Assembly (NCBI GenBank): GCA_030651765.1
Contig: JAUSBY010000012.1
Span: 187,501-251,500, forward strand
DNA: 64,000 nucleotides
Direction: 5' to 3'
Origin: Coriobacteriia bacterium
GTDB lineage: Bacteria; Actinomycetota; Coriobacteriia; Anaerosomatales; Anaerosomataceae
The notes under the pieces are model-generated. The model was given only the letters and a program-made list of their open reading frames with translations. It was not told the DNA's origin and did no database searches. The translations under genes were made by a program, and so were the position numbers. Below, piece after piece: positions 1 to 64,000 of the stretch. Each line of letters opens with the position of its first letter. Position 1 is the stretch's first letter.

Positions 1-36
1 CTTCCCTCCCCCGGATCCACGCGAGGCCGCGGAAGG

Positions 37-66
37 TTGTATGGCCTGTCGTTTGCAGGTCATACT
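37..66 (+). promoter_or_regulatory. Putative sigma70-type promoter upstream of the first PBP gene
   Basis: A TTGTAT hexamer (37-42) and a CATACT hexamer (61-66) are separated by 18 bp, and the PBP gene starts about 100 bp downstream. Both elements are partial matches to consensus, so this is a candidate only. Confidence 0.35.
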
Positions 67-171
67 AGCACGATGAACGGCGGCCACCCCCGCCCGTGAG
101 GTACAGTGTCCGGGGACGCCGGAGCCGTGCCGTACCCCGTAATGCCACCCCCGGAAGGACCGCGTACTCGC

Positions 172-2889
172 ATGGATCGACCCGCCCGCGACAACAGAGA
201 TGATCGAGGACGCCCGCGTCCCCGGAAGCGCACGTCGAGTTCCCGCCAGAAGAGCGCGGGCGCCTCGGGTGGGGCTGCGTCATCGAGCGCTCCCCGATCG
301 CGTCAGCCAGGCGAGCCCGGGCCTACCGCCAGGTCCCGCTCGACAGCGGGCCGGAGCGCCTCTGCCGCCCGGGGCTTCACACGTGCCGGTTCGGCCCGAA
401 GCGGCGCTGCCTCGACCCGCCCTCGATCCGCCGGCGGCGCACGCACGCCGGTCCGGAAGGGCGGCCCCAAGAAGACGACACGCCTGCGCCGGATCGTTCG
501 AGTCGCGCTCATCGTCCTTGCGCTGCTGATCGCCCTCGGCGGCATTGCCGGATGCGTGGCGTACAAGCGGCTCGAGGCCGGCCTCCCGGACCTCTCCCAG
601 GGTGCGGAGCCCCTCGCGGAGACGAGCATCATCTACGACCGGCACGGCGCCATCCTCGTGGAGCTCCACGCCGAGCAGAACCGTACGTACGTGCCGCTCG
701 CCAACATGCCGGTGCATCTCCGCCAAGGCGTCATCGCCACCGAGGACCAACGCTACTACGAGCACGAAGGCGTGGACCCGCTCGGTATCGCACGCGCCCT
801 GTGGGTGAACGTGACCCAGGGTAAGCGGCACGGCGGATCGACGATCACACAGCAGTACGTCGTGAACACCTTCATCGAGCGTGAGGACACCCTGACGCGC
901 AAGGTGAAGGAGGCGATGCTCGCCTACAAGCTCGAGACGAGCTTCTCCAAAGACGAGATCTTGGAGAAGTACCTGAACGCCATCTACTTCGGCCATGGCG
1001 CGTACGGTGTACAGGCAGCCGCGGAGACGTACTTCGGCAAGGACGTGAGCGAGCTCACCACAGCCGAGAGCGCCATGATCGCGGGTCTCATCAGGTCGCC
1101 GGGATCGTTCTCTCCCCGAAACGACGAGGTAGCCGCCAGGGAGCGGCGCGCCATCGTTCTCGGCCAGATGCTCGAGCTCGGCTTCATCGACCAGCAGACC
1201 CACGACGTCGCGGCAGCCGAGGCGTTCACGCTTGCCGCGCCCGAGCCGGCCGACTCCGCTGCGCCGTACTTCGTCGAGTGGGTGAAGCAGAATCTCATCG
1301 ACCAGTACGGGCCGGATGCGGTGTTCAAGGGCGGACTCCGAGTGAAGACCACGGTCGATCCCGCCACGCAGACAGCAGCGGAGACCGCCATCACGTCGAT
1401 CCTCGACCGCGAGGATGATCCCTCGGCTGCCATCGTCGCGATCGATCCGGCCACCGGCGAGGTCCTGGCCATGGTCGGCGGCAAGGACTTCAACACTCAG
1501 CAGTTCAACGTCGCCGTCCAGGGCCTGCGTCAGCCCGGGTCGTCGTTCAAGGCGTTCGTGCTCGCCAGCGCGCTCGAGCAGGGCGTCTCGCCCGAGAAGG
1601 CATACGAGAGCCGCGCGGCGCAGTTCACGATTCCCGGAGGCCAGACCTGGAAGGTGACGGGGGCGTCGGCCGGCGGTCCTATGCGCCTGCGAGTCGCCAC
1701 CGAGAAGTCCATCAACGCGGTGTTCGCCCAGGTGATCCTCGAGATCGGCGCCGACAAGGTCGCCGACACGGCGACACGGATGGGCATCACCACCCCGATC
1801 AACGCGGTGCCCGCCATCGCACTCGGCAGTCAGGAAGTCACCCCGCTCGAGATGGCCTCGGCGTACGGAACGTTCGCCAACGGCGGCGTACACGTACCGC
1901 CACACGGCATCGTCGAGGTGGCGGATGTGACCGGAGAGGTGCTGTTCGCAGCCGACGTCCAGGGGACCGAGGCCATCACCCCCGCGGTAGCGTATCTCGT
2001 GACCGACATACTCAGGGGCGTCATCTCGAAGGGTACGGGCACTGCGGCGAAGATCGGCCGACCGGCGGCCGGCAAGACCGGGACCACCCAGGCGTATCGC
2101 GACGCATGGTTCGTCGGTTACACACCCGACCTCGTGGCGGCGGTTTGGATGGGCGACCCCGAGGCGCAGACCGAGATGGCTAACGTCCACGGCAAGAAGG
2201 TGACAGGCGGATCGTTCCCCGCGCAGATCTGGGCAGCCTTCATGAAAGCGGCGCTCAAGGACGTGAAAGCCGCCGAGTTCAACAGACCGCCAGGACTCAC
2301 GACCGAGTCCATGTGCCTCGAATCGGGCCAGAAGGCCGGTGAGTTCTGCACCTCGAAGGCGAGCGCGCTGTTCTTATCGGCTCACGTGCCCTCGCCGTGC
2401 GAGCTGCACACCGGACCGACTCTCGTGGACATCCCCAACCTGATCGGCATGATGAAGGATGAGGCGATCGCGCTGCTCAATCGCCTGTCGCTCGCCTTCA
2501 CGATCGAGGAGAAGGCGGTAGCGGGCGTTCCTGCCGGCATGGTGAGCGATCAGAGCCCCCGCTTCGGAAGTCAGGCGGCCACCGACACGGTGGTGGCAGT
2601 GATCGTGTCGACCGGCTCGCCCAAGACCGAAGCGCCGATCGCGGCATTCACCTACGCGCCGGCCGAGCCGATCGCCGATGAAGAGGTCACCTTCGACGCA
2701 ACGGACTCGACCGACGAGGACGGCACCATCGCGAAGTACTCGTGGGAGTTCGGCGACGGCACCCCGCTCGCATCCGGCGTCACCGCCACGCACACCTTCA
2801 CCGCCCCGGGCACGTACACCGTCACGCTGTGGGTGACCGATGACTCGGGGCTCGTATCGAGTCTGCCGTTGCAGATCGAGGTGCAGTAG
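172..2889 (+). CDS. Class A penicillin-binding protein (PBP1A-type) with PASTA and PKD C-terminal domains
   Basis: Bifunctional peptidoglycan glycosyltransferase/transpeptidase that polymerises and cross-links lipid II outside the membrane. A roughly 105-residue Arg/Ser/Pro-rich cytoplasmic tail is followed by one membrane segment (about residues 106-130). The GT51 domain has the catalytic-Glu motif ATEDQRYYEHEGVD. The transpeptidase has SSFK (Ser about 457, Lys about 460), the SIN triad and KTGTT (about 635). A PASTA-like domain (VDIPNLIGM...) and then a terminal PKD-type domain (YSWEFGDGT, TYTVTLWVTDDSG) follow. The PKD domain is unusual for a PBP. Upstream in-frame starts exist at 106 (GTG) and 142 (ATG). 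I chose ATG 172 because GGAAGGA lies 12 nt before it, though that spacing is long. The end is convergent with the U32 gene, 10 bp away. Confidence 0.93.
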   Translation: MDRPARDNRDDRGRPRPRKRTSSSRQKSAGASGGAASSSAPRSRQPGEPGPTARSRSTAGRSASAARGFTRAGSARSGAASTRPRSAGGARTPVRKGGPKKTTRLRRIVRVALIVLALLIALGGIAGCVAYKRLEAGLPDLSQGAEPLAETSIIYDRHGAILVELHAEQNRTYVPLANMPVHLRQGVIATEDQRYYEHEGVDPLGIARALWVNVTQGKRHGGSTITQQYVVNTFIEREDTLTRKVKEAMLAYKLETSFSKDEILEKYLNAIYFGHGAYGVQAAAETYFGKDVSELTTAESAMIAGLIRSPGSFSPRNDEVAARERRAIVLGQMLELGFIDQQTHDVAAAEAFTLAAPEPADSAAPYFVEWVKQNLIDQYGPDAVFKGGLRVKTTVDPATQTAAETAITSILDREDDPSAAIVAIDPATGEVLAMVGGKDFNTQQFNVAVQGLRQPGSSFKAFVLASALEQGVSPEKAYESRAAQFTIPGGQTWKVTGASAGGPMRLRVATEKSINAVFAQVILEIGADKVADTATRMGITTPINAVPAIALGSQEVTPLEMASAYGTFANGGVHVPPHGIVEVADVTGEVLFAADVQGTEAITPAVAYLVTDILRGVISKGTGTAAKIGRPAAGKTGTTQAYRDAWFVGYTPDLVAAVWMGDPEAQTEMANVHGKKVTGGSFPAQIWAAFMKAALKDVKAAEFNRPPGLTTESMCLESGQKAGEFCTSKASALFLSAHVPSPCELHTGPTLVDIPNLIGMMKDEAIALLNRLSLAFTIEEKAVAGVPAGMVSDQSPRFGSQAATDTVVAVIVSTGSPKTEAPIAAFTYAPAEPIADEEVTFDATDSTDEDGTIAKYSWEFGDGTPLASGVTATHTFTAPGTYTVTLWVTDDSGLVSSLPLQIEVQ

Positions 2890-2899
2890 CCGGTTAAGG

Positions 2900-5302
2900 C
2901 TAGACCACCCCGCGGAAGAAGTGGCCGCTCGTGGAAGGCTCGACGAGCGGTGAGCCCGGGGGCGGACCACCCTCGGCCACGTTCCTGAGCGCTGCGCCGA
3001 ACGCGCGGGTCACGTCAGCGGCGCGCGTCGGCCCCTCATCGCAGAAGTCCAGCCGGATGGACGCAACGCCGGCCGCGACGATCTCGTCGAGCGCCCTGGA
3101 CAGATCGAGCGTCACGGCGTTCATGATGTGCGAGCGCCCCGACGGGTCTGTGGTGACGGGAAACTCGTAGCCCTTCTGGTCGCGCAGGCGCCACCAGCGA
3201 TCGCGGCGCGCGCAGGTGGCACACTGGCGGCTACACGGTCCGGACGCCTGAAGCACGCACTGCTCGGCGACCATGAGCTCGAGCCGGCCCCACGCGATGC
3301 ATCCGACCGGGACCGGTGAGCCGCCCGCCAGGTCCGCCAGCTGCCGGCCCGAGAGCTCGGGCGATGCCCAGACGTGCCCGGCGCCCAGACCGGCTATCGC
3401 GGTCGCACTGTGGATGTTCAGGACGTTGAGCGGCCAGTCCGCCGAGACCGGGCCGCGACCGGCGGCCCCGGCGAGCAGACCGAGGTTGCCGACCGTGACC
3501 TGCTCCCCATCCAGGTGCTCCGCCAGCCCGGCGACCTCGTTCGGCCACGCGATCCTCGGCAACAGCGGGCGGACGCCCGCCGGCAACGGCGCACCCGGCA
3601 GTCCGAAGACACGCACGTACGCCTCGTCAGCACCCGCCGCAAGACACGCCTCGGCGGTGGGAACATCCCACGCTGTTGCGACCACCAGGGGCGTCCCTGC
3701 GCGCCGACGTCGTGACCGGGGGTCGGGCACGCGCGGCGCCTGCTTGCGCCGGTCGGCCCACGGCTCGAGCAGGCGCTCCCCAAGACGCGCGAGCGCCTCA
3801 CGCCGGACCGCGTGCAGCGCCGAATACCCCACGCCGGCGTCGGCATCGAGCGCGATGTCCCATCCGGCCGCACGGAATCCCGAGCCTCCGAGGCGTCCGA
3901 CGTGCTCCATGACCTCCTCGGCCGTGATCGCCTTGGTGCGCGCGGGCTCGATTTCGGGCCCCTCGACTGTGGCCGACACTCCTGCGGCCGACGCGGTCAT
4001 GGCCAGCGGCTCCCCCGCATGCAGGGTCACCGAGAAGCTCACCTGCACCGCGCGGTGGTCGGTCGCCGCGGTTCCCGCAAACGTCCTGCGTGCTGCTGCG
4101 GCAAGCGCAGCATCCGCGACACGGAACACGCGGTCCCCCGTGCTCGCCTGCCCTTCGACGACGATGCGCACGGACTGTCCGGCCGCGGCCGTCTGGACCC
4201 GCTGGCCGTCGACCTCTATCTCTCCCGCCCGCTGCGCGAAGCGTCCTGCCCGCGTCCACATCTCGAGCGTGTCGCGCGGGCCGAGGGCTCGCTCCAGTGC
4301 GATCGTCGCTCTGCCTTCGGCCACCGACGTGACACGTCCAAGCAGCACGCCGCGATTGTTGGGCCGCGAGTAGCTCATGAGGGCCTCGCCGCGCTCCCGG
4401 GTGAGATACGCGTCCGTGAAGCCGCGGCTGAACGCCTCTTCAAGCAGCTCCCACTCGGCAGGACTCACGCTGTAGCCGCCCGGATCGGCAAGCGCGCGGT
4501 CGAGCGCGGCGCGGTAGACGCCGGTCACGATCGCGACATACTCGGGAGACTTCATGCGGCCCTCGATCTTGAGCGCACGCACGCCGGCGCCGATGAGCGA
4601 CGGCAGGTGGGCGATGCCCGCCATGTCCTTCGGTGAGAGAAGGTAGCGCCCGGGCACGCCGACCGGAGTACCCGTCTGATCGAGCAGTTCGTACGGCAGC
4701 CGACAGGGCTGTGCGCACATGCCCCGGTTGGCCGAGCGCCTGCCGATCATCGACGAGATGAGGCACTGGCCGGAGTACGAGTAGCAGATCGCGCCATGCA
4801 CGAACGTCTCGACTTCTACGCCGGTCTCGGCGCACGCCCGCACCGCATCGGCAGGGAGTTCCCGCGCCAGGGTCACGCGAGTCGCGCCGAGCCCCGCGAG
4901 AGCACGCACACTCTCGGCGTTCATCGCGTCGATCTGTGTGGAGGCGTGAATGCGCACGTCGGGAAGCTCGCGTGCCACGAGCCGGAGTAGCCCGAGGTCC
5001 TGCACGATGACCGCATCGACACCCGTGGCCCACGCCTGGTCGATCATGGTGAGTGCCGAGGCCATCTCCCGCGGGAGCACGACGACGTTGGCGGTGAGGT
5101 ACACGCGCGCGCCGCGCAGGTGCGCGAAGCGCGTGCCCTCGGCCAGCGACGCGAGATCGAAGTTGGCGGCGCCGCGACGCGCGTTCAGCTCACCCAGGCC
5201 GAGGTAGACCGCGTCGGCGCCGTTGTTGACAGCTGCGACGAGCGCCTCGGGGCCGCCCGCGGGCGCGAGCAACTCGACGATGGAAGAACCGGAGATATTC
5301 AA
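2900..5302 (-). CDS. U32 peptidase-family protein (RlhA/TrhP-like, two-domain)
   Basis: An 800-residue protein of the U32 family. Many members are now known to act in RNA hydroxylation (RlhA on 23S rRNA, TrhP on tRNA) rather than proteolysis. The N-terminal half opens with ELLAPAGGPEAL. It holds the family signature around GAICYSYSGQCLISSM and NRGMCAQPCR, which supplies the conserved cysteines. A middle region matches the length of the DUF3656-type insertion of RlhA. The C-terminal part has a second U32-like segment with GPCSRQCATCARRD. The start is TTG at 5302 with AAAGGT about 5 nt upstream. The gene is convergent with the first PBP gene and divergent from the second. The exact RNA substrate cannot be told from sequence. 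Confidence 0.88.
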   Translation of the reverse strand: MNISGSSIVELLAPAGGPEALVAAVNNGADAVYLGLGELNARRGAANFDLASLAEGTRFAHLRGARVYLTANVVVLPREMASALTMIDQAWATGVDAVIVQDLGLLRLVARELPDVRIHASTQIDAMNAESVRALAGLGATRVTLARELPADAVRACAETGVEVETFVHGAICYSYSGQCLISSMIGRRSANRGMCAQPCRLPYELLDQTGTPVGVPGRYLLSPKDMAGIAHLPSLIGAGVRALKIEGRMKSPEYVAIVTGVYRAALDRALADPGGYSVSPAEWELLEEAFSRGFTDAYLTRERGEALMSYSRPNNRGVLLGRVTSVAEGRATIALERALGPRDTLEMWTRAGRFAQRAGEIEVDGQRVQTAAAGQSVRIVVEGQASTGDRVFRVADAALAAAARRTFAGTAATDHRAVQVSFSVTLHAGEPLAMTASAAGVSATVEGPEIEPARTKAITAEEVMEHVGRLGGSGFRAAGWDIALDADAGVGYSALHAVRREALARLGERLLEPWADRRKQAPRVPDPRSRRRRAGTPLVVATAWDVPTAEACLAAGADEAYVRVFGLPGAPLPAGVRPLLPRIAWPNEVAGLAEHLDGEQVTVGNLGLLAGAAGRGPVSADWPLNVLNIHSATAIAGLGAGHVWASPELSGRQLADLAGGSPVPVGCIAWGRLELMVAEQCVLQASGPCSRQCATCARRDRWWRLRDQKGYEFPVTTDPSGRSHIMNAVTLDLSRALDEIVAAGVASIRLDFCDEGPTRAADVTRAFGAALRNVAEGGPPPGSPLVEPSTSGHFFRGVV

Positions 5303-5367
5303 CGGTTACCTTTCGGGGAGGAACCCGCAGGGCATGTGGCACGTCGGACGCTATACTATGAGGCTGA

Positions 5368-5387
5368 CCGTGCCGAACCTGGCACGG
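5368..5387. promoter_or_regulatory. Perfect 20-bp inverted repeat in the U32/PBP divergent intergenic region
   Basis: CCGTGCC (5368-5374) and GGCACGG (5381-5387) flank a 6-bp spacer, giving a perfect 7-bp-arm dyad between the divergent starts at 5302 and 5436. A CATAAT hexamer (5404-5409) lies just downstream toward the PBP gene and could be its -10 box. The dyad could be an operator or a small RNA hairpin; its function is inferred from position only. Confidence 0.4.
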
Positions 5388-5435
5388 CAGGCATATACCA
5401 GGCCATAATAGACCGTTGAACCGAGAGGGGTCCGT

Positions 5436-7679
5436 TTGTCCAGACGCAGCAGACTCCGCCGACACACGCGTTCGTCGGCACCCCGGGTGATCATCGGCGC
5501 ACTCGCGCTGACGGTCGTCATGAGCCTGCTCGCCTCCGGCACAGGCGTCGCCGTGGCCGTCGGCATCGCGTCCTCGTGGCTCGAAGGCCTCCCGGATATC
5601 AACGACCCCAATGCCTTCAACGTGGCGCAGACGACCAAGATCTACTCGGCGGACGGCGTACTGCTCGCCAACCTGTACCTGGAGAACCGCCAGGTAGTGC
5701 CACTGGAAGACATATCGCCGCACCTGCTCCACGCCGTCGTCGCGGTTGAGGACGAGCGCTTCTACCAGCACAACGGAGTGGACTTCATCGGCCTCTCGCG
5801 CGCGGTCGTCACCAACGTGACCACCGGCCGTCGCGAAGGCGCGTCGACGCTCACCCAGCAGTTCATCCGCAACACGGTCCTCGCCGACGAACGGTTCGAT
5901 ATCTCGGTCAAGCGCAAGGTGCGCGAAGCGTGGCTCGCGCTTGAGCTGGAGAAGACGCACTCGAAGGACGAGATCCTCGCGATGTACCTCAACACCGTCT
6001 ACTACGGTGAGGGCGCATACGGCGCCGAGGCCGCATCGCTCACGTACTTCAACAAACACGCGAGCGAGTTGACGGTGGCCGAAGCGGCGCTGCTCGCGGG
6101 CCTTCCGCAGGCACCGAGCCGACTCACACCCTACGACAACCCCGACGGCGCCGTCTCGCGCCGGCAGTGGGTGCTCTCCAAGCTGTTCGAGCAAGGCTAC
6201 GTCTCGAGCGACGAATACGAAGCCGCCAAGGTCGAGGACCTGCGACTCGCACGCTCGACCGAGCTCGATGAGCAGGGCGTGTACAAGGCGCCGTACTTCG
6301 TGGCGCATGTCAAGAAGCTCCTACAAGACGAGTACGGCACATCGCTCGTGTTCAAAGGCGGCCTGACGGTCCACACGACGCTCGACACCACGATGCAGAC
6401 CTACGCCGAGGAGGCGTCGCGCAGCGTGCTCGACCGCGCTGACGACCCCGACAACGCGCTCGTGGCGATCGAACCCTCAACCGGCTACATCAAGGCGCTC
6501 GTCGGCGGACGCGACTGGAACACGAACAAGTTCAACTTCGCAACCCAGGCACGTCGGCAACCCGGATCGTCGTTCAAGGTCTTCACCCTCGTGACGGCGC
6601 TCGAGGAGGGCATGCCGCCGAGGCGCATGCTGAACTCGGCCTCCCCCGCGATCATCCCCACCGGCGGCCGGCCATGGAAAGTCGGTAACGCCGAGGGCGG
6701 CGGCGGGCGAGGGTACATCACCCTGCAGTCCGCTACGGTCGGATCGGTGAACACCGCCTTCGCGCGTCTGATCGCCGAGATCGGCGCCGAGAAGGTCGTT
6801 CTCACGGCGCGCCGGATGGGCATCGAGAGCGACATCCAGCCGTTCCTGTCGATCACCCTCGGCAGCCAGGAGGTAACCCCGCTCGAGATGGCTTCGGCGT
6901 TCGGCACGCTCGCCGCCGACGGCAGGCACTTCCCGCACACCGCGATCACGAAGATCGTCGACGCGCAGGGCGAGATCGTCTTCGAGCATGTGCCCGAGGG
7001 CGACCAGGTCATCGAGCACAGTATCGCGTACGCGGCGACGCAGATACTCAAGGGCGTCATCTCCGGCGGCACCGCTCGTCGCGCCGCTATCGGGCGTCCG
7101 GCGGCAGGCAAGACCGGCACCACGCAGGACTACCGCGACGCATGGTTCGTCGGCTATACGCCGGACCTGGCCTGCTCGGTGTGGATGGGATACACGCCCG
7201 AGCGGCCGATGCGCAGCGTCCACGGACGGCGGGTCTTCGGCGGCACCTTCCCCGCCGAGATATGGCAGAAGTTCATGAGCCAGGCGCTCGCGAACACGCC
7301 GAAGAACGACTTCAACCCCGCCCCCGCTCCGAAGTACACCTGGAAGGACGAGTGGGATATCCCAAGCAAGTCCGTCCCGAACCTTGCCGGCCTGACACAG
7401 GCCGGCGCGATCGAGGCGCTCAAGAGCGCGGGCTTCGAGGACTACGAGATCACGTCCATGTACCACGACACCATCAAGAGCGGCCTGGTGGCCTCTCAAT
7501 CGCCCGCAGCCGGAAGCAAGGTCGACCCTAACAAGACGGTCGTACAGATCGCGATATCAAAGGGCCCGGACCCCAACAAGCCGAAGCCGCCACCGCCTGC
7601 GCCGCCGCCCGAGCCGAAGCCTGAACCCGAACCCAAGCCCGACCCGGAGCCTGAGCCTACATCCACGCCCACTCCGTAA
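5436..7679 (+). CDS. Class A penicillin-binding protein (PBP1A-type) with PASTA domain and Pro-rich tail
   Basis: A second bifunctional glycosyltransferase/transpeptidase of 747 residues, clearly paralogous to the PBP at the left edge. A short cytoplasmic N-terminus and one membrane segment (about residues 18-45) lead to a GT51 domain with VEDERFYQHNGVD. The transpeptidase has SSFK (Ser about 378, Lys about 381), SVN and KTGTTQDYRDAWF. A PASTA domain (VPNLAGLTQAGAIEAL) is followed by a roughly 40-residue Pro/Glu/Lys-rich tail that ends the protein and probably lies in the wall. The start is TTG at 5436, preceded by GAGAGGGG with about 5 nt spacing. The gene stands alone and ends before a strong hairpin terminator. 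Confidence 0.93.
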   Translation: MSRRSRLRRHTRSSAPRVIIGALALTVVMSLLASGTGVAVAVGIASSWLEGLPDINDPNAFNVAQTTKIYSADGVLLANLYLENRQVVPLEDISPHLLHAVVAVEDERFYQHNGVDFIGLSRAVVTNVTTGRREGASTLTQQFIRNTVLADERFDISVKRKVREAWLALELEKTHSKDEILAMYLNTVYYGEGAYGAEAASLTYFNKHASELTVAEAALLAGLPQAPSRLTPYDNPDGAVSRRQWVLSKLFEQGYVSSDEYEAAKVEDLRLARSTELDEQGVYKAPYFVAHVKKLLQDEYGTSLVFKGGLTVHTTLDTTMQTYAEEASRSVLDRADDPDNALVAIEPSTGYIKALVGGRDWNTNKFNFATQARRQPGSSFKVFTLVTALEEGMPPRRMLNSASPAIIPTGGRPWKVGNAEGGGGRGYITLQSATVGSVNTAFARLIAEIGAEKVVLTARRMGIESDIQPFLSITLGSQEVTPLEMASAFGTLAADGRHFPHTAITKIVDAQGEIVFEHVPEGDQVIEHSIAYAATQILKGVISGGTARRAAIGRPAAGKTGTTQDYRDAWFVGYTPDLACSVWMGYTPERPMRSVHGRRVFGGTFPAEIWQKFMSQALANTPKNDFNPAPAPKYTWKDEWDIPSKSVPNLAGLTQAGAIEALKSAGFEDYEITSMYHDTIKSGLVASQSPAAGSKVDPNKTVVQIAISKGPDPNKPKPPPPAPPPEPKPEPEPKPDPEPEPTSTPTP

Positions 7680-7689
7680 GCCGAGACCC

Positions 7690-7725
7690 ACGAAGTCCCC
7701 GAGCGCACGCGACCGGGGACTTCGT
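7690..7725. terminator. Bidirectional hairpin terminator between converging PBP and NIF3-like genes
   Basis: ACGAAGTCCCC (7690-7700) pairs perfectly with GGGGACTTCGT (7715-7725), an 11-bp stem with a 14-nt loop, between two convergent genes. No long U tract is present. Confidence 0.75.
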
Positions 7726-7745
7726 CGTGTCGCTCCCTCGTTGAA

Positions 7746-8699
7746 TCACGCGCGGGAGATGCGCACCATCCCCGACGTACAGAACACCTCGACGCCCTGG
7801 CTCTCGATGCGGTCGAGAACGAGGTTCATGCCGAGCGCATCGGAGCTCACATGGCCGGCGATCACGAGGTTCAGTTTGAGCTTCTCGGCGTGCTTCTTGT
7901 GCTCCTCGGAGTAGTGCATGCCGACGAGGGTGTCCACACCAGCGGCCACCAGCCTGTCCAGCGCCTCCTTGGGGCCCTCGGTGCCGCCGGTCATGTCCAC
8001 GTGACACGTGCCGCAGCGCCCGGAGCCGTTGCCCTGGATGAGGACAGGCCCGTACCCCTTCTTGGCTGCATCGGCATACTCGGGCACCGAGTGCAGGAGC
8101 TTCACGAGGTCGTCGAGCGTGCGCGGCGCCTCGCCGTCGATAAGCTGTTGGACGAACCGGTTGACGCTGTTGTCGGCCGGGGTATGGCACGACATCGAGG
8201 CCAGGCCGAGGAGGCGCGCGGCGTCGATGGCCCGGTAGTGGTTGTACGGCATGAGCTTGCGCATGATCTCCTCGGCTCGCGGAGCGATGAGCGCATCGGC
8301 GACGCCGATGCCCACGCCGCGCGCGGCCCAGAGGTCGGCCTGCATGTACATCACGCGGTGCAGGTTGGCGAAGCCGGGGCCCTCGGGGTGGTGGGCGAAC
8401 ACGAGGTCGATGGCCGCGCCGCGCTCGCGCAGGCGATCGGCGAGGAGCACCTCGCCCACCTCCATGTCGATGCCCGTGATGAGCCCGCGCACCTCGAGGT
8501 CGGGACCGCCCTCGGCGATGCGCGTATCGTCGTACGGGTTGGTGAGCCGCTCGGTGTCGAAGAAGACCTTCTCGTCCTCCGACAGCTTCTCGAACTCCCT
8601 CTTCGCCGCCGCGAGCACGTGGCCGATCTCCTCGCGCGAGCGCGCGTCGGCTTCGATTCCCGCCTCGATGGCCGTCGTGTAGATGTCCTGCAGCTTCAT
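7746..8699 (-). CDS. NIF3-like metal-binding protein (putative)
   Basis: A 317-residue cytoplasmic protein that I read as NIF3/YbgI-like, from the metal-ligand style motifs AHHPEGPG and, near the C-terminus, GMHYSEEHKKH and NLVIAGHVSSDALGMN. NIF3 proteins bind a dinuclear metal centre and their reaction is poorly defined. Residues around SGRCGTCHVDMTGG contain a CxxCH, but no signal peptide is present. ATG at 8699 has AGGGGGA about 6 nt upstream and overlaps the glycosylase stop as ATGA, so the two are probably translationally coupled. The family call is moderate; the fold assignment needs a structure-based comparison. Confidence 0.6.
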   Translation of the reverse strand: MKLQDIYTTAIEAGIEADARSREEIGHVLAAAKREFEKLSEDEKVFFDTERLTNPYDDTRIAEGGPDLEVRGLITGIDMEVGEVLLADRLRERGAAIDLVFAHHPEGPGFANLHRVMYMQADLWAARGVGIGVADALIAPRAEEIMRKLMPYNHYRAIDAARLLGLASMSCHTPADNSVNRFVQQLIDGEAPRTLDDLVKLLHSVPEYADAAKKGYGPVLIQGNGSGRCGTCHVDMTGGTEGPKEALDRLVAAGVDTLVGMHYSEEHKKHAEKLKLNLVIAGHVSSDALGMNLVLDRIESQGVEVFCTSGMVRISRA

Positions 8700-9358
8700 G
8701 CCGTCCCCCTCATCTGTCCGCCGACCGCACGCCCGGGCGACCTCGGTCCGGTACGCCCACGCGACACGTATCGGTTATCTGTCAGGTAGAAGCGTAACGG
8801 AAGGTCGTGACCGGCGCTCAACCCGATCCGCCCGCTGGCGCCCACGCGGTCATCGTCCACCCCGGCTGCATCGTACACCGCGATCTCACCGCCGAGTGTG
8901 ACCCCGGTGTGACCCAGGTCTATCCCGAGCGCGCTCGCGAGCTTGCCGGGTCCGTTCGTGAGTTCGGAGTCCGCTCGGCCAGCACGGCGTGCCTCCATCA
9001 CCTCAAGGCCCGAGACCGGCTCGATCGCCCGGACGAGGACCGCGCCCGCGACGCCCTGACCCTCCGTCACCAGGTTGAGCATGTGATGGTTGCCGTAGGT
9101 GAGGTACACGTATGCGCACCCGGGCGGGCCGTACATGACGCGGTTGCGCGCGGTCACGCCCCTGGTGGCCGCATGTGACCCGGGGTCGTCCGAGCCGAGG
9201 TACGCCTCGGTCTCCACGATGACTCCGGCCGTGAACACGCCGCCCGCACGGCTCGCGAGCACCTTCCCGAGGAGTTCCCGCGCAACGGTGGCGGTGGGCC
9301 GGGCGAAGAATGCCGCCGACAGGATGCGCGCCGGGTCGGGCTCGAAGCTGCCGGTCAC
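8696..9358 (-). CDS. mpg: 3-methyladenine DNA glycosylase (AAG/MPG family)
   Basis: A 220-residue base-excision repair glycosylase that removes alkylated and deaminated purines. Family motifs are clear: ARELLGKVL near the N-terminus, IVETEAYLGSDDPGSHA with the catalytic Glu, RNRVMYGPPGCAYVYLTYG, and LTNGPGKLASALGI. The reading frame extends far upstream of the family start. GTG at 9358 is chosen because it gives the usual family length and overlaps the polX stop as GTGA. It sits between polX and the NIF3-like gene, both joined by 4-nt overlaps, so the three genes form a coupled block. Confidence 0.9.
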   Translation of the reverse strand: MTGSFEPDPARILSAAFFARPTATVARELLGKVLASRAGGVFTAGVIVETEAYLGSDDPGSHAATRGVTARNRVMYGPPGCAYVYLTYGNHHMLNLVTEGQGVAGAVLVRAIEPVSGLEVMEARRAGRADSELTNGPGKLASALGIDLGHTGVTLGGEIAVYDAAGVDDDRVGASGRIGLSAGHDLPLRFYLTDNRYVSRGRTGPRSPGRAVGGQMRGTA

Positions 9359-11091
9359 GCCCTGCCCCGCTTGAGCCAGGATCGCATCACCTCGAGCGGC
9401 TGGGCGTTCAGCACCTCGCCGGCACGGATCCAGCCACGTCGCGCGGTCGCCACGCCCCATCGAATCTGGCCGAACTGACCGGCTTCGTGCGCATCGGTGT
9501 TGATCGCGATGCGCACGCCCGCCTTGCGTGCCAGCCGAAGGTGCATATCGTTCAGGTCGAGCCGTTCGGGGTGAGCGTTCAACTCGAGGATCGTGCCGGT
9601 CTCGGCGGCCTTGGCGATGACAGCCTCCATGTCGAGCGCGAACGGATCCCTGCGGCCGAGCAGCCGACCCGTGGGGTGCCCGATGATGTCCACGTAGGGG
9701 TTCTCCATCGCCACGAGGAGGCGGCGCGTTGCCTGCTCGCGCGACTGGTTGAATCCGTGGTGGAGCGATGCGATGCAGTAATCGAAGCGCGCGAGGATCT
9801 CCTCCGGGTAGTCCACACCCCCCTCGTCGTCGATGTTGAGCTCGATGGCCTTGAGAAGCACCGGGCCGTCGTCGCCCGACGCGTTGAGTTCGTCGACGCG
9901 CGTCCACTGCTCCTCGAGCTCGGAGAGATCGAGGCCGCCCACCATGCGCAGTTCGTACGCGTGGTCGCTCACCCCGAGGTACTCGTAGCCGAGCTCAGCA
10001 GCGCGCGCGCGGTTCTGCTCCAGGGTGGAGCGGCCATCGGTGGCCACCGTGTGCGAGTGCAGATCGCCGAGGATGTCTTCGACCGTGACAAGGTCGGGCA
10101 CCCGGCCCTCAAGCGCGAGCTCCACCTCGCCCGTGTTCTCGCGGATCTCGGGCGGCATCACGACCATGCCGAGCGCGGCGTAGACGTCGGCTTCCGTGGC
10201 GCTTGCGAGCCGCTCACCGTCGGCGGCACGGAACACGCCATACTCGCTCACCTTCAGGCCGCGAGCCTTGGCGATCTCGCGCACGCGTACGTTGTGCTCG
10301 GCCGAGCCGGTGAAGTACTGGAACGCGGCACCCCAGGCCTCGGGCGCAACCACCCGGATGTCGGCCTGACGTCCCGACGTGGTCATGACGCTCGTCTTGG
10401 TCTCGCCGCTTGCGATGACATCGGTCACGATCGGCAGATCGCGCACTGCGGCCATGACCGCAGGTCCGTCGTCGGCCGCCACAAGCACATCGATGTCGCC
10501 AACCGTCTCCTTCATCCGGCGGATGCTGCCCGCGAAGGCAGCCTCGATGACGCCGGGTAGGGCGCGCAGGTCGTCGGCCAGCCTCTCCGCAAGTGGTAGC
10601 GCATCGGCGAGCAGAATGCGTGAAGCGAGGGTGCGATAGCGAGCGATGCCCTCGGCGAGGTTCTCCACGGTCTTGGGACCAAACCCTGCCATGCCGGCCA
10701 GCCGTCCCTCGGCGATCGCCCCTTCGAGGTCGTCGATCGACGCGATGGCGAGTTCGTCGTAGAGCGCCTTGGCCTTCTTCGGACCAAGACCCGGCACGCG
10801 GATGAGCTCGATCACCGAGGCGGGCACGTTCTCGGCGACCGTTTCGAACTCGGGAAACGTGCCGGTCTTCATCACCGAGGAGATGACGGTTGCGATCTTG
10901 GGGCCGATGCCGGGGACCTCGGTCAGCCGTCCGCCGAGCGCGGTCGTGGTGATGTCCTCGTCCCACGCGCGGACGGCGTGCGCCGCCTTGTGATACGAGA
11001 GGAAACGATACCGGTCCGCGCCGGCGATCTCGAGCAGATCGCCGAAGTCATCGAGGACCGTTGCGATGGCGGCGTTGTCGTACGCGGGCAT
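9355..11091 (-). CDS. polX: Bacterial family X DNA polymerase with PHP domain
   Basis: A 578-residue gap-filling DNA polymerase/3'-5' exonuclease of the bacterial PolX type, used in base-excision repair. The order is an N-terminal helix-hairpin-helix 8-kDa region ([26 protein letters not shown]), then a nucleotidyltransferase palm ([18 protein letters not shown] with the catalytic Asp pair). A C-terminal PHP domain follows, with the metal ligands [28 protein letters not shown] and [10 protein letters not shown] at 11091 has GGGGAG 8 nt upstream. A 90-bp gap separates it from the GNAT gene, so it may have its own promoter or be read from the arg unit. Downstream mpg overlaps by 4 nt. Confidence 0.93.
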
Positions 11092-11181
11092 TGGCGGCTC
11101 CCCGGAGTCGGATTCCAGCGTACCCGAGGACGCGGGGACCGGCTAGCGGTTCAGGCGGGGCGCATGCTCGCGTTCGCCGCC

Positions 11182-11676
11182 CTACAACCCACGCCGCATG
11201 AACGCGACGCGGGCACCCTGACAGTCGCCGGTGACGCTCCTGAACGGCTCGGCATCCTGGAAACCGAGACCCCGGTAGATGCCGCGCGCAACGTCCGCCG
11301 ATCCCAGAATCGCCACGAGCAGCATCTCCGCGTATCCCATCGCGCGTGCGTGGTCCATCGCCGCGCGCACCAACGCCCGGCCCAATCCCTCACCCCGCGC
11401 GTCCGGCGTGACGTACAGCCGCTTGATCTCGCAGGCCTCCTCCGAGTGCTGCCGCACGCCCACGCACCCGGCCGCCCGGCCCGCCTCATCGCGGGCGAGC
11501 AACAGCACGCCGCCCGGCGGTGCGTACGGCGCCGGAAGTGTGCTCAACTCGGCAGTCAGGCTGGTGGCGGTCACCTCGGTCAGCAACTGGTCATGGTAGT
11601 CCTCGAGCAGGGCACGCACGTCACGCACGGCGGCCGGGTCGCTCCGCTCCACGGTGGTGATCAGCCAGTGCGGCAT
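11182..11676 (-). CDS. GNAT-family N-acetyltransferase
   Basis: A 164-residue GNAT acetyltransferase. The acetyl-CoA-binding motif is RLYVTPDARGEGLGRAL, with the downstream YRGLGF motif typical of the fold. The N-terminal part has LPAPYAPPGGVLLLA, seen in a broad family of uncharacterised GNATs. ATG at 11676 lies only 5 nt after argH. Since argH is fused to a GNAT-type N-acetylglutamate synthase in some bacteria, a role in priming arginine synthesis is possible. The sequence looks like a general GNAT, however, and the substrate is unknown. Confidence 0.85.
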   Translation of the reverse strand: MPHWLITTVERSDPAAVRDVRALLEDYHDQLLTEVTATSLTAELSTLPAPYAPPGGVLLLARDEAGRAAGCVGVRQHSEEACEIKRLYVTPDARGEGLGRALVRAAMDHARAMGYAEMLLVAILGSADVARGIYRGLGFQDAEPFRSVTGDCQGARVAFMRRGL

Positions 11677-11681
11677 CGCGC

Positions 11682-13109
11682 TCAGTCGTCGGCGAGGCCG
11701 TGGGATGCGAGCCAGGCCGCATCCGCGTCGAGCGCGGCATGCGCGGCCGCCAGCTGCTCGGCGACCCGGCCCGGCGCCGTTCCTCCCGCCGTGTCCCGCC
11801 GCGCGACGACGGCGTCGATATCCACCGCGCCGAGTGCGTCGTCCTCGAATGCGGGTGAGGCCGCCTGCAGCTCGGCGAGCGAGAGCTCCTGCAGCGTACG
11901 ACCGTCACGCTCGCAGGCCAGCACGAGCTTGCCGACGATCTCGTGCGCCTCGCGGAAGGGCACGCCTCGCGCTGCCAGGTGGTCCGCCAGATCCGTCGCC
12001 GCCATGAACCCGCCGAGGGCGCCGTCGCGCATGCGCACGGTGTTCACGCGCATCGTGGACAGCATGCCCGCCATCGCCTCGAGCGAGTCCGCGTACGTGT
12101 CGATCGCGTCGAACGCGGGCTCCTTGTCCTCCTGCATGTCCTTGTTGTAGGCGAGCGGAATGCCCTTGAGCGTCACGAGAAGCGAGGTGAGGTCGCCCAC
12201 GGCGCGACCGGTCTTGCCGCGAACCAACTCGGCGAAGTCGGGGTTCTTCTTCTGCGGCATGATGCTCGAGCCGGTGGACCACGCATCGTCGAGGGTCACG
12301 AAGCCGAACTCGTCGCTCGACCACAGGATGAGCTCCTCGGCCAGTCGCGACAGATGCACCATACCAAGCGTGCACGCATACGTGAGGTCGACGAGGAAGT
12401 CCCGATCGGAGACGGCATCAAGCGAGTTGGGCGAGACATGTGAGAAGCCGAGCTCCTGCGCCACGGCGTCCCGGTCGATCGGGAAGGTCGTGCCCGCAAG
12501 CGCCGCACTGCCCAGCGGCAGCACGTCGGCAGCCTTCCACGCGCGCTTCACTCGTTTCGCGTCGCGGGTGAGCATCCACGAGTAGGCAAGCATGTGGTGC
12601 GCGAAGAGCACCGGCTGCGCCTTCTGGAGGTGCGTGTAGCCGGGCATCACCACGTCCGCATGCGCGGCGGCACGATCGAGCAGTGCGCGCCGGAGTTCGC
12701 CGATCGCGCCGTGCAGTCTCAGGGCCTCGCGCTTCGCATGGAGCCGTGTATCCGTCGCAACCTGATCGTTGCGCGAACGCGCAGTGTGGAGCCGCTTACC
12801 CGCGTCGCCGATGCGCCGCGTGAGCTCCGCCTCGATAGCCATGTGGACGTCCTCGTCGGACTCGTCAAAGACGAACGCTCCGCCCTCGATGTTCTTGAGG
12901 ATGCCGAGGAGGCCCTCTTCGATCGCCTCGGCGTCGCCGGACGTGATGATCCCCTGCTTCGCGAGCATGCGTGCGTGCGCGACCGAGCCCGCGATGTCCT
13001 CGGCGTACAGGCGTCTGTCCACGGCAAGCGACGCGCCGAAGCGCTGCTGGAAGGCGCCGGGCGTGTGCTCGAACCGCCCGCTCCAGGGAGTCTTCGGCGT
13101 ATCGGACAT
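11682..13109 (-). CDS. argH: Argininosuccinate lyase
   Basis: A 475-residue last enzyme of arginine synthesis, splitting argininosuccinate into arginine and fumarate. It belongs to the fumarase/aspartase superfamily. The signature loop GSSIMPQKKNPD carries the catalytic Ser, and the conserved TARSRNDQVATDTRL and GYTHLQKAQP regions are present. Length matches the family. ATG at 13109 follows the argG stop by 5 nt, with GAGG inside the argG end. It is transcribed in the argC-J-B-D-F-R-G-H order and followed 5 nt later by the GNAT gene. Confidence 0.97.
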   Translation of the reverse strand: MSDTPKTPWSGRFEHTPGAFQQRFGASLAVDRRLYAEDIAGSVAHARMLAKQGIITSGDAEAIEEGLLGILKNIEGGAFVFDESDEDVHMAIEAELTRRIGDAGKRLHTARSRNDQVATDTRLHAKREALRLHGAIGELRRALLDRAAAHADVVMPGYTHLQKAQPVLFAHHMLAYSWMLTRDAKRVKRAWKAADVLPLGSAALAGTTFPIDRDAVAQELGFSHVSPNSLDAVSDRDFLVDLTYACTLGMVHLSRLAEELILWSSDEFGFVTLDDAWSTGSSIMPQKKNPDFAELVRGKTGRAVGDLTSLLVTLKGIPLAYNKDMQEDKEPAFDAIDTYADSLEAMAGMLSTMRVNTVRMRDGALGGFMAATDLADHLAARGVPFREAHEIVGKLVLACERDGRTLQELSLAELQAASPAFEDDALGAVDIDAVVARRDTAGGTAPGRVAEQLAAAHAALDADAAWLASHGLADD

Positions 13110-13114
13110 GGGTG

Positions 13115-14341
13115 TTAGACCTCGCCTTCCTTGCCGACCTTGCGGCGCTGCCGTGCCCAGACCTTCACCGGTAGGCCGTGAAGATCGATGAAGCCCTTGG
13201 CGGCCTTGTGGTCGAAGGTATCCGCCTCATCGTAGGTGGCCAAACCGTAGTCGTAGAGCGAGTACGGGGAGCGTCGGCCTACCGGGACGCAACTGCCCTT
13301 GAAGAAGCGCAGGCGCACGTCACCCGTCACGAGCTGCTGGGTGGTCTCGATGAAGCCATCGAGCGCCTCTTTGAGCGGGGAGAACCACATGCCGTTGTAG
13401 ACGAGCTCGGCCCACTTCTGCTCCACGCCGAGCTTGAAGTGGAGCACCTCGCGCTCCAGGCACAAGTCCTCGAGCGCCTTGTGCGCCGTGATCAGCGTGA
13501 GCGCCCCCGGCACCTCGTAGATCTCGCGGCTCTTCACGCCGATGAGCCGGTTCTCGATCATGTCGATGCGGCCGAAGCCGTGTTTGCCCGCCAGCTCATT
13601 CATGCGGTTGATGATCTCGTGGAAGCTCATGAGCTCCCCATCGAGCGCCACCGGCACGCCCTGGTCGAAGCTGATCTCGGCGTACTCGGGCTCTTCGCAC
13701 GCGGTGCCGCGGGAGTCGGCGGTGAGCGTGTAGATGTCGGCTGGCGGCTCCACCCACGGGTCCTCGAGCACGCCGCACTCGATAGCGCGGCCCCACAGGT
13801 TGTCGTCGATAGAGTATGGATTGTCCTTGGTGGTGGGCACCGGAATGCCGCGCTCGGCGGCCCAGTCCATCTCCTGTTCGCGCGTCTTGAGATCCCACTC
13901 GCGCACCGGCGCGACGATCTCGAGATCGGGATCGAGCGCCGCGATTCCCACCTCGAAGCGGACCTGGTCGTTGCCCTTGCCCGTGCACCCATGGCCGATG
14001 TAACGCGCACCGTGGCGGTGGGCCTCCTCCACGAGGTGCTTGACGATGATCGGCCGGCTCATGGCCGAGAGCAGCGGATACTTGTTCTCGTAGAGCGCGT
14101 TGGCCTTGAGCGCCTTGGAGAGGAACTCCTCAACGTACTCCTCGCGGACGTCTTTCACGATGGACTCGACCGCGCCGATGCTGAGCGCCTTGGTGCGCAC
14201 GAACTCGAGGTCCTGGCGCTCCTGACCGACGTCGATCGCAAGCGCGATGACGTCCATGTCGTGGTTCTCCATGATCCAACGGATGGCCACGGAGGTATCC
14301 AGGCCACCCGAGTACGCCAGTACGCACTTCTCTCTTGCCAC
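13115..14341 (-). CDS. argG: Argininosuccinate synthase
   Basis: A 408-residue enzyme that joins citrulline and aspartate using ATP. The N-terminal nucleotide-binding loop is LAYSGGLDTSVAI, and ARYIGHGCTGKGNDQVRFE is a further family signature. Length is usual for the family. The start is GTG at 14341, supported by GGAAGGA 6 nt upstream. It lies 33 nt after argR and directly before argH, the classic argGH pair. Confidence 0.97.
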   Translation of the reverse strand: MAREKCVLAYSGGLDTSVAIRWIMENHDMDVIALAIDVGQERQDLEFVRTKALSIGAVESIVKDVREEYVEEFLSKALKANALYENKYPLLSAMSRPIIVKHLVEEAHRHGARYIGHGCTGKGNDQVRFEVGIAALDPDLEIVAPVREWDLKTREQEMDWAAERGIPVPTTKDNPYSIDDNLWGRAIECGVLEDPWVEPPADIYTLTADSRGTACEEPEYAEISFDQGVPVALDGELMSFHEIINRMNELAGKHGFGRIDMIENRLIGVKSREIYEVPGALTLITAHKALEDLCLEREVLHFKLGVEQKWAELVYNGMWFSPLKEALDGFIETTQQLVTGDVRLRFFKGSCVPVGRRSPYSLYDYGLATYDEADTFDHKAAKGFIDLHGLPVKVWARQRRKVGKEGEV

Positions 14342-14374
14342 GTTCGTCCTTCCTTAGGGTGACCGGCGCGGCCT

Positions 14375-14806
14375 CTACCGGCGGCTCCGAAACTTCTCGA
14401 TTCCCGATAGGACCGCCTCGGCGGTGTTCTCATCGGCTGCGATGATGAGGATCGTGTCGTCCCCGGCTATGCTGCCGACGACCTGGTCGAGCGCAGCGGC
14501 ATCGAGCGCGGCCGCGACCCCCTGACCGCCGCCCGCGCTCGTCTTGACCACGACGAGTTGCTGAGAGCGCGCGACGCTCACGACGAGCTCGGAGATCATG
14601 CGCTGCAGGTGGATGTCCTCGGCAAGCACGTACACGCCCTCGGGCAGCTTCCTGAGCCCCATGTCGGCGATATCGCGCGAGACGGTCGCCTGGGTACATG
14701 TGAAGCCCTCGGCCTTGAGGTGATCCACCAGATCACGCTGAGTGCGCACGCGCTCCCGCCGCACGATCGTGCGGATGGCCTCCTGACGCAACGTTCGTTT
14801 CCGCAT
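14375..14806 (-). CDS. argR: Arginine repressor
   Basis: A 143-residue ArgR/AhrC-type regulator. It forms a hexamer that binds ARG boxes when arginine is bound. The N-terminal winged-helix region includes RTQRDLVDHLKAEGF and TQATVSRDIADMGL, and the C-terminal oligomerisation/arginine-binding region includes the GDDTILIIAADE segment. GTG at 14809 is directly followed by ATG at 14806. ATG 14806 gives the better 5-nt spacing to AGGGGGA. The gene sits inside the operon it should control, between argF and argG, which would give feedback on its own synthesis. Confidence 0.95.
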   Translation of the reverse strand: MRKRTLRQEAIRTIVRRERVRTQRDLVDHLKAEGFTCTQATVSRDIADMGLRKLPEGVYVLAEDIHLQRMISELVVSVARSQQLVVVKTSAGGGQGVAAALDAAALDQVVGSIAGDDTILIIAADENTAEAVLSGIEKFRSRR

Positions 14807-14827
14807 CACGATCCCCCTGACTGCCGG

Positions 14828-15742
14828 TTAGAGCACGAGTGACATCCACGCACGCTGCACGTGCAGGCGGTTCTCCGCCTCATCGAAGACGACCGAGCGA
14901 GCCGAGTCGATGACCTCATCGGCCACTTCCTCGCCACGGTGCGCCGGAAGACAGTGCATGAAGATCGCGGCGCCGTCGGCGTGCGCCATGAGCGCTTCGT
15001 CCACGGTGTAGGCCGCGAAGTCGTAGAGCCGACTCGCGTGCTCCTCCTCCTGGCCCATGGATGCCCAGGTGTCGGTTACCACCACGTCGGCGCCAGTGAC
15101 CGCCGCGACCGGGTCGCGCAGGACCTCGAACACCGATCCGGTCCCGTAGCGATCCGCGAGCTCTTTGGCCTGCACCAGCGCATGGGCGTGAGGCTCGTAC
15201 CCTTCGGGCGACGCGATCGACACGTCGAGGCCGGCGAGCGCGCCTGACAGTAGGTACGTGTGGGCCATGTTGTTGCCGTCGCCGACGTAGGCGAGCTTGA
15301 TACCCTGCAGCGCGCCTTTGTGCTGGCGGATCGTGAGCAGATCGGCAAGCCCCTGGCACGGGTGGAAGTCGTCGGTGAGCGCGTTGATGACCGGGACCGA
15401 GGCGTACTCGGCCACTTCCTCGATATGGCTGTGCGCGAAGGTCCGCAGCACGATCAACTCAACGTAGCGCTCGAGGACCTTGATCGTGTCGTGGACGGTC
15501 TCGTGTCGCGAGAACGCATCGTACGGGCCCATCACGACCGGGTGCACGCCGAGTTGCGTGCAACCGACCTCGAAGCTCACGCGCGTGCGCAGGGACGGCT
15601 TCATGAAGATGAGGCCTGCGCTCGCCCCGTCGAAGCGCGGCCACTCGGCCGCGGGCATCTCGGCGACATCGAGGACGTGTGTAAGCTCCTCAGGCGTCAA
15701 CTCGGCGAGGGTGACCAGATCCCGGCCCTTGAAGGTATGCAT
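14828..15742 (-). CDS. argF: Ornithine carbamoyltransferase
   Basis: A 304-residue enzyme making citrulline from ornithine and carbamoyl phosphate. The carbamoyl-phosphate loop reads KPSLRTRVSFE, with SLRTR where many family members have STRTR. The other motifs are HPCQGLADLLT, TDTWASMGQE and the ornithine-type FMHCLPAHRGEEV. Acetyl- or succinyl-ornithine transcarbamylases can also carry SLRTR. The ArgJ gene in this operon deacetylates acetylornithine, so plain ornithine is the expected substrate. ATG 15742 overlaps the argD stop as ATGA. argR follows after 21 nt. Confidence 0.93.
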   Translation of the reverse strand: MHTFKGRDLVTLAELTPEELTHVLDVAEMPAAEWPRFDGASAGLIFMKPSLRTRVSFEVGCTQLGVHPVVMGPYDAFSRHETVHDTIKVLERYVELIVLRTFAHSHIEEVAEYASVPVINALTDDFHPCQGLADLLTIRQHKGALQGIKLAYVGDGNNMAHTYLLSGALAGLDVSIASPEGYEPHAHALVQAKELADRYGTGSVFEVLRDPVAAVTGADVVVTDTWASMGQEEEHASRLYDFAAYTVDEALMAHADGAAIFMHCLPAHRGEEVADEVIDSARSVVFDEAENRLHVQRAWMSLVL

Positions 15743-16944
15743 CAGGCGGCTCCCAGAACGGCTTCCAATGTATCCAGAAGTATAGCCGTTTCATCCGTTG
15801 TGCATACAAGCGGAGGCAAAAAGCGCAGGATCCTGTCGCCGATGGCGTTGATGACCACGCCCTGCTCGAGGCACGCCATCGCAACCTCCTGCGCGCGGGG
15901 CTCCACAAGCTCGATCGCGACCATGAGGCCGCGCCCTCGCACCTCGGCGATGGCGCCCGTGCGCACGGCAAGCTCGCCGAGGGCGGTCATGAGCGCCTCG
16001 CCGGTTGCCGCGGCGTTCTCGCCGAGGCGCCCGATCTCGAGGGCCTTGATCGTGGCGAGCGCAGCCGCGGCGATCACGGGGCCGCCGCCGAAGGTCGAAC
16101 CGTGGTCGCCCGGTGCGAACGCCTCGGCCGCGCTTCCGCCGGCCAGGACCGCTCCGGCCGGCAGACCGTTGGCGAGCCCCTTGGCGAGCGTCATCACGTC
16201 GGGGCGTACGCCGTAGCCCTGCCACGCGAACGGCGAGCCCGTTCGGAAGAAGCCGGTCTGGACCTCGTCGAAGATGAGCAGCACCTCGCGCTCGTCGCAG
16301 ATGCGCCGCGCGGCGGCAAGGTACGCCTCCGTGCATGGATAGACCCCGCCTTCGCCCTGGACCGGCTCGAGGAGCACCGCACACGTGTCGGCCGTGACGG
16401 CGACCTCGAGCGCCGCGATGTCGTTGAGCGGCACATGGCTGAAGCCGGGCAGCAGGGGCGCAAAGGCCTCTTGCTTGGACGCCTGCCCGGTGGCCGAGAG
16501 CGCCGCGAACGTGCGGCCGTGGAAGCTCCGCTCGGCCGCGACGATGTGGAAGCACGACTCGCCGCGCCGCGCCTTGCCCCACCGGCGCGCGAGCTTGATG
16601 GCGCCCTCGATGGCCTCAGTGCCCGAGTTGCAGAGAAACGTCTTCCACCCGCCTCCGGCAAGCGACGAGAGCCGCTCGGCCAGCACCGCGCGGTGTTCGA
16701 CGTGGTAGAGGTTCGAGACGTGCACGAGCGTGTTCATCTGCCGCGCGACCGCCGCGGCCACGGAGGGGTTCGCGTGACCGAGGTTCACCGCGCCGATGCC
16801 GGAGACGAAATCGAGGTACGGGCGCCCCTCATCGTCGACGAGACGCATCCCGTCGCCACGCACGAACAGCACCGGCTTGCGGGCGTAGGTGGGCAGATGG
16901 TACGCCTCGTCGAGCGCGGCGATCTCATCGTAGCGCGTGCCCAT
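15742..16944 (-). CDS. argD: Acetylornithine aminotransferase
   Basis: A 400-residue PLP-dependent class III aminotransferase that converts N-acetylglutamate semialdehyde to N-acetylornithine. The PLP site is seen in LIFDEVQTGFFRTG and in TLAKGLANGLPAGAV, which carries the Schiff-base Lys. The N-terminal substrate region has the FVSGIGAVNLGHANP segment. Length is normal. ATG 16944 follows the argB stop after 1 nt, and its own stop overlaps argF by 4 nt, so translation is probably coupled through argB-D-F. Confidence 0.96.
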   Translation of the reverse strand: MGTRYDEIAALDEAYHLPTYARKPVLFVRGDGMRLVDDEGRPYLDFVSGIGAVNLGHANPSVAAAVARQMNTLVHVSNLYHVEHRAVLAERLSSLAGGGWKTFLCNSGTEAIEGAIKLARRWGKARRGESCFHIVAAERSFHGRTFAALSATGQASKQEAFAPLLPGFSHVPLNDIAALEVAVTADTCAVLLEPVQGEGGVYPCTEAYLAAARRICDEREVLLIFDEVQTGFFRTGSPFAWQGYGVRPDVMTLAKGLANGLPAGAVLAGGSAAEAFAPGDHGSTFGGGPVIAAAALATIKALEIGRLGENAAATGEALMTALGELAVRTGAIAEVRGRGLMVAIELVEPRAQEVAMACLEQGVVINAIGDRILRFLPPLVCTTDETAILLDTLEAVLGAA

Positions 16945-16945
16945 G

Positions 16946-17899
16946 TCAGAGGGTCACCTCTCCTTCGTAGCCGATGTAGGTCGCGTCGTCGGCCAGACCG
17001 AGGCTCACCGACTCACCGGTGATCATCGTGCCGATGCCCTCATCGGTGTAGACCTCGAGCAGCAGCGCGTGCGGGATCGTCCCGTTGAGGATATGCGCCC
17101 GCTCGACGCCCCGCCTGAGCGCCTGAACACACGCGCCCACTTTGGGTATCATGCCCGAGGCCAGCTCACCGCTGGCGAGTACCGACTCGGCCTCCTCGAG
17201 CGAAAGCGCGCTGATGAGCGACTCCTTGTCGGAGAAGTCCGCGTACAGACCGTCCACGTCGGTGAGGAAGATGACCTTCTCCGCGCCGAGCGCCGAGGCG
17301 ATCTCGCCAGCCACCAGGTCGGCGTTGATGTTGAAGCTGCCGCCATCGTCTCCGCTGCCGACCGACGCGATGACGGGGATGAACCCGTCCTCGATGAGGT
17401 TGGTGACGACCGTCGTATCGATGTGCGTGATCTCGCCCACGCGCCCGAGCCGCTCGTCTTTGACGGTCGCCCGGATGAGGTTGCCGTCATCGCCCGCGAT
17501 GCCCACCGCGAGGCGCCCGTGGGCGTTGATCGCCGAGACGAGATCACCGTTCACCTTGCCGACGAGCACCATGCGGACGATCTCCATCGCCTCTGTCGAG
17601 GTGACCCGGAGGCCGTCCACGAACTCGACGGGCATGCCGAGACGGTCCATGTACGCCGTGATCTCAGGACCGCCACCGTGCACGATGACCGGGTTGATGC
17701 CGACAAGCTTCATGAGCACGATGTCGGCCGCGACGCTGTGCCTGAGCCCCTCATCGGTCATCGCTGCGCCGCCGTACTTGATGACGACCGTCCGGCCCCA
17801 GGCACGCTTGATCCATGGCAGCGACTCCATGAGGATGGCGGCCTTCCCGAGCATCTCCTCCACGTGATGACCCCCGCTCGCGATCTCCGCTGCGCTCAT
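16946..17899 (-). CDS. argB: Acetylglutamate kinase
   Basis: A 317-residue amino-acid kinase that phosphorylates N-acetylglutamate, usually the arginine-inhibited step. The glycine-rich nucleotide motifs are VVIKYGGAAM and VIVHGGGPEI, with GDDGNLIRA and FLTDVDGLYADFSDK further on. The frame runs on upstream through argJ. ATG 17899 is chosen because it overlaps the argJ stop as ATGA and gives a family-like N-terminus ending in ESLPWIKRAWG. The relatively long N-terminus fits arginine-sensitive kinases, though that is inference. Confidence 0.96.
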   Translation of the reverse strand: MSAAEIASGGHHVEEMLGKAAILMESLPWIKRAWGRTVVIKYGGAAMTDEGLRHSVAADIVLMKLVGINPVIVHGGGPEITAYMDRLGMPVEFVDGLRVTSTEAMEIVRMVLVGKVNGDLVSAINAHGRLAVGIAGDDGNLIRATVKDERLGRVGEITHIDTTVVTNLIEDGFIPVIASVGSGDDGGSFNINADLVAGEIASALGAEKVIFLTDVDGLYADFSDKESLISALSLEEAESVLASGELASGMIPKVGACVQALRRGVERAHILNGTIPHALLLEVYTDEGIGTMITGESVSLGLADDATYIGYEGEVTL

Positions 17900-19119
17900 G
17901 ATCGGTAGTCCCCGTTGATCCGCACGTAGTCGTAACTGAAGTCGCACGTCCACACGGTGGCCACTCCATCGCCGAGGTGCAAGTCGACGAGCACGTCGAT
18001 CTCGGGCTCCGCCAACGCGCGGGCGGCTTCGGCTTCGTCGAATGCCACCGCGGTGCCGGCGGCACAGGTGAGGATGCCCGCCAACGCGATGTCGAAACGC
18101 GCGGCGTCCACCTCGGCCCCCGACTTGCCGAGCGCCATGGCGACCCGGCCCCAGTTGGCGTCCTCGCCAAAAAGCGCAGTCTTGAACAGCGGCGAGTTGG
18201 CGATGGAGCGGGCGGCGCGCTCGGCGTCGGCCTCGGTGGCCGCGCCCCGTACCGTGATCGCCACGAACTTGGTGGCGCCCTCGCCATCGCGGACGACCAT
18301 CTGCGCAAGCGCGGTCGCAACCTCGAGGATAGCCGCCGCCACCGCATCGTACGCGTCCGTTCCCGTCGCGAGGGGCCCGCCGCCCTCGGCACCGCTCGCC
18401 ATGAGGATGCATGTGTCGTTGGTGGACGTGTCCGAGTCTACGGTGATGCGGTTGAACGATCGCGCCACCGCCGCGCGCAGGAGCGCGTCGCACGCCGCGG
18501 GATCGAGTGGTGCGTCGGTCGTGATGAACGCGAGCATGGTGGCCATGTCCGGCTGGATCATGCCGCTACCCTTGGCCATCCCGCCGACCTTGAACGTGCG
18601 CCCCGCGACCTCGACGGCGATGGCGAGCTGCTTCGGGAACGTGTCGGTCGTCATGATCGCCTCGGCTGCCCCGTCTGCGGTGGCGCGATCGAGCCCGGCG
18701 ACCGCCTCGGCGATGCCGGCGATCACACGATGGACCGGGAGCGGCACGCCGATGACGCCGGTCGAGCAGACGGCGACCTCGCCGGGCGCGCAGGCAAGCT
18801 CACGAGCGGTTGCGGCGGCCATCTCTCGCGCGTCTGAGAGACCCGGCTCGCCGGTACACGCGTTGGCATTGCCCGCGTTGACGACGACGGCGCGCAGCAT
18901 CCCGTCGGCCAGGTGCTCGCGCGAGACGAGCACCGGCGGCGCTGCGGTTGCGCTCGTGGTGAAGACACCGGCAGCGGGGCACGGCCTCTCGGAGGCAAGT
19001 ACGCAGACGTCGCGCTTACCGGACTTCTTGATACCCGCGCTCACGCCGCCGACAAGGAACCCTGTCGGGGCCACGACGCCACCCTCGGCATGGGAGAACG
19101 CGAACTGACCGTTGTTCAT
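17896..19119 (-). CDS. argJ: Bifunctional glutamate N-acetyltransferase/ornithine acetyltransferase
   Basis: A 407-residue self-cleaving enzyme that moves the acetyl group from N-acetylornithine to glutamate, closing the cyclic arginine pathway. The cleavage region is KGSGMIQPDMATMLAF, where the Ala-Thr bond is normally cut and Thr becomes the nucleophile. GYLVGG-like and NANACTGEPG segments match the family. ATG 19119 is chosen over a longer frame because AGAGGG lies 6 nt upstream and argC ends 10 nt before it. No classical argA is seen, so this enzyme probably carries most acetyl recycling. Confidence 0.96.
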   Translation of the reverse strand: MNNGQFAFSHAEGGVVAPTGFLVGGVSAGIKKSGKRDVCVLASERPCPAAGVFTTSATAAPPVLVSREHLADGMLRAVVVNAGNANACTGEPGLSDAREMAAATARELACAPGEVAVCSTGVIGVPLPVHRVIAGIAEAVAGLDRATADGAAEAIMTTDTFPKQLAIAVEVAGRTFKVGGMAKGSGMIQPDMATMLAFITTDAPLDPAACDALLRAAVARSFNRITVDSDTSTNDTCILMASGAEGGGPLATGTDAYDAVAAAILEVATALAQMVVRDGEGATKFVAITVRGAATEADAERAARSIANSPLFKTALFGEDANWGRVAMALGKSGAEVDAARFDIALAGILTCAAGTAVAFDEAEAARALAEPEIDVLVDLHLGDGVATVWTCDFSYDYVRINGDYRS

Positions 19120-19129
19120 CGGATCCCTC

Positions 19130-20170
19130 TCACACGACCGGGACGGGCATGTCGAGCCCGGCGGTCTCGTCGTAGCCGAGCACGATGTTGGCGCACTGGA
19201 CGGCCTGACCGGCCGTGCCCTTGACCAGGTTGTCAATGGCACAGGTGACGACGAGCGTGCCTGACGGCTGATCGAGCGCCACGCCGATGTGTGCCCGGTT
19301 CGAGCCGCGCACATGCGCGGTGGCCGGCTGGATACCCGGCTCGCAGACCGTCACGAACGGCTCGGATGCGTACGCTTCGGTGTACGCGGCGTACGCCTCC
19401 TCGGGCAGGAGTCCGGGCTCCACCTCGAGATACACGGTGGACAGCAGGCCGCGGTCCAGCGGCGCGAGGTGCGGCGTGAACACGACCGATGGCGCCTGCA
19501 GGCCGAGGTCCGCGAGGCCCTGCGCGATCTCGGGAGTGTGCCGGTGCGAGCCGACCTTGTAAGCCGCAACCGACTCGGTAGCGTTCACGAAGTGGGTGAC
19601 GGGTCCCGGCGTGCGGCCCGCACCCGAGACACCGGAGATCGCGTCGACGATGACGCGGCCCGAGATGACGAAGTCCGCCCGAACCGCGGGCGCCGCAGCG
19701 AGCAGCGTGGCGGTCGGATAGCAGCCGGGGCATGCGACGAGCCGGGTGCCCGGCAGGGCGTCACGCCACAACTCCGGCAGACCGTAGACGGCCTCATCGA
19801 TGAGCCCGGGGGCTGTATGCGGCGTGGCGTACCATGCCGCGAACAACTCAGGGTCGCGCAGCCGGAAGTCCGCGGAGGCGTCGATCACCGTGAGCCCAGC
19901 GTCGAGCAGCGCGGGTGCCAGAGCCATCGCGGCCGTATGGGGCACGGCGAGGAACGCGACCTCGGTCCCCGAGGCCATGACCACGCCAATGTCGTGCGGC
20001 GAGTAGACAAGGTCGCACATCGCGAGCGCCGGGTAGAGCTCGCGCACCGGACGACCCTCATCCTGGCCCGACGTCACACACACGAGCTCGAAGGACGGGT
20101 GGCCAAGCAACAGCCGCGTAAGCTCGGCTCCCGCATAGCCCGCTGCGCCGACGACGGCGGCCCGTGTCAT
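19130..20170 (-). CDS. argC: N-acetyl-gamma-glutamyl-phosphate reductase
   Basis: A 346-residue NADPH-dependent reductase and the first gene of the arg operon. The Rossmann start is AAVVGAAGYAGAELTRLLL, the catalytic Cys is in VACPGCYPTATLL, and the substrate region has RTPGPVTHFVNATES. Length is as expected. ATG 20170 is chosen over an upstream in-frame start because GGGAGGG lies about 8 nt before it and the protein then starts at the nucleotide-binding fold. A consensus-like promoter and an AT-rich palindrome precede it. Confidence 0.96.
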   Translation of the reverse strand: MTRAAVVGAAGYAGAELTRLLLGHPSFELVCVTSGQDEGRPVRELYPALAMCDLVYSPHDIGVVMASGTEVAFLAVPHTAAMALAPALLDAGLTVIDASADFRLRDPELFAAWYATPHTAPGLIDEAVYGLPELWRDALPGTRLVACPGCYPTATLLAAAPAVRADFVISGRVIVDAISGVSGAGRTPGPVTHFVNATESVAAYKVGSHRHTPEIAQGLADLGLQAPSVVFTPHLAPLDRGLLSTVYLEVEPGLLPEEAYAAYTEAYASEPFVTVCEPGIQPATAHVRGSNRAHIGVALDQPSGTLVVTCAIDNLVKGTAGQAVQCANIVLGYDETAGLDMPVPVV

Positions 20171-20203
20171 AGTGATGCCCTCCCGATGTCGATTGGAGAC
20201 GCG

Positions 20204-20232
20204 ACTATACACCGTGACCGTATCAGCGTCAA
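20204..20232 (-). promoter_or_regulatory. Sigma70-type promoter of the arg operon
   Basis: Reading the minus strand, TTGACG (20232-20227) is followed by exactly 17 bp and TATAGT (20209-20204). The elements are close to consensus and lie 34-62 bp before the argC start. This is the best-looking promoter in the left half of the window. Confidence 0.8.
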
Positions 20233-20237
20233 CTAAG

Positions 20238-20256
20238 TATTCAATATTGCAATATA
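20238..20256. promoter_or_regulatory. Putative ARG box (ArgR operator) upstream of argC
   Basis: An AT-rich island in GC-rich DNA contains a perfect 12-bp palindrome ATATTGCAATAT (20244-20255) inside the wider imperfect dyad TATTCAATATTGCAATATA. Its size, base composition and position 6 bp upstream of the argC -35 box resemble ARG boxes, and argR is in the operon. Binding itself is inferred. Confidence 0.6.
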
Positions 20257-20324
20257 GAACAGACCATATAGCCGCTGCAACATTTCAGCGACCACGCATG
20301 ATACGTAGTGCACGTCCCGCTGCC

Positions 20325-22766
20325 CTACGAGCGCACCTCCCCGTTCACTGCGCCGCATACCTTGCGGACGAGCTTCTCGTAGGCAGGCCGAACATCCTCA
20401 TCGGCGAGCGTGCGATCGGGCGCCCGGTACACGAGCGAGAACGCCAGGCTCTTCTTGCCCACCGGCAGGCGGCGCGCGTCGTCCGGCGCGCCCGGCACAT
20501 CGCGGTACACGTCGAACAGGCGCACCGACTCCAGGAGGCTGCCTCCCGCGCTTCTGAGCGCCGACGTGACGCGCTCGGCGGTGACCGCCTCATCGACCAC
20601 GAGAGCGATGTCGAGGGTGACCGCCGGGAACCGTGGGACGTCGCGGTAGAGGATCGATGCGCGGGCGGCAGCCTTGAGCAGCGCCGCGACCGAGATCTCG
20701 AACAGCACGACCGGTCCCGTGACCTCAAACGCGTCGAGCACGTCCGGGGCCGCTTCGCCGAGCCACCCGACGACATCACCCGCGACGATCACATCGGCGC
20801 TCCGGCCGGGCTGGAGCCACGCCCGCGCCGACTCGCGAACCTGCCAGCGGTCGGCGTGCAGGGACTCCATCACCGTTTCGAGCACGCCCTTGCCATCGAA
20901 GAAATCGAGCGTGCCGCCCGGGCTGTTCCATCCCGGACGTGACCACGATCCGGTGAGCGCACCGGCCAGCATGAGCCGCTCCTTGGGCTGCTTGCGACCC
21001 TGGGCTGTGAGGAATGCGGTCCCCATCTCGTAGAGGTGGACGTCGGGAACACCACGACGCTGGTTGTACGAGACCGCCCGCAGCAGGCTCGGCACGAGCG
21101 TCCACCGCATGACCGCCTGCTCCTCGGACATGGGGTTGATGAGCTCGACGAGCGTCTCATCGGAAGCCAGATCCCACGACAGGCGCGCGAGGTCCGCAGG
21201 GTCGCCGAAAGAGTAGCCGATGTGTTCGTCGAGACCGGCCGAGCGAAGTGTCGCGGCGATGCGCGCCCGCGTGCGCTGTGCGCTCGTGCGCCCGCCGATG
21301 CGCTCGCGCCCGCCGGGGCGAGTGGACGTGATGTTCTCCAGGCCGTGGAGACGCGCGACCTCCTCGACGAGGTCGATCTCGCGCTCGAGGTCCGGCCGGA
21401 AGCTCGGGACCGTCACACGGAGGGCATCGTCGGCCGCGACCACTCCCAGGCCGAGCGGTTCGAGCAGCGCCACGACATCGGCCGACGCAAGCGCGGTGCC
21501 GAGTATGGCGTTGACGCGGTCTGCGCGCAGTGTCAGTTCCGGCAGCGGCTTCTCGCCGGGATAGGCGTCCACGATACCGGGTGCCACCACACCGCCCGCC
21601 ACCTCGGCGATGAGCGCGGCTGCGCGGTCGGAGGCGCGGGCTGCCAGATCGGGGTCCACTCCCCGCTCGAAGCGCAGGGACGACTCGGAGATAAGGCCGA
21701 GCCGCCGACTCGTACGGCTGATCGAGCGCGGGTCGAAGCACGCGGCCTCGAGCAGGATGTCGGTGGTGCCCTCCGAGACCTCGGTAGACTCGCCGCCCAT
21801 GACGCCGGCGAGCGCCACGGGACCCGAGCTGTCACAGATGAGCAGCGTGTCGCCGGCAAGACCGCGATCCTGCCCGTCGAGCGTGCGGATCGTCTCGCCG
21901 GGAGCGGCGGGACGGACCGTGATCGTTGCCACACCGTCTGCCGAGCCGAGCTTGCCGAGGTCGAACGCGTGCAACGGCTGACCGAGTTCGTACATCACGT
22001 AGTTGGTGACGTCTACGACGTTGTTGACCGGGCGCGTACCGGCCGCGGTGATGCGCTCGACGAGCCAGTCGGGCGACGGGCCGATCTTCACGCCGCGAAT
22101 CACGCGCGCTGTGTAGCGGGGGCACAGTTCGGACTCCGCGATCGAGACCCGGACCGCGTCGGATGCCGGCTCGCCTGACTCGGACGGTGTGCCGGAGGGC
22201 GTCTCAAAGTCCGTGCCGATGACCGCCGCGACCTCACGAGCCACACCGAGCATCGAGAGACAGTCGGGCCGGTTGGGCGTGACCTCGAGCTCGAGAACGG
22301 AATCGGCCAGACCGGCGTACTCGGCGTACGGAGTGCCCACAGGCGCGGTGGACGGCAAAATGAGCAGACCGCTGGCGTCGCCACCCACGCCGAGCTCGGT
22401 CGGTGAACACATCATGCCCTGCGACTCGAGGCCGCGGAGCTTGGCGCGCTTGATGGTGAGACCGTTGGGGAGCGTCGCCCCCACGCATGCAACCGGCACG
22501 CGGTCGCCTGCCTCGAAGTTGGTGGCACCGCAGACGATCTTGAGCGGCTCGACCGCCCCGATGTCGACCGAGCAGTACGAGAGCTTGTCGGCGTCCGGGT
22601 GTTGTTCTTTGGTGAGCACGCGACCGATCACGACGCCCTCGAGTGTGGCGCCAAGCGAGTGGACCGCCTCGACCTTCGTGCCGGTCATGTCGAGACGGTC
22701 GCACAGGTCCTCGACCGGCAGCGCGACGTCAACGAGATCCTTCAACCACTTGAGCGATACACGCAT
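20325..22766 (-). CDS. pheT: Phenylalanyl-tRNA synthetase beta subunit
   Basis: An 813-residue beta chain of the alpha2-beta2 PheRS. The order is an N-terminal EMAP-type tRNA-binding domain (VVIGRVLTKEQHPDADKLS), the B3/B4 editing region, the B5 DNA-binding-like domain, a catalytic-like core, and a C-terminal anticodon-binding ferredoxin fold (FPAVTLDIALVVDE). Length is typical. ATG 22766 has GGAAGGA 7 nt upstream. It follows pheS after 27 nt and would be controlled by the T-box before pheS. Confidence 0.97.
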   Translation of the reverse strand: MRVSLKWLKDLVDVALPVEDLCDRLDMTGTKVEAVHSLGATLEGVVIGRVLTKEQHPDADKLSYCSVDIGAVEPLKIVCGATNFEAGDRVPVACVGATLPNGLTIKRAKLRGLESQGMMCSPTELGVGGDASGLLILPSTAPVGTPYAEYAGLADSVLELEVTPNRPDCLSMLGVAREVAAVIGTDFETPSGTPSESGEPASDAVRVSIAESELCPRYTARVIRGVKIGPSPDWLVERITAAGTRPVNNVVDVTNYVMYELGQPLHAFDLGKLGSADGVATITVRPAAPGETIRTLDGQDRGLAGDTLLICDSSGPVALAGVMGGESTEVSEGTTDILLEAACFDPRSISRTSRRLGLISESSLRFERGVDPDLAARASDRAAALIAEVAGGVVAPGIVDAYPGEKPLPELTLRADRVNAILGTALASADVVALLEPLGLGVVAADDALRVTVPSFRPDLEREIDLVEEVARLHGLENITSTRPGGRERIGGRTSAQRTRARIAATLRSAGLDEHIGYSFGDPADLARLSWDLASDETLVELINPMSEEQAVMRWTLVPSLLRAVSYNQRRGVPDVHLYEMGTAFLTAQGRKQPKERLMLAGALTGSWSRPGWNSPGGTLDFFDGKGVLETVMESLHADRWQVRESARAWLQPGRSADVIVAGDVVGWLGEAAPDVLDAFEVTGPVVLFEISVAALLKAAARASILYRDVPRFPAVTLDIALVVDEAVTAERVTSALRSAGGSLLESVRLFDVYRDVPGAPDDARRLPVGKKSLAFSLVYRAPDRTLADEDVRPAYEKLVRKVCGAVNGEVRS

Positions 22767-22793
22767 CGCGAGTCCTTCCTGGTCTGACGGCGT

Positions 22794-23855
22794 CTAGAAC
22801 TGGTGCATGAACCGGGTGTCTCCCTCGACGAACAAGCGCAGATCCGGCACCCCGTACTTGAGGCCGGCGATCCGCTCCGCGCCCATCCCGAAGGCGAACC
22901 CGGTGTAGCGCTCCGGGTCGATACCGACATGGCCGAAGACGTTGGGATCGACCATCCCGCAGCCGAGGATCTCGAGCCATCCCTCTCCACCGCACGAACG
23001 ACACCCTTCGCCGCCGCAGATGGCGCACGATACGTCCACCTCGGCCGAGGGCTCCGTGAACGGGAAGAAGTGCGGCCGCAGCCGCACGCGCCGCTTTGGA
23101 CCGAACATCTGGTGGACGAAGTGCTCGAGCGTCCCCTTGAGGTCGCCGAACGTGATGCCCTCGTCGACCACGAGCCCCTCGATCTGCGTGAACTGCGGCA
23201 GGTGGCTGGGGTCGGCCACATCGCGGCGATAGACCTTGCCCGGCGCGAGCACGTAGATGGGCGGCTTCTGCGACTCCATCACGTGCACCTGCACGGGACT
23301 CGTGTGCGTACGCAACAGCACGTCGCTCTCGCCCTCCACCACGGCACGATCGCCCGAAAGGTCGCGGACGTAGAACGTGTCTTGCAGCGCGCGCGCGGGG
23401 TGATCGGGCGGATGGTTGAGCGCGGTGAAGTTGTAGTAGTCGAGTTCGACCTCCGGGCCCTCGGCGATCTGATAGCCGAGTCCGGCAAAGATCTCCACGA
23501 TCTCGTCGACGATCTCGTGGAGCACGTGTTGCTTGCCGACCGGCCAACGGCGACCGGGAAGCGTCACGTCCACCGCCTCGGCTGCGATCCTGCTCTCGCG
23601 GGCGGCTCCGTGAAGCGCCGCCCTCTTGGCCTCGAGCGCGGACTCGAGTGCCGTCCGCACCTCGTTGGAGACCCGCCCGACCTCCGGGCGCTCCTCGCGC
23701 GACAGCGCGCCGAGCCCCCGCAGGATCGCGGTGAGCGAACCCTTCTTTCCGAGATATCCGACACGAGTGGTCTCGAGCGCTTCTGACGTGGCTGCGGACT
23801 CCACGGCCGCCAGTGCCTCGGTCTCGAGGGCGCGCAGGTCATCGATGATCGTCAT
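22794..23855 (-). CDS. pheS: Phenylalanyl-tRNA synthetase alpha subunit
   Basis: A 353-residue catalytic subunit of PheRS, charging tRNA-Phe. It has an N-terminal coiled-coil arm (residues about 1-85) and the class II core, with motif 2 region DTFYVRDLSG and motif 3 region FGMGAERIAGLKYG. A CAICGGEGCRSCGGEGW segment provides Cys residues typical of one PheS branch. ATG 23855 has a close GAGG. It is the first gene of pheST and is preceded by a 300-nt T-box leader. Confidence 0.97.
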   Translation of the reverse strand: MTIIDDLRALETEALAAVESAATSEALETTRVGYLGKKGSLTAILRGLGALSREERPEVGRVSNEVRTALESALEAKRAALHGAARESRIAAEAVDVTLPGRRWPVGKQHVLHEIVDEIVEIFAGLGYQIAEGPEVELDYYNFTALNHPPDHPARALQDTFYVRDLSGDRAVVEGESDVLLRTHTSPVQVHVMESQKPPIYVLAPGKVYRRDVADPSHLPQFTQIEGLVVDEGITFGDLKGTLEHFVHQMFGPKRRVRLRPHFFPFTEPSAEVDVSCAICGGEGCRSCGGEGWLEILGCGMVDPNVFGHVGIDPERYTGFAFGMGAERIAGLKYGVPDLRLFVEGDTRFMHQF

Positions 23856-23880
23856 GCCGCCTCACTTCCTGTCCTCACAT

Positions 23881-24190
23881 GAGAAAGGGAGCCGCTCCAT
23901 CCTTGCATATCACAAGGACGGGAACGGCTCCCGCGGTACCACCTTGTTTGGCCGAACCTCCGGCCCTCTCACTCCGCAGGCCATGCGACACGGCCGCGGA
24001 CCGGATCATCGATCCGGCTGCCCGGTAACGGGGGCTCCGGCTTCCCTACTGTGGCCGTATCGGCCGGTTCAGGTCGCGGCTGATGGAGTGAACCGTGACG
24101 CCACCGCCCGGGGTCATCTCAGTCTGGTGACCCCTCCCTGGCGAGCGGACGCTTCATGCGCCACGTCTCTCCGTCATCGCCTCGTCTGCG
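23881..24190 (-). promoter_or_regulatory. T-box leader controlling pheST
   Basis: On the minus strand the hallmark T-box sequence AAGGTGGTACCGCG lies at about 23945-23932, and an intrinsic terminator lies immediately after it. The terminator stem pairs GGGAGCCG (23932-23925) with CGGCTCCC (23894-23887) and ends in TTTCTC. Uncharged tRNA-Phe would bind the T-box bulge and favour the antiterminator. A candidate UUC specifier lies at 24092-24090 within the stem I region; that assignment is tentative. The leader fills the roughly 350-bp gap between pheS and the SipW gene. Confidence 0.9.
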
Positions 24191-24210
24191 ATTGAGACGA
24201 CAGTCTAGCA

Positions 24211-24606
24211 TCATGGTGCCAAGGCGACCAGACGACCCGCAAGCCGCCCGGTGGGTACGACCAGCACCACGGTGCCGACCACGGCTTCCGGATCGACCGG
24301 CTCGCAGTCGACCGATTCGTTGGCGTCTCCCCGTGTTCGGATCCTGCCGTCACGTAAGAGCGCCGCCACGCGGTGGACCACCACGCTGCCCTTGTGCTCG
24401 AAGACGGCAAGCTCACTCACACGCGGCATCGCACCGTACCTACGGTAGACGATCACGTCACCCGGATGGAGCGACGGCATCATGGACCCGCCCTCCACAT
24501 ACAGCACGCCGTGACACCACGCGCATGCCAGCATCACCAGCCCGAGCGTGAGCCCGAGCGTGCGACGCAGCCGCGCGTACGGCGCGTCAGTGGGCTTGCT
24601 CGACAT
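24211..24606 (-). CDS. Signal peptidase I, SipW/ER type
   Basis: A 131-residue S26 signal peptidase. One N-terminal membrane segment (LGLTLGLVMLACAWCHGVLY) precedes the catalytic Ser motif GGSMMPSLHPGDVIVYRR. The second catalytic region is VVVHRVAAL, with His where P-type enzymes have Lys, which marks the SipW/ER-like class. A GDANES segment near the C-terminus also fits. ATG 24606 lies inside the last 20 nt of the TasA-like gene, so the two are coupled. The likely substrate is that neighbour. The size is at the small end for the family, and a second membrane segment is possible near the C-terminus (VVGTVVLVVPTG). Confidence 0.85.
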   Translation of the reverse strand: MSSKPTDAPYARLRRTLGLTLGLVMLACAWCHGVLYVEGGSMMPSLHPGDVIVYRRYGAMPRVSELAVFEHKGSVVVHRVAALLRDGRIRTRGDANESVDCEPVDPEAVVGTVVLVVPTGRLAGRLVALAP

Positions 24607-25069
24607 CGACGTACAGGGACGCGCGGACGTAGTCGCCCTGGAGGTCGTTGCCTGCCTCGGCTGGCAACCCGATCGCGTAGGTGACCCGCACCGTCTGGCC
24701 CGGCGCCACCCGGATAGGCAGCGTCCGCATGGTCGCCAGCGGTCCGTCGTACACCTGTGTGCCGTCGCACGTGACACGACAGGCAAGGGCGTTCCAAAGG
24801 TCCGTATACCCGGCCTTCTTGGCGACGGTCGTGACCGCGTCGAACCCGAGAACGCCGGTGTTCTTCACGTCAACGGTCCGCGTGATGGTCTCACCGGGCG
24901 CAACGGGCCCCACGGTCAGCGCTGCCTCGGCAGGCTCAACGGTGAGCGCTACCGTCCCTGCGGTGATCACGTTGTCCTTGATCTCTGTCTGAGCAGTGAA
25001 GTACGCGCGTGCGCCTCCCGCCGACAGGACCGTGGCCACGAGCGCCATCGCAACAAGCAGTCGCTTCAT
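24587..25069 (-). CDS. TasA/camelysin-like secreted protein
   Basis: A 160-residue exported protein. A signal peptide (MKRLLVAMALVATVLSAGGA, then RAYFTAQ) precedes a beta-rich domain. The start of the mature region, ARAYFTAQTEIKDNVITAG, strongly resembles SipW-processed proteins of the TasA/camelysin family, in which an A/S-x-F-T/S segment is followed by N-x-I/F-x-A/T-G. TasA forms biofilm fibres and camelysin is a surface protease; which applies here is unknown. Two Cys (in ACRVTCDGT) could form a disulfide. ATG 25069 has a very strong GAGGAGGAG ribosome site. The gene overlaps the SipW-type peptidase gene by 20 nt. Confidence 0.75.
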   Translation of the reverse strand: MKRLLVAMALVATVLSAGGARAYFTAQTEIKDNVITAGTVALTVEPAEAALTVGPVAPGETITRTVDVKNTGVLGFDAVTTVAKKAGYTDLWNALACRVTCDGTQVYDGPLATMRTLPIRVAPGQTVRVTYAIGLPAEAGNDLQGDYVRASLYVDVEQAH

Positions 25070-25219
25070 GTCTCCTCCTCACATCGTGTGCCGCCGAGGG
25101 GAGACGGCGTTTCCGATCGATACCGCGGGCCCCCGCGACGGACATCATGACGGGTACGGCTTACCGGCACCGAAATGGGTTGTGGGCCGGGGCCTAATCA
25201 CACCGACGGCGCCCGGACG

Positions 25220-25252
25220 CGCGAAGACCCCGCACGTGGCGGGGTCTTCGCG
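25220..25252. terminator. Terminator downstream of rplT
   Basis: A perfect 14-bp stem (CGCGAAGACCCCGC with its complement) and a 5-nt loop form a hairpin 50 nt after the rplT stop. It would end the infC-rpmI-rplT transcript. No U tract follows. Confidence 0.75.
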
Positions 25253-25301
25253 GATACGTGTGTGAGCGCCGGGCGCTCGCTATCGACCGGATTCGGGAAC
25301 C

Positions 25302-25661
25302 TTAAGCGGCCTGGGCCTGCTTGGCGACCTCGGCCAGCTTCGCGAACGCCGCGGGGTCGTTGACTGCCATGTCCGCAAGGATCTTGCGGTCGACCACGAC
25401 ACCGGCCTTCTTGAGGCCGTTCATGAACACCGAGTACGACAGACCATGGAGGCGCGCCGCGGCGTTTATGCGGGTGATCCACAGGCGGCGGATCTCGCGC
25501 TTCTTGTTGCGGCGATCGCGGTACGCGTACTGCAGCGAGTGCTGCACCTGCTCCTTGGCACTCTTGTAGCGACGGCTACGGTCGCCATAGTACCCCTTCG
25601 CCTGCGCGAGAACGGTACGGCGCTTCTTCTTGGCGGTGACTGCACGCTTCACCCTGGGCAT
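25302..25661 (-). CDS. rplT: 50S ribosomal protein L20
   Basis: A 119-residue L20, which binds 23S rRNA early in assembly. Family landmarks are [34 protein letters not shown] and [18 protein letters not shown]. Last gene of infC-rpmI-rplT. In many bacteria L20 represses this operon by binding its leader, and the long leader here with an attenuator fits that scheme. Confidence 0.98.
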
Positions 25662-25697
25662 CTTCGATCACTCCTTGGAGAACGGGCGAGCTTCGGT

Positions 25698-25895
25698 CTA
25701 GCCGATGCCCAGCTGCTTCTTTATGACCTTCACATCGGACTCGTGGACGAGCCCGTCCTGGCGGAATCCGCGCTTGCGCTTGGGGCTCTTCTTCTCGAGG
25801 ATGTGGCTCTTAAAGGCCTTCGCACGCTTGATCTTACCGGTGCCGGTGAGCTTGAACCGCTTCGCCGTACCTTTGTGTGTCTTCATCTTCGGCAT
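25698..25895 (-). CDS. rpmI: 50S ribosomal protein L35
   Basis: A 65-residue L35. The start [20 protein letters not shown] and the internal segment [20 protein letters not shown] are characteristic. It lies 11 nt after infC and 36 nt before rplT in the standard order. Confidence 0.98.
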
Positions 25896-25906
25896 CGCGT
25901 CATCTC

Positions 25907-26497
<591 letters not shown>

Positions 26498-26542
26498 ACG
26501 CTTCACCTCCGTGAGATGGGGGCGCCCACCGCCCCGTAATCG

Positions 26543-26573
26543 AAAAACGCCCCGCGGCGCTGCCGTCGGGACG
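26543..26573 (-). terminator. Intrinsic attenuator in the infC leader
   Basis: On the minus strand CGTCCCG-A-CGGC pairs with GCCG-CGGGGCG across a 3-nt loop and is followed directly by five T residues. It lies in the roughly 217-nt leader between the infC promoter and the AUC start, so it is an attenuator rather than an end-of-gene terminator. L20-leader control is the likely model. Confidence 0.8.
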
Positions 26574-26720
26574 TCCAAGTACGAACCGGGCGTACTCGCA
26601 CGCCCGCTCGCTCTTCAGACCAGACAGCTGCACGTTCGTGCGCCGACAGGTGGGGACCAATCTCGACCCGTCCACCGGGAAGGGGTCCCGCTTCATGCAT
26701 ATGCGGTTGTAAGCTCCGCG

Positions 26721-26749
26721 ATTATAGCGAGCGCCGACCGGGGTGTCCA
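26721..26749 (-). promoter_or_regulatory. Sigma70-type promoter of infC-rpmI-rplT
   Basis: Minus strand: TGGACA (26749-26744), a 17-bp spacer, then a perfect TATAAT (26726-26721). It lies just after the stop of the histidine kinase gene and drives the leader containing the attenuator. Confidence 0.85.
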
Positions 26750-26757
26750 GCAGCGGT

Positions 26758-28527
26758 TCACGCACTGGACGATGCAGGCGGCTCGAGCGGCAGCCGGAAC
26801 GCGAAGGTCGATCCTATGCCGGGCGTGCTCGAAACCGCGATCTCACCACCCAGGTGCTCTGCAAGGCCGCGAGCGATCGACAGGCCCAGCCCGGTGCCTC
26901 CTGCCCCGCCGGGTCCGCGCAGTCGCGTGAACCGCTCGAAGGCGCGCTCGAGTTCGGCGGCCGTCATGCCCGGCCCGGTATCGGTCACCGAAACAGTCAC
27001 GTGACCGTCCGGCGAACTCACCTTCACGGCGACCTGCCCACCATCGGTGAACTTGACGGCGTTACCGATGAGGTTCCACAGGATCTGCTCCACGAGGTGC
27101 GCATCGGTCGTCACGATCGGCACGCTCTTCGCCTCGAACAGGACCGACAGACCCCGCTCTTCGGCCATCGGGGTGACCGCTGCGGCGACCTCGGCCGCCA
27201 GTGCAGCGATGTCGAGCGGCGCGAGATGCACGTCAATCGTGCCGCTCTCGATGCGCGAGAGGTCCAGGATATCGTTGACGAGGGCGAGCAGGTGCTGCCC
27301 GGCGCGCTCGATCATGGCCACCTGACGTGCCTGCTCGGCGTTGAGCGGCCCCGGCATCTCCTGCCCGAGGATGTGCGCGAACCCGATGACCGAGTTGAGC
27401 GGCGTGCGGAGCTCGTGGCTCATCAAGGTGAGGAAGTCGTCCTTAGCCCGGTTTGCCGCCTCCAGTTCCCGGTTGAGCGTCCGAAGCTCAGTGGTCCGCG
27501 CCTCCACCTGATCCTCGAGCTCGTGCTGGTACACCGAGAGAGCCTGCTCGGCCTCCACGCGCATCGTGACATCGTGGACGATCGAATAGAGGAGCTCCCC
27601 CGCCTCGCCGATGACCGGCCCGGAGAACACCTCCACGTCGCGGACGTCGCCCGAGGCAAGACGGTGGCGGAACTGGAAGAACGTCCTGCGGGACTCTCGT
27701 GCCGCAGCCAACTCCGCGGCGATCTCATCCGGCGCGAGCGTGTTGATGTCGCTCACCCTCATCGAACGGAGTTCCTCGCGACTCCATCCGTAGTAGCGTT
27801 CCGCACTTAGATTGGCATCCACGATACGCCCGCCCGTAGGATCGATCACGAGCATGACCGACGCGCTGTCCTCGAACAGCGCGCGGTACCGGGCCTCGCT
27901 GCTCTCGAGTCTCTGACGCGTACTCTCGAAGTAGCTGACGAGGACCGCCACCGCGATCGTGAGCGACAGCACGGCACTCAGCATGAATCCGCCGGGGGCG
28001 GCCGCGGGGAGGAATCTCAACAGCGGGTAGTCGAGCTTGTGGAGACCCCCTGCCAGGAAAACGACCGCCGTGACGCGCGGCCATGGTCCGATCGCCGGCC
28101 GGGATCGCCACCACGCCACACCGGTGACGATGTGCGCGACGCCCTGGATCGCGTATGCGGGAACCGACGCCAGCGAAGCCGGTGCCCCGAGCCACGATGC
28201 GACGGCGGTCAGCACGAATCCCGACGCACCCACAGCCACGAGTGCTACACGCGGTAGGCGTTGGCCGAGAAAGAGGATCGTGCCGGCAAGCAGGAGCAGG
28301 CCGTACGCGATGCCTGCCGCGTGCGAGAGCAGCACGACAAGGCGTGACCCGCCCGGCACCAACACATCCACAAGATCGAACGACAGCCGGACGACGAACA
28401 GCACCCACGCCAGCGCCCAATCACGCATGAACCTCTCGCGACCGGTGACCGCCAGGTAGGTGAACACCGACGCGAGGATGACACCCCCGGCCAGTGACGC
28501 CACGATGGACGGAACGAGCCAGTCCAC
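26758..28527 (-). CDS. Membrane PAS-domain histidine kinase with 7TM-like sensor (orphan)
   Basis: A 589-residue sensor kinase. About seven membrane segments fill residues 1-215 and form the input module. A PAS domain follows (ALFEDSASVMLVIDPTGG, ANLSAERYYGWSREELRS), then a short coiled coil. The HisKA domain has the phospho-acceptor in LMSHELRTPLNSVIGF, and the ATPase domain has the N box NLIGNAVKFTDGG, the G1 box DTGPGM and GGTGLGLSIARGL. GTG 28527 is chosen because GGGGGA lies 5 nt upstream and it clears the thrS end by 29 nt. No response regulator is adjacent, so the partner is unknown. Being downstream of thrS it may be co-transcribed with it. Confidence 0.9.
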   Translation of the reverse strand: MDWLVPSIVASLAGGVILASVFTYLAVTGRERFMRDWALAWVLFVVRLSFDLVDVLVPGGSRLVVLLSHAAGIAYGLLLLAGTILFLGQRLPRVALVAVGASGFVLTAVASWLGAPASLASVPAYAIQGVAHIVTGVAWWRSRPAIGPWPRVTAVVFLAGGLHKLDYPLLRFLPAAAPGGFMLSAVLSLTIAVAVLVSYFESTRQRLESSEARYRALFEDSASVMLVIDPTGGRIVDANLSAERYYGWSREELRSMRVSDINTLAPDEIAAELAAARESRRTFFQFRHRLASGDVRDVEVFSGPVIGEAGELLYSIVHDVTMRVEAEQALSVYQHELEDQVEARTTELRTLNRELEAANRAKDDFLTLMSHELRTPLNSVIGFAHILGQEMPGPLNAEQARQVAMIERAGQHLLALVNDILDLSRIESGTIDVHLAPLDIAALAAEVAAAVTPMAEERGLSVLFEAKSVPIVTTDAHLVEQILWNLIGNAVKFTDGGQVAVKVSSPDGHVTVSVTDTGPGMTAAELERAFERFTRLRGPGGAGGTGLGLSIARGLAEHLGGEIAVSSTPGIGSTFAFRLPLEPPASSSA

Positions 28528-28556
28528 GCATTCCCCCGATACTGACGTGCGTCGCG

Positions 28557-30473
28557 CTACGGGCGCTCCGCGCATACACGCGCGGCGAACTCCTCGACGC
28601 CCATCGCGCCGATGTCACCTTCGATGCGCTCTCGCACACCCACGGTGTCGGCCTCGATCTCCTTGTCCCCCACCACGAGCATGTACGGCACCTTCTGCTG
28701 CTGTGCCTTGGCGATCTTGACGCGCATCGGCTCGCTCTCGGCGTAGACCTCTGCGCGCACGCCCGCCTTCCGGAGCCGCGTCCGTACGGCTTCACAGTGC
28801 CCGAGATGCCGGTCGGCGATCGGGATGATGACAGCCTGGATCGGCGCGAGCCACGTGGGAAACGCACCGGCAGTGTGCTCGATCAGGATGCCAAAGAAAC
28901 GCTCCATCGAGCCGAAGATGGCACGATGCAGCATGAACGGCTGCTCCTCGGTGTTCTCGGGCGTGCGGTACGTGATGCCGAAACGCTCGGGATTGTTGAA
29001 GTCCACCTGGATGGTGGAGAGCTGCCAGATACGGCCGATGGCGTCCTTGACCTTGATATCGATCTTCGGCCCGTAGAAGGCGCCGTCGCCCTCGTTGATC
29101 TGATAGGCCAGGCCCCACTCGTCGAGCGCGGTCATGAGCGCTTTGGTGGCCACATCCCAATCGGCATCGCTGCCCACCGACTTCTCGGGCTTGGTCGAGA
29201 CCTCCGCGGTGTACTCGAAGCCGAAGGTATCCATGATGAACTTGACGATGTCGAGCATCGCCTTGACCTCCGGCACGATCTGCTCGCCCGTGCAGAAGAT
29301 ATGCGCGTCATCTTGCGTGAAGCCCCGCGCGCGCATCAGTCCGTGAACCACGCCACTCTTCTCGTGACGGTAGACGGTGCCGAACTCGAACAGGCGCATG
29401 GGCAGGTCGCGGTACGAACGAAGGTCCGCGCGGTAAACGAGGAGTGCGCCGGGGCAGTTCATCGGCTTGACGGCGTAGTCCGTGGGCTCCTTGCCCTCCC
29501 CTTCATCGATCTGGAAGGGATACATGTTCTCCTGGTAGAAGTCCCAGTGCCCGCTGGTGCGCCACACATCGGCCTTGTAGATATGCGGCGTCCGGATCTC
29601 CTCGTAACCGCGGGCGTACAGGTCGGCGGAGAGCCACTCGATGAGTTCGTGCAGCACACGAGCACCCTTCGGGTGGTAGAAGACCAGCCCGCTGCCGGCG
29701 AGTTCGTCGAAGTGGAACAGGTCGAGCTCGCGACCCAACTTGCGGTGATCGCGCTTCTCGGCCTCCTCCAGGCGGGTCAGATACGCCTCGAGGTCCTTGT
29801 CCGAGAACCACGCGGTGCCGTAGATGCGCTGCAGCATCGGGCGCGACGAATCGCCGCGCCAGTAGGCGCCGGCGATCTTCATGAGCTTGAACGCCTTGAT
29901 CCATCCGGTGTGCGGCACATGCGGACCACGACACAGGTCGGTGAAGATGCCCTGCGTGTAGGTGGAGATGATCTCGTCGTCCGGCAGCCCGGCGATGAGC
30001 TCGCGCTTGTACGGCTGCCCCTCGAACGCATCGTGAGCCGAGAGTCGATCGAGCTCCACACGACGGAACGGCTGTTCCTCGGCGACGATCGCCCGCATGC
30101 GCTCGTCGATGGCGGCAAGATCGTCGGGCGTGAACGTCCGATCGATCTCGATATCGTAGTAGAACCCGTCCTCGATCGACGGTCCGATGCCGAACTTCGC
30201 CAACGGGAACAGCTGCTTGACCGCCTCGGCCATCACGTGCGCTGCCGAGTGGCGGAGTACCTCGAGCGCGACGGGATCACGGTCGGTCACGATCTCGACT
30301 GCGGCTGCGTCTGAGACGACGGTCCACGTGTCCACGAGGCGACCGTCGACCCGTCCCGCGACGGCGGCTGCCGCAAGCCGCGGGCCGATAGCCGCGGCGA
30401 CATCGTGGACGGTGGCGCCCTCGGCGACACTCTTGACGCTGCCGTCGGGCAGCGTGACCGAGATCTCGGGCAT
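28557..30473 (-). CDS. thrS: Threonyl-tRNA synthetase
   Basis: A 638-residue class II synthetase. The domain order is an N-terminal TGS domain (ISVTLPDGSVKSVAEGATV), the editing domain (HSAAHVMAEAVKQLFP, with the HxxxH-type site), the catalytic core (VKPMNCPGALLVYR, LPMRLFEFGTVYRHEKSG) and a C-terminal anticodon domain (VIIPIADRHLGHCEAV). ATG 30473 has GAAAGGA about 7 nt upstream. Only 49 nt separate it from the upstream zinc-ribbon gene, leaving no room for a T-box of its own. Confidence 0.98.
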   Translation of the reverse strand: MPEISVTLPDGSVKSVAEGATVHDVAAAIGPRLAAAAVAGRVDGRLVDTWTVVSDAAAVEIVTDRDPVALEVLRHSAAHVMAEAVKQLFPLAKFGIGPSIEDGFYYDIEIDRTFTPDDLAAIDERMRAIVAEEQPFRRVELDRLSAHDAFEGQPYKRELIAGLPDDEIISTYTQGIFTDLCRGPHVPHTGWIKAFKLMKIAGAYWRGDSSRPMLQRIYGTAWFSDKDLEAYLTRLEEAEKRDHRKLGRELDLFHFDELAGSGLVFYHPKGARVLHELIEWLSADLYARGYEEIRTPHIYKADVWRTSGHWDFYQENMYPFQIDEGEGKEPTDYAVKPMNCPGALLVYRADLRSYRDLPMRLFEFGTVYRHEKSGVVHGLMRARGFTQDDAHIFCTGEQIVPEVKAMLDIVKFIMDTFGFEYTAEVSTKPEKSVGSDADWDVATKALMTALDEWGLAYQINEGDGAFYGPKIDIKVKDAIGRIWQLSTIQVDFNNPERFGITYRTPENTEEQPFMLHRAIFGSMERFFGILIEHTAGAFPTWLAPIQAVIIPIADRHLGHCEAVRTRLRKAGVRAEVYAESEPMRVKIAKAQQQKVPYMLVVGDKEIEADTVGVRERIEGDIGAMGVEEFAARVCAERP

Positions 30474-30522
30474 GCGCTTTCCTTTCAGGGACCGGCTGCG
30501 CCCGCTCGTGGCGGGCCGACGG

Positions 30523-30969
30523 TCACTGTTTCGTCTTGCAGTACGGACAGACCGTCCACTCGAGCTTCAAGGGGCGCTCGCAGTTCACGCACTCCTTGCG
30601 CAGCTTTTTCATGCACGTCGGGCAGATCAGGTAGTCGGACTCGATGGGCTTCACGCACGACGGGCACGTCGCACCGCCCTTGAGCAACTCGACCTCCCGT
30701 GCGCGTATCTCGAGGTCACGCTCGTGGGCGTCTTCAGCGAGCTCCGGAGGGCGGACCACCAGGTAGATCGCCCAGCCGAAGACGTTGAACAGCACGACGA
30801 CGAGCGCCCAGAACCACGGCATGGCGCCCCGGCGTTCGGCATCGCGCCACGTCCAGAAGACGAGCGCCGCCCAGAAGACGATCAGGAACAGCGTGCAGAG
30901 GTTCTTGAACAGAGACACGAGCGGGTTGCTCAGTATCGGGCCGAGTATCTCGCCGAACAGTCCGTCCAT
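30523..30969 (-). CDS. Two-TM membrane protein with C-terminal double zinc ribbon
   Basis: A 148-residue protein of unknown function. Two membrane segments (about residues 18-43 and 50-73) are followed by a charged helix ([14 protein letters not shown]). Four CxxC pairs then follow: CPSC, CPTC, CVNC and CPYC. They should form two zinc ribbons on the cytoplasmic side. ATG 30969 has AGGGG 6-7 nt upstream; an upstream in-frame ATG adds a low-complexity stretch and is rejected. Transcribed toward thrS, 49 nt away, and divergent from panD. Confidence 0.75.
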
Positions 30970-31079
30970 TCCGTCCCCTTCCGGGATTCGAGCGGCATGT
31001 CGACCCCCTCGGCCACCGCCGCACACAAGACTACGGGGATTCTATCAGATGGGCGTCATGCGGCATCTGTCCGGTTCGA

Positions 31080-31108
31080 CTGACGTGAACGCGCGAGGCG
31101 TGTATCAT
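31080..31108 (+). promoter_or_regulatory. Putative promoter of panD
   Basis: CTGACG (31080-31085), a 17-bp spacer and TATCAT (31103-31108) lie 40 bp before the panD start. The elements match consensus moderately. Confidence 0.55.
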
Positions 31109-31147
31109 GTGCGGGCGAACCACACGATCGAGGATGGATGCCAGAAG

Positions 31148-31498
31148 ATGATCCGCCGCATGCTCAAGAGCAAGATACACCGCGCCACGCTGACCGACGC
31201 CAACGTCGACTACGAGGGCAGCATCACGGTCGACGCCGACCTCATGGAGGCGGCCGACATCCTCGAGCACGAGGCGGTCTGGGTCTGGGATGTGACCAAC
31301 GGCAGCCGGTTCGAGACGTACGCGATCACCGGCGAGCCCGGCTCCGGCGTGATGTGCGTCAACGGGGCGGCAGCTCACCTCGTGAGCATCGGTGACCTCG
31401 TCATCGTTGCGACCTTCGCCGACATGGCCGACGAGACAGCACGCGCCTGGGAGCCCCTCGTCGTCAAGGTCGACGGCGCCAACCGGCGGATCGGCTAG
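31148..31498 (+). CDS. panD: Aspartate 1-decarboxylase
   Basis: A 116-residue pyruvoyl enzyme that makes beta-alanine from aspartate for pantothenate and CoA. The self-cleavage site is Gly24-Ser25 in [11 protein letters not shown]; Ser25 becomes the pyruvoyl group. The active-site Lys is in [12 protein letters not shown], and [17 protein letters not shown] is characteristic. ATG 31148 gives the standard N-terminus. The last 35 nt overlap the convergent CorA-like gene. No other pantothenate genes are in the window. Confidence 0.96.
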
Positions 31499-32621
31499 AC
31501 CGGGCGCCCCGCTTCCGTGCGCTGCCCCGGCCGTCTCTCGCTGAGTCGCCCGGCACGTCGTACGCGCGACGACGTCCGTTGGCGATGAAGACCATCACCC
31601 CGAGCAGTATGAGCGAGACACTCGCGCTCGCCCCGAGCGCCACGAGGAAGGTCGCCCACGTCGGCCACCGGTCGGCGTCGCGCACGAGCGGCGCATCGAG
31701 ACTGAAGGTCATCACGGCGCTGAACACCGCGAGCGGCAAACCGATGATGGTGAGGTAGAACAGCACGCTGTTGGTGCGTTCGCTCGCCGCCTGCGTTTCC
31801 CGCGAACTCCGTACCTGCGCGATCTGGGCGATATTGTCGAGGTGACGCTCCATGTCGTGGTGTATCGTGACCTGCCGCTCGTACCGTCCGGCGAGGTTCA
31901 TCCTCTCGGCGATCGCAAGGCACACGTCCCTGACCTCGGGAAGCTGCGACCGGTTCGTGGTCAGGAAGAAACGGTTCACGTTGGCGAGCCTGACCCGCGT
32001 CTTGGCGATCGCATCGACACTCGCCTCGTCCACATAGCCCGGCTCGATCGGCATCTCGGCGCGAACCTGATCGCGGTCGATCCGGTGGACGATCATCAGT
32101 CCGAGGTAGTAGAAGGCCACAAGAAGCGGCATGGCAGCGCGCGCCTCGTCAGACGGCTGGAGCGCGCTCAGCTTGGTATCGGGCACCTCGAAGGTGAGCT
32201 GCCCGAACAGCCGCGTGGCCTCGCACTCTCCGAGCGCGTCGGCAAGCTCCCGGAAGATCGCGCGATCGGCTCCGGCACCCCGGGTCGCCCGGACATCGTT
32301 CATGCGGTCCCGGACGGCCTGCGCGTCCTCGTCGACCTCGAGGCGGAGCACGAGCAGCCAGTTGTCTCCCTCGAGACCCTCGAGCCTGCTCGCATCGCTA
32401 TGCGCGAGGTACGCCTCGCCGATCCGAACATCCTCATCGAGCCAGCGCAGCGTGACCGGACAGTCGCGGAGTTCCCACACCGCTTCGAAGACGCGCCCAA
32501 AGACGGTCCGGAAGCCGTTGGTCATCACATGGAGGCGAGCTGCGACATCGATCGGCTCGTGCCCGACCGCAGGTACGGCCCCCCGGTTGCGACACTGCAC
32601 TACGGCGTAGACGTCCGGCAT
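31464..32621 (-). CDS. CorA-like two-TM membrane protein lacking the GMN motif
   Basis: A 385-residue protein of uncertain function. A large acidic soluble region (about residues 1-275) ends in a helical stretch, then two membrane segments (about 283-305 and 322-345) and a basic Ser/Arg tail. The architecture and the first segment ([20 protein letters not shown]) recall CorA metal channels, but the GMN selectivity signature that should follow is absent. It may be a divergent CorA relative with another role. ATG 32621 has AGGAG 4-5 nt upstream. Its 3' end overlaps panD on the other strand by 35 nt. It lies 22 nt after folC. Confidence 0.7.
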
Positions 32622-32643
32622 GCTGCTCCTGCCCTTCGGTTCC

Positions 32644-33966
32644 CTAGCCCGGGTACACCCCGCACGCGACGCGGGCCTCAGCGACGGTCACCACGCTGCC
32701 GGTCACAAGGACAGGCGAGCCCGACTCGCGCGCCGCGGCGACCGCCCCGGCTACGTCGAGACACACCGCCGGTCCGGTCCCCGTGACTCCTTCGACTACC
32801 TCGGCGAGTACACGCGCGTCGAGCGCGCGTGGTGAGTCGGGAGCGGTCACGACGAAGCGCGCGGCCACCGGCGCGAGAGCGGAGACCACCGCGGCGGCGT
32901 CCTTGTCGGTGAGCATGCCGATCACGACGGTGACCGGCCTTCGACCGAACGCACGAGCCACCGCCTCGGCGAGCACCCGCGCACCGCCTGCGTTATGAGC
33001 GACATCGGCGATCACCCACGGCTCGCGCGCGAGCACCTCGAACCGGCCGGCGATACGCAGTCCGCCGAGTGCTGAACGAGTGGCGTGCACGTCGAGCGGG
33101 CCGCCCAGGGCGAGCCGGACCGCGGAAAGCGCGCACGCGGCGTTTGCGGCCTGATACGCCGGACCGTTGACCGACAGCGGACCGTACGTCTCGCCGAGGA
33201 CGGACGTCTCGATCTCGGTGACGCCATCGGGTGTCTGCATGTGTCGCACCACCGTGAAGCTCACATCGGCTTCAGTGGTGTCTTCGCGCACGCGCACCAG
33301 CCGCGCGCCGACATGCCGGGCACGCTCGGCAAAGACCTCATCGGTCTCCTCGGTCCCGGGGCCGAGCACCGCCAGGGCGCCATGCCGGATGATGTGCGCC
33401 TTGTCCCACGCGATCCGCTCGAGTGTGGGGCCGAGGTAGTCGACGTGGTCGAGTCCTACCGAAGTCAGGACCGAGACCTCGGGTATCGAGATGCTCGTCG
33501 AGTCCCACCGTCCGCCCATACCCACCTCGAGCACGCCCCAGCCGACGCCCGCCTCTCGCAGGATCCACAGCGCGGCGGCGGTCAGGAGCTCGAACTGCGT
33601 CGGCGGCTCCGGCAGACTGTCGCCGAGCGCGCCGGCCACCGAAACCGCCGCCGACACCCCTGCGGCGAACAGGTCGCCGGGTACGGGCGCGCCGTCGATG
33701 ATCACATGCTCGGTCATCGAGTGCATCTGCGGGCTGACGAAGGCTCCCGAGCGCTGCCCGTGAGCGCGCAGCAGCGCGTCCGTCATCCGGACCGTGGAGC
33801 CTTTGCCGTTCGTGCCGCCAACCTGCACGACCCGATACGCCCGCTGTGGCTCGCCGAGCGCCTCGCACAGCCGCGTGATCGCATGAAGCGAGGGATTGAT
33901 GCCGAAACGCGCGGCGGCGGCGAGGACCGCTGTCGCCTCGGCCTCGCTCATCGGCTCGCGGGACAT
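32644..33966 (-). CDS. folC: Bifunctional folylpolyglutamate synthase/dihydrofolate synthase
   Basis: A 440-residue Mur-ligase-type enzyme that adds glutamate to folates. The ATP loop is VQVGGTNGKGSTVRMTDALL. The Mg/folate region includes ILTS-like VLTSVGLDHVDYLGPTLE, and the C-terminal ligase domain includes VIADVAHNAGGARVLAEA. Length is normal. ATG 33966 lies 6 nt after the valS stop, so the pair is co-transcribed. The presence of fhs elsewhere in the window shows active folate C1 metabolism. Confidence 0.93.
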   Translation of the reverse strand: MSREPMSEAEATAVLAAAARFGINPSLHAITRLCEALGEPQRAYRVVQVGGTNGKGSTVRMTDALLRAHGQRSGAFVSPQMHSMTEHVIIDGAPVPGDLFAAGVSAAVSVAGALGDSLPEPPTQFELLTAAALWILREAGVGWGVLEVGMGGRWDSTSISIPEVSVLTSVGLDHVDYLGPTLERIAWDKAHIIRHGALAVLGPGTEETDEVFAERARHVGARLVRVREDTTEADVSFTVVRHMQTPDGVTEIETSVLGETYGPLSVNGPAYQAANAACALSAVRLALGGPLDVHATRSALGGLRIAGRFEVLAREPWVIADVAHNAGGARVLAEAVARAFGRRPVTVVIGMLTDKDAAAVVSALAPVAARFVVTAPDSPRALDARVLAEVVEGVTGTGPAVCLDVAGAVAAARESGSPVLVTGSVVTVAEARVACGVYPG

Positions 33967-33972
33967 GCGCGT

Positions 33973-36621
33973 TCAGTCCGCGAGTTCGCCGAGTTGCGCG
34001 GACAGCGTGGCGACGGTGGCCGAGAGGTCGGCCGCCTTCGCGCGATCCTTCTCGATGATCTCCGGCGCGGCCTTCGCCAGGAACCCTTCGTTGGAGAGCT
34101 TCTTACTCACGCGCGCGAGCTCGTCTTCGGCGCGCCCGAGCTCGGCGGAGACCCGTTCCCGCTCGGCGGCGAAGTCAACGAGCCCCTCGAGCGAGATGTA
34201 CACCTCGCTTCCGGCTGCCACCGCCACAGCCGCGTGCGGAGGCTTCACCGCGTCGGCCTCGATCGTGAGCTCGCCGATGCCGGCGAGCGAGCGGATGTCG
34301 TCAGCCATCGATGCCAGCACCATCCCCTCGGCACCTGGCGCCTTGACCGTCACCTCGAGCCGTACCTTCGGCGAGACAGAGTAGCGGGCGCGCACCGCGC
34401 GCACGGCGGTCACGAGTTCGCGCAGCAGCCCGATCGACCGCTCGGCATCCTCGTCGTGGAAGCGCGCGAGCGCGGCGGCGTCGGGCCATGCGGCGACCAT
34501 GAGCGCGGGGGCCCGATCCGGTCCTGCCAGCGGCAGGCGACCCCAGATCTCCTCGGTCACGAACGGCATCATCGGGTGGAGCAGCCGGAGCGCGGTGTCC
34601 AGCACGAAGACGAGGTTCGCAAGCACGCCCTCGCGCACCGCGCCGCCGGCGGCCAGCCTCGGCTTGGCAAGCTCGATGTACCAGTCGCAGAACTCGTTCC
34701 AGAAGAAGTCGTAGAGCGCCCGGGCGGTCTCGCCGAACTCATAGCCGACGAGCCCCTCATCCACGCGAGCCGCAAGGTCGGCCAGCCGCGACAGGATCCA
34801 CGCGTCGGCGACAGTCACGACTCCCGGCTCGGCAGGCGTGAAGTCGTCGCCGAGGTTCATGAGCACGAAACGGCTCGCGTTCCAGATCTTGTTGGCGAAG
34901 TTGCGGCTCGACGCGAGCTTCTCCTCGGCGAACTTGATGTCCTGACTGCCCGTGACCTGCAGCATCAGGCCGAACCGCATGCCGTCGGCACCGTAGTGGG
35001 CCATGAGATCGAGCGGGTCGATACCGGTACCGAGCGACTTGCTCATGCGTCTTCCCTCGGCGTTGAAGACCGTGGGATGGATGATGACGTCGCGATACGG
35101 AACGTCGCCTACGAAGTCCAGGCCGCTCATGATCATGCGCGCGACCCAGAGGAACAGGATGTCACGTGCGGTTGACAGCACCGTGGTCGGGTAGAAGAAG
35201 CCGAGTTCGGGCGTGTCGTCCGGCCAGCCGAGCGTGGCAAACGGCCAGAGTTGCGACGAGAACCAGGTATCGAGTACGTCGGGATCCTGACGCATCGGGC
35301 CCGCGCACTCGGGACACACCTCGAGGTCATCCATGCTCGCCTTGGTGATGCCGCACGTGTCGCAGTAAAAGACCGGGATCTGGTGGCCCCACCACAGCTG
35401 CCGCGAGACGCACCAGTCGCGGATGTTCTCCATCCAGTGGAAGTACACGTTCTCCCACCGGCGCGGGTGGAACACCACGCGCCCGTCGCGGACCGCCTCG
35501 ATGGCAGGCGCCGCAAGCGGCTTCATATCCACGAACCACTGGTCCGAGAGCCATGGCTCGACGACCGTGTGGCAGCGGTAGCAGTGGCCGACCGCATGCA
35601 CGTGGTCATCGGTGCCCACGAGCAGCCCGGCCGCATCGAGATCAGCCACGATCCGCGTGCGCGCCTCGTAGCGATCGAGTCCGGCGTATGGGCCGCCCTC
35701 ACCGCTTATGGTGGCGTCCGCGTTGAGGATGTTCACCTTCGCGCAGTCGTGGCGCTCGCCGATCTCGAAGTCGTTCGGGTCGTGCGCGGGTGTCACCTTG
35801 ACCGCGCCCGTGCCGAATGCCGGGTCGACGAAGGCGTCGGCCACGATCGGGATCTCGCGGTCCATGAGCGGCAGCACCACGTTCGCACCCACCAGCGCGG
35901 CGTAGCGTTCGTCGTCCGGGTGCACGGCAACGCACGTGTCGCCGAGCATGGTCTCGGGCCGGGTCGTGGCAACGACGACGTAGTCACGGCCGCCGACGGG
36001 AGCGGACAGAGGGTAGCGGATGTGCCAGAGGTGGCCATCGAGCTCCTCGTGGTCGACCTCGATGTCGGAGAGCGCGGTAGAACAGCGCGGGCACCAGTTG
36101 ATGATGCGCTTGCCACGGTAGATAAGGCCGCGCTCGAACCACTCTACAAAGACCCTGCGGACCGCCCGGCGATAGCCCGGATCCATCGTGAAGTGCTCGT
36201 CGGCGTAGTCGCAGCTGCATCCCATACGCCTGAGTTGCTCGATGATGATGCTGCCGTGCTCGCGTCGCCACTCCCAGCACATCTCGATGAACGCCTCGCG
36301 CCCGACGTCGTGACGCGACTTGCCGGCCGCCGCAAGCTTCTGCTCGACCTTGTTCTGGGTCGCGATGCCGGCATGGTCGGTGCCGACCACCCAGCGGGTG
36401 GGCCGGCCGGTCATGCGCGAGCGCCTGATGACGACATCCTGGATGGTGTTGTTGAGTGCGTGGCCCATGTGCAGCGAGCCCGTCACGTTCGGCGGCGGGA
36501 TGACCACCGTGAACGGCGCCTCACCCCCGACAGGCTGCTCGAAGTAGCGGCCCTCGGCCCAGCTGGCGGAGACGGGGCCTTCGACCGCATCGGGGTCGTA
36601 TGCCGGCGGCAACTGGCTCAT
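33973..36621 (-). CDS. valS: Valyl-tRNA synthetase
   Basis: An 882-residue class I synthetase. The HIGH motif appears as PPPNVTGSLHMGHALN, and KMSKS as RRMSKSLGTGIDPLD. The editing CP1 domain has the VVATTRPETMLGDT signature, and a C-terminal coiled-coil arm is present (FAAERERVSAELGRAEDELA). Length matches bacterial ValS. ATG 36621 is chosen over an upstream start because it gives the standard N-terminus; GGAAGGA lies 12 nt before it. No T-box is visible in the 160-bp upstream gap. Confidence 0.97.
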   Translation of the reverse strand: MSQLPPAYDPDAVEGPVSASWAEGRYFEQPVGGEAPFTVVIPPPNVTGSLHMGHALNNTIQDVVIRRSRMTGRPTRWVVGTDHAGIATQNKVEQKLAAAGKSRHDVGREAFIEMCWEWRREHGSIIIEQLRRMGCSCDYADEHFTMDPGYRRAVRRVFVEWFERGLIYRGKRIINWCPRCSTALSDIEVDHEELDGHLWHIRYPLSAPVGGRDYVVVATTRPETMLGDTCVAVHPDDERYAALVGANVVLPLMDREIPIVADAFVDPAFGTGAVKVTPAHDPNDFEIGERHDCAKVNILNADATISGEGGPYAGLDRYEARTRIVADLDAAGLLVGTDDHVHAVGHCYRCHTVVEPWLSDQWFVDMKPLAAPAIEAVRDGRVVFHPRRWENVYFHWMENIRDWCVSRQLWWGHQIPVFYCDTCGITKASMDDLEVCPECAGPMRQDPDVLDTWFSSQLWPFATLGWPDDTPELGFFYPTTVLSTARDILFLWVARMIMSGLDFVGDVPYRDVIIHPTVFNAEGRRMSKSLGTGIDPLDLMAHYGADGMRFGLMLQVTGSQDIKFAEEKLASSRNFANKIWNASRFVLMNLGDDFTPAEPGVVTVADAWILSRLADLAARVDEGLVGYEFGETARALYDFFWNEFCDWYIELAKPRLAAGGAVREGVLANLVFVLDTALRLLHPMMPFVTEEIWGRLPLAGPDRAPALMVAAWPDAAALARFHDEDAERSIGLLRELVTAVRAVRARYSVSPKVRLEVTVKAPGAEGMVLASMADDIRSLAGIGELTIEADAVKPPHAAVAVAAGSEVYISLEGLVDFAAERERVSAELGRAEDELARVSKKLSNEGFLAKAAPEIIEKDRAKAADLSATVATLSAQLGELAD

Positions 36622-36814
36622 GAGCGGGTGACGTCCTTCCGATTGGCGATGCGAGGATTCTACGACAAACGGCCGGCCCACTCACGCGAAAGCCCGCTCA
36701 TCGGAGCCTGGCGACGCGGATCCACTGAAGAGAAGGACGTGAGAAGTTGCGCACGAATGCCGATACTCTCATTGTGAACACGCGATGATGACCGACAAGG
36801 AGCGTGAGAGAGCC

Positions 36815-37033
36815 ATGGCCGAATGCGAGTGCCTGAAGACCTGCCCCTTCTTCAACGACCAGATGGCCGAGATGCCCTCGATGTCGAGCATCATCAAGCA
36901 GCGGTACTGCATGGGCAGCAACGTCCACTGCGCCCGGCACATGGTCTTCCGGGTCCTCGGCCGGGACGCGATCCCGAAGGACCTCTACCCGAGCCAGGTC
37001 GAACGGGCCGACGAGGTCCTCGGCCACCGGTAG
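36815..37033 (+). CDS. Small Cys-rich protein of unknown function
   Basis: A 72-residue protein with Cys in CECLKTCPFF, RYCMGS and VHCARHM, five in all, followed by a hydrophilic helix-rich end (LGRDAIPKDLYPSQVERAD). The Cys spacing suggests a metal or Fe-S site. I know similar small ORFs only as uncharacterised proteins in anaerobes. In-frame ATGs at 36785 and 36788 lack a ribosome site. ATG 36815 has AAGGAG 12 nt upstream and GAGAGA closer. It stands alone between valS (divergent) and clpX (convergent, 12-bp gap). Confidence 0.7.
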   Translation: MAECECLKTCPFFNDQMAEMPSMSSIIKQRYCMGSNVHCARHMVFRVLGRDAIPKDLYPSQVERADEVLGHR

Positions 37034-37045
37034 CACGGCGCTGCT

Positions 37046-38308
<1,263 letters not shown>

Positions 38309-38310
38309 GC

Positions 38311-38925
38311 CTAGCTCTCCTTCATTGTGCGCGTCGTGAACACCTCGTCGACCAGCCCGTAGGCCTTGGCCTCCCCGGCGGTCATGATGTTGTCGCGCTC
38401 GGTGTCTACGTGGATCTTGGCCGCGTCCTGCCCGGTGTGGTGCGCGAGGATGTCATCGAGGGTCGCTCGCAGACGCAGCATCTCCTTGGCCTGGATCTCG
38501 ATGTCGGTGACCTGGCCTTGCGTACCGCCCCACGGTTGGTGGATCAGAATGCGGCCGTTGGAGAGCGCCGCACGCTTGCCAGCCGCGCCGGAGGCGAGCA
38601 GGACCGCCGCCATCGACGCACACTGGCCGATGCAGATCGTGGCCACGTCGCAGCGGATGTACTGCATCGTGTCGTAGATGGCGAGTCCGGCCGTGACCGA
38701 GCCACCGGGTGAGTTGATGTAGAGCTGGATGTCCTTCTCGGGATCCTCGGCCTCGAGGTGCAGAAGCTGGGCGATGACGATGTTGGCGCTCACGTCCTCG
38801 ATCTCCTGGCCGATGAAGACCACACGCTCGGAGAGCAGACGCGAGTAGATGTCGTAGAAGCGCTCCCCCCGGGACGTCTGCTCGATGACGCTCGGGATGA
38901 TGAGCCCTTTGGCCTGGTGACTCAT
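38311..38925 (-). CDS. clpP: ATP-dependent Clp protease proteolytic subunit ClpP
   Basis: A 204-residue serine protease that forms a tetradecameric chamber. The catalytic Ser is in [15 protein letters not shown], the His in [13 protein letters not shown], and the Asp in the following helix region ([10 protein letters not shown]). The N-terminal propeptide is short. ATG 38925 overlaps the tig stop as ATGA and has GAGGAG 7 nt upstream. Confidence 0.98.
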
Positions 38926-40226
38926 GACGGCTCCTCTTCTGTGACGACGGTGTTCTCCATCAGCCAGGCGAGCGCCCTGCGGTGCATGATCTGCTCGCGC
39001 AGGATCGGCAGCGCGCCGTTTGCCGCCAGACTCTCACGCATCTGCCGCGCCTCGATCTCATCACCATTGACGAGTTCGAGGATCGCTTCGTCCAGGTCCG
39101 TATCGGCGACCTCGAAGCCGCGGGCCCGGAACAGCGACTCGAGGGCGAGTTCCTCGGCCACGCGCACGGCGGCCTGGACCTTGAGGTCGGCCTGGATCTG
39201 CGTCGGCTCCGCCCCGGTGGCCTCGACGTACTGCTGCAGGCTGATGCCGCGATCCTCCAGGCTCTCGAAGAACTCGCGCGTCATCGAGGCGGCGCGGCTC
39301 AGCACCATCTCGTCGGGCACCTCACCGTCGAGCCGCTCGACGAGCGTGCGGAGCGACTCGACCTCGACCTTGTGGTCGAAGCCGGTGGCTTTGGCCGAGT
39401 CGAGCTTCTCGCGGACGTCGGTGCGGTACTCCTCGAACGAGTCGAAGCCGCCCACGCTCGCTGCGAACTCGTCGTCGAGTGCCGGCAGGATCTTGGCCTT
39501 GACCTCGTGGACCTCGATATCGAAGTGCGCTGTCTTGCCTACGAACTCCTCGTTCGAGGACGTGTCGGGGATGACGAACTCGGCGACCGCACTGCCGCCG
39601 GGTGCCACGCCGAGGAGCGCCTCATCGAACTCGGGCGGCATCATGCCCCTGCCGAGCTCGTAGAGGTACTTGTCAACCTTGTTGCCCTCGTACTCCTCAC
39701 CGTCGACCGTGCCGACGAAGGAGATGAGCGCGAAGTCATTCGTCTCGATCGGACGTTCGACGACCTCGAGGGTCGCGAAGCGCTCGCGCGCGCGCTCGAT
39801 CTGGGCGTCCACCTCGCGGTCCGACGCGGAGCGTGCCGGGACGGTCACCGCAAAATCCTCGGAGTCGGTGAGCGGGAGCTCGGGCCGCAGATGCACCTCG
39901 GCCGTGTACGTGAAGTCGGCGCCGGGCTCGACCATGTCGAGTTCACCGACATCCGGCTGGCCATACGTCCTTACGCCCTGCTCGGAGATCGCCGCACCGT
40001 ACGACGTGGAGACGATGTCCTCCTGGGCCTCGGCGAGTACGGCATCCCGACCCACGTGCGTGTCGATCACCGGGCGCGGGGCCTTACCGGGACGGAACCC
40101 GGGAATCCGCAGCTTCGAGCCGATCCGGCTGTAGGCGGCGTCGATCTCGCGATCGACATCGGCCGCCGGAACGGTCACGGTGATGCGAATCTGACCTTCG
40201 TCGATGTGTTCGATGGAGCTCTGCAA
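38922..40226 (-). CDS. tig: Trigger factor
   Basis: A 434-residue ribosome-bound chaperone and prolyl isomerase. The N-terminal ribosome-binding domain contains [13 protein letters not shown], the usual docking loop. An FKBP-type domain (about residues 160-240, [15 protein letters not shown]) and the long helical C-terminal domain follow. The longer frame starts upstream with a proline-rich leader. I choose TTG 40226 because AGGAGG lies 4 nt before it and the product then begins close to the family start. It is transcribed with clpP and clpX. Confidence 0.95.
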
Positions 40227-40291
40227 CGGTCCTCCTGTCGGTGGTTCCAAGCGTCATATGAGCGGCATAGCGGCGGCCGCGGGCCTTTGCG

Positions 40292-40376
40292 TGGTGCGGG
40301 CGAGAGGACTCGAACCTCCACGAGTTGCCCCACCGGGACCTAAACCCGGCGCGTCTGCCAGTTCCGCCACGCCCGC
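40292..40376 (-). tRNA. tRNA-Leu (UAG)
   Basis: A full 85-nt cloverleaf on the minus strand with encoded CCA. The acceptor arm pairs GCGGGCG (40376-40370) with CGCCCGC. The anticodon stem CCGGG/CCCGG encloses the loop TTTAGGT, giving anticodon UAG. A long class II variable arm is present, as expected for Leu. A TATAGT -10-like hexamer lies 20 bp upstream at 40401-40396, with no clear -35. Confidence 0.97.
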
Positions 40377-40459
40377 ATGTGAGAATCGCCGGACAACTAT
40401 ACCAGAGGCAGGGTGACCGACGCTGCGCCCTGTTAATCGGCTGACGAGCGCTACTCCGG

Positions 40460-41500
40460 TCAGTCGCTCTCGACGAGGCGTGTATGGCAGAAGCTGCAGT
40501 ACGGAGCTGAATGGCATGTCAGACAGTAATCGGCACCCTCGTCGATGACCTCGACGCTGTGCTGCTCGATCCACGCGCCTGTCAGAGGCTCATACGACGT
40601 GTGGTGGCACATCGTGCACAGATCCGGTCCTCCGCTATGGCACGAGGTACACACTGCGGGGTCGCGCTCCGCCACCACCGCATGGCCCTCGGCTCCGGCA
40701 GACCACCTCTCGGGATGTGGCATGGCAAGTCCGTGGCAGCCGTCACAGTAGCTTTGCTCGTGACACATCGTGCACAGCGCTGCGTCATCCTCGGAGACAT
40801 CCCCGTGGCCGCGCGCCCACGCCGACGCCATGTGCGTCTGCGGCAGTGGCTCGTAGTCGGCGGGATGGCACGTGGCGCACCCGGTGTCGGCGTCGGGATA
40901 CTCCGGCGTCCCGTGACACGTGTAGCACTGCCCCATGAGCGACAGGGGGCCACCGCGCGTCGGCGACGGATGCGCGGTGCGCACGTGGCACGACACGCAC
41001 GAGCCGTTTCTCTTAGCGTGCTCAACGTGGTCGATCAGGATGCGGTATCCCGAGGTAGCCGTGCGGTTGGGGTCGTGACACTGCAGACACACGTCATCAG
41101 ACACCGGCTCCGCGTCTGCTGCGGGAGCGTCGACCGGATCAGCGAAGTCACCCGAGACGTGCGCCGCCACGTCACGCGCGAGCAACGCGGCGCGTCCCGC
41201 CACCCTCGTCGGCAACTCGTACCACTCGGTGGGAGCCTGGTGGCATTTCACGCACGTCACGACGGTGTGCGCGGACTCGGCCCAGCTTGCCGCCCGCAGC
41301 TCCATCTCGTGGCACGCGAAACAGACTCCAGGCGAGGACGTTCCAAGGTCGAAGGCGATAGCGAGCACAAGGATGCCGACGACGACGGATACCGCGATGC
41401 GAACCGTCGCGGGAACGGAGCGAAGGACGGAGCGCGCGCGACCACCAGGCGGCATCGCGGCTGTCGACTCGTCTGTGGTGACCGGTGTGTCGTGCTCCAC
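40460..41500 (-). CDS. Dodecahaem c-type cytochrome with NapC/NrfH-like N-terminus
   Basis: A 346-residue membrane-anchored cytochrome. A basic cytoplasmic start and one membrane segment (about residues 33-52) lead to SSPGVCFACHEMELRAASW, which resembles the first haem of NapC/NrfH quinol dehydrogenases. Twelve CxxCH motifs are present: CFACH, CVKCH, CLQCH, CVSCH, CYTCH, CATCH, CTMCH, CDGCH, CTSCH, CTMCH, CLTCH, CSFCH. No non-standard motif is seen. GTG 41500 has AGGAG 7 nt upstream. It is the last gene of the seven-gene electron-transfer operon and probably passes electrons from the membrane outward. The terminal acceptor is not evident. Confidence 0.9.
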   Translation of the reverse strand: MEHDTPVTTDESTAAMPPGGRARSVLRSVPATVRIAVSVVVGILVLAIAFDLGTSSPGVCFACHEMELRAASWAESAHTVVTCVKCHQAPTEWYELPTRVAGRAALLARDVAAHVSGDFADPVDAPAADAEPVSDDVCLQCHDPNRTATSGYRILIDHVEHAKRNGSCVSCHVRTAHPSPTRGGPLSLMGQCYTCHGTPEYPDADTGCATCHPADYEPLPQTHMASAWARGHGDVSEDDAALCTMCHEQSYCDGCHGLAMPHPERWSAGAEGHAVVAERDPAVCTSCHSGGPDLCTMCHHTSYEPLTGAWIEQHSVEVIDEGADYCLTCHSAPYCSFCHTRLVESD

Positions 41501-41510
41501 GGCGGCTCTC

Positions 41511-42344
41511 CTACTCGACGAGTTCGAGGGTCGGGTCGAGGTTCAGTGGCGGTACGACGCCGTGACACCGGATGCAGAAGTCGCTCTCGTGGCAGGCCTC
41601 GCAGTTGCGGTGTTCGGCAACCCGGTCACCGTGGACCGCGCGCCAGTCGCTCGTGTGCGAGCGGGGGACGTCCCTGTGGCAGTCGGCGCACCAGTCCTCT
41701 TTCCACTTGTGGCAGGTGACGCACTCGGGGTCGCCCGCTTCGGCAGCGTGCGTGACGAGCCAGTCGACCGTGCTGTGGCTGTCGGGCGCCGCCTTTTGCG
41801 TGTGACACGCCGTGCACGCGTCCTTTGCGACGTCCCCGTCGTGGCAGCGGAGGCACTCGATCATCGGCGGGGTGTGCTTGCCCTCGGGACTGAGCTCATG
41901 CACGAGGTAGTTGTGGCACTCGACGCAGTCCATCTTGAGGATCGTGATGTGTGCGCGGTGCGGGATCTGCAAGTCGCCTTTGGGAGAGATCGTGCGCAGG
42001 TCGCTGTGACACTCGAGGCACGCGTCGTTGGTAGGCATCGCGAAGTAACCCGGTTCGCGAGACCCTGCCACCACCGACTGGTAGAACTCCCCCACCAACC
42101 GCGCGCGGTAAAGCGCCCGGGGGATCGGCCCGGGAGGGACATGACACCCTTCGCATCCGGCCTCCAGGTGCGTCGACGACGACCACGGGACGTACTGCTC
42201 GCCGAGGGCAGGATAGCGGCTGAAGAAGCCCGGCCGCGACGCCAGGACACCCGGGAGGATGATGAGGACGAACACGGCCAACATGACGAGACCGGCTCGA
42301 GCGAGCCGACCGCGCGTCAGCGCAGCGGACGTGTGTTTCTTCAT
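41511..42344 (-). CDS. Nonahaem c-type cytochrome, membrane anchored (paralogue 3 of 3)
   Basis: A 277-residue cytochrome with an N-terminal membrane anchor (about residues 14-36) and nine CxxCH motifs: CEGCH, CLECH, CVECH, CLRCH, CTACH, CVTCH, CADCH, CEACH, CIRCH. After the anchor, RPGFFSRYPALGEQYVPW and the following STH...GC-EGCH segment match the two upstream cytochromes, showing common descent. ATG 42344 overlaps the preceding stop as TGATG; ATG 42353 is an alternative with GAGGAG 11 nt upstream. The haem domain should sit outside the membrane. Function is inferred: electron relay from the NrfD module. Confidence 0.88.
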   Translation of the reverse strand: MKKHTSAALTRGRLARAGLVMLAVFVLIILPGVLASRPGFFSRYPALGEQYVPWSSSTHLEAGCEGCHVPPGPIPRALYRARLVGEFYQSVVAGSREPGYFAMPTNDACLECHSDLRTISPKGDLQIPHRAHITILKMDCVECHNYLVHELSPEGKHTPPMIECLRCHDGDVAKDACTACHTQKAAPDSHSTVDWLVTHAAEAGDPECVTCHKWKEDWCADCHRDVPRSHTSDWRAVHGDRVAEHRNCEACHESDFCIRCHGVVPPLNLDPTLELVE

Positions 42345-43117
42345 CAGTGGCATTGGTTGCAGAACTCCTCGCCACCGTGGCACACGGTGCAACCGTCACC
42401 GCGGATGCGCGCACTGACCGCGTGGCCCGTCTTCCAGTTGCCGACGTGCGACGCGGGGCGCTTCTCGTGACACTCGGCGCAGTAGCCGGGCGTCCAGTCA
42501 TGGCAGGCGCCACAGTCCTCGGACTCGGCCATCTGCCCGTGGAGCACAAGCCAGTCCTCGGCCATGTGCGTATCGGGAGCATCCTTGCGCGTGTGGCACT
42601 TGATGCACTCGTCGGTGGCCGAGTCGCCGTCGTGGCAGAGCGCCAGACACGTCTCCATCTCCGGGCGGTTGAACCCGCGCCGGTTGAACGAGTGCACGAG
42701 GTCTTCGTGGCAGGTGACACACTCCATGCCGAGGACCTCGACGTGTGCGCGATGCGGGATGAGCAGGTCACCGCTCGGCGCAACGCTCCGATAGCTCGTA
42801 TGGCACTTCTGGCACGCGACCCGACGCGGGGCCTTGAGCAGGTTCGTGTCGTCCGGACCGCTGATGAGTTGTGAGTAGAACGCGGGGACAGACGCGGACG
42901 TGAACGACACGACACCGCTCACGCCGGGCTCGATATGGCACCCGGCGCACGAGATGCGCGAGTGTGTGGACGTCTCCCAGTGGTCCATCCGCAGGCCGAG
43001 CGCCTGGTAGCGCCGGTAGTAGTCGGGCTGCAGCGTTGAGATCACGGGGACGAGGATGGCGAGCACCACGAGGATCACGACTGCCGCCACTCCCCCGATG
43101 AGCAGACGGCGGCTCAC
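42344..43117 (-). CDS. Nonahaem c-type cytochrome with one CX3CH motif (paralogue 2 of 3)
   Basis: A 257-residue cytochrome with an N-terminal anchor (about residues 6-28). Eight canonical motifs (CAGCH, CQKCH, CVTCH, CIKCH, CGACH, CAECH, CTVCH, CNQCH) and one CX3CH (CLALCH) are present. The CX3CH lies exactly where the next paralogue has a normal CLRCH. The protein ends on the His of the last haem motif, with no residue after it. QPDYYRRYQALGLRMDHW after the anchor matches its neighbours. GTG 43117 is chosen because GGAG lies 6 nt upstream; the longer frame overlaps the preceding gene. Confidence 0.87.
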   Translation of the reverse strand: MSRRLLIGGVAAVVILVVLAILVPVISTLQPDYYRRYQALGLRMDHWETSTHSRISCAGCHIEPGVSGVVSFTSASVPAFYSQLISGPDDTNLLKAPRRVACQKCHTSYRSVAPSGDLLIPHRAHVEVLGMECVTCHEDLVHSFNRRGFNRPEMETCLALCHDGDSATDECIKCHTRKDAPDTHMAEDWLVLHGQMAESEDCGACHDWTPGYCAECHEKRPASHVGNWKTGHAVSARIRGDGCTVCHGGEEFCNQCH

Positions 43118-43119
43118 CT

Positions 43120-44136
43120 CTACTCCATCTCCTTGAACTGTCGGTGACAGTCGTCGCAGTACGCCTGCTCGTGACACTCGATGCAGCGCGGATCGTCCAG
43201 TTCCGAGGTGTGGTTCTTGTGACGGCCGATCCACGCCGTCACCGGTCCGTGGAACGCAGGACGCTCGCGGTGACACTCGCCGCACTCACCCTCGTCCTGG
43301 TGGCAGAGCAGACACCGGTCGCGGCCCCTGAGTGCCTCGGTGCCGTGGAAGTCCTCGGTCCAATCGTCTCTCACGTGCAGGACCTCGATCGACTTCATGC
43401 TCACCTCGATGGGCAGCCCGTCGAAGACCGGTCGCTCACCGGTCGTGTGGCACTGCTGACACTCGGCCACCGTGTGACACCCCTCGAGGCAGGCGTTCTG
43501 GCCCGTGGCCCTGATCACGGCCGGGTGCTCGGTGCGCCACTGCTCGTTGGACTCATGGAGCACGTGATGGCAGTCGTAGCACTGCTCGGCAGCCTTCGTG
43601 CCCACATGGCAGCCGTACGCCACGCAGACACCGGAAAACGGCATCTCCTTGTGCTTGTCCAGGTACGTCTCGAAGTGCGCCGTCCACTTGTGGCAGCCGG
43701 TGCATGGCCGCGTCTCACTCGCAACCCGCGCGTGCGCGGGGTGCGGAATCCGCGCGTTGCGGCTCGCGTCGATGCTCCAGTCGTTCACGTGACAGGACAG
43801 GCACGCGTCGTTGGTTGGCGCATCGAACGTGAAGTACTGCGGAGTCGCGGTCGTCTCGATCAGACCCGTGTAGAAGTCGGCCACCAGCTCGAGGCCGTTG
43901 ACGAGCACCTGCGTCTCGTGGCACGTCCGGCATCCGATGCCCTCGTGCGCCGAGTCCTCGAGATTGACGTAGCGCCGCTCGAGCAAGTGGTAGCGCGAGA
44001 AGAACTCCGGCGTGGACGTCGCCACCAGCGGCACCGCCACACCGACGATGGCCGCCGCGATGACAACCGCGACCGCTACGCCCACGTAGCGGTACATGCG
44101 CGTCACTGAGTCTGGGCGTGTGCCGGGGGCCTTCAC
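43120..44136 (-). CDS. Undecahaem c-type cytochrome with CX3CH and CX4CH motifs (paralogue 1 of 3)
   Basis: A 338-residue cytochrome with an N-terminal anchor (about residues 17-40). Nine canonical motifs are seen: CRTCH, CLSCH, CTGCH, CYDCH, CQQCH, CLLCH, CGECH, CIECH, CDDCH. Two more are expanded: CVAYGCH (CX4CH) and CLEGCH (CX3CH). TPEFFSRYHLLERRYVNL after the anchor is the shared paralogue signature. GTG 44136 is chosen, 7 nt after the NrfD stop, with a weak GGTGAG; a TTG at 44157 inside the NrfD gene is the alternative. Being next to NrfD it may be the first electron acceptor. Confidence 0.88.
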   Translation of the reverse strand: MKAPGTRPDSVTRMYRYVGVAVAVVIAAAIVGVAVPLVATSTPEFFSRYHLLERRYVNLEDSAHEGIGCRTCHETQVLVNGLELVADFYTGLIETTATPQYFTFDAPTNDACLSCHVNDWSIDASRNARIPHPAHARVASETRPCTGCHKWTAHFETYLDKHKEMPFSGVCVAYGCHVGTKAAEQCYDCHHVLHESNEQWRTEHPAVIRATGQNACLEGCHTVAECQQCHTTGERPVFDGLPIEVSMKSIEVLHVRDDWTEDFHGTEALRGRDRCLLCHQDEGECGECHRERPAFHGPVTAWIGRHKNHTSELDDPRCIECHEQAYCDDCHRQFKEME

Positions 44137-44143
44137 CGAAGGC

Positions 44144-45397
44144 TCACCCGACCTCAAGCGCCTGCTCGGGCGCGTGGCTCGCGAGCACGACCTGGTCGGG
44201 CTCGGCGCTGTCCTCCTCGGGCACCCTGAGCGGCAGGACCTTGGCCGAGAGCGTCATGATGAGCAGGCCGACCGCAAGCAGGCCGAGGGCGATGAGGACC
44301 TCCACCAGGCTCGGCAGGTACGGCGCACTGTACTGGCCGAGCGGATCGACCGCGAAACCCATGGCCATGAGCGAGTAGCGCTTGAGGAAGATCGCGACGA
44401 CGTACATCACCGATGCGGTGATCTGGACCGCGGGCAGGTGTCGCGTCGATCGTCCCGCAAGCAGCGCGAAGGCGCCGAGGCCGAGAACGAGGACGGGGAG
44501 GAACGCGATCGCATACTCCCCGGTGAAGAACTCGGCCAGGCGCAGCGCGTGTCCCGGCTTGGCCGACGTCGGCCAGAACACGGTCAGGATCTCCACCGCG
44601 AGCAAGAACAGGTCGATGATGATCACGGTGGCGAGCAGCGTCGACAGGCTGCGGAACATGCTCGGCTTGAACTTCATCGCACCGATGCGCTGCATGATGT
44701 ATGCGCATATGAGCAGAAGCGCAACGCCCGAGGCAGTGGCCGAGGTCAGGAAGATCGGCACCATAACTGCGGAGTTCCACAGCTCGCGCGACTTGTTGAG
44801 CGATAGCACGAACGCCGTCGTGGTGTGCAGGTAGACGGCGAACGGCAGCGCGATGAGCGTCATCCGATGCGCGAGCTTGTGTCCGCCTTTGCCGGTGATG
44901 AGGATCCACAGGTCGACGAAGCAGATGATCATGTAGATGTTGGCCGCGCTACCGGTGTAGATGAACGGGGAGTTGAAGTTGGGCGTGAGCAGCATCCACA
45001 CCGCACGCCACGGACGCTCCATGTCCGTGATGATGCCGAGCAGCGCCATCATGACGAGCACGCCGGCCTGTAGTACCGCAAGCCGCGACAAGGGCGCGAA
45101 CTGCTTGGCGTTGAACAGGTGGACGCTCGCGTAGACGACAAGACCACCCGCCGAGAGGCCGACGTAGTACATGTAGTTGGTGAACCACAGGCCCCACGGG
45201 TAGCTGTCGCGCATCGCCATGACCGAGCCGCCGTGGGTGAGCAGGGTGGCCCACGCTATGACGCCGAGCCCGATGACGGTCACGAGCAGCGAGACGAACG
45301 CCCAGTAGCGCGGGCCGGCGGTCCTGAGCGCACCGAAGTCGAGGTCGACGCCGATGAGCCGCTTCACGCCGGGACGCGATATCGCCTTCTCAGCCAT
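44144..45397 (-). CDS. NrfD/PsrC-family quinone-interacting membrane subunit
   Basis: A 417-residue integral membrane protein with about nine or ten helices. NrfD/PsrC proteins exchange electrons with menaquinone next to an Fe-S partner. Family-like features are the first helix region PRYWAFVSLLVTVIGLG, SYPWGLWFTNYMYYVGLSAG, and LLGIITDMERPWRAVWMLLT. A charged tail ends the protein. ATG 45397 lies 6 nt after the Fe-S gene. Together with that gene and the tetrahaem gene it resembles the core of Psr/Nrf/alternative complex III modules. Direction of electron flow is not settled by sequence. Confidence 0.92.
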   Translation of the reverse strand: MAEKAISRPGVKRLIGVDLDFGALRTAGPRYWAFVSLLVTVIGLGVIAWATLLTHGGSVMAMRDSYPWGLWFTNYMYYVGLSAGGLVVYASVHLFNAKQFAPLSRLAVLQAGVLVMMALLGIITDMERPWRAVWMLLTPNFNSPFIYTGSAANIYMIICFVDLWILITGKGGHKLAHRMTLIALPFAVYLHTTTAFVLSLNKSRELWNSAVMVPIFLTSATASGVALLLICAYIMQRIGAMKFKPSMFRSLSTLLATVIIIDLFLLAVEILTVFWPTSAKPGHALRLAEFFTGEYAIAFLPVLVLGLGAFALLAGRSTRHLPAVQITASVMYVVAIFLKRYSLMAMGFAVDPLGQYSAPYLPSLVEVLIALGLLAVGLLIMTLSAKVLPLRVPEEDSAEPDQVVLASHAPEQALEVG

Positions 45398-45403
45398 GTC
45401 GCA

Positions 45404-46300
45404 TCACCCCACGTACCAGATCATCGGTTCGGTCCCATACTCTTCCTTGAGGCGCCAGACACGGCGCGTCTTGAGCAGGATCGAGACCTCGCTGTCCGGG
45501 TCGTTGAGATCGCCGAACTTCCTCGCGCCCACCGGACACGCCTCGGTGCACGCGGTCGTTCCGCCCTCACGCGTCCTGTGGATGCAGAACGTGCACTTCT
45601 CGATCACGCCCTCCTTCTCGTGCAGCGGCACGTCGGGGTTGATCTCGGCCTCGGCGATCTCCGGCTCCACCCAGTTGAAGTGCCGGGCGCCGTACGGACA
45701 CGTGACGATGCAGTTGCGACACGCGATGCACTTCTCGTAGTCGATGACGACGATTCCGTCAGGATCGCGCCACGTCGCCGTCACCGGACAGCCGTACACG
45801 CACGGGGGCTTCGCACACTGCATGCACTGGACCGGCATGTACCACTTGTCCGGATCGCCGCCGTGGTCGTAAGCGAGGCTCGCGTGCTCGACGTCGACCT
45901 TGCCTTTGTCCATCTCGAGCACCTGGATGTAGGTGAAGCCCGAGTTGCGGCCGATGTTGTTCTCCTTCACACATGCATAGACGCAGCGGCGACAGCCGAT
46001 ACACGCTTTGACGTCGATGACCATCGCCCACTTCTCGTCGCCCGGTGGCTCGGCGTAGTGGACTGTCTTGCCGGGGTAGTTGACCGCCCCGTCCTCTTCG
46101 ATGACACCGGACAGTGACTCGTTTCCGGGAACACCGCCTTCGGTGGCCTGTGCCGAGGACACGAGCGCGGGTACCGCACCGGCGAGAACGAGTCCGGCGG
46201 TGGCGCCAACGCCGCCGAGGAAGGTCCTCCGGGACAGGGTGCACCCCTCGGGCAGGTCCCGACGCGGCTGTCCCGCGGATCGCGTGCTGTCTTCGCTCAT
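45404..46300 (-). CDS. Tat-exported 4x[4Fe-4S] ferredoxin-like subunit (PsrB/NrfC/HybA type)
   Basis: A 298-residue electron-transfer subunit. The Tat signal LSRRTFLGGVGATAGLVLAG sits at about residues 23-42. Four Cys clusters follow: CIGCRRCVYACVKEN, CMQCAKPPCVYGCP, CIACRNCIVTCPYGA, and CTFCIHRT with ACTEACPVGA. This matches the PsrB/NrfC family that docks on NrfD outside the membrane. ATG 46300 overlaps the tetrahaem stop as ATGA. It lies 6 nt before the NrfD gene. Export through Tat places the complex on the outer face of the membrane. Confidence 0.94.
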   Translation of the reverse strand: MSEDSTRSAGQPRRDLPEGCTLSRRTFLGGVGATAGLVLAGAVPALVSSAQATEGGVPGNESLSGVIEEDGAVNYPGKTVHYAEPPGDEKWAMVIDVKACIGCRRCVYACVKENNIGRNSGFTYIQVLEMDKGKVDVEHASLAYDHGGDPDKWYMPVQCMQCAKPPCVYGCPVTATWRDPDGIVVIDYEKCIACRNCIVTCPYGARHFNWVEPEIAEAEINPDVPLHEKEGVIEKCTFCIHRTREGGTTACTEACPVGARKFGDLNDPDSEVSILLKTRRVWRLKEEYGTEPMIWYVG

Positions 46301-47013
46301 CGCTTGAACCTTCCCAGGATCAGGTAGCCGAGCATACCGGCGGATACGACCGCGCCGAGCGCCGTGAGTATCGCGAGCCACGCCGGGGTGAGAACGGCCG
46401 GCGGCGTCGGCGGTCCGGCCAGCGGCTTGAACGGCAGCCACTCCCCGACCGCGCGAACCTCCATCCCCGTCCCCTGGAACGGAGGCAGGGCGCCGACGTA
46501 GATCCACGACGGCGTGTGCGGGTCGTGACAGCCGGCGGCGGAACACTTCGGCTCGTTCTTGCCGTGGACTCCCACCTGCCACTCGCGGTACTTCTCGAAA
46601 TGGCACCGCTGGCAGACGCGTGACACGTCACCGGTGACGTCAACGAACGTGCCGTCGGCGAGGAGCAGCATGCCGGGGTTTTCCGAGGGATCGTCGTGAC
46701 ACGCGAGGCACGCGGTGTCGCCCTCGCCTAAGATGTCGTGTACCTCGAGTTCAACGACGTGCTGCGTCATGCCGATCGGTAGGGCGCGCGACGGCTGACC
46801 GTCTGCGCCGAGCGTGACCGGATGGCATTGGGTGCAGGGGTGGAAGGCAAGCTCCCCGGTGGCCGACTGTCCCGCCAGCGCGCGGGGGATGATGAGCGCA
46901 GTCAGCGCGATCGCGGTGAGCACGAGCACCGCGGCCCTCGCACGTACCGTGCGACACGCCGACTTTCGGGAGTGGGACGGTCCGTGCTCGAGCGTCGCTT
47001 CTATGGTGCTCAC
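46297..47013 (-). CDS. Tetrahaem c-type cytochrome with N-terminal signal and C-terminal membrane anchor
   Basis: A 238-residue cytochrome and the first gene of the operon. An N-terminal signal segment (about residues 26-48) precedes four haem sites: CTQCH, CLACH, CQRCH and an expanded CSAAGCH (CX4CH). A Pro-rich linker and a C-terminal membrane helix (WLAILTALGAVVSAGMLGYL) follow, with a short basic cytoplasmic tail (GRFKR). The topology resembles cytochromes that sit with NrfC/NrfD partners. GTG 47013 has GAGGG a few nt upstream. It is divergent from the response-regulator gene across about 170 bp. Confidence 0.88.
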   Translation of the reverse strand: MSTIEATLEHGPSHSRKSACRTVRARAAVLVLTAIALTALIIPRALAGQSATGELAFHPCTQCHPVTLGADGQPSRALPIGMTQHVVELEVHDILGEGDTACLACHDDPSENPGMLLLADGTFVDVTGDVSRVCQRCHFEKYREWQVGVHGKNEPKCSAAGCHDPHTPSWIYVGALPPFQGTGMEVRAVGEWLPFKPLAGPPTPPAVLTPAWLAILTALGAVVSAGMLGYLILGRFKR

Positions 47014-47096
47014 ACCACCCTCGTCGCCGTGGACGCTACAGTGGCACTGACACTAGCAGTACCCCGGAAACTGACGATTCACGCAGCGTTGGCGTC

Positions 47097-47114
47097 TTGT
47101 TAGGGTTATGTTTG
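47097..47114. promoter_or_regulatory. 11-bp-periodic direct repeat (PhoB/PhoP-type box) between cytochrome operon and response regulator
   Basis: TGTTAG (47098-47103) and TGTTTG (47109-47114) are spaced 11 bp apart, the geometry of OmpR/PhoB-family sites. The second repeat lies 17 bp before TATTCT (47132-47137), so it overlaps the -35 of a probable response-regulator promoter. The reverse strand reads CAAACA-N5-CTAACA toward the cytochrome operon. Confidence 0.5.
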
Positions 47115-47180
47115 CGGCCTTTCGGGCACGGTATTCTATGCTTGACGAGACCGTGTCGCGCCTGCGAGGAGTACGCGCCC

Positions 47181-47855
47181 GTGAAGAAGATCCTGGTGGT
47201 CGACGACGAGGAGTCCATCCTCAAGATCGTGGAGTATGCACTGTCCGAGGCGGGCTACGAGGTCCACGTCGCCCGCGACGGCAGTGGCGCCGAGTTCATC
47301 TTCGAGCAGGTCCAGCCGGATCTCGTCATCCTCGATGTCATGCTGCCGGGCAAGTCAGGACTCGATATCGCCAGGGATCTGCGCGCGACCTCGGGCGTCC
47401 CCATCGTCATGCTCTCAGCCCGCGGCGATGAGGTTGACCGCATCCTCGGACTCGAGTTCGGTGCCGACGACTACGTCACCAAGCCGTTCTCGCCCCGCGA
47501 ACTCGTCAGCCGCGTCAAGGCGATACTGCGCCGAGTGGAAGGCGCACCAGCCGAGCGGATCGCGGTCGGCGACCTTGAGATCGACACGCAGTCACGCCAG
47601 GTGAAGATCGGCGGCGAGCCGGTGCACCTCACCACCTCGGAGTACGGGATCCTGCTGCACCTCGCGAGGCACCCGGGCAAGGCGTTCTCCCGGCCGGCGA
47701 TCCTCTCGGCGCTGTGGGACGAGAACCCCGTCGGCGACGAGCGTGCTGTGGACGTCCACGTCCACAACATCCGCGAGAAGATCGAGGCCGACCACAAGAA
47801 TCCCACGTACTTGCTGACCGTTCGTGGGTTCGGCTACCGGCTGAGGGAGCCGTAG
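47181..47855 (+). CDS. OmpR/PhoB-family response regulator
   Basis: A 224-residue two-component regulator. The receiver domain starts [14 protein letters not shown], the phospho-acceptor Asp is in [15 protein letters not shown], and the switch Lys is in [13 protein letters not shown]. The C-terminal winged helix includes [17 protein letters not shown] and the recognition part [16 protein letters not shown] 47181 has GAGGAG 9 nt upstream and removes a non-conserved leader. The kinase gene follows after 3 nt, so they form a pair of the PhoPR/ResDE sort. It is divergent from the cytochrome operon, with a probable binding box between. Confidence 0.95.
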
Positions 47856-47858
47856 GCC

Positions 47859-49619
47859 GTGGCTGGCCGCCGCCGAGGCTCGATCCGCCTGTGGCAGACC
47901 GAGCTGTTCATCGTCGTCATCGTGGTCGCGATCCTGATCCTGTCGGGGTCACTTTCGGCCGGGCTGAAGGCCACACTGACGCGCATGGCGGAGTCGAGCG
48001 AGCTGCGCAACGCCTCGGCACTCGCGCAACGTCTCGAAGCGAGCCTCCCCCTCGGCGTTGGTGGCGCCGCTGAGGTGCGGACCGTGCTCGGCGAGTACCG
48101 CGACATCTACGGTGGCGGCATCTGGGTGCACAACGCCGAGGGCGAACTGGTGGCATCGGCCTACGACACCGCGCCGACCGCCGCGGTCCTGGAGTCCGCG
48201 CTGCTGTGGGGGCTCGATCAAGACACGCCCCACGTGACGAGCGACCTGCGCACCAACGGATGGATCGTCGCGTCTCATCCTATCGCGGGAACCAGCGACG
48301 GACCTGCCGGCGTCGTCGTCACGGCAAGCAGCGCGGACCAGCCCGCCGCGATCCTGCGCTCGGTGCGCGACCGGCTGTGGGTGACCTTCTGGGTCTCGCT
48401 CGCCATTGCCGGCCTGCTCGGCTTCACGTTCTCGGAGATCATGAGCAGGCGCATCCGCGCGATGTCGGAAGCTGCCGCAGCGATGGCGGCGGGCGACTTC
48501 GAGCAGCGCCTCAAGACCGGATTCGTGCCCGACGAGATCCAGGACCTCGCCGAGTCGTACAACCAGATGGCGTACAACCTCGGTGCCGCCTTCAGCGCGA
48601 TCCAGGAGAGCCGCCAGCAGATCGCCGCAGTGGTCGAGTCCATGGCCGAGGGCGTGCTCGCCCTCGACGTGACAGGCGCCGTCCGGGTGATCAATCCCGA
48701 GGCCGTGCGTCTTCTGCATGTCAGCGCGGACGAGGCACGCGGGATGCCGATCGAGGAGATCACGGCGGACGGCGGCGTGACCGGTGCGGTACGGAGCGCG
48801 CTTCAGGGGCAGAGCACCGTCGAGACCGTCTCGCTCGGCGACCGGATGGTCCGCCTTCACTGCACGCCGCTGCTCGACACCGACGACGATGTTGAAGGGG
48901 CCGTGCTGCTGCTTGCCGATGTGACCGATCAGCACCGGATGGAGGAGGCGCAGGCGCGGTTCGTCGCCGACGCGAGCCACGAGATGCGGACGCCGATCGC
49001 CGCAATCAAGGGCATGCTCGAGCTGCTCGACGACGGCGCCAAGGACGTGCCTGACGTATGCGACGACTTCATCCACACCATGCAGCTCGAGGCCGACCGT
49101 CTCGGACGCCTCGTCGCCGATCTCCTGACGCTCGCGCGCCTCGATGCGGGAAGTCTCGAACTCACGCGCGCGCCTGTCTACGTGACCGATCTTCTCGGCG
49201 ACGTTGCTGGCGTGATGCGAACGCTCGCCGAGCAGGCAGGCGTCGAGATCGCAGTGGACGCGCCCGATGACGACGTGACGGTGCTCGCCGACCGCGACAG
49301 GATCGTGCAGGTGCTCCTGAGCTTCACCGACAACGCGCTCAAGCACTCGGCCGAAGGCACGACGGTGAATCTCGTCGCGCACGCGGCTCAGGATCGCGTG
49401 CGGCTCAGCGTCACCGACGAGGGGCTGGGGATCGAGCCCGACCAGGTCGAGCGCGTCTTCGAGCGCTTCTACCGTGCGGATTCGGCGCGTGGAGGAACCG
49501 GCACCGGCCTCGGCCTCGCCATCGCGAGGGAGATCGTCGAGGCCCACGGCGCGACCATCGAGGTCGAAACCGGGCCGCGGTCCGGAACGACCTTCAGCTT
49601 CAGCCTGCCGGTAGCCTGA
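47859..49619 (+). CDS. PhoR-like sensor histidine kinase
   Basis: A 586-residue membrane kinase. The first membrane segment is at about residues 11-33, an extracytoplasmic sensor region spans about 34-165, and the second segment is at about 168-192. HAMP (about 193-245) and PAS (about 258-365) domains follow. The phospho-His is in FVADASHEMRTPIAAIKGML. The ATPase domain has LLSFTDNALKHSAEG, TDEGLGIEP and GGTGTGLGLAIAREI. GTG 47859 lies 3 nt after the regulator stop. The layout TM-sensor-TM-HAMP-PAS-kinase is that of PhoR/WalK/ResE. The signal cannot be told from sequence. Confidence 0.94.
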   Translation: MAGRRRGSIRLWQTELFIVVIVVAILILSGSLSAGLKATLTRMAESSELRNASALAQRLEASLPLGVGGAAEVRTVLGEYRDIYGGGIWVHNAEGELVASAYDTAPTAAVLESALLWGLDQDTPHVTSDLRTNGWIVASHPIAGTSDGPAGVVVTASSADQPAAILRSVRDRLWVTFWVSLAIAGLLGFTFSEIMSRRIRAMSEAAAAMAAGDFEQRLKTGFVPDEIQDLAESYNQMAYNLGAAFSAIQESRQQIAAVVESMAEGVLALDVTGAVRVINPEAVRLLHVSADEARGMPIEEITADGGVTGAVRSALQGQSTVETVSLGDRMVRLHCTPLLDTDDDVEGAVLLLADVTDQHRMEEAQARFVADASHEMRTPIAAIKGMLELLDDGAKDVPDVCDDFIHTMQLEADRLGRLVADLLTLARLDAGSLELTRAPVYVTDLLGDVAGVMRTLAEQAGVEIAVDAPDDDVTVLADRDRIVQVLLSFTDNALKHSAEGTTVNLVAHAAQDRVRLSVTDEGLGIEPDQVERVFERFYRADSARGGTGTGLGLAIAREIVEAHGATIEVETGPRSGTTFSFSLPVA

Positions 49620-49649
49620 ACAGTTGGGCCGGATACCCCTTCGGTGAGC

Positions 49650-49666
49650 CTAACAAGACCCTAACA
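49650..49666 (+). promoter_or_regulatory. Second 11-bp-periodic direct repeat, upstream of a membrane-protein gene
   Basis: CTAACA (49650-49655) and CTAACA (49661-49666) are exact copies spaced 11 bp apart. They match the box between the cytochrome operon and the regulator when that is read on the minus strand; both contain CCCTAACAAG. It lies about 105 bp before the start at 49772 and is probably a target of the neighbouring regulator. Confidence 0.5.
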
Positions 49667-49771
49667 AGGCCAACACCGCCTCCGAACCTGCTGCGCTCGG
49701 ATCGGGGCCACAATCCCTGTAGGAGATGCGGAGGCCACGACCCCCGCTCGGCTACCGGGAGGTAGAAGATC

Positions 49772-50344
49772 ATGGAACTCGCGTTTGCAGCTTTCCTCAC
49801 GATCGTTACGGCGGTCAGTGCCGCCGCGCTGGTCATCGGCGTACCGCTCGCTTTCGGCCTGATGGCCTACGACATCGTCCAGTCGCGCAAGGCCCGCGTG
49901 TTCGAGGTCGAGTCGGCGCCCGCGCACATCGCCATCGAACGTGGCGTGGCACGTGCGTTCGTGATCCTCGGTGCGGCGTTCTGGTCCGTCGCGACCTTCG
50001 TCGAGGCGTACTCCGCCGGGACGTCGGGCGCCGGCGAGGCCGCGCTTACCGCCCTGATCCCACTCGGCGCATCACTCGTGACCCTCGTCGTCGGCTGGTA
50101 CTGGGAGCGTCTGACCGCAGCTGTGCTCATGCTCGGCGCGATCGGCGTGGTTGCCTACGGCGTCGTCTACGGCTTCGGCGGACAGACCTGGATCATCCTC
50201 ACGGCCATGCTCATCGGTCCGATGATCACCGCCTCGGTCCTGTTCTGGCTCGCACGCCGCGAGCAGGAGGCCTACGAACGCGCAACGGCGCTCAGCCCGC
50301 AGCTGGCCTTCGCGTTCGCCGCCAGGAGCACGCTCGAGGGGTAG
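49772..50344 (+). CDS. Multi-pass membrane protein of unknown function
   Basis: A 190-residue protein with about five membrane segments (roughly residues 5-30, 60-80, 88-108, 113-133, 138-160) and a cytoplasmic C-terminal tail. I do not recognise a family and see no catalytic motif. ATG 49772 has GGGAGGT about 9 nt upstream. It follows the PhoR-like kinase gene by 150 bp, and that gap contains the direct repeat also found before the regulator gene. This suggests membership of the same regulon. A hairpin terminator follows. Confidence 0.8.
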   Translation: MELAFAAFLTIVTAVSAAALVIGVPLAFGLMAYDIVQSRKARVFEVESAPAHIAIERGVARAFVILGAAFWSVATFVEAYSAGTSGAGEAALTALIPLGASLVTLVVGWYWERLTAAVLMLGAIGVVAYGVVYGFGGQTWIILTAMLIGPMITASVLFWLARREQEAYERATALSPQLAFAFAARSTLEG

Positions 50345-50366
50345 ACCCCCAGTCAACCGGTTCTCA

Positions 50367-50397
50367 AAGGCCCGTCTCCCCTGCGGAGGCGGGCCTT
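50367..50397. terminator. Terminator between the membrane-protein gene and prfC
   Basis: AAGGCCCGTCTCC pairs with GGAGGCGGGCCTT (13 bp, one G-U) around a 5-nt loop, followed by CGTTGT. It lies between convergent genes and can serve both. Confidence 0.8.
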
Positions 50398-50459
50398 CGT
50401 TGTAGGGCGCGCACGCCCGCGGCATCCGATGGTGCGCTAGGATTGCCGGAGGTCGTTCG

Positions 50460-52052
50460 TCACGACGCCTGTGCGACCAGTGAGTCCAGTTTCACTTCAG
50501 GCCGCTCGCCGCTCACCCAGCTCAGGCGGTGGTCGTTCACGAACAGCGCGAGCAACTCGCCGTCGCGCACACGGGTCAGCACCTCGACGCCACGCATCTG
50601 GCCGAGCACCTGCTCACCCTCACGGTCGGTGAGACGCGCGATCGTGTACGGCAGCATCTCGAGCACCCCCGGCGCAGTGAACTCGTACTGCAACCGATGA
50701 AGCGCCACCTCGAACTGCATCGGGCCGACCGCTCCAAGAACCGGCGCCTGACCTCCCCGGCGGTCCGACACAAGCACCTGCACGACACCCTCGGCCTCCA
50801 GCTGTTCGATCCCTCGCCGGAACTGCTTCGACCGGCTCGGATCGGTCGTCCGCACGGTGGCGAAGTACTCCGGCGCGAAGACCGGCATCGGCGGGAAGTG
50901 GAATCGCAGGCCCTCGGTGAGCGTGTCTCCCGGGTGAAGCGCCCCCGCGTTGACAAGACCGACGACGTCACCCGGATTCGCCACCTCTACCGACGTGCGC
51001 TCACGACCGAACATGGAGTGGGCGTACTTCGTGGCGAACGGCCGCCCGGTGGTGACGTGCGTCAGCATCATGCCGCGCTCGAACACTCCCGAGCAGACGC
51101 GGACGAATGCGATCCGGTCACGATGGGCGGGGTCCATGTTCGCCTGGATCTTGAACACGAGCCCGGAGAATGCCCCGTCCAGAGGAACCGCTTCCCCATC
51201 TCTCGTCGACCTCCCCGTGGCAGGGGGCGCGAGGTCGACCACCGCATCGAGCAGTAGGCGAACCCCGATGTTGGAGACCGCCGCGCCAAAGAAGACGGGC
51301 GTCGAGATACCGGCGAGGAAGCTCGCCTCGTCGTGATCGCTCCCGATATGGCCGAGCAGCTCGACCTCCTCGATCGCGTGCGCGAGTCCGGGCATTTCCG
51401 ACTCGAGTGATCCGGTGATCGGAATGTGCTGCTCACCGGCCGCGGTCGCTCCTCCCGCAGTGCGTGAGAAGCGGATCACCCGGCCCGCATCGCGTCGGTC
51501 GATCAATCCCTCGAAATGACCAGCGATGCCGACCGGCCAGGTCACGGGCGTGGGCGTGATGCCGAGCCTGTGCTGGATCTCGTCGAGCAGATCGAGCGCC
51601 TCACGGCCGGGCCGATCCCATTTGTTGATGAACGTGATGACGGGCAGACCGCGGTGACGACACACGTCGTAGAGCTTCAGCGTCTGCGGCTCCAGACCCT
51701 TGGCGGCATCGAGCAGCATGATGGCGCAGTCAACGGCGGACAGGACCCGGTAGGTGTCCTCGGAGAAGTCGGCATGCCCGGGGGTGTCGAGCAGGTTGAG
51801 CACGACGTCGCGGTACTCGAACTGAAGCGCCGCCGAGGTGACCGAGATGCCTCGCTGACGCTCCATGGCCATCCAGTCGCTCGTGACCCCCTGACGCCCG
51901 GCTTTGCCGTGCACGGCGCCGGCCTCCCCTATCACGTGCGCGTGAAGGGCGAGCGCCTCCGTAAGCGTCGACTTGCCGGCGTCCGGGTGGCTGATGACCG
52001 CGAACGTCCTGCGACGCGCGGCCTCTCTGAGTGCGGACGGACTAGCCGACAT
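50460..52052 (-). CDS. prfC: Peptide chain release factor 3
   Basis: A 530-residue GTPase that recycles RF1/RF2 from the ribosome. The P-loop is FAVISHPDAGKSTLTEAL, G3 is LLDTPGHADFSEDTYR, and G4 is TFINKWDRPGREA. The domain II and III regions are complete, and length equals that of E. coli RF3. ATG 52052 aligns with the family start (about 15 residues before RRTF) but lacks a clear ribosome site. GTG 52079 with GAGAGG 10 nt upstream would add nine residues and is a real alternative. Confidence 0.93.
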   Translation of the reverse strand: MSASPSALREAARRRTFAVISHPDAGKSTLTEALALHAHVIGEAGAVHGKAGRQGVTSDWMAMERQRGISVTSAALQFEYRDVVLNLLDTPGHADFSEDTYRVLSAVDCAIMLLDAAKGLEPQTLKLYDVCRHRGLPVITFINKWDRPGREALDLLDEIQHRLGITPTPVTWPVGIAGHFEGLIDRRDAGRVIRFSRTAGGATAAGEQHIPITGSLESEMPGLAHAIEEVELLGHIGSDHDEASFLAGISTPVFFGAAVSNIGVRLLLDAVVDLAPPATGRSTRDGEAVPLDGAFSGLVFKIQANMDPAHRDRIAFVRVCSGVFERGMMLTHVTTGRPFATKYAHSMFGRERTSVEVANPGDVVGLVNAGALHPGDTLTEGLRFHFPPMPVFAPEYFATVRTTDPSRSKQFRRGIEQLEAEGVVQVLVSDRRGGQAPVLGAVGPMQFEVALHRLQYEFTAPGVLEMLPYTIARLTDREGEQVLGQMRGVEVLTRVRDGELLALFVNDHRLSWVSGERPEVKLDSLVAQAS

Positions 52053-52237
52053 CGAACACAGACCGGGTGAAGTGGTCACACATGGTGGGCCTCTCTGCTT
52101 CGTCAGCGCGCGGCACCTCTCCCGATGGCGCGCCGCGGACGGTACGGCATCGAGGCGCCGGGACAGGATCGAACCCACTCTAAGGTGAGGACGGAGTCGT
52201 GGCAAACACGACACGACGAGATCACTGTCAGGCGCAC

Positions 52238-52266
52238 AAAAGCCGACCCGCAGTGAGGCCGGCTTT
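52238..52266 (-). terminator. Terminator downstream of tRNA-Lys
   Basis: On the minus strand AAAGCCG (52266-52260) pairs with CGGCTTT (52245-52239), and a fourth T extends the run, about 13 nt after the tRNA 3' end. The stem is 7 bp with a 14-nt loop. Confidence 0.65.
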
Positions 52267-52278
52267 CGAGGTTCGCGA

Positions 52279-52354
52279 TGGTGGGCCGTATAGGGATCGA
52301 ACCTATGACCTTGGGATTAAGAGTCCCCTGCTCTACCAGCTGAGCTAACGGCCC
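52279..52354 (-). tRNA. tRNA-Lys (CUU)
   Basis: A 76-nt cloverleaf with encoded CCA. GGGCCGT starts the acceptor arm, the D arm reads TAGCTCAGCTGGTAGAGC, and the anticodon loop CTCTTAA gives CUU. The T arm has the usual GGTTCGATCC. It lies downstream of fhs on the same strand. Confidence 0.97.
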
Positions 52355-52427
52355 GAACGCTCGGATATTGTAACCGCTGCGCCCGGGATTGCAAATCGCG
52401 TCGAAGGGGCCGCCTGAGGACCTGCAC

Positions 52428-54122
52428 TCAGGACAGCCCGACCACGTTCCCGTCGGCGTCGATATCGATGTGCTCGCCGGCCGGAGATGCCGGAAGACCC
52501 GGCATCGTGGTGATGTCGCCGCACAGCGCATAGACGAACCCCGCACCGGCCGAGACGTGCACTTCGCGAACCGGCAGCCGCCACCCCGTGGGCGCCCCTT
52601 TGAGCGTCGGATCGTGAGAGAGCGACAGGTGGGTCTTGGCCATGCACACCGGCAACTCGCACAGACCCGACTCGCTGATCGCCTGGATCGCACGCGATGC
52701 ACCGAACGAGAAGTCAACGCCGGAGGCGCCGTATACCTGTGTCGCGATGGTCGCGATCTTCTCCCGGATCGGTGCATCGCTCGGGTACGTGAACGCGAGC
52801 GACGACGGCTGCTCGCACGCCTGAACGACCGCTGCCGCAAGCTCGAGGCCCCCCTGGCCGCCCTCGGCATGCATGCGATGGGCCACGACATCGAACGCCC
52901 CGGCCTCGCGCGCGGCATCGGCGATGAGCGCGTGTTCGGCGGGCGTGTCCGTCGGGAAGGTGTTGATGGCGACGACCACGGGGATGCCGAAGGACCGCAC
53001 GTTGCCGATCTGCTTGATGAGGTTGGGCATCCCGGCGGCCAGCGCGTCGAGATCCTCGGCGAGCATGGCCGGGTCGAGCGACCCGCCGGCACGGACTTCG
53101 AAGCGGCCGGAGTGTGCCTTCAGTGCGCGCACCGTGGCTACAAGCACGGCGGCATCGGGGGCGAGTCCGGAAGCGCGGCACTTCATGTTGACGAACTTCT
53201 CGGCCCCCATGTCGGCCCCGAAACCGGCCTCGGTCACCACGTAGTCGGCGAGTTTCAGCGCGATGCGGTCCGCGACGATCGAGCTGTTGCCCTGCGCGAT
53301 GTTGGCGAACGGGCCCGCGTGCACGAACACCGGGCCGCCCTCGAGGTCCTGCATCAGGTTCGGCTTGATGGTCTCACGCATGAGCACGGTCATGGCGCCG
53401 GCGACCTTGAGGTCCTCGGCGGTCACGGGGTCGCCTGCGCGCGTGCGCGCCATGATGATCCGCCCGATGCGGGCGCGGAGGTCGCCGATGTCCTCGGCAA
53501 GGGCGAGGATCGCCATGAGCTCGCTTGCCACGGTGATCGCGAAGTGGCCTTCACGCGGAACCCCGTGCATGCGGCCGCCGAGGCCGACGACGACGTTGCG
53601 CAGCGCGCGGTCGGAGATGTCGAGCACGCGTGGCCAGCTGACCGCGTACGGGTCGATGTCGAGCGGGTTGCTGTGGTAGATGCTGTTGTCGATGAACGCC
53701 GAGCCGAGGTTGTGCGCCGCGGTGATCGCGTGCACGTCGCCGGTGAGGTGCAGGTTGATGTCCTCCATCGGCACCACCTGCGAGTACCCGCCGCCTGCCG
53801 CGCCGCCCTTGATACCAAACACCGGGCCGAGCGACGGCTGCCGGATGCAGGAGAACGCCGAGTGACCGGCGGCGCGCAACGCCTGCCCCAGACCGACGGT
53901 GGTGAGCGTCTTGCCCTCGCCGAGCGGCGTTGGCGTGATAGCCGTGACGAGCACGTAGCGGCCGTTCGGACGATCTCTCATCCGCTCGAGCACGCGCAAG
54001 GAGACCTTGGCCTTGTACCTGCCGTTCGGCTCGACCTCGTCGGGCTCGATGCCGATCTCCTCGGCGATCTCACGGGCGGGCCGCAGCCGGGCCTCATGGG
54101 CGATGTCGATGTCGGAGAACAT
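52428..54122 (-). CDS. fhs: Formate-tetrahydrofolate ligase
   Basis: A 564-residue ATP-dependent enzyme that makes 10-formyl-THF from formate. The nucleotide loop is TPTPLGEGKTLTTVGLGQAL. Other conserved parts are SLGPVFGIKGGAAGGGYSQV and HLTGDVHAITAAHNL. It serves the methyl branch of the acetyl-CoA pathway or general C1 supply; no other pathway genes are in the window. ATG 54122 is chosen because AAGGAGT lies 5 nt upstream; the longer frame runs into the tRNA genes. It lies between the tRNA cluster and tRNA-Lys. Confidence 0.97.
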   Translation of the reverse strand: MFSDIDIAHEARLRPAREIAEEIGIEPDEVEPNGRYKAKVSLRVLERMRDRPNGRYVLVTAITPTPLGEGKTLTTVGLGQALRAAGHSAFSCIRQPSLGPVFGIKGGAAGGGYSQVVPMEDINLHLTGDVHAITAAHNLGSAFIDNSIYHSNPLDIDPYAVSWPRVLDISDRALRNVVVGLGGRMHGVPREGHFAITVASELMAILALAEDIGDLRARIGRIIMARTRAGDPVTAEDLKVAGAMTVLMRETIKPNLMQDLEGGPVFVHAGPFANIAQGNSSIVADRIALKLADYVVTEAGFGADMGAEKFVNMKCRASGLAPDAAVLVATVRALKAHSGRFEVRAGGSLDPAMLAEDLDALAAGMPNLIKQIGNVRSFGIPVVVAINTFPTDTPAEHALIADAAREAGAFDVVAHRMHAEGGQGGLELAAAVVQACEQPSSLAFTYPSDAPIREKIATIATQVYGASGVDFSFGASRAIQAISESGLCELPVCMAKTHLSLSHDPTLKGAPTGWRLPVREVHVSAGAGFVYALCGDITTMPGLPASPAGEHIDIDADGNVVGLS

Positions 54123-54215
54123 GGCGACTCCTTCTTCACGACCGTGGTGGTACGCACCGTACGCGGCCCGTATGTTCATGCCCCGGACGGACGTGAAATC
54201 CACCGGACGCACGAC

Positions 54216-54240
54216 GACGACCCGCACCCGGCGGGCCGTC
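54216..54240 (-). terminator. Hairpin between tRNA-His and fhs
   Basis: GACGGCCCGC pairs with GCGGGTCGTC (10 bp, one G-U) around a 5-nt loop, starting 13 nt after tRNA-His. It could end the tRNA transcript, but there is no U tract and it may instead be a processing or leader element. Confidence 0.45.
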
Positions 54241-54253
54241 GCATGAAGTTGAA

Positions 54254-54331
54254 TGGGGTGGGTAACGGGACTTGAACCCGCGGCCTCCGGAGCCACAGTC
54301 CGGCGCTCTAACCAACTGAGCTACACCCACC
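54254..54331 (-). tRNA. tRNA-His (GUG)
   Basis: A cloverleaf with encoded CCA and the extra 5' G (G-1) opposite C73 typical of tRNA-His. The anticodon loop CTGTGGC gives GUG. The acceptor arm pairs GTGGGTG with TACCCAC (one G-U). Confidence 0.97.
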
Positions 54332-54342
54332 ATGTGAGGTGC

Positions 54343-54419
54343 TGGCACGCCCGGAGGGATTCGAACCCCCGACCTAGAGATTAGAAGTCTCCCGCTCTAT
54401 CCAGCTGAGCTACGGGCGC
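54343..54419 (-). tRNA. tRNA-Arg (UCU)
   Basis: A 77-nt cloverleaf with encoded CCA. The anticodon loop CTTCTAA gives UCU. The D arm is TAGCTCAGCTGGATAGAGC and the T loop is GTTCGAATC. Confidence 0.97.
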
Positions 54420-54513
54420 ATGTCCGAGCGCCTGCCGGAGTGCCGAGTGAGAACGGTACCCGCGGACGCCCTACCTTGTCAATCGGCCCCCACCGGGGTC
54501 CGGGTGTCGATCA

Positions 54514-54589
54514 TGGAGCGGCGGACGGGACTCGAACCCGCAACAATCAGCTTGGAAGGCTGATGCTCTACCAATTGAACTACCGCCGC
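54514..54589 (-). tRNA. tRNA-Gly (UCC)
   Basis: A 76-nt cloverleaf with encoded CCA. The anticodon stem CAGC/GCTG closes the loop CTTCCAA, giving UCC. The acceptor arm is GCGGCGG/CCGCCGC. Confidence 0.97.
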
Positions 54590-54593
54590 GTAC

Positions 54594-54670
54594 TGGTCGG
54601 GCCGACAGGATTCGAACCTGCGACCCTCTGCTCCCAAAGCAGATGCGCTACCAAGCTGCGCTACGGCCCG
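54594..54670 (-). tRNA. tRNA-Pro (UGG)
   Basis: A 77-nt cloverleaf with encoded CCA. The anticodon loop TTTGGGA gives UGG. It is the first tRNA of the Pro-Gly-Arg-His cluster and is only 4 nt before tRNA-Gly. Confidence 0.97.
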
Positions 54671-54722
54671 ACCTCGAACCCGAGCGAGGCCCTCGCGGAC
54701 CCTATGCTCGAGAGCATCGACC

Positions 54723-54751
54723 AGTATAGGGGCGGCACGTGGCGCGGGCAA
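54723..54751 (-). promoter_or_regulatory. Sigma70-type promoter of the tRNA cluster
   Basis: Minus strand: TTGCCC (54751-54746), a 17-bp spacer and TATACT (54728-54723), about 52 bp before tRNA-Pro. Confidence 0.7.
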
Positions 54752-54802
54752 ATGCCACCTCGATCACGCCCCGGTGAGCTGGACATCCGGCCGAGCGCGC
54801 CT

Positions 54803-55411
54803 CTACGCGTCGAGCGCAGCCTTGAGCGCCCGGAGGGCCGCCCCCCGGTGGCTGATCGCATTCTTCTCGGCCAGATCGAGTTCGGCCATCGTGCGACCCG
54901 GCACCGCATTCGGCGAGAACAGCGGGTCGTAGCCGAAACCTCCCTCACCGCGCGCCTCGTAGCCGATAGACCCCTCGCACGCACCGACCGCGACCGTCTC
55001 CGACCCGTCCTCGTCGATGAGCACGATCACGCTCCGGAACCGCGCGGTCCGCATCTCGGCGGGGACCTCGGCAAGCGCGCCTAGGAGCTTCGCGTTGTTA
55101 TCCGCGTCGGTGGCATCGGCACCCGCGTACCGCGACGAGTACACGCCCGGCTCTCCGCCGAGCGCGTCGACCTGCAGACCGCTGTCGTCGGCGAGCGCGG
55201 CCATGCCGAAGGCCTCACGATACGCCTGCGCCTTGAGCCGGGCGTTGGCCTCGAAGGTATCGCCGGTCTCCTCGACATCGAGCGGCTCGCGTCCCAGGTC
55301 GGCCACGGTCACGAACTCCCAACCCGCGAAGTCGAGCGCCGAGCGGATCTCGGCCAGCTTGCCGCGGTTGGCCGTGGCCACGACGACGCGGCGTACGCTA
55401 GCCCCGCTCAC
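54803..55411 (-). CDS. rdgB: XTP/dITP pyrophosphatase (RdgB/HAM1)
   Basis: A 202-residue house-cleaning enzyme that hydrolyses ITP, XTP and dITP. Motifs are VVATANRGKLAEI near the N-terminus, ALADDSGLQVDALGGEPGVY with metal ligands, GGFGYDPLF, and EKNAISHRGAALRAL. GTG 55411 lies 14 nt inside the end of rph with GAGG 6 nt upstream. The rph-rdgB pairing is common. Confidence 0.96.
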   Translation of the reverse strand: MSGASVRRVVVATANRGKLAEIRSALDFAGWEFVTVADLGREPLDVEETGDTFEANARLKAQAYREAFGMAALADDSGLQVDALGGEPGVYSSRYAGADATDADNNAKLLGALAEVPAEMRTARFRSVIVLIDEDGSETVAVGACEGSIGYEARGEGGFGYDPLFSPNAVPGRTMAELDLAEKNAISHRGAALRALKAALDA

Positions 55412-56147
55412 TGAAGGCCTCGATGTCCTCGGCGAGCACCCGACGCTGGATGGTCACGAGATGGGCCGTTCCCTCGGCGGCAAGGTCGAGCAGCTCGTCG
55501 AGACGCGTCCGGTCGAACGGCGTGCGCTCCCCGGTGCCCTGCACCTCGATGAAGCGTCCGCGTCCGTCGCAGACGACGTTCATGTCCACCTCGGCGTTCG
55601 AGTCCTCGCGGTACTCGAGATCGAGGCACATGACGCCATCCACTACGCCCACCGAGGTGGCCGCGATGTTGTCGATGACCGGGCTCTCGGCGATGCGTCC
55701 TGCGATGCGCCACGTCTCGAACGCGTCGCTCATAGCGATGAACGCGCCGGTGATCGCCGCGGTGCGCGTGCCGCCGTCGGCCTGGATGACGTCGCAGTCG
55801 ACGGTGAGCGTGCACTCCCCGCCCATGCCGCCCGTGTCCACCGCGGTGCGCAGCGACCGTCCGATGAGCCGCTGGATCTCGTGCGTGCGCCCGCTCGGCG
55901 CACCGAGACTCACCTCACGCCTCGAGCGCGTGTGCGTGGACGCCGGCAGGAGCGAGTACTCGGCCGTGACCCAGCCAAGACCGCTTCCCCGGCGCCACCC
56001 GGCCACCGTGTCGGCGATGGTGGCCGCACACAGCACCTTCGTGTCGCCGAGTTCGAACAAGCACGAGCCGTGCGCGTGCTTGAGATAGCGCCGCGTGATG
56101 GTGACGGGCCGCATCTCGCGAACCCCTCGGCCTGCCGTCCGTTCCAC
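55398..56147 (-). CDS. rph: Ribonuclease PH
   Basis: A 249-residue phosphorolytic 3'-5' exoribonuclease that trims tRNA precursors. Family landmarks are MRPVTITRRYLKHAHGSCL, GDTKVLCAATIADTV, the phosphate-site region RTHEIQRLIGRSLRTAVD, and DVIQADGGTRTAAITGAF. GTG 56147 has GAGGAGG 6 nt upstream. It sits between the MBL gene (11 nt) and rdgB (overlap). Confidence 0.96.
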   Translation of the reverse strand: MERTAGRGVREMRPVTITRRYLKHAHGSCLFELGDTKVLCAATIADTVAGWRRGSGLGWVTAEYSLLPASTHTRSRREVSLGAPSGRTHEIQRLIGRSLRTAVDTGGMGGECTLTVDCDVIQADGGTRTAAITGAFIAMSDAFETWRIAGRIAESPVIDNIAATSVGVVDGVMCLDLEYREDSNAEVDMNVVCDGRGRFIEVQGTGERTPFDRTRLDELLDLAAEGTAHLVTIQRRVLAEDIEAFSERG

Positions 56148-56158
56148 AAGCAGCCTCC

Positions 56159-56911
56159 TCAGCTGTCGATGTCGATGGTGTCGAGCTCATCGGCCACGAT
56201 AACACGCCCGCCGAAGCGCTCGCCCGCCTCGCATGCGGCCGCCTCGCGGTCGACCGTCGGCCACAGGTGTGACAGCACGAGAGTGTGGGCGCCCGCCTCC
56301 TCGGCGAGTGCGGCCGAGAGCGCAGGCGACAGATGGGGGACCCGACCCTCGTACCCGGGCGGAAGCGTCGCGTCGGCGATGATGACATCGGCTCCGCGGA
56401 CCGCCGCGGTGACAGCCGGCCCGGGCGCCGTGTCCGAGGTGTAGACGAGCACGCTCCGGCCGACCGACACACGCAGTGCGAACGTCGGGGGGAGATGGTC
56501 GACCTCGGCCGCCTCGATCGTGAACGGGCCGACCGACACCGGCCGTCCGGCGACGATGTCGTGTGGCCGGAACGCCTCGGCGAGCTCGATCGTGCCACGC
56601 GCCGTGAGCATCGCGCCGAGACGCTCGAACAGCCCCGGGGGAAGATGTAAGTCCAGCGGCGGACACGGTCCCTCGGGCGCCCAGCGCAGCGCTGCCTGGA
56701 GCGCATAGACGTCGGCGAAGTGGTCGATGTGGGCGTGGCTCACGAACAGTGCGGCGAGTCGCGTGGGGTCCATGAGCTTCCCCAGATTGGCGAGCACACC
56801 GTTGCCGCAGTCGAGCAGGATCGCGGCGCCATCGTGCTCTACGACGTGACCCGCGCAGGCATGCCCGGCTCCGGGATACGAGGCGCCCGATCCCAGGACC
56901 GTCAGCCGCAC
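56159..56911 (-). CDS. MBL-fold metallo-hydrolase (RNase Z-like)
   Basis: A 250-residue metallo-beta-lactamase-fold protein. MRLTVLGSGASYPGAGHACA at the start and the metal motif VSHAHIDHFADVYAL resemble the RNase Z/ElaC branch. Further ligands are likely in YTSDTAPGP and VLSHLWPTVD. It lacks the long exosite arm of classic RNase Z and may have another phosphodiesterase-type role. GTG 56911 overlaps the murI end by 10 nt. Its place just before rph hints at tRNA maturation. Confidence 0.85.
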   Translation of the reverse strand: MRLTVLGSGASYPGAGHACAGHVVEHDGAAILLDCGNGVLANLGKLMDPTRLAALFVSHAHIDHFADVYALQAALRWAPEGPCPPLDLHLPPGLFERLGAMLTARGTIELAEAFRPHDIVAGRPVSVGPFTIEAAEVDHLPPTFALRVSVGRSVLVYTSDTAPGPAVTAAVRGADVIIADATLPPGYEGRVPHLSPALSAALAEEAGAHTLVLSHLWPTVDREAAACEAGERFGGRVIVADELDTIDIDS

Positions 56912-57828
56912 TGCGCCCCCTCCGCCTCGTGTTCCGCGAGAACCGCCTGCAGACGATCGTCGAGCAACGCTTCGAGATCGCCGAGCGACACGTGCTCGGC
57001 CCGGGCGATCGGACGCTGCAAGACGCGCGCGCCGAGCGAGCGGAACTCCACGGCATCGCCGGTAGTCGCGAAGAGCTCGCTGCGCGCCGCACCGTCGCCC
57101 GCCAGCTGACCGCGCGCGGCAAGCGTCTCGGCCACTTCACGGGCGGTCTCCTCGGCCGACGAGATGAGCCGCACCCGCGGGCCGATCACCTGCTGGATCG
57201 CGGGCGCGAGCAGAGGGAAGTGGGTGCAGCCGAGGACGAGCGTGTCGATGCCATTGCGCTTGAGCGGGTCGAGATAGTCACGCGCCATCTCGTAGAACGA
57301 AGGGCGGATGAACACGCCGGTCATGCTCGCAAGCCAATCCTCCAGGGTGCCGCCCCCCATGCGCAGACCCTGCTCGACGAGATCCACGAAGCGCGGCGCA
57401 GCGGCCGAGTAGACCGTGACGCCCGCGTCGAGCGCGCGTACAGCGTTGCTGTACGCGCCCGACCGGATGGTACCGTCGGTGCCGATGACACCCACGCGCC
57501 GATTGACCGTCGCCTTGACCGCCGCGCGCGCACCCGGCTCCACGACACCGATGACCGGCACGTCGAAGGCGCGCTGCGCCAAAGCGAGTCCGGCAGCGCT
57601 AGCCGTGTTACATGCGATGACGATCATCTTGACGCGCTGCTGCGTGAGCCACGCGCCGATCTCGAGGACGAACGTCCGCACTTCTTCGGGAGTGCGCGGC
57701 CCGTACGGACATCTCGCGGTATCGCCGAGATACACGATGCCCTCATCGGGCAGCGCGCGCATGATCTCGCTGGCGACCGTGAGGCCGCCAAGTCCGGAGT
57801 CGAAGATGCCGATAGGGAGCGTGTGCAT
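56902..57828 (-). CDS. murI: Glutamate racemase
   Basis: A 308-residue cofactor-free racemase supplying D-glutamate for peptidoglycan. The start IGIFDSGLGGLTVASEI and the two catalytic Cys regions MIVIACNTASAAGLA and LVLGCTHFPLLAP are clear. The C-terminus is about 35 residues longer than in many family members. ATG 57828 is the first clear start, 30 nt after cheB. It heads the murI-MBL-rph-rdgB group. Confidence 0.96.
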   Translation of the reverse strand: MHTLPIGIFDSGLGGLTVASEIMRALPDEGIVYLGDTARCPYGPRTPEEVRTFVLEIGAWLTQQRVKMIVIACNTASAAGLALAQRAFDVPVIGVVEPGARAAVKATVNRRVGVIGTDGTIRSGAYSNAVRALDAGVTVYSAAAPRFVDLVEQGLRMGGGTLEDWLASMTGVFIRPSFYEMARDYLDPLKRNGIDTLVLGCTHFPLLAPAIQQVIGPRVRLISSAEETAREVAETLAARGQLAGDGAARSELFATTGDAVEFRSLGARVLQRPIARAEHVSLGDLEALLDDRLQAVLAEHEAEGAQCG

Positions 57829-57858
57829 GCGAGTGAGTATAGCCCCTCGGGACGTTAG

Positions 57859-58920
57859 CTAACCGGCGCTGACGAGGCGCTCGATCTCCTCGGCGATCTC
57901 GTGCACGGGAAGCACCTTGTCGGCCGCGCCCGCGTCGATGGCCGCCTTCGGCATACCCCAGACGGTCGACGTCGCCTCGTCCTGGGCGATCGTCGTCGCG
58001 CCCTTATGGTGCATGGAGAGCAGACCTCGCGCACCATCGGCCCCCATACCAGTGAGCAGCACGCCGACTGCCCGCCGCGAGTAGCTCAGCGCCACCGACT
58101 CGAACAGCGTGTCCGCCGACGGGATGTACAACTGTCCCGGCTCTGGTACCGTGAAGCGCAGGGTTCTGCCGTCGACCTCCATGTTCGAGCCCGTCGCGGC
58201 GAGATACGCCGTTCCCGGCTCGAGCACCCCCGCGTCGGTGGCGGCTGCGACCTTGATCTTGCAGCCCGCGTCGAGCCAGGTGGCAAGCCCCGGTACGAAA
58301 CCGTCGGCGATGTGCTGGGCGATGACGACGGGCACCGTCAGGTCCGCGGGAAGCCGCCCGAGCACGTTGAGCAGCGCCGAGGGGCCTCCCGTCGACGAGC
58401 CGATCGCCACGAGCGACACGGCGCCGGCCGAGCGGTCTGCGTCGCGCTCGGTGCCCGGCTGCTGTCCGTACGCCGGACTCCGCCTCCCCCGTATGTGGGT
58501 GATGACCTTCACCCGCGAGAGGATCTTCACGCGACGAATGACGTCCCGGCCGATGGCATCGAGCGCCGCCCAGTCCTTCGGCTCGGGCTTCTTGATGACC
58601 TCGAGCGCGCCGATGGCGAGTGCGTCGAACGCGCGGCCCATGCCTTCGCCGTAGACCGATGACGAGACGACGAGTATGGGCGTAGGCGTGAAGGCCATGA
58701 TCTTCTCGGTGGCCTCGAGCCCGTCCATGACCGGCATGTGGATGTCCATCGTGACCAGATCGGGCTTGAGTCGCGCGACCGCATCAACCGCTTCCTGGCC
58801 GTTGCGTGCGATGCCGACCACTTCGATCGCCGGATCACTCGCGAGTATCTGGGAGAGCATCTCCCGGGCCACGAGTGAATCGTCCGCGATCAAGACGCGG
58901 ATCGTGTCTCCGCCTGTCAC
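57859..58920 (-). CDS. cheB: Chemotaxis protein-glutamate methylesterase CheB
   Basis: A 353-residue response regulator/methylesterase that removes methyl groups from MCPs. The receiver domain has RVLIADDSLVAREML and the Asp in LVTMDIHMPVMDGLEA. The esterase triad regions are VAIGSSTGGPSALLNVL (Ser), PVVIAQHIADGFVPG (His) and LLTGMGADGARGLLS (Asp). GTG 58920 is chosen at the start of the receiver domain, 22 nt after cheA. No cheR is in the window. Confidence 0.96.
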   Translation of the reverse strand: MTGGDTIRVLIADDSLVAREMLSQILASDPAIEVVGIARNGQEAVDAVARLKPDLVTMDIHMPVMDGLEATEKIMAFTPTPILVVSSSVYGEGMGRAFDALAIGALEVIKKPEPKDWAALDAIGRDVIRRVKILSRVKVITHIRGRRSPAYGQQPGTERDADRSAGAVSLVAIGSSTGGPSALLNVLGRLPADLTVPVVIAQHIADGFVPGLATWLDAGCKIKVAAATDAGVLEPGTAYLAATGSNMEVDGRTLRFTVPEPGQLYIPSADTLFESVALSYSRRAVGVLLTGMGADGARGLLSMHHKGATTIAQDEATSTVWGMPKAAIDAGAADKVLPVHEIAEEIERLVSAG

Positions 58921-58942
58921 ACGCCCCCCTTTGTGATCTGCG

Positions 58943-61261
58943 TCAGCTGATGAGCCGCTCGACCGTGTCCAGGAGCGTGTCCTGGTTGAACACCGACTTG
59001 GTGATGTAGGCATCCGCACCCGCGTTGATGCCCTCTGCCTTCTCCTCGTCACGCTCAAGCGAGGTGACGATGATGACCGGGATCGATGACAGCATGTCAT
59101 CGGCCTTGATGGCCCTGGTCAGCTCGAAGCCGGTCATGTTGGGCATCTGCACGTCCGTGACGACCGCGTCCGGGCTCAGGCCCTCGCGGAGCTTGGCGAG
59201 CCCCTGTGCGCCATCGGTCGCCGTCTCCACGATGTAGCCGGCAGCCTCGAAGATCGAACGCTCGAGCTCCCGCGTCGTGAAGGAGTCCTCGCAGATGAGC
59301 ACGCGGCGCGGGCCGCCTTCCTGCTCCTTGACCGTGCTGCCCGCGCGGCGCGAGCGCATGCCGGTCATCTGACGGCCGTTGGCCATCAGGTCGGGCACGT
59401 TCAGGATCGGCACGACTTCCCCCGCGCCGAGGATCGTGACGCCGGCGACGTTGTCGACGCGCTTGAGGTGCGAGCCGAGCGTCTTGATGACGATCTGCTG
59501 CTCGCCGACGAACTCGTCGACGATCAGGCCGAGCCGATGACCCGAGAAGCCGAGTGTGGCGATCGGGATCTTGTTCTCCGGCGCGGACACCGAATCGAGC
59601 CCGAGGATGTCGCGCAGGTGCACGAGGGGAATCGTCCGCATCTGACGCCTGATGACCTCGCGTCCCTCGACTTTGATCACTTCGGACGGCTCGACGCGCA
59701 GCGTCTCTTCGATCGACGAGGTGGGAAGTGCGAAGGTCTGCCCGCTGACGCGCAGGAGCAACGCGCGGATGATCGCAAGCGTGAGCGGGATGGTGAGTCT
59801 GAAGGTACTGCCCTGCCCGAGCACCGAGTCGACGTCGAGCGAGCCCTTGAGCCGCTCGACCACGAACTCGCGCACCACGTCCATCCCCACACCGCGACCC
59901 GACAGCTCGGTGATGATGGCCGCAGTCGAGAAGCCCTTCTCGAAGATGAGGTAGCTCGCCTCGCGATCCGACAGTGACTTGGCCTCGGACTCGGTGATGT
60001 AGCCCTTGCGCACGGCGGCGGAGCGCACCCTGTCGGGATCGATGCCCGCGCCGTCATCGCTGATCTCGATGACGATGCGGTCGCCCTCCTGGCGCGCGAC
60101 GAGCTTGATCGTCCCCTTGGCGGGTTTGCCCGCGGCGACCCGATCGGCCTCCGGCTCGATGCCGTGGTCCACCGCGTTGCGCATGATGTGGATGAGGGGA
60201 TCGTTGATCTCCTCGAGGACCTTCTTGTCGAGCTCCGTATCTCCGCCTTCGATGATGAGCTCGACGTCCTTCTTGTACTGCTTGGCAAGGTCCCGCATGG
60301 CCCGGGGAAAGGTCGTGAACACCGTGCTGACCGGGAGCATACGCAACTCCATCGCGTGCTCCTGCAGGTCCGCTACCACGGTGGAGGTACGCGACATGTC
60401 GTCGGCGTACTCCTTGGCGAGCGCAACGAGCGCACGCCGCTGGTCGCCGAACAGATCGTCGAGCAGCCGGATGTCGTCAAGGAACGCGCCCTGCTCGTCG
60501 GCGGGCAGCATGCCGAGCATCGTCTTGATGCGACCCCACAGGTTGTGGACGTCGGCGCCCATGCCGGATACAGAGCGCAGGTCACGAGCCCGCTGCTCGG
60601 CCTTGATCTGCGAGATGACGACCTCGCTCACGAGGTTGAGTAGCCGGTCCACCTGACTCGTGCGGATGCGCACGGTCGCCTGGGTCTTGGACTTCAGCGT
60701 CTCCTCGCGCTGGGCGCGCTTCGGCCCGCTCGCAGCTCCGTCCTGGCCCTCATCGTCGTGTTCGTCGCCCTCGGCGTCCTCGGCTTCCTCCTCGAGCGCC
60801 GCTGCCTCGGCTGCAGCCTCCGCGGCGGCGACCTCCGCCTCCAGAGCCGCTCCCGGCTCCGGCGCGAGGACGTCGCTGTTGGCCATAGCGACCAGTCGCC
60901 CGGTCACGCCCTCGAGATCGGCCTCGGACGCCGCGTCCTTGCCGGCGTTCTCGGTGAGGAACACGACCGTATCGAGCGCCTCGAAGAACGTATCGCTCAT
61001 GTCCGCGGTGTACGGGATCATGCCCTCGCGCACCTTGACCATGATGTCTTCCATGCGGTGCGCGATATCGGAGATCTCCATCAGCCCGACCATACGCGAG
61101 GAGCCCTTGAGTGTGTGGGCGTCACGCAGCCACTGATCGATGATCGGCCGATTGACCGGATCGGCCTCCAGGTTGATGATGCCCTCGTTCAGCCGCTGGA
61201 GGAGATCGGTTGCCTCCTCCTGGAACTTCGAGATGAACGCCGAGCGGTCGAACTCGACCAT
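58943..61261 (-). CDS. cheA: Hybrid chemotaxis histidine kinase CheA with C-terminal receiver
   Basis: A 772-residue kinase. The Hpt domain has the phospho-His at 49 in RDAHTLKGSSRMVG. An acidic Ala/Glu-rich linker (about residues 140-190) follows. The dimerisation and ATPase domains have MRNAVDHGIEP, ISDDGAGIDPDRV and SGRGVGMDVVREFV, and a CheW-like domain comes next. The C-terminus (about 650-772) is a CheY-type receiver with VLICEDSFTTRELE and the Asp in AVVTDVQMPNMTGFE. Hybrid CheA is typical of systems that control type IV pili or gliding. ATG 61261 has AAGGAGT 8 nt upstream. Confidence 0.96.
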   Translation of the reverse strand: MVEFDRSAFISKFQEEATDLLQRLNEGIINLEADPVNRPIIDQWLRDAHTLKGSSRMVGLMEISDIAHRMEDIMVKVREGMIPYTADMSDTFFEALDTVVFLTENAGKDAASEADLEGVTGRLVAMANSDVLAPEPGAALEAEVAAAEAAAEAAALEEEAEDAEGDEHDDEGQDGAASGPKRAQREETLKSKTQATVRIRTSQVDRLLNLVSEVVISQIKAEQRARDLRSVSGMGADVHNLWGRIKTMLGMLPADEQGAFLDDIRLLDDLFGDQRRALVALAKEYADDMSRTSTVVADLQEHAMELRMLPVSTVFTTFPRAMRDLAKQYKKDVELIIEGGDTELDKKVLEEINDPLIHIMRNAVDHGIEPEADRVAAGKPAKGTIKLVARQEGDRIVIEISDDGAGIDPDRVRSAAVRKGYITESEAKSLSDREASYLIFEKGFSTAAIITELSGRGVGMDVVREFVVERLKGSLDVDSVLGQGSTFRLTIPLTLAIIRALLLRVSGQTFALPTSSIEETLRVEPSEVIKVEGREVIRRQMRTIPLVHLRDILGLDSVSAPENKIPIATLGFSGHRLGLIVDEFVGEQQIVIKTLGSHLKRVDNVAGVTILGAGEVVPILNVPDLMANGRQMTGMRSRRAGSTVKEQEGGPRRVLICEDSFTTRELERSIFEAAGYIVETATDGAQGLAKLREGLSPDAVVTDVQMPNMTGFELTRAIKADDMLSSIPVIIVTSLERDEEKAEGINAGADAYITKSVFNQDTLLDTVERLIS

Positions 61262-61294
61262 GCCGTTACTCCTTCAGGCCCGCGACACAGGGCG

Positions 61295-62521
61295 CTAGCT
61301 GACTATTCTGAACGCAGAGCCGACCTGGCTCGATTCCCGCGCGATGTTGGCGAGCTGCTCCGCCGCGCCGGCGACCTGCCGGCTACCGGCGGCGGTCTGT
61401 TGCGCGACCGACGCGACCTCACGCATCGCCTTGACGACCTGGTCGGTCGCGCTCTTCTGCTGCTGTGTCGCGGCCGAGATCTCTTTGGCCGAGACGGTGG
61501 TCTGCTCGATCGTCTCGAGGATCTGCTCGAGGCTGTCGCCCGTGACGTTCGCCAACTCGACGCCACTCTGGACCTGCTTGAGCTCCTGCTCGGTCGAGAG
61601 TACGAGGTCGTTGGCGGCGCTCTGTATCTCGGTCATGATCGACTCGATCTCGCCGGTGGAGTCCACGACCGACTCGGCGAGCTTGCGGATCTCGATCGCG
61701 ACCACCGAGAAGCCCTTGCCCGCCTCACCCGCTCGTGCGGCCTCGATGGCGGCGTTGAGCGCGAGGATCTTCGTCTGGTCGGCGATGCTGTTGATGATGG
61801 TCAGCACCTGGCCGATCTGCTGACTGCGTTCGCCCAGCTGGAGGATCTTGTTTGCCGAGGCTTGCGTACGCGCGCGGATCTGCTCCATGGACTCGAGCGT
61901 GTTCATGACCGCCTGCTGCCCCGACTCGGCGCTACCAAGTGAGGTCTCCGCCATCTTGACCACCTGGTTCGCGTTGTCGGCGATCTGGCGGTAGGTCGCT
62001 GCGAGTTCCTCCATGGTGGCCGTCGTCTGGCTGATCGATGCCGCCTGCTCGGCTGCGCCGGATGCCTGCTGCTCGGTGGCCGAGAGAATCTCCGACGAGG
62101 CGCCGGAGAGGCGATTGGACGACTCCTGCGTCTGGGTGATCAGGTACACGATGAGGTCGAGCATCTGGTTGTAGGAGCGCGCGAGCACGCCGAACTCGTC
62201 CTTGCTGCTGAGGTTGACCTTGTGGCCGATCTCCCCGTCGCACGCAGAACGCACGCTCTGCACCACGAGACTGAGTGGCGCGATCATCTTCCGGCCGATC
62301 ACGCCGAACAGGTAGAGGAAGACCGCGAGCAGGATCATGAACGTCCCGACCACGATGGCCGCATCCGTCAGCAGGTTCGGCTCTCCTTCGAGGTACCCGC
62401 CGAAGACGAGCCACGCCACGGTGAGCTGGATCGTGTTGACCGCCGTGACCAGCGCGAGGATCACGAGCGAGTACTTGAGAAGGAAACTGCTCTGGATCGT
62501 GTCGATGAGTCTCTTGAACAT
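61295..62521 (-). CDS. Methyl-accepting chemotaxis protein with minimal ectodomain
   Basis: A 408-residue chemoreceptor. Two membrane segments (about residues 17-41 and 53-75) are joined by only about ten residues, then come a HAMP domain (about 76-130) and a coiled-coil signalling domain. The hairpin tip [20 protein letters not shown], and then [19 protein letters not shown], is canonical. No C-terminal CheR-docking pentapeptide is seen. With so little outside the membrane, it may sense membrane state or act with a partner. ATG 62521 has AGGAG 8 nt upstream. Confidence 0.95.
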
Positions 62522-62532
62522 GTGCGTCTCTC

Positions 62533-63087
62533 CTAGGTGTTCTCGCCGACGGGCTCGAGGGCCTTCTCCAGATTGACGATACCGATCAGCCGGCCCTCGA
62601 TGAAGACGGAACCGGCTATGTACTCGATCTGCGACTTGTCGAGCGTCGACAGGGGCGGCTCGACCGAGCCTTTCGGCACATCCACGATGTCGCCGATCTC
62701 GTCGACCACGATCGCGCTCGAGCACGTGTCGTTCGCGACGATGATCGCCGGCGGTTTCTCGTCACTCAGATCGATCTCGGTCCGGCTGGGGACCCGCATC
62801 AGTGTCGCGATGTCGGTGACCGAGACGATCTCGCCACGAACGTTGACCACGCCAAGTACGAAATCCGGAACGCGCGGGACCCGGGTCACAGCGTACTCGT
62901 TGTAGATCTCGCGGACCCGCTCGATGGGCACCGCGTACCACTCCTCTCCAAGCCGGAAGAGGAGCAGCCCGACCGTCTCGATCGCGATCGCTTCTTCGCC
63001 CGCCTGCGCAAGGGACTCGGCCCGGCGACGAAGTATCGCTCGATCCTCATCCGCATGGAACCGGTGGGTCGGGCCTGCCTCGGTCAT
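62533..63087 (-). CDS. cheW: CheW-like coupling protein (first of pair)
   Basis: A 184-residue CheW-domain protein that links MCP and CheA. An N-terminal helical extension of about 35 residues precedes the domain ([60 protein letters not shown]). ATG 63087 is chosen with GGGGAG 5 nt upstream; GTG 63093 overlaps the previous stop. It lies directly before the mcp gene. Confidence 0.93.
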
Positions 63088-63089
63088 AG

Positions 63090-63686
63090 TCACTCCCCAC
63101 CCGCCGCTGCGGCAACGCTCAGCGCCTCGTCTGGCACCAGCCGCTCGAGATCGAACATCATCACAAGACCCTGTGCGAGCCTGCACACGCCAAGCATCCG
63201 GTCGGCGAGCGCATAGAGACTCGTGGGGGGCTGCATACAGCCCTCCGGCACCTCGACCACGTCCTCAACCGAGTCCACGATCAGGCACACGACCTGTCCG
63301 TGCACGAGGCAGAAGACCATCGGTGTCTCGAGGGTATACTCCCGTCGCTCCATTCCGACGAGTACCCGAAGATCGACGGCGGGAACGACCAGTCCGCGCA
63401 CATCGAGCAGACCGACGAGGGCCGGCGATGCATCCGGCATCGGCATGAGTTCGACGATCTGCTGTATCTCCTGGACCGACTCGATCGGAAGTCCGTAGAG
63501 CTGCTCGCCAAGGCGGAATGTGAGAGCCCGTGGCACATCGTCGGCGCCTGGCTTCACGTCGGCCTCGTCGGGCACTTCAAACGGCGCGGTCACATCCTCC
63601 GTGACGTCGTCGGACGCGGGGGCAGCTGCCTGAGGATCCGCTACCGGAGCTGCGGGCGTCTCGCTGTCTTTCTTCTTGCGTGGCAC
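63090..63686 (-). CDS. CheW-like coupling protein (second of pair)
   Basis: A 198-residue CheW-domain protein. A 50-residue acidic, Ala/Pro-rich N-terminus is probably disordered. The domain has LTFRLGEQLYGLPIESVQEI, LVGLLDVRGLVVPAVDLRVL and VCLIVDSVEDVVEVPEG. The sequence differs well from the neighbouring CheW, so the two may bind different partners. The start is GTG 63686, 12 nt after the pilus ATPase stop; the next gene follows after 2 nt. Confidence 0.92.
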   Translation of the reverse strand: MPRKKKDSETPAAPVADPQAAAPASDDVTEDVTAPFEVPDEADVKPGADDVPRALTFRLGEQLYGLPIESVQEIQQIVELMPMPDASPALVGLLDVRGLVVPAVDLRVLVGMERREYTLETPMVFCLVHGQVVCLIVDSVEDVVEVPEGCMQPPTSLYALADRMLGVCRLAQGLVMMFDLERLVPDEALSVAAAAGGE

Positions 63687-63698
63687 CGACTACTCCGT

Positions 63699-64000
63699 TC
63701 AGTCTGCGTATCTCAACACCCTGTTGAGTTCCTCGGCACTGACCTCGCCGGACTTGACTCTCGCCAGGCCGGAGACCACGAGCGGCCTCATGCCCGCTGC
63801 CATCGCCGCCTTGGCGATGTCTTCGGTCGACCCCCCTCTGCCGACCACCGAGCGCACCGGCTCAGTGAACGGCAGCACCTCATGCAGCGCGGTGGCACCG
63901 CGGAAGCCGCTCTTACCGCAGTTGGGACAACCGGTCCCGGCCTTGTCTGCGATGTCTCCGGGGGCGCCCGGGATCCGGACAGCGAGACGACCGTCGGTCT
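63699..64000 (-). CDS. PilB/GspE-type secretion ATPase, C-terminal part (cut by window edge)
   Basis: The minus strand reads an open frame from the window edge to TGA at 63699-63701. The visible end of about 100 residues has GTGCPNCGKSGFRGATALHE, followed by VLPFTEPVRSVV and SAEELNRVLRYAD at the C-terminus. This is the zinc-binding CxxC segment and tail of PilB/GspE/PulE ATPases that power type IV pili or type II secretion. Only one Cys pair is visible; the other and the Walker motifs lie outside the window. Its position before two CheW genes ties chemosensing to pili. Confidence 0.85.
   Translation of the reverse strand, partial: TDGRLAVRIPGAPGDIADKAGTGCPNCGKSGFRGATALHEVLPFTEPVRSVVGRGGSTEDIAKAAMAAGMRPLVVSGLARVKSGEVSAEELNRVLRYAD

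Follow-up and report, generated by a model that had tools for sequence, protein, structure and literature searches.

What does an operon do that encodes dozens of haem sites and no reductase, and where would its electrons come from and go? We addressed this question for seven genes in a 64,000-nucleotide window (the whole stretch of DNA that was analyzed) from an uncultured Gram-positive subsurface bacterium of the Anaerosomatales (OPB41, Coriobacteriia). A first-pass annotation had suggested a multihaem electron conduit in a thick-walled organism, and the placement of the host agrees with the second part of that suggestion.

The operon joins an Fe-S protein and an NrfD subunit to multihaem cytochromes

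Seven open reading frames lie at positions 40460-47013 on the minus strand in the order J-O-P-C1-C2-C3-N. J and O overlap by ATGA, C2 and C3 share TGATG, and no other intergenic gap exceeds about 11 bp. The seven genes annotated earlier are all present with tight junctions; the operon coordinates are confirmed, with one correction, that C1, C2, and C3 start inside the listed ORFs. J (46297..47013) is a tetrahaem cytochrome with a signal peptide and a C-terminal membrane helix, in a DsrJ/NrfB-like position. O (45404..46300) is a Tat-exported 4x[4Fe-4S] protein, with the Tat signal SRRTFLGG and a Fer4_11 match of 73 bits. P (44144..45397) is an NrfD/PsrC-family membrane subunit with eight predicted hydrophobic helices; it matches NrfD (PF03916) at 112.9 bits and is the sole NrfD match in the genome. 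All three subunit types of an NrfD, Fe-S, and multihaem electron-transfer module, as proposed in the first-pass annotation, are thus found in one operon.

The best family models for these subunits are DsrO and DsrP, not Qrc. O scores 184 bits against DsrO, its best NCBIfam model (cut-off 200), and 151 bits against QrcC (cut-off 400), while P scores 147 bits against DsrP (cut-off 350) and 65 bits against QrcD (cut-off 570). The quinone-site residue Asp125 of P, equivalent to HybB D109 and DsrP D106, is kept in 29 of 30 aligned sequences and the ion-gate residue Arg340 in 29 of 29; quinone-site position 143 is Ser in 23 of 30 and Ala in 7 (residue roles per PMC8076601). P has the NrfD superfamily features (eight core helices, a quinone-site acidic residue, and a central Arg) and, judged from the alignment, retains those residues that are tied in its family to ion conduction and to the chemistry of quinones.

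The cytochromes carry one candidate distal ligand per haem

The operon contains 45 haem motifs (41 CxxCH and 4 CX3-4CH), in agreement with an earlier estimate of about 45 and with the numbers given for each protein: 4 in J (3 CxxCH and 1 CX4CH), 11 in C1 (9+2), 9 in C2 (8+1), 9 in C3, and 12 in N. Shuffling the residues of each protein gave far lower counts, with means of 0.04-0.31 motifs and a maximum of 5. Every haem motif is retained in essentially all homologues (23-30 aligned per cytochrome, some at only 34-50% identity). Conserved histidines outside the motifs number 4 in J, 11 in C1, 8 in C2, 8 in C3, and 11 in N; C2 and C3 are each one short of their haem count, and at least one conserved Met is found in each of C2, C3, and N. 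The tally of 42 His and 3 Met as candidate distal ligands thus matches the haem number at about one per haem. With this ligand number and no CxxCK motif in the operon's cytochromes, there is no obvious open catalytic haem. No protein of the operon matches Cytochrom_C552, and the operon encodes no catalytic reductase, in agreement with the first-pass annotation.

C1 (43120..44136) is an 11-haem cytochrome with an N-terminal anchor, and C2 (42344..43117) and C3 (41511..42344, starting at ATG 42344 or 42353) are paralogous, anchored 9-haem cytochromes. N (40460..41500) is a 12-haem, NapC/NrfH-like protein, also with an N-terminal anchor, that matches Cytochrom_NNT (40 bits) and NrfH in the PDB (E 4e-9) and keeps the NrfH-type haem 1 motif CxxCHxM, with M66 in 17 of 17 sequences (alignment A3). 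It scores 55 bits against the NrfH equivalog model (threshold 134) and is thus a relative, not NrfH proper. Among the four, CxxCHxM is found in N alone, and in profile alignments C1 and C2 carry FFSRY/YYRRY at that place. C1-C3 are homologous to N but have lost its NrfH-type haem 1, beside which quinol is oxidized. We considered C1-C3 as quinol dehydrogenases themselves and dropped the idea because this motif is missing; profile models gave no match to any catalytic cytochrome family for them either. The first-pass annotation had called C1-C3 paralogous, and the refinement is that they are homologous to N as well, that only N keeps haem 1, and that N is a movable accessory, not a core gene, as its position differs between genomes. 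AlphaFold models of C1 and N had pLDDT of 54 and 47 and pTM of 0.34 and 0.26, and we conclude nothing from them.

The core is conserved and its parts recombine with other modules

We found the core J-O-P-C1-C2-C3 in 23 other fetched loci, from Anaerosomatales and, in one case, from another class. In a sister family (f7), the protein joined to J-O-P is a reductase-like partner, which has a CxxCK haem and matches the Cytochrom_C552 (NrfA) domain at 132 bits; NrfD proteins of the wire-type and f7-type loci fall in one clade (97/95). In other Actinomycetota classes, C2/C3-like wires adjoin a 7-haem cytochrome and cytochrome b561, or cytochrome b6/IV and a Rieske protein; these b561 and bc-type neighbors are quinol-oxidizing module types. 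The nearest relatives of NrfD outside the clade lie in Psr-type operons at ~29-35% identity. Co-occurrence of molybdoenzymes or NiFe hydrogenases did not separate module-bearing from module-lacking genomes.

From these swaps we tentatively propose, with slightly less than even confidence, that Actinomycetota use a kind of plug-board. Wires of the C1-C3 type, NapC/NrfH-derived, with 9-12 haems and no quinol haem, would be combined with interchangeable quinone modules (NrfD/Fe-S/J, the 7-haem cytochrome with b561, or a bc complex), and J-O-P would be combined with interchangeable outlets (wires, or the NrfA-like reductase of f7). If true, Gram-positive cells would possess several quinol-to-surface routes under two-component control.

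A two-component system and an operator-like element flank the operon

The functional locus extends on the plus strand to about 50344, with a two-component system, a DUF7670 protein, and a shared operator that were absent from the first-pass annotation. An OmpR/PhoB-type response regulator (RR, 47181..47855, plus strand), divergent from the operon, is followed by a HAMP-PAS sensor histidine kinase (HK, 47859..49619, plus strand) and a DUF7670 membrane protein (49772..50344, plus strand), which comes after HK/RR in most related loci. Between J and RR lies a conserved 44-bp operator-like element (47076..47119, plus strand; 51 bits) of 11-bp-phased repeats, ATTC..ATT..TGTTAGGGTT.TGTTAGCGG, with a 20-mer core for which zero chance occurrences are expected. 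A weaker copy upstream of the DUF7670 gene (49645..49688, minus strand) scores 16 bits here, and its counterpart in locus L055 scores 42 bits. HK orthologues track the module: 23 genomes have both, 6 the module only, 3 HK only, and 29 neither. The RR/HK pair probably controls the operon via this operator, RR being the presumed regulator. A scan for promoter and terminator consensus sequences gave no signal above chance.

A quinol:cytochrome c oxidoreductase is the favored explanation

We consider it reasonably likely that the operon encodes an NrfD-type, membrane-bound quinol:cytochrome c oxidoreductase that performs electron transfer only and feeds multihaem chains, in the manner proposed for Geobacter Cbc6 and for the NrfD clusters of Methanoperedens. 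P would bind quinol close to the membrane's outer face and pass electrons through the four clusters of O to the tetrahaem J. The membrane-anchored C1-C3 (29 haems) would receive them next and act as outward wires that lack a catalytic haem. N, with its quinol-site haem kept, may serve as a second, optional entry point or as a further wire. The wires would deliver to further multihaem cytochromes, several of which have their genes at other places in this genome, and the final acceptor would be external or located in the wall. This reading builds on what was observed, namely the genes and their synteny, the conserved haem sites and candidate ligands, the module swaps, and the conserved operator; from these we infer the direction of flow, the identity of the quinone, a physical complex, the acceptor, and energy coupling. 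The suggestion of a transmembrane or cell-surface conduit stands insofar as anchored cytochromes could act as wires, and falls short for a complete conduit, since proteins with 9-12 haems each are probably unable to span a Gram-positive wall by themselves.

In the host genome, six loci together encode at least 16 additional multihaem proteins; the genome also has candidate longer wires with 18-25 haems, c-type cytochrome maturation genes, and a menaquinone-pathway gene (PF02621). Counting against the favored explanation, respiratory quinones were undetected in both cultured Anaerosomatales (PMC9686372), and PF02621 was not found in 9 of 29 module-bearing genomes, in a search that covered PF02621 and not the classical Men pathway. 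PF02621 does not clearly separate module-bearing from module-lacking genomes.

NrfD complexes can also run in the quinone-reducing direction, as in Qrc. In that case N/C1-C3 and J would take up electrons from outside (hydrogen or formate via cytochromes, a syntrophic partner, Fe(II), or a cathode), and P would use them to reduce quinone, with separation of charge. The matches of O and P to QrcC and QrcD fit such a reversal, as does Qrc itself, which shares these subunit types and acts as a cytochrome c3:quinone oxidoreductase (PMC8076601), and CbcBA is predicted to run backwards in some syntrophs (PMC10553843). However, DsrO and DsrP outscore the Qrc models, no QrcB-like subunit is present, and the closest module swap pairs J-O-P with an NrfA-like reductase. 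We favor the quinol-oxidizing direction because of this pairing within the same NrfD clade and consider reversal unlikely. The f7 arrangement, with its NrfA-like cytochrome in the post-P position, also speaks for a third reading, in which one of C1-C3 would carry an active site for a soluble acceptor, like NrfA, MccA, or OTR; NrfD/Fe-S/cytochrome operons such as Nrf and Mcc do end in reductases. Yet C1-C3, as homologues of the NapC/NrfH-like N that lack a catalytic-family match and CxxCK and whose conserved His/Met number equals their haem number, make a dedicated reductase quite improbable.

Slightly less probable again is a specific and self-sufficient conduit for respiratory reduction of Fe(III) or minerals. 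One Anaerosomatales relative reduces Fe(III) and isolates of the order carry many multihaem proteins (PMC9686372), and in architecture the operon is similar to Geobacter Cbc complexes that have been implicated in reducing metals. However, no NrfD match was obtained in G012 and G009, the genomes that fit the Fe(III) reducer Es71-Z0120 and strain M08DHB, respectively; the same paper reports no CISM-type Fe-S or anchor subunit in Es71-Z0120, and it lists multihaem clusters without ever mentioning NrfD. The lack of the module in these genomes, which match cultured isolates, weakens the case for an Fe(III)-specific role, and growth of module-lacking relatives on Fe(III) argues against necessity. 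Wires of 9-12 haems are also probably short for a Gram-positive wall.

Comparison with known systems

As in DsrMKJOP, a small cytochrome is followed by an Fe-S protein and then by an NrfD protein, and O and P score best against DsrO and DsrP. We rejected membership: both scores fall below their cut-offs, and no DsrM or DsrK is found among the operon or scanned flanking genes. Here, in contrast, four extra large cytochromes are present, and the DsrP reference sits on a long branch outside the clade. NrfABCD and MccACD likewise combine a cytochrome, an Fe-S protein, and an NrfD quinol dehydrogenase, but neither an NrfA- nor an MccA-like catalytic subunit is encoded in the window's operon, which we did not assign to them; only f7 has such a subunit, of the NrfA-like kind. 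QrcABCD and NhcABCD are likewise built from cytochrome, Fe-S, and NrfD subunits and interact with the quinone pool; Qrc membership was rejected on the sub-cut-off scores and the lack of a QrcB-like gene in the operon, which instead has several anchored multihaem proteins. PsrABC-type molybdoenzymes (CISM) are the nearest NrfD and Fe-S sequence relatives outside the clade, and most have just upstream an 800-1000-residue gene that in size and position fits the catalytic Mo subunit; the window's operon lacks such a gene.

A 2018 survey of quinol oxidases that serve extracellular respiration reported hardly any from Actinobacteria, namely one ImcH and neither CymA nor CbcL (PMC6295460), and Gram-positive, especially actinobacterial, quinol-to-outside electron routes are poorly known. 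The locus is a well-defined, conserved, and apparently regulated candidate from a widespread subsurface order, and it gives testable sequence predictions in its haem ligands, quinone residues, and operator.

Our synteny check, which could have tied the seven genes to a characterized reductase, found none with these genes, and we found no description of the cluster in the literature; the architecture type itself is known. Geobacter Cbc6 (CbcMNOPQR) and Cbc4 (CbcSTU), putative menaquinol:ferricytochrome c oxidoreductases proposed to link the quinol pool and cytochromes (PMC11434368, PMC10989804), combine membrane subunits and multihaem cytochromes without a catalytic reductase. Compared by description, not sequence, they differ in published haem counts (CbcN 10, CbcR 5), and four NapC/NrfH-like wires of 9-12 haems are not known there. 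Groups 4/5 of the Methanoperedenaceae MK:cytochrome c oxidoreductases, proposed to oxidize quinol in metal-dependent respiration (PMC7327174, PMC7082337), cluster NrfD with ferredoxin-type 4Fe-4S proteins and multihaem cytochromes; they are archaeal, the expressed NrfD operon that has been described encodes cytochromes with 3 and 6 haems, and no wire paralogues are reported. The operon has the layout common to both, NrfD, Fe-S, and multihaem proteins with no catalytic subunit, and we conclude that it is a strongly conserved, previously undescribed version of a known respiratory module type, with its own sensor-regulator pair.

Results

The seven genes reported by the first-pass annotation are all present on the minus strand at 40460-47013, in the order J, O, P (NrfD), C1, C2, C3, N. 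Neighbouring genes overlap or are separated by at most about 11 bp, so all seven are likely to share one transcript. J is a tetrahaem cytochrome with a signal peptide and a C-terminal helix, and O carries a Tat signal and ferredoxin-type clusters. The four larger cytochromes have 11 (C1), 9 (C2), 9 (C3), and 12 (N) haems. Upstream, on the opposite strand, are a PhoB/MtrA-type response regulator (47181..47855) and a PAS-HAMP kinase (47859..49619); tRNA-Leu, tig, clpP, and clpX lie downstream.

Haem motifs and their candidate ligands

We counted 45 haem motifs, in line with the earlier estimate of about 45 sites: 41 are CxxCH and four are longer (CX4CH in J and C1; CX3CH in C1 and C2), while residue shuffles gave well below one motif per protein by chance. 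In alignments of 23 to 30 homologues for each cytochrome, each motif Cys and His is retained in nearly all sequences, despite overall identity down to about 35 to 50%. The count of conserved non-motif His is 4 for J, 11 for C1, 8 for C2, 8 for C3, and 11 for N; conserved Met is present besides in C2, C3, and N (M159, M166, and M66 among them). For 45 haems there are thus 42 His and no fewer than 3 Met as candidate distal ligands, and the operon's cytochromes have no CxxCK motif. This is the ligand supply that a pure electron wire requires, with the pairing of ligand to haem putative.

A proposed path from quinol to multihaem wires

P conserves the central Arg340 and the acidic quinone-site residue Asp125, whose counterparts are HybB D109 and DsrP D106 (residue roles from PMC8076601); the quinone-site Ser is replaced by Ala in 7 of 30 aligned sequences. 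Given the Tat export of O, its Fe-S clusters are predicted to lie outside, and J, C1 to C3, and N would each have a membrane anchor with haem domains facing outward. By profile comparison, C1, C2, and C3 prove homologous to one another and to N, for which the NapC/NrfH-like label holds (NrfH match in the PDB, E 4e-9; NrfH-type CxxCHxM present). C1 and C2 have FFSRY or YYRRY where N has CxxCHxM, and have thus lost the quinol-site haem. Quinol would be oxidised at P, with electrons probably passing to O, J, and then C1 to C3, presumably within a physical complex; N could be a second entry point or an extra wire. The wires would in turn deliver to other cytochromes.

The window's genome (2.26 Mb, 97% complete) encodes c-type maturation genes and at least 16 further multihaem proteins at six loci. 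Among these are three very haem-rich proteins (L202 1054-4251, L203 6571-8685, L204 5479-7242), carrying 18, 24, and 25 motifs, which are candidates for the outer part of the chain. This genome also encodes a NiFe hydrogenase large subunit (L207 9751-9906; contig C14 near 330367-331878) whose C-terminal motif, DP(TGA)IGCQVH, contains an in-frame TGA at the selenocysteine position of [NiFeSe] hydrogenases; this single TGA is reported for most genomes of the order. On contig C1, Moco riboswitches (RF01055; L205 11909-12033, L206 6156-6279) precede molybdopterin oxidoreductase genes, possibly selenocysteine formate dehydrogenases because a family search found one in-frame TGA.

Relatives, distribution, and module swaps

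The best NCBIfam scores are DsrO for O (184 versus a curated cut-off of 200) and DsrP for P (147 versus 350). Among NrfD proteins outside the clade, the closest in a database search (about 29 to 35% identity; Chloroflexota, Eggerthellaceae, Bacillota) are mostly encoded in operons with an 800- to 1000-residue gene ahead of the Fe-S gene, a Psr-type molybdoenzyme layout, with the large genes judged from size and position. In the NrfD tree, the J-O-P proteins form a separate group (support 97/95), distinct from the molybdoenzyme type; DsrP and E. coli HybB and NrfD are long branches of unsure placement.

NrfD is present in about half of 61 genomes of Anaerosomatales (OPB41), the order in which we place the window's genome, and within the class strong matches to the 11-haem C1 turned up in this order only. 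Outside the class, one sampled genome, from another class of the same phylum, has a strong match (L095, the same as L180); this locus, with the full module, comes from a mine sample labelled 'Slackia heliotrinireducens isolate FI88_64_8', probably wrongly. Contiguous J-O-P-C1-C2-C3 occurs in 23 fetched loci, the window not counted; N directly follows C3 in about 13 of these and is elsewhere divergent, upstream, duplicated, or absent. Presence is patchy even inside the window's own family (10 of 27 members), and the module has therefore been gained or lost frequently.

In two genomes of a sister family, the place of the wires after J, O, and P is taken by a cytochrome of 660 residues, which matches NrfA (Cytochrom_C552) at 132 bits and has a CxxCK haem. 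This adjacency, the best hint on direction, suggests that J-O-P donates electrons to cytochromes and, in this family, supplies a reductase. Other Actinomycetota classes have C2/C3-like cytochrome pairs of 10 to 12 haems each. At L171 to L173 the pair adjoins a 7-haem cytochrome and a b561-type cytochrome b (the L173 match is below the Pfam cut-off), a layout also found at L177 and L179; a Pfam scan of the L177 membrane protein gave no match. L171 and L172 contain long single-run arrays of multihaem (7 to 12 haems each) and b561-type genes. At L175 the pair adjoins cytochrome b6, subunit IV, and a Rieske protein, which would make it an uncommon combination of a bc-type quinol module and multihaem outlets; its two cytochromes have 11 to 12 haems, and its response regulator is 60% identical to the window's.

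Regulation

A 44-bp element in the gap between J and the regulator (window 47076-47119) is common to all 16 examined loci with a divergent regulator. Its repeats, ATTC, ATT, TGTTAGGGTT, and TGTTAGCGG, are spaced in 11-bp steps, typical of OmpR/PhoB-family regulators. The window contains one match to the 20-mer core, against none expected, and in about 118 kb sampled elsewhere in the genome no match to the element reached 10 bits. Where the regulator genes have moved away (L047, L048, L051, L053, L054), the element remains upstream of J. A weaker copy precedes the gene for a DUF7670 membrane protein (49772-50344), which follows the kinase in most loci and is possibly a sensor partner or a module subunit. 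Kinase orthologue and module occur together in 23 genomes, the module alone in 6, the kinase alone in 3, and neither in 29 (Fisher p 2e-8, genomes counted as independent of kinship); for some of the 6, the kinase is on a broken contig.

Discussion

Anchored multihaem wires are compatible with the transmembrane or cell-surface conduit that the first-pass annotation considered possible, although 9 to 12 haems per protein are probably too few to span the cell wall unaided. An obligatory role in iron respiration is disfavoured on two counts. An NrfD search found none in G012 or G009, genomes presumed to correspond to the published assemblies of Parvivirga hydrogeniphila, an Fe(III) reducer, and of Anaerosoma tenue, respectively. 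Nor were quinones detected in the two organisms (PMC9686372), although G012 carries a PF02621 gene, which belongs to a menaquinone pathway. The carrier may therefore be a quinone of low abundance; alternatively, the module could be active solely under growth conditions yet to be reproduced in culture.

The exact arrangement, which the first-pass annotation did not recognise, is indeed absent from the searched literature. New in those terms are, in a Gram-positive order, four cytochromes of NapC/NrfH descent with 9 to 12 haems, of which three lack the quinol haem, and the inlet and outlet swaps among the module's relatives. The Geobacter CbcA/CbcB 7-haem and b-type pair (PMC10989804) resembles that of L171 to L173 in composition. 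The kind itself is known: NrfD/Fe-S/multihaem quinol:cytochrome c oxidoreductases, set beside our module by description, have been described as Cbc6 and Cbc4 in Geobacter and likewise in Methanoperedenaceae.
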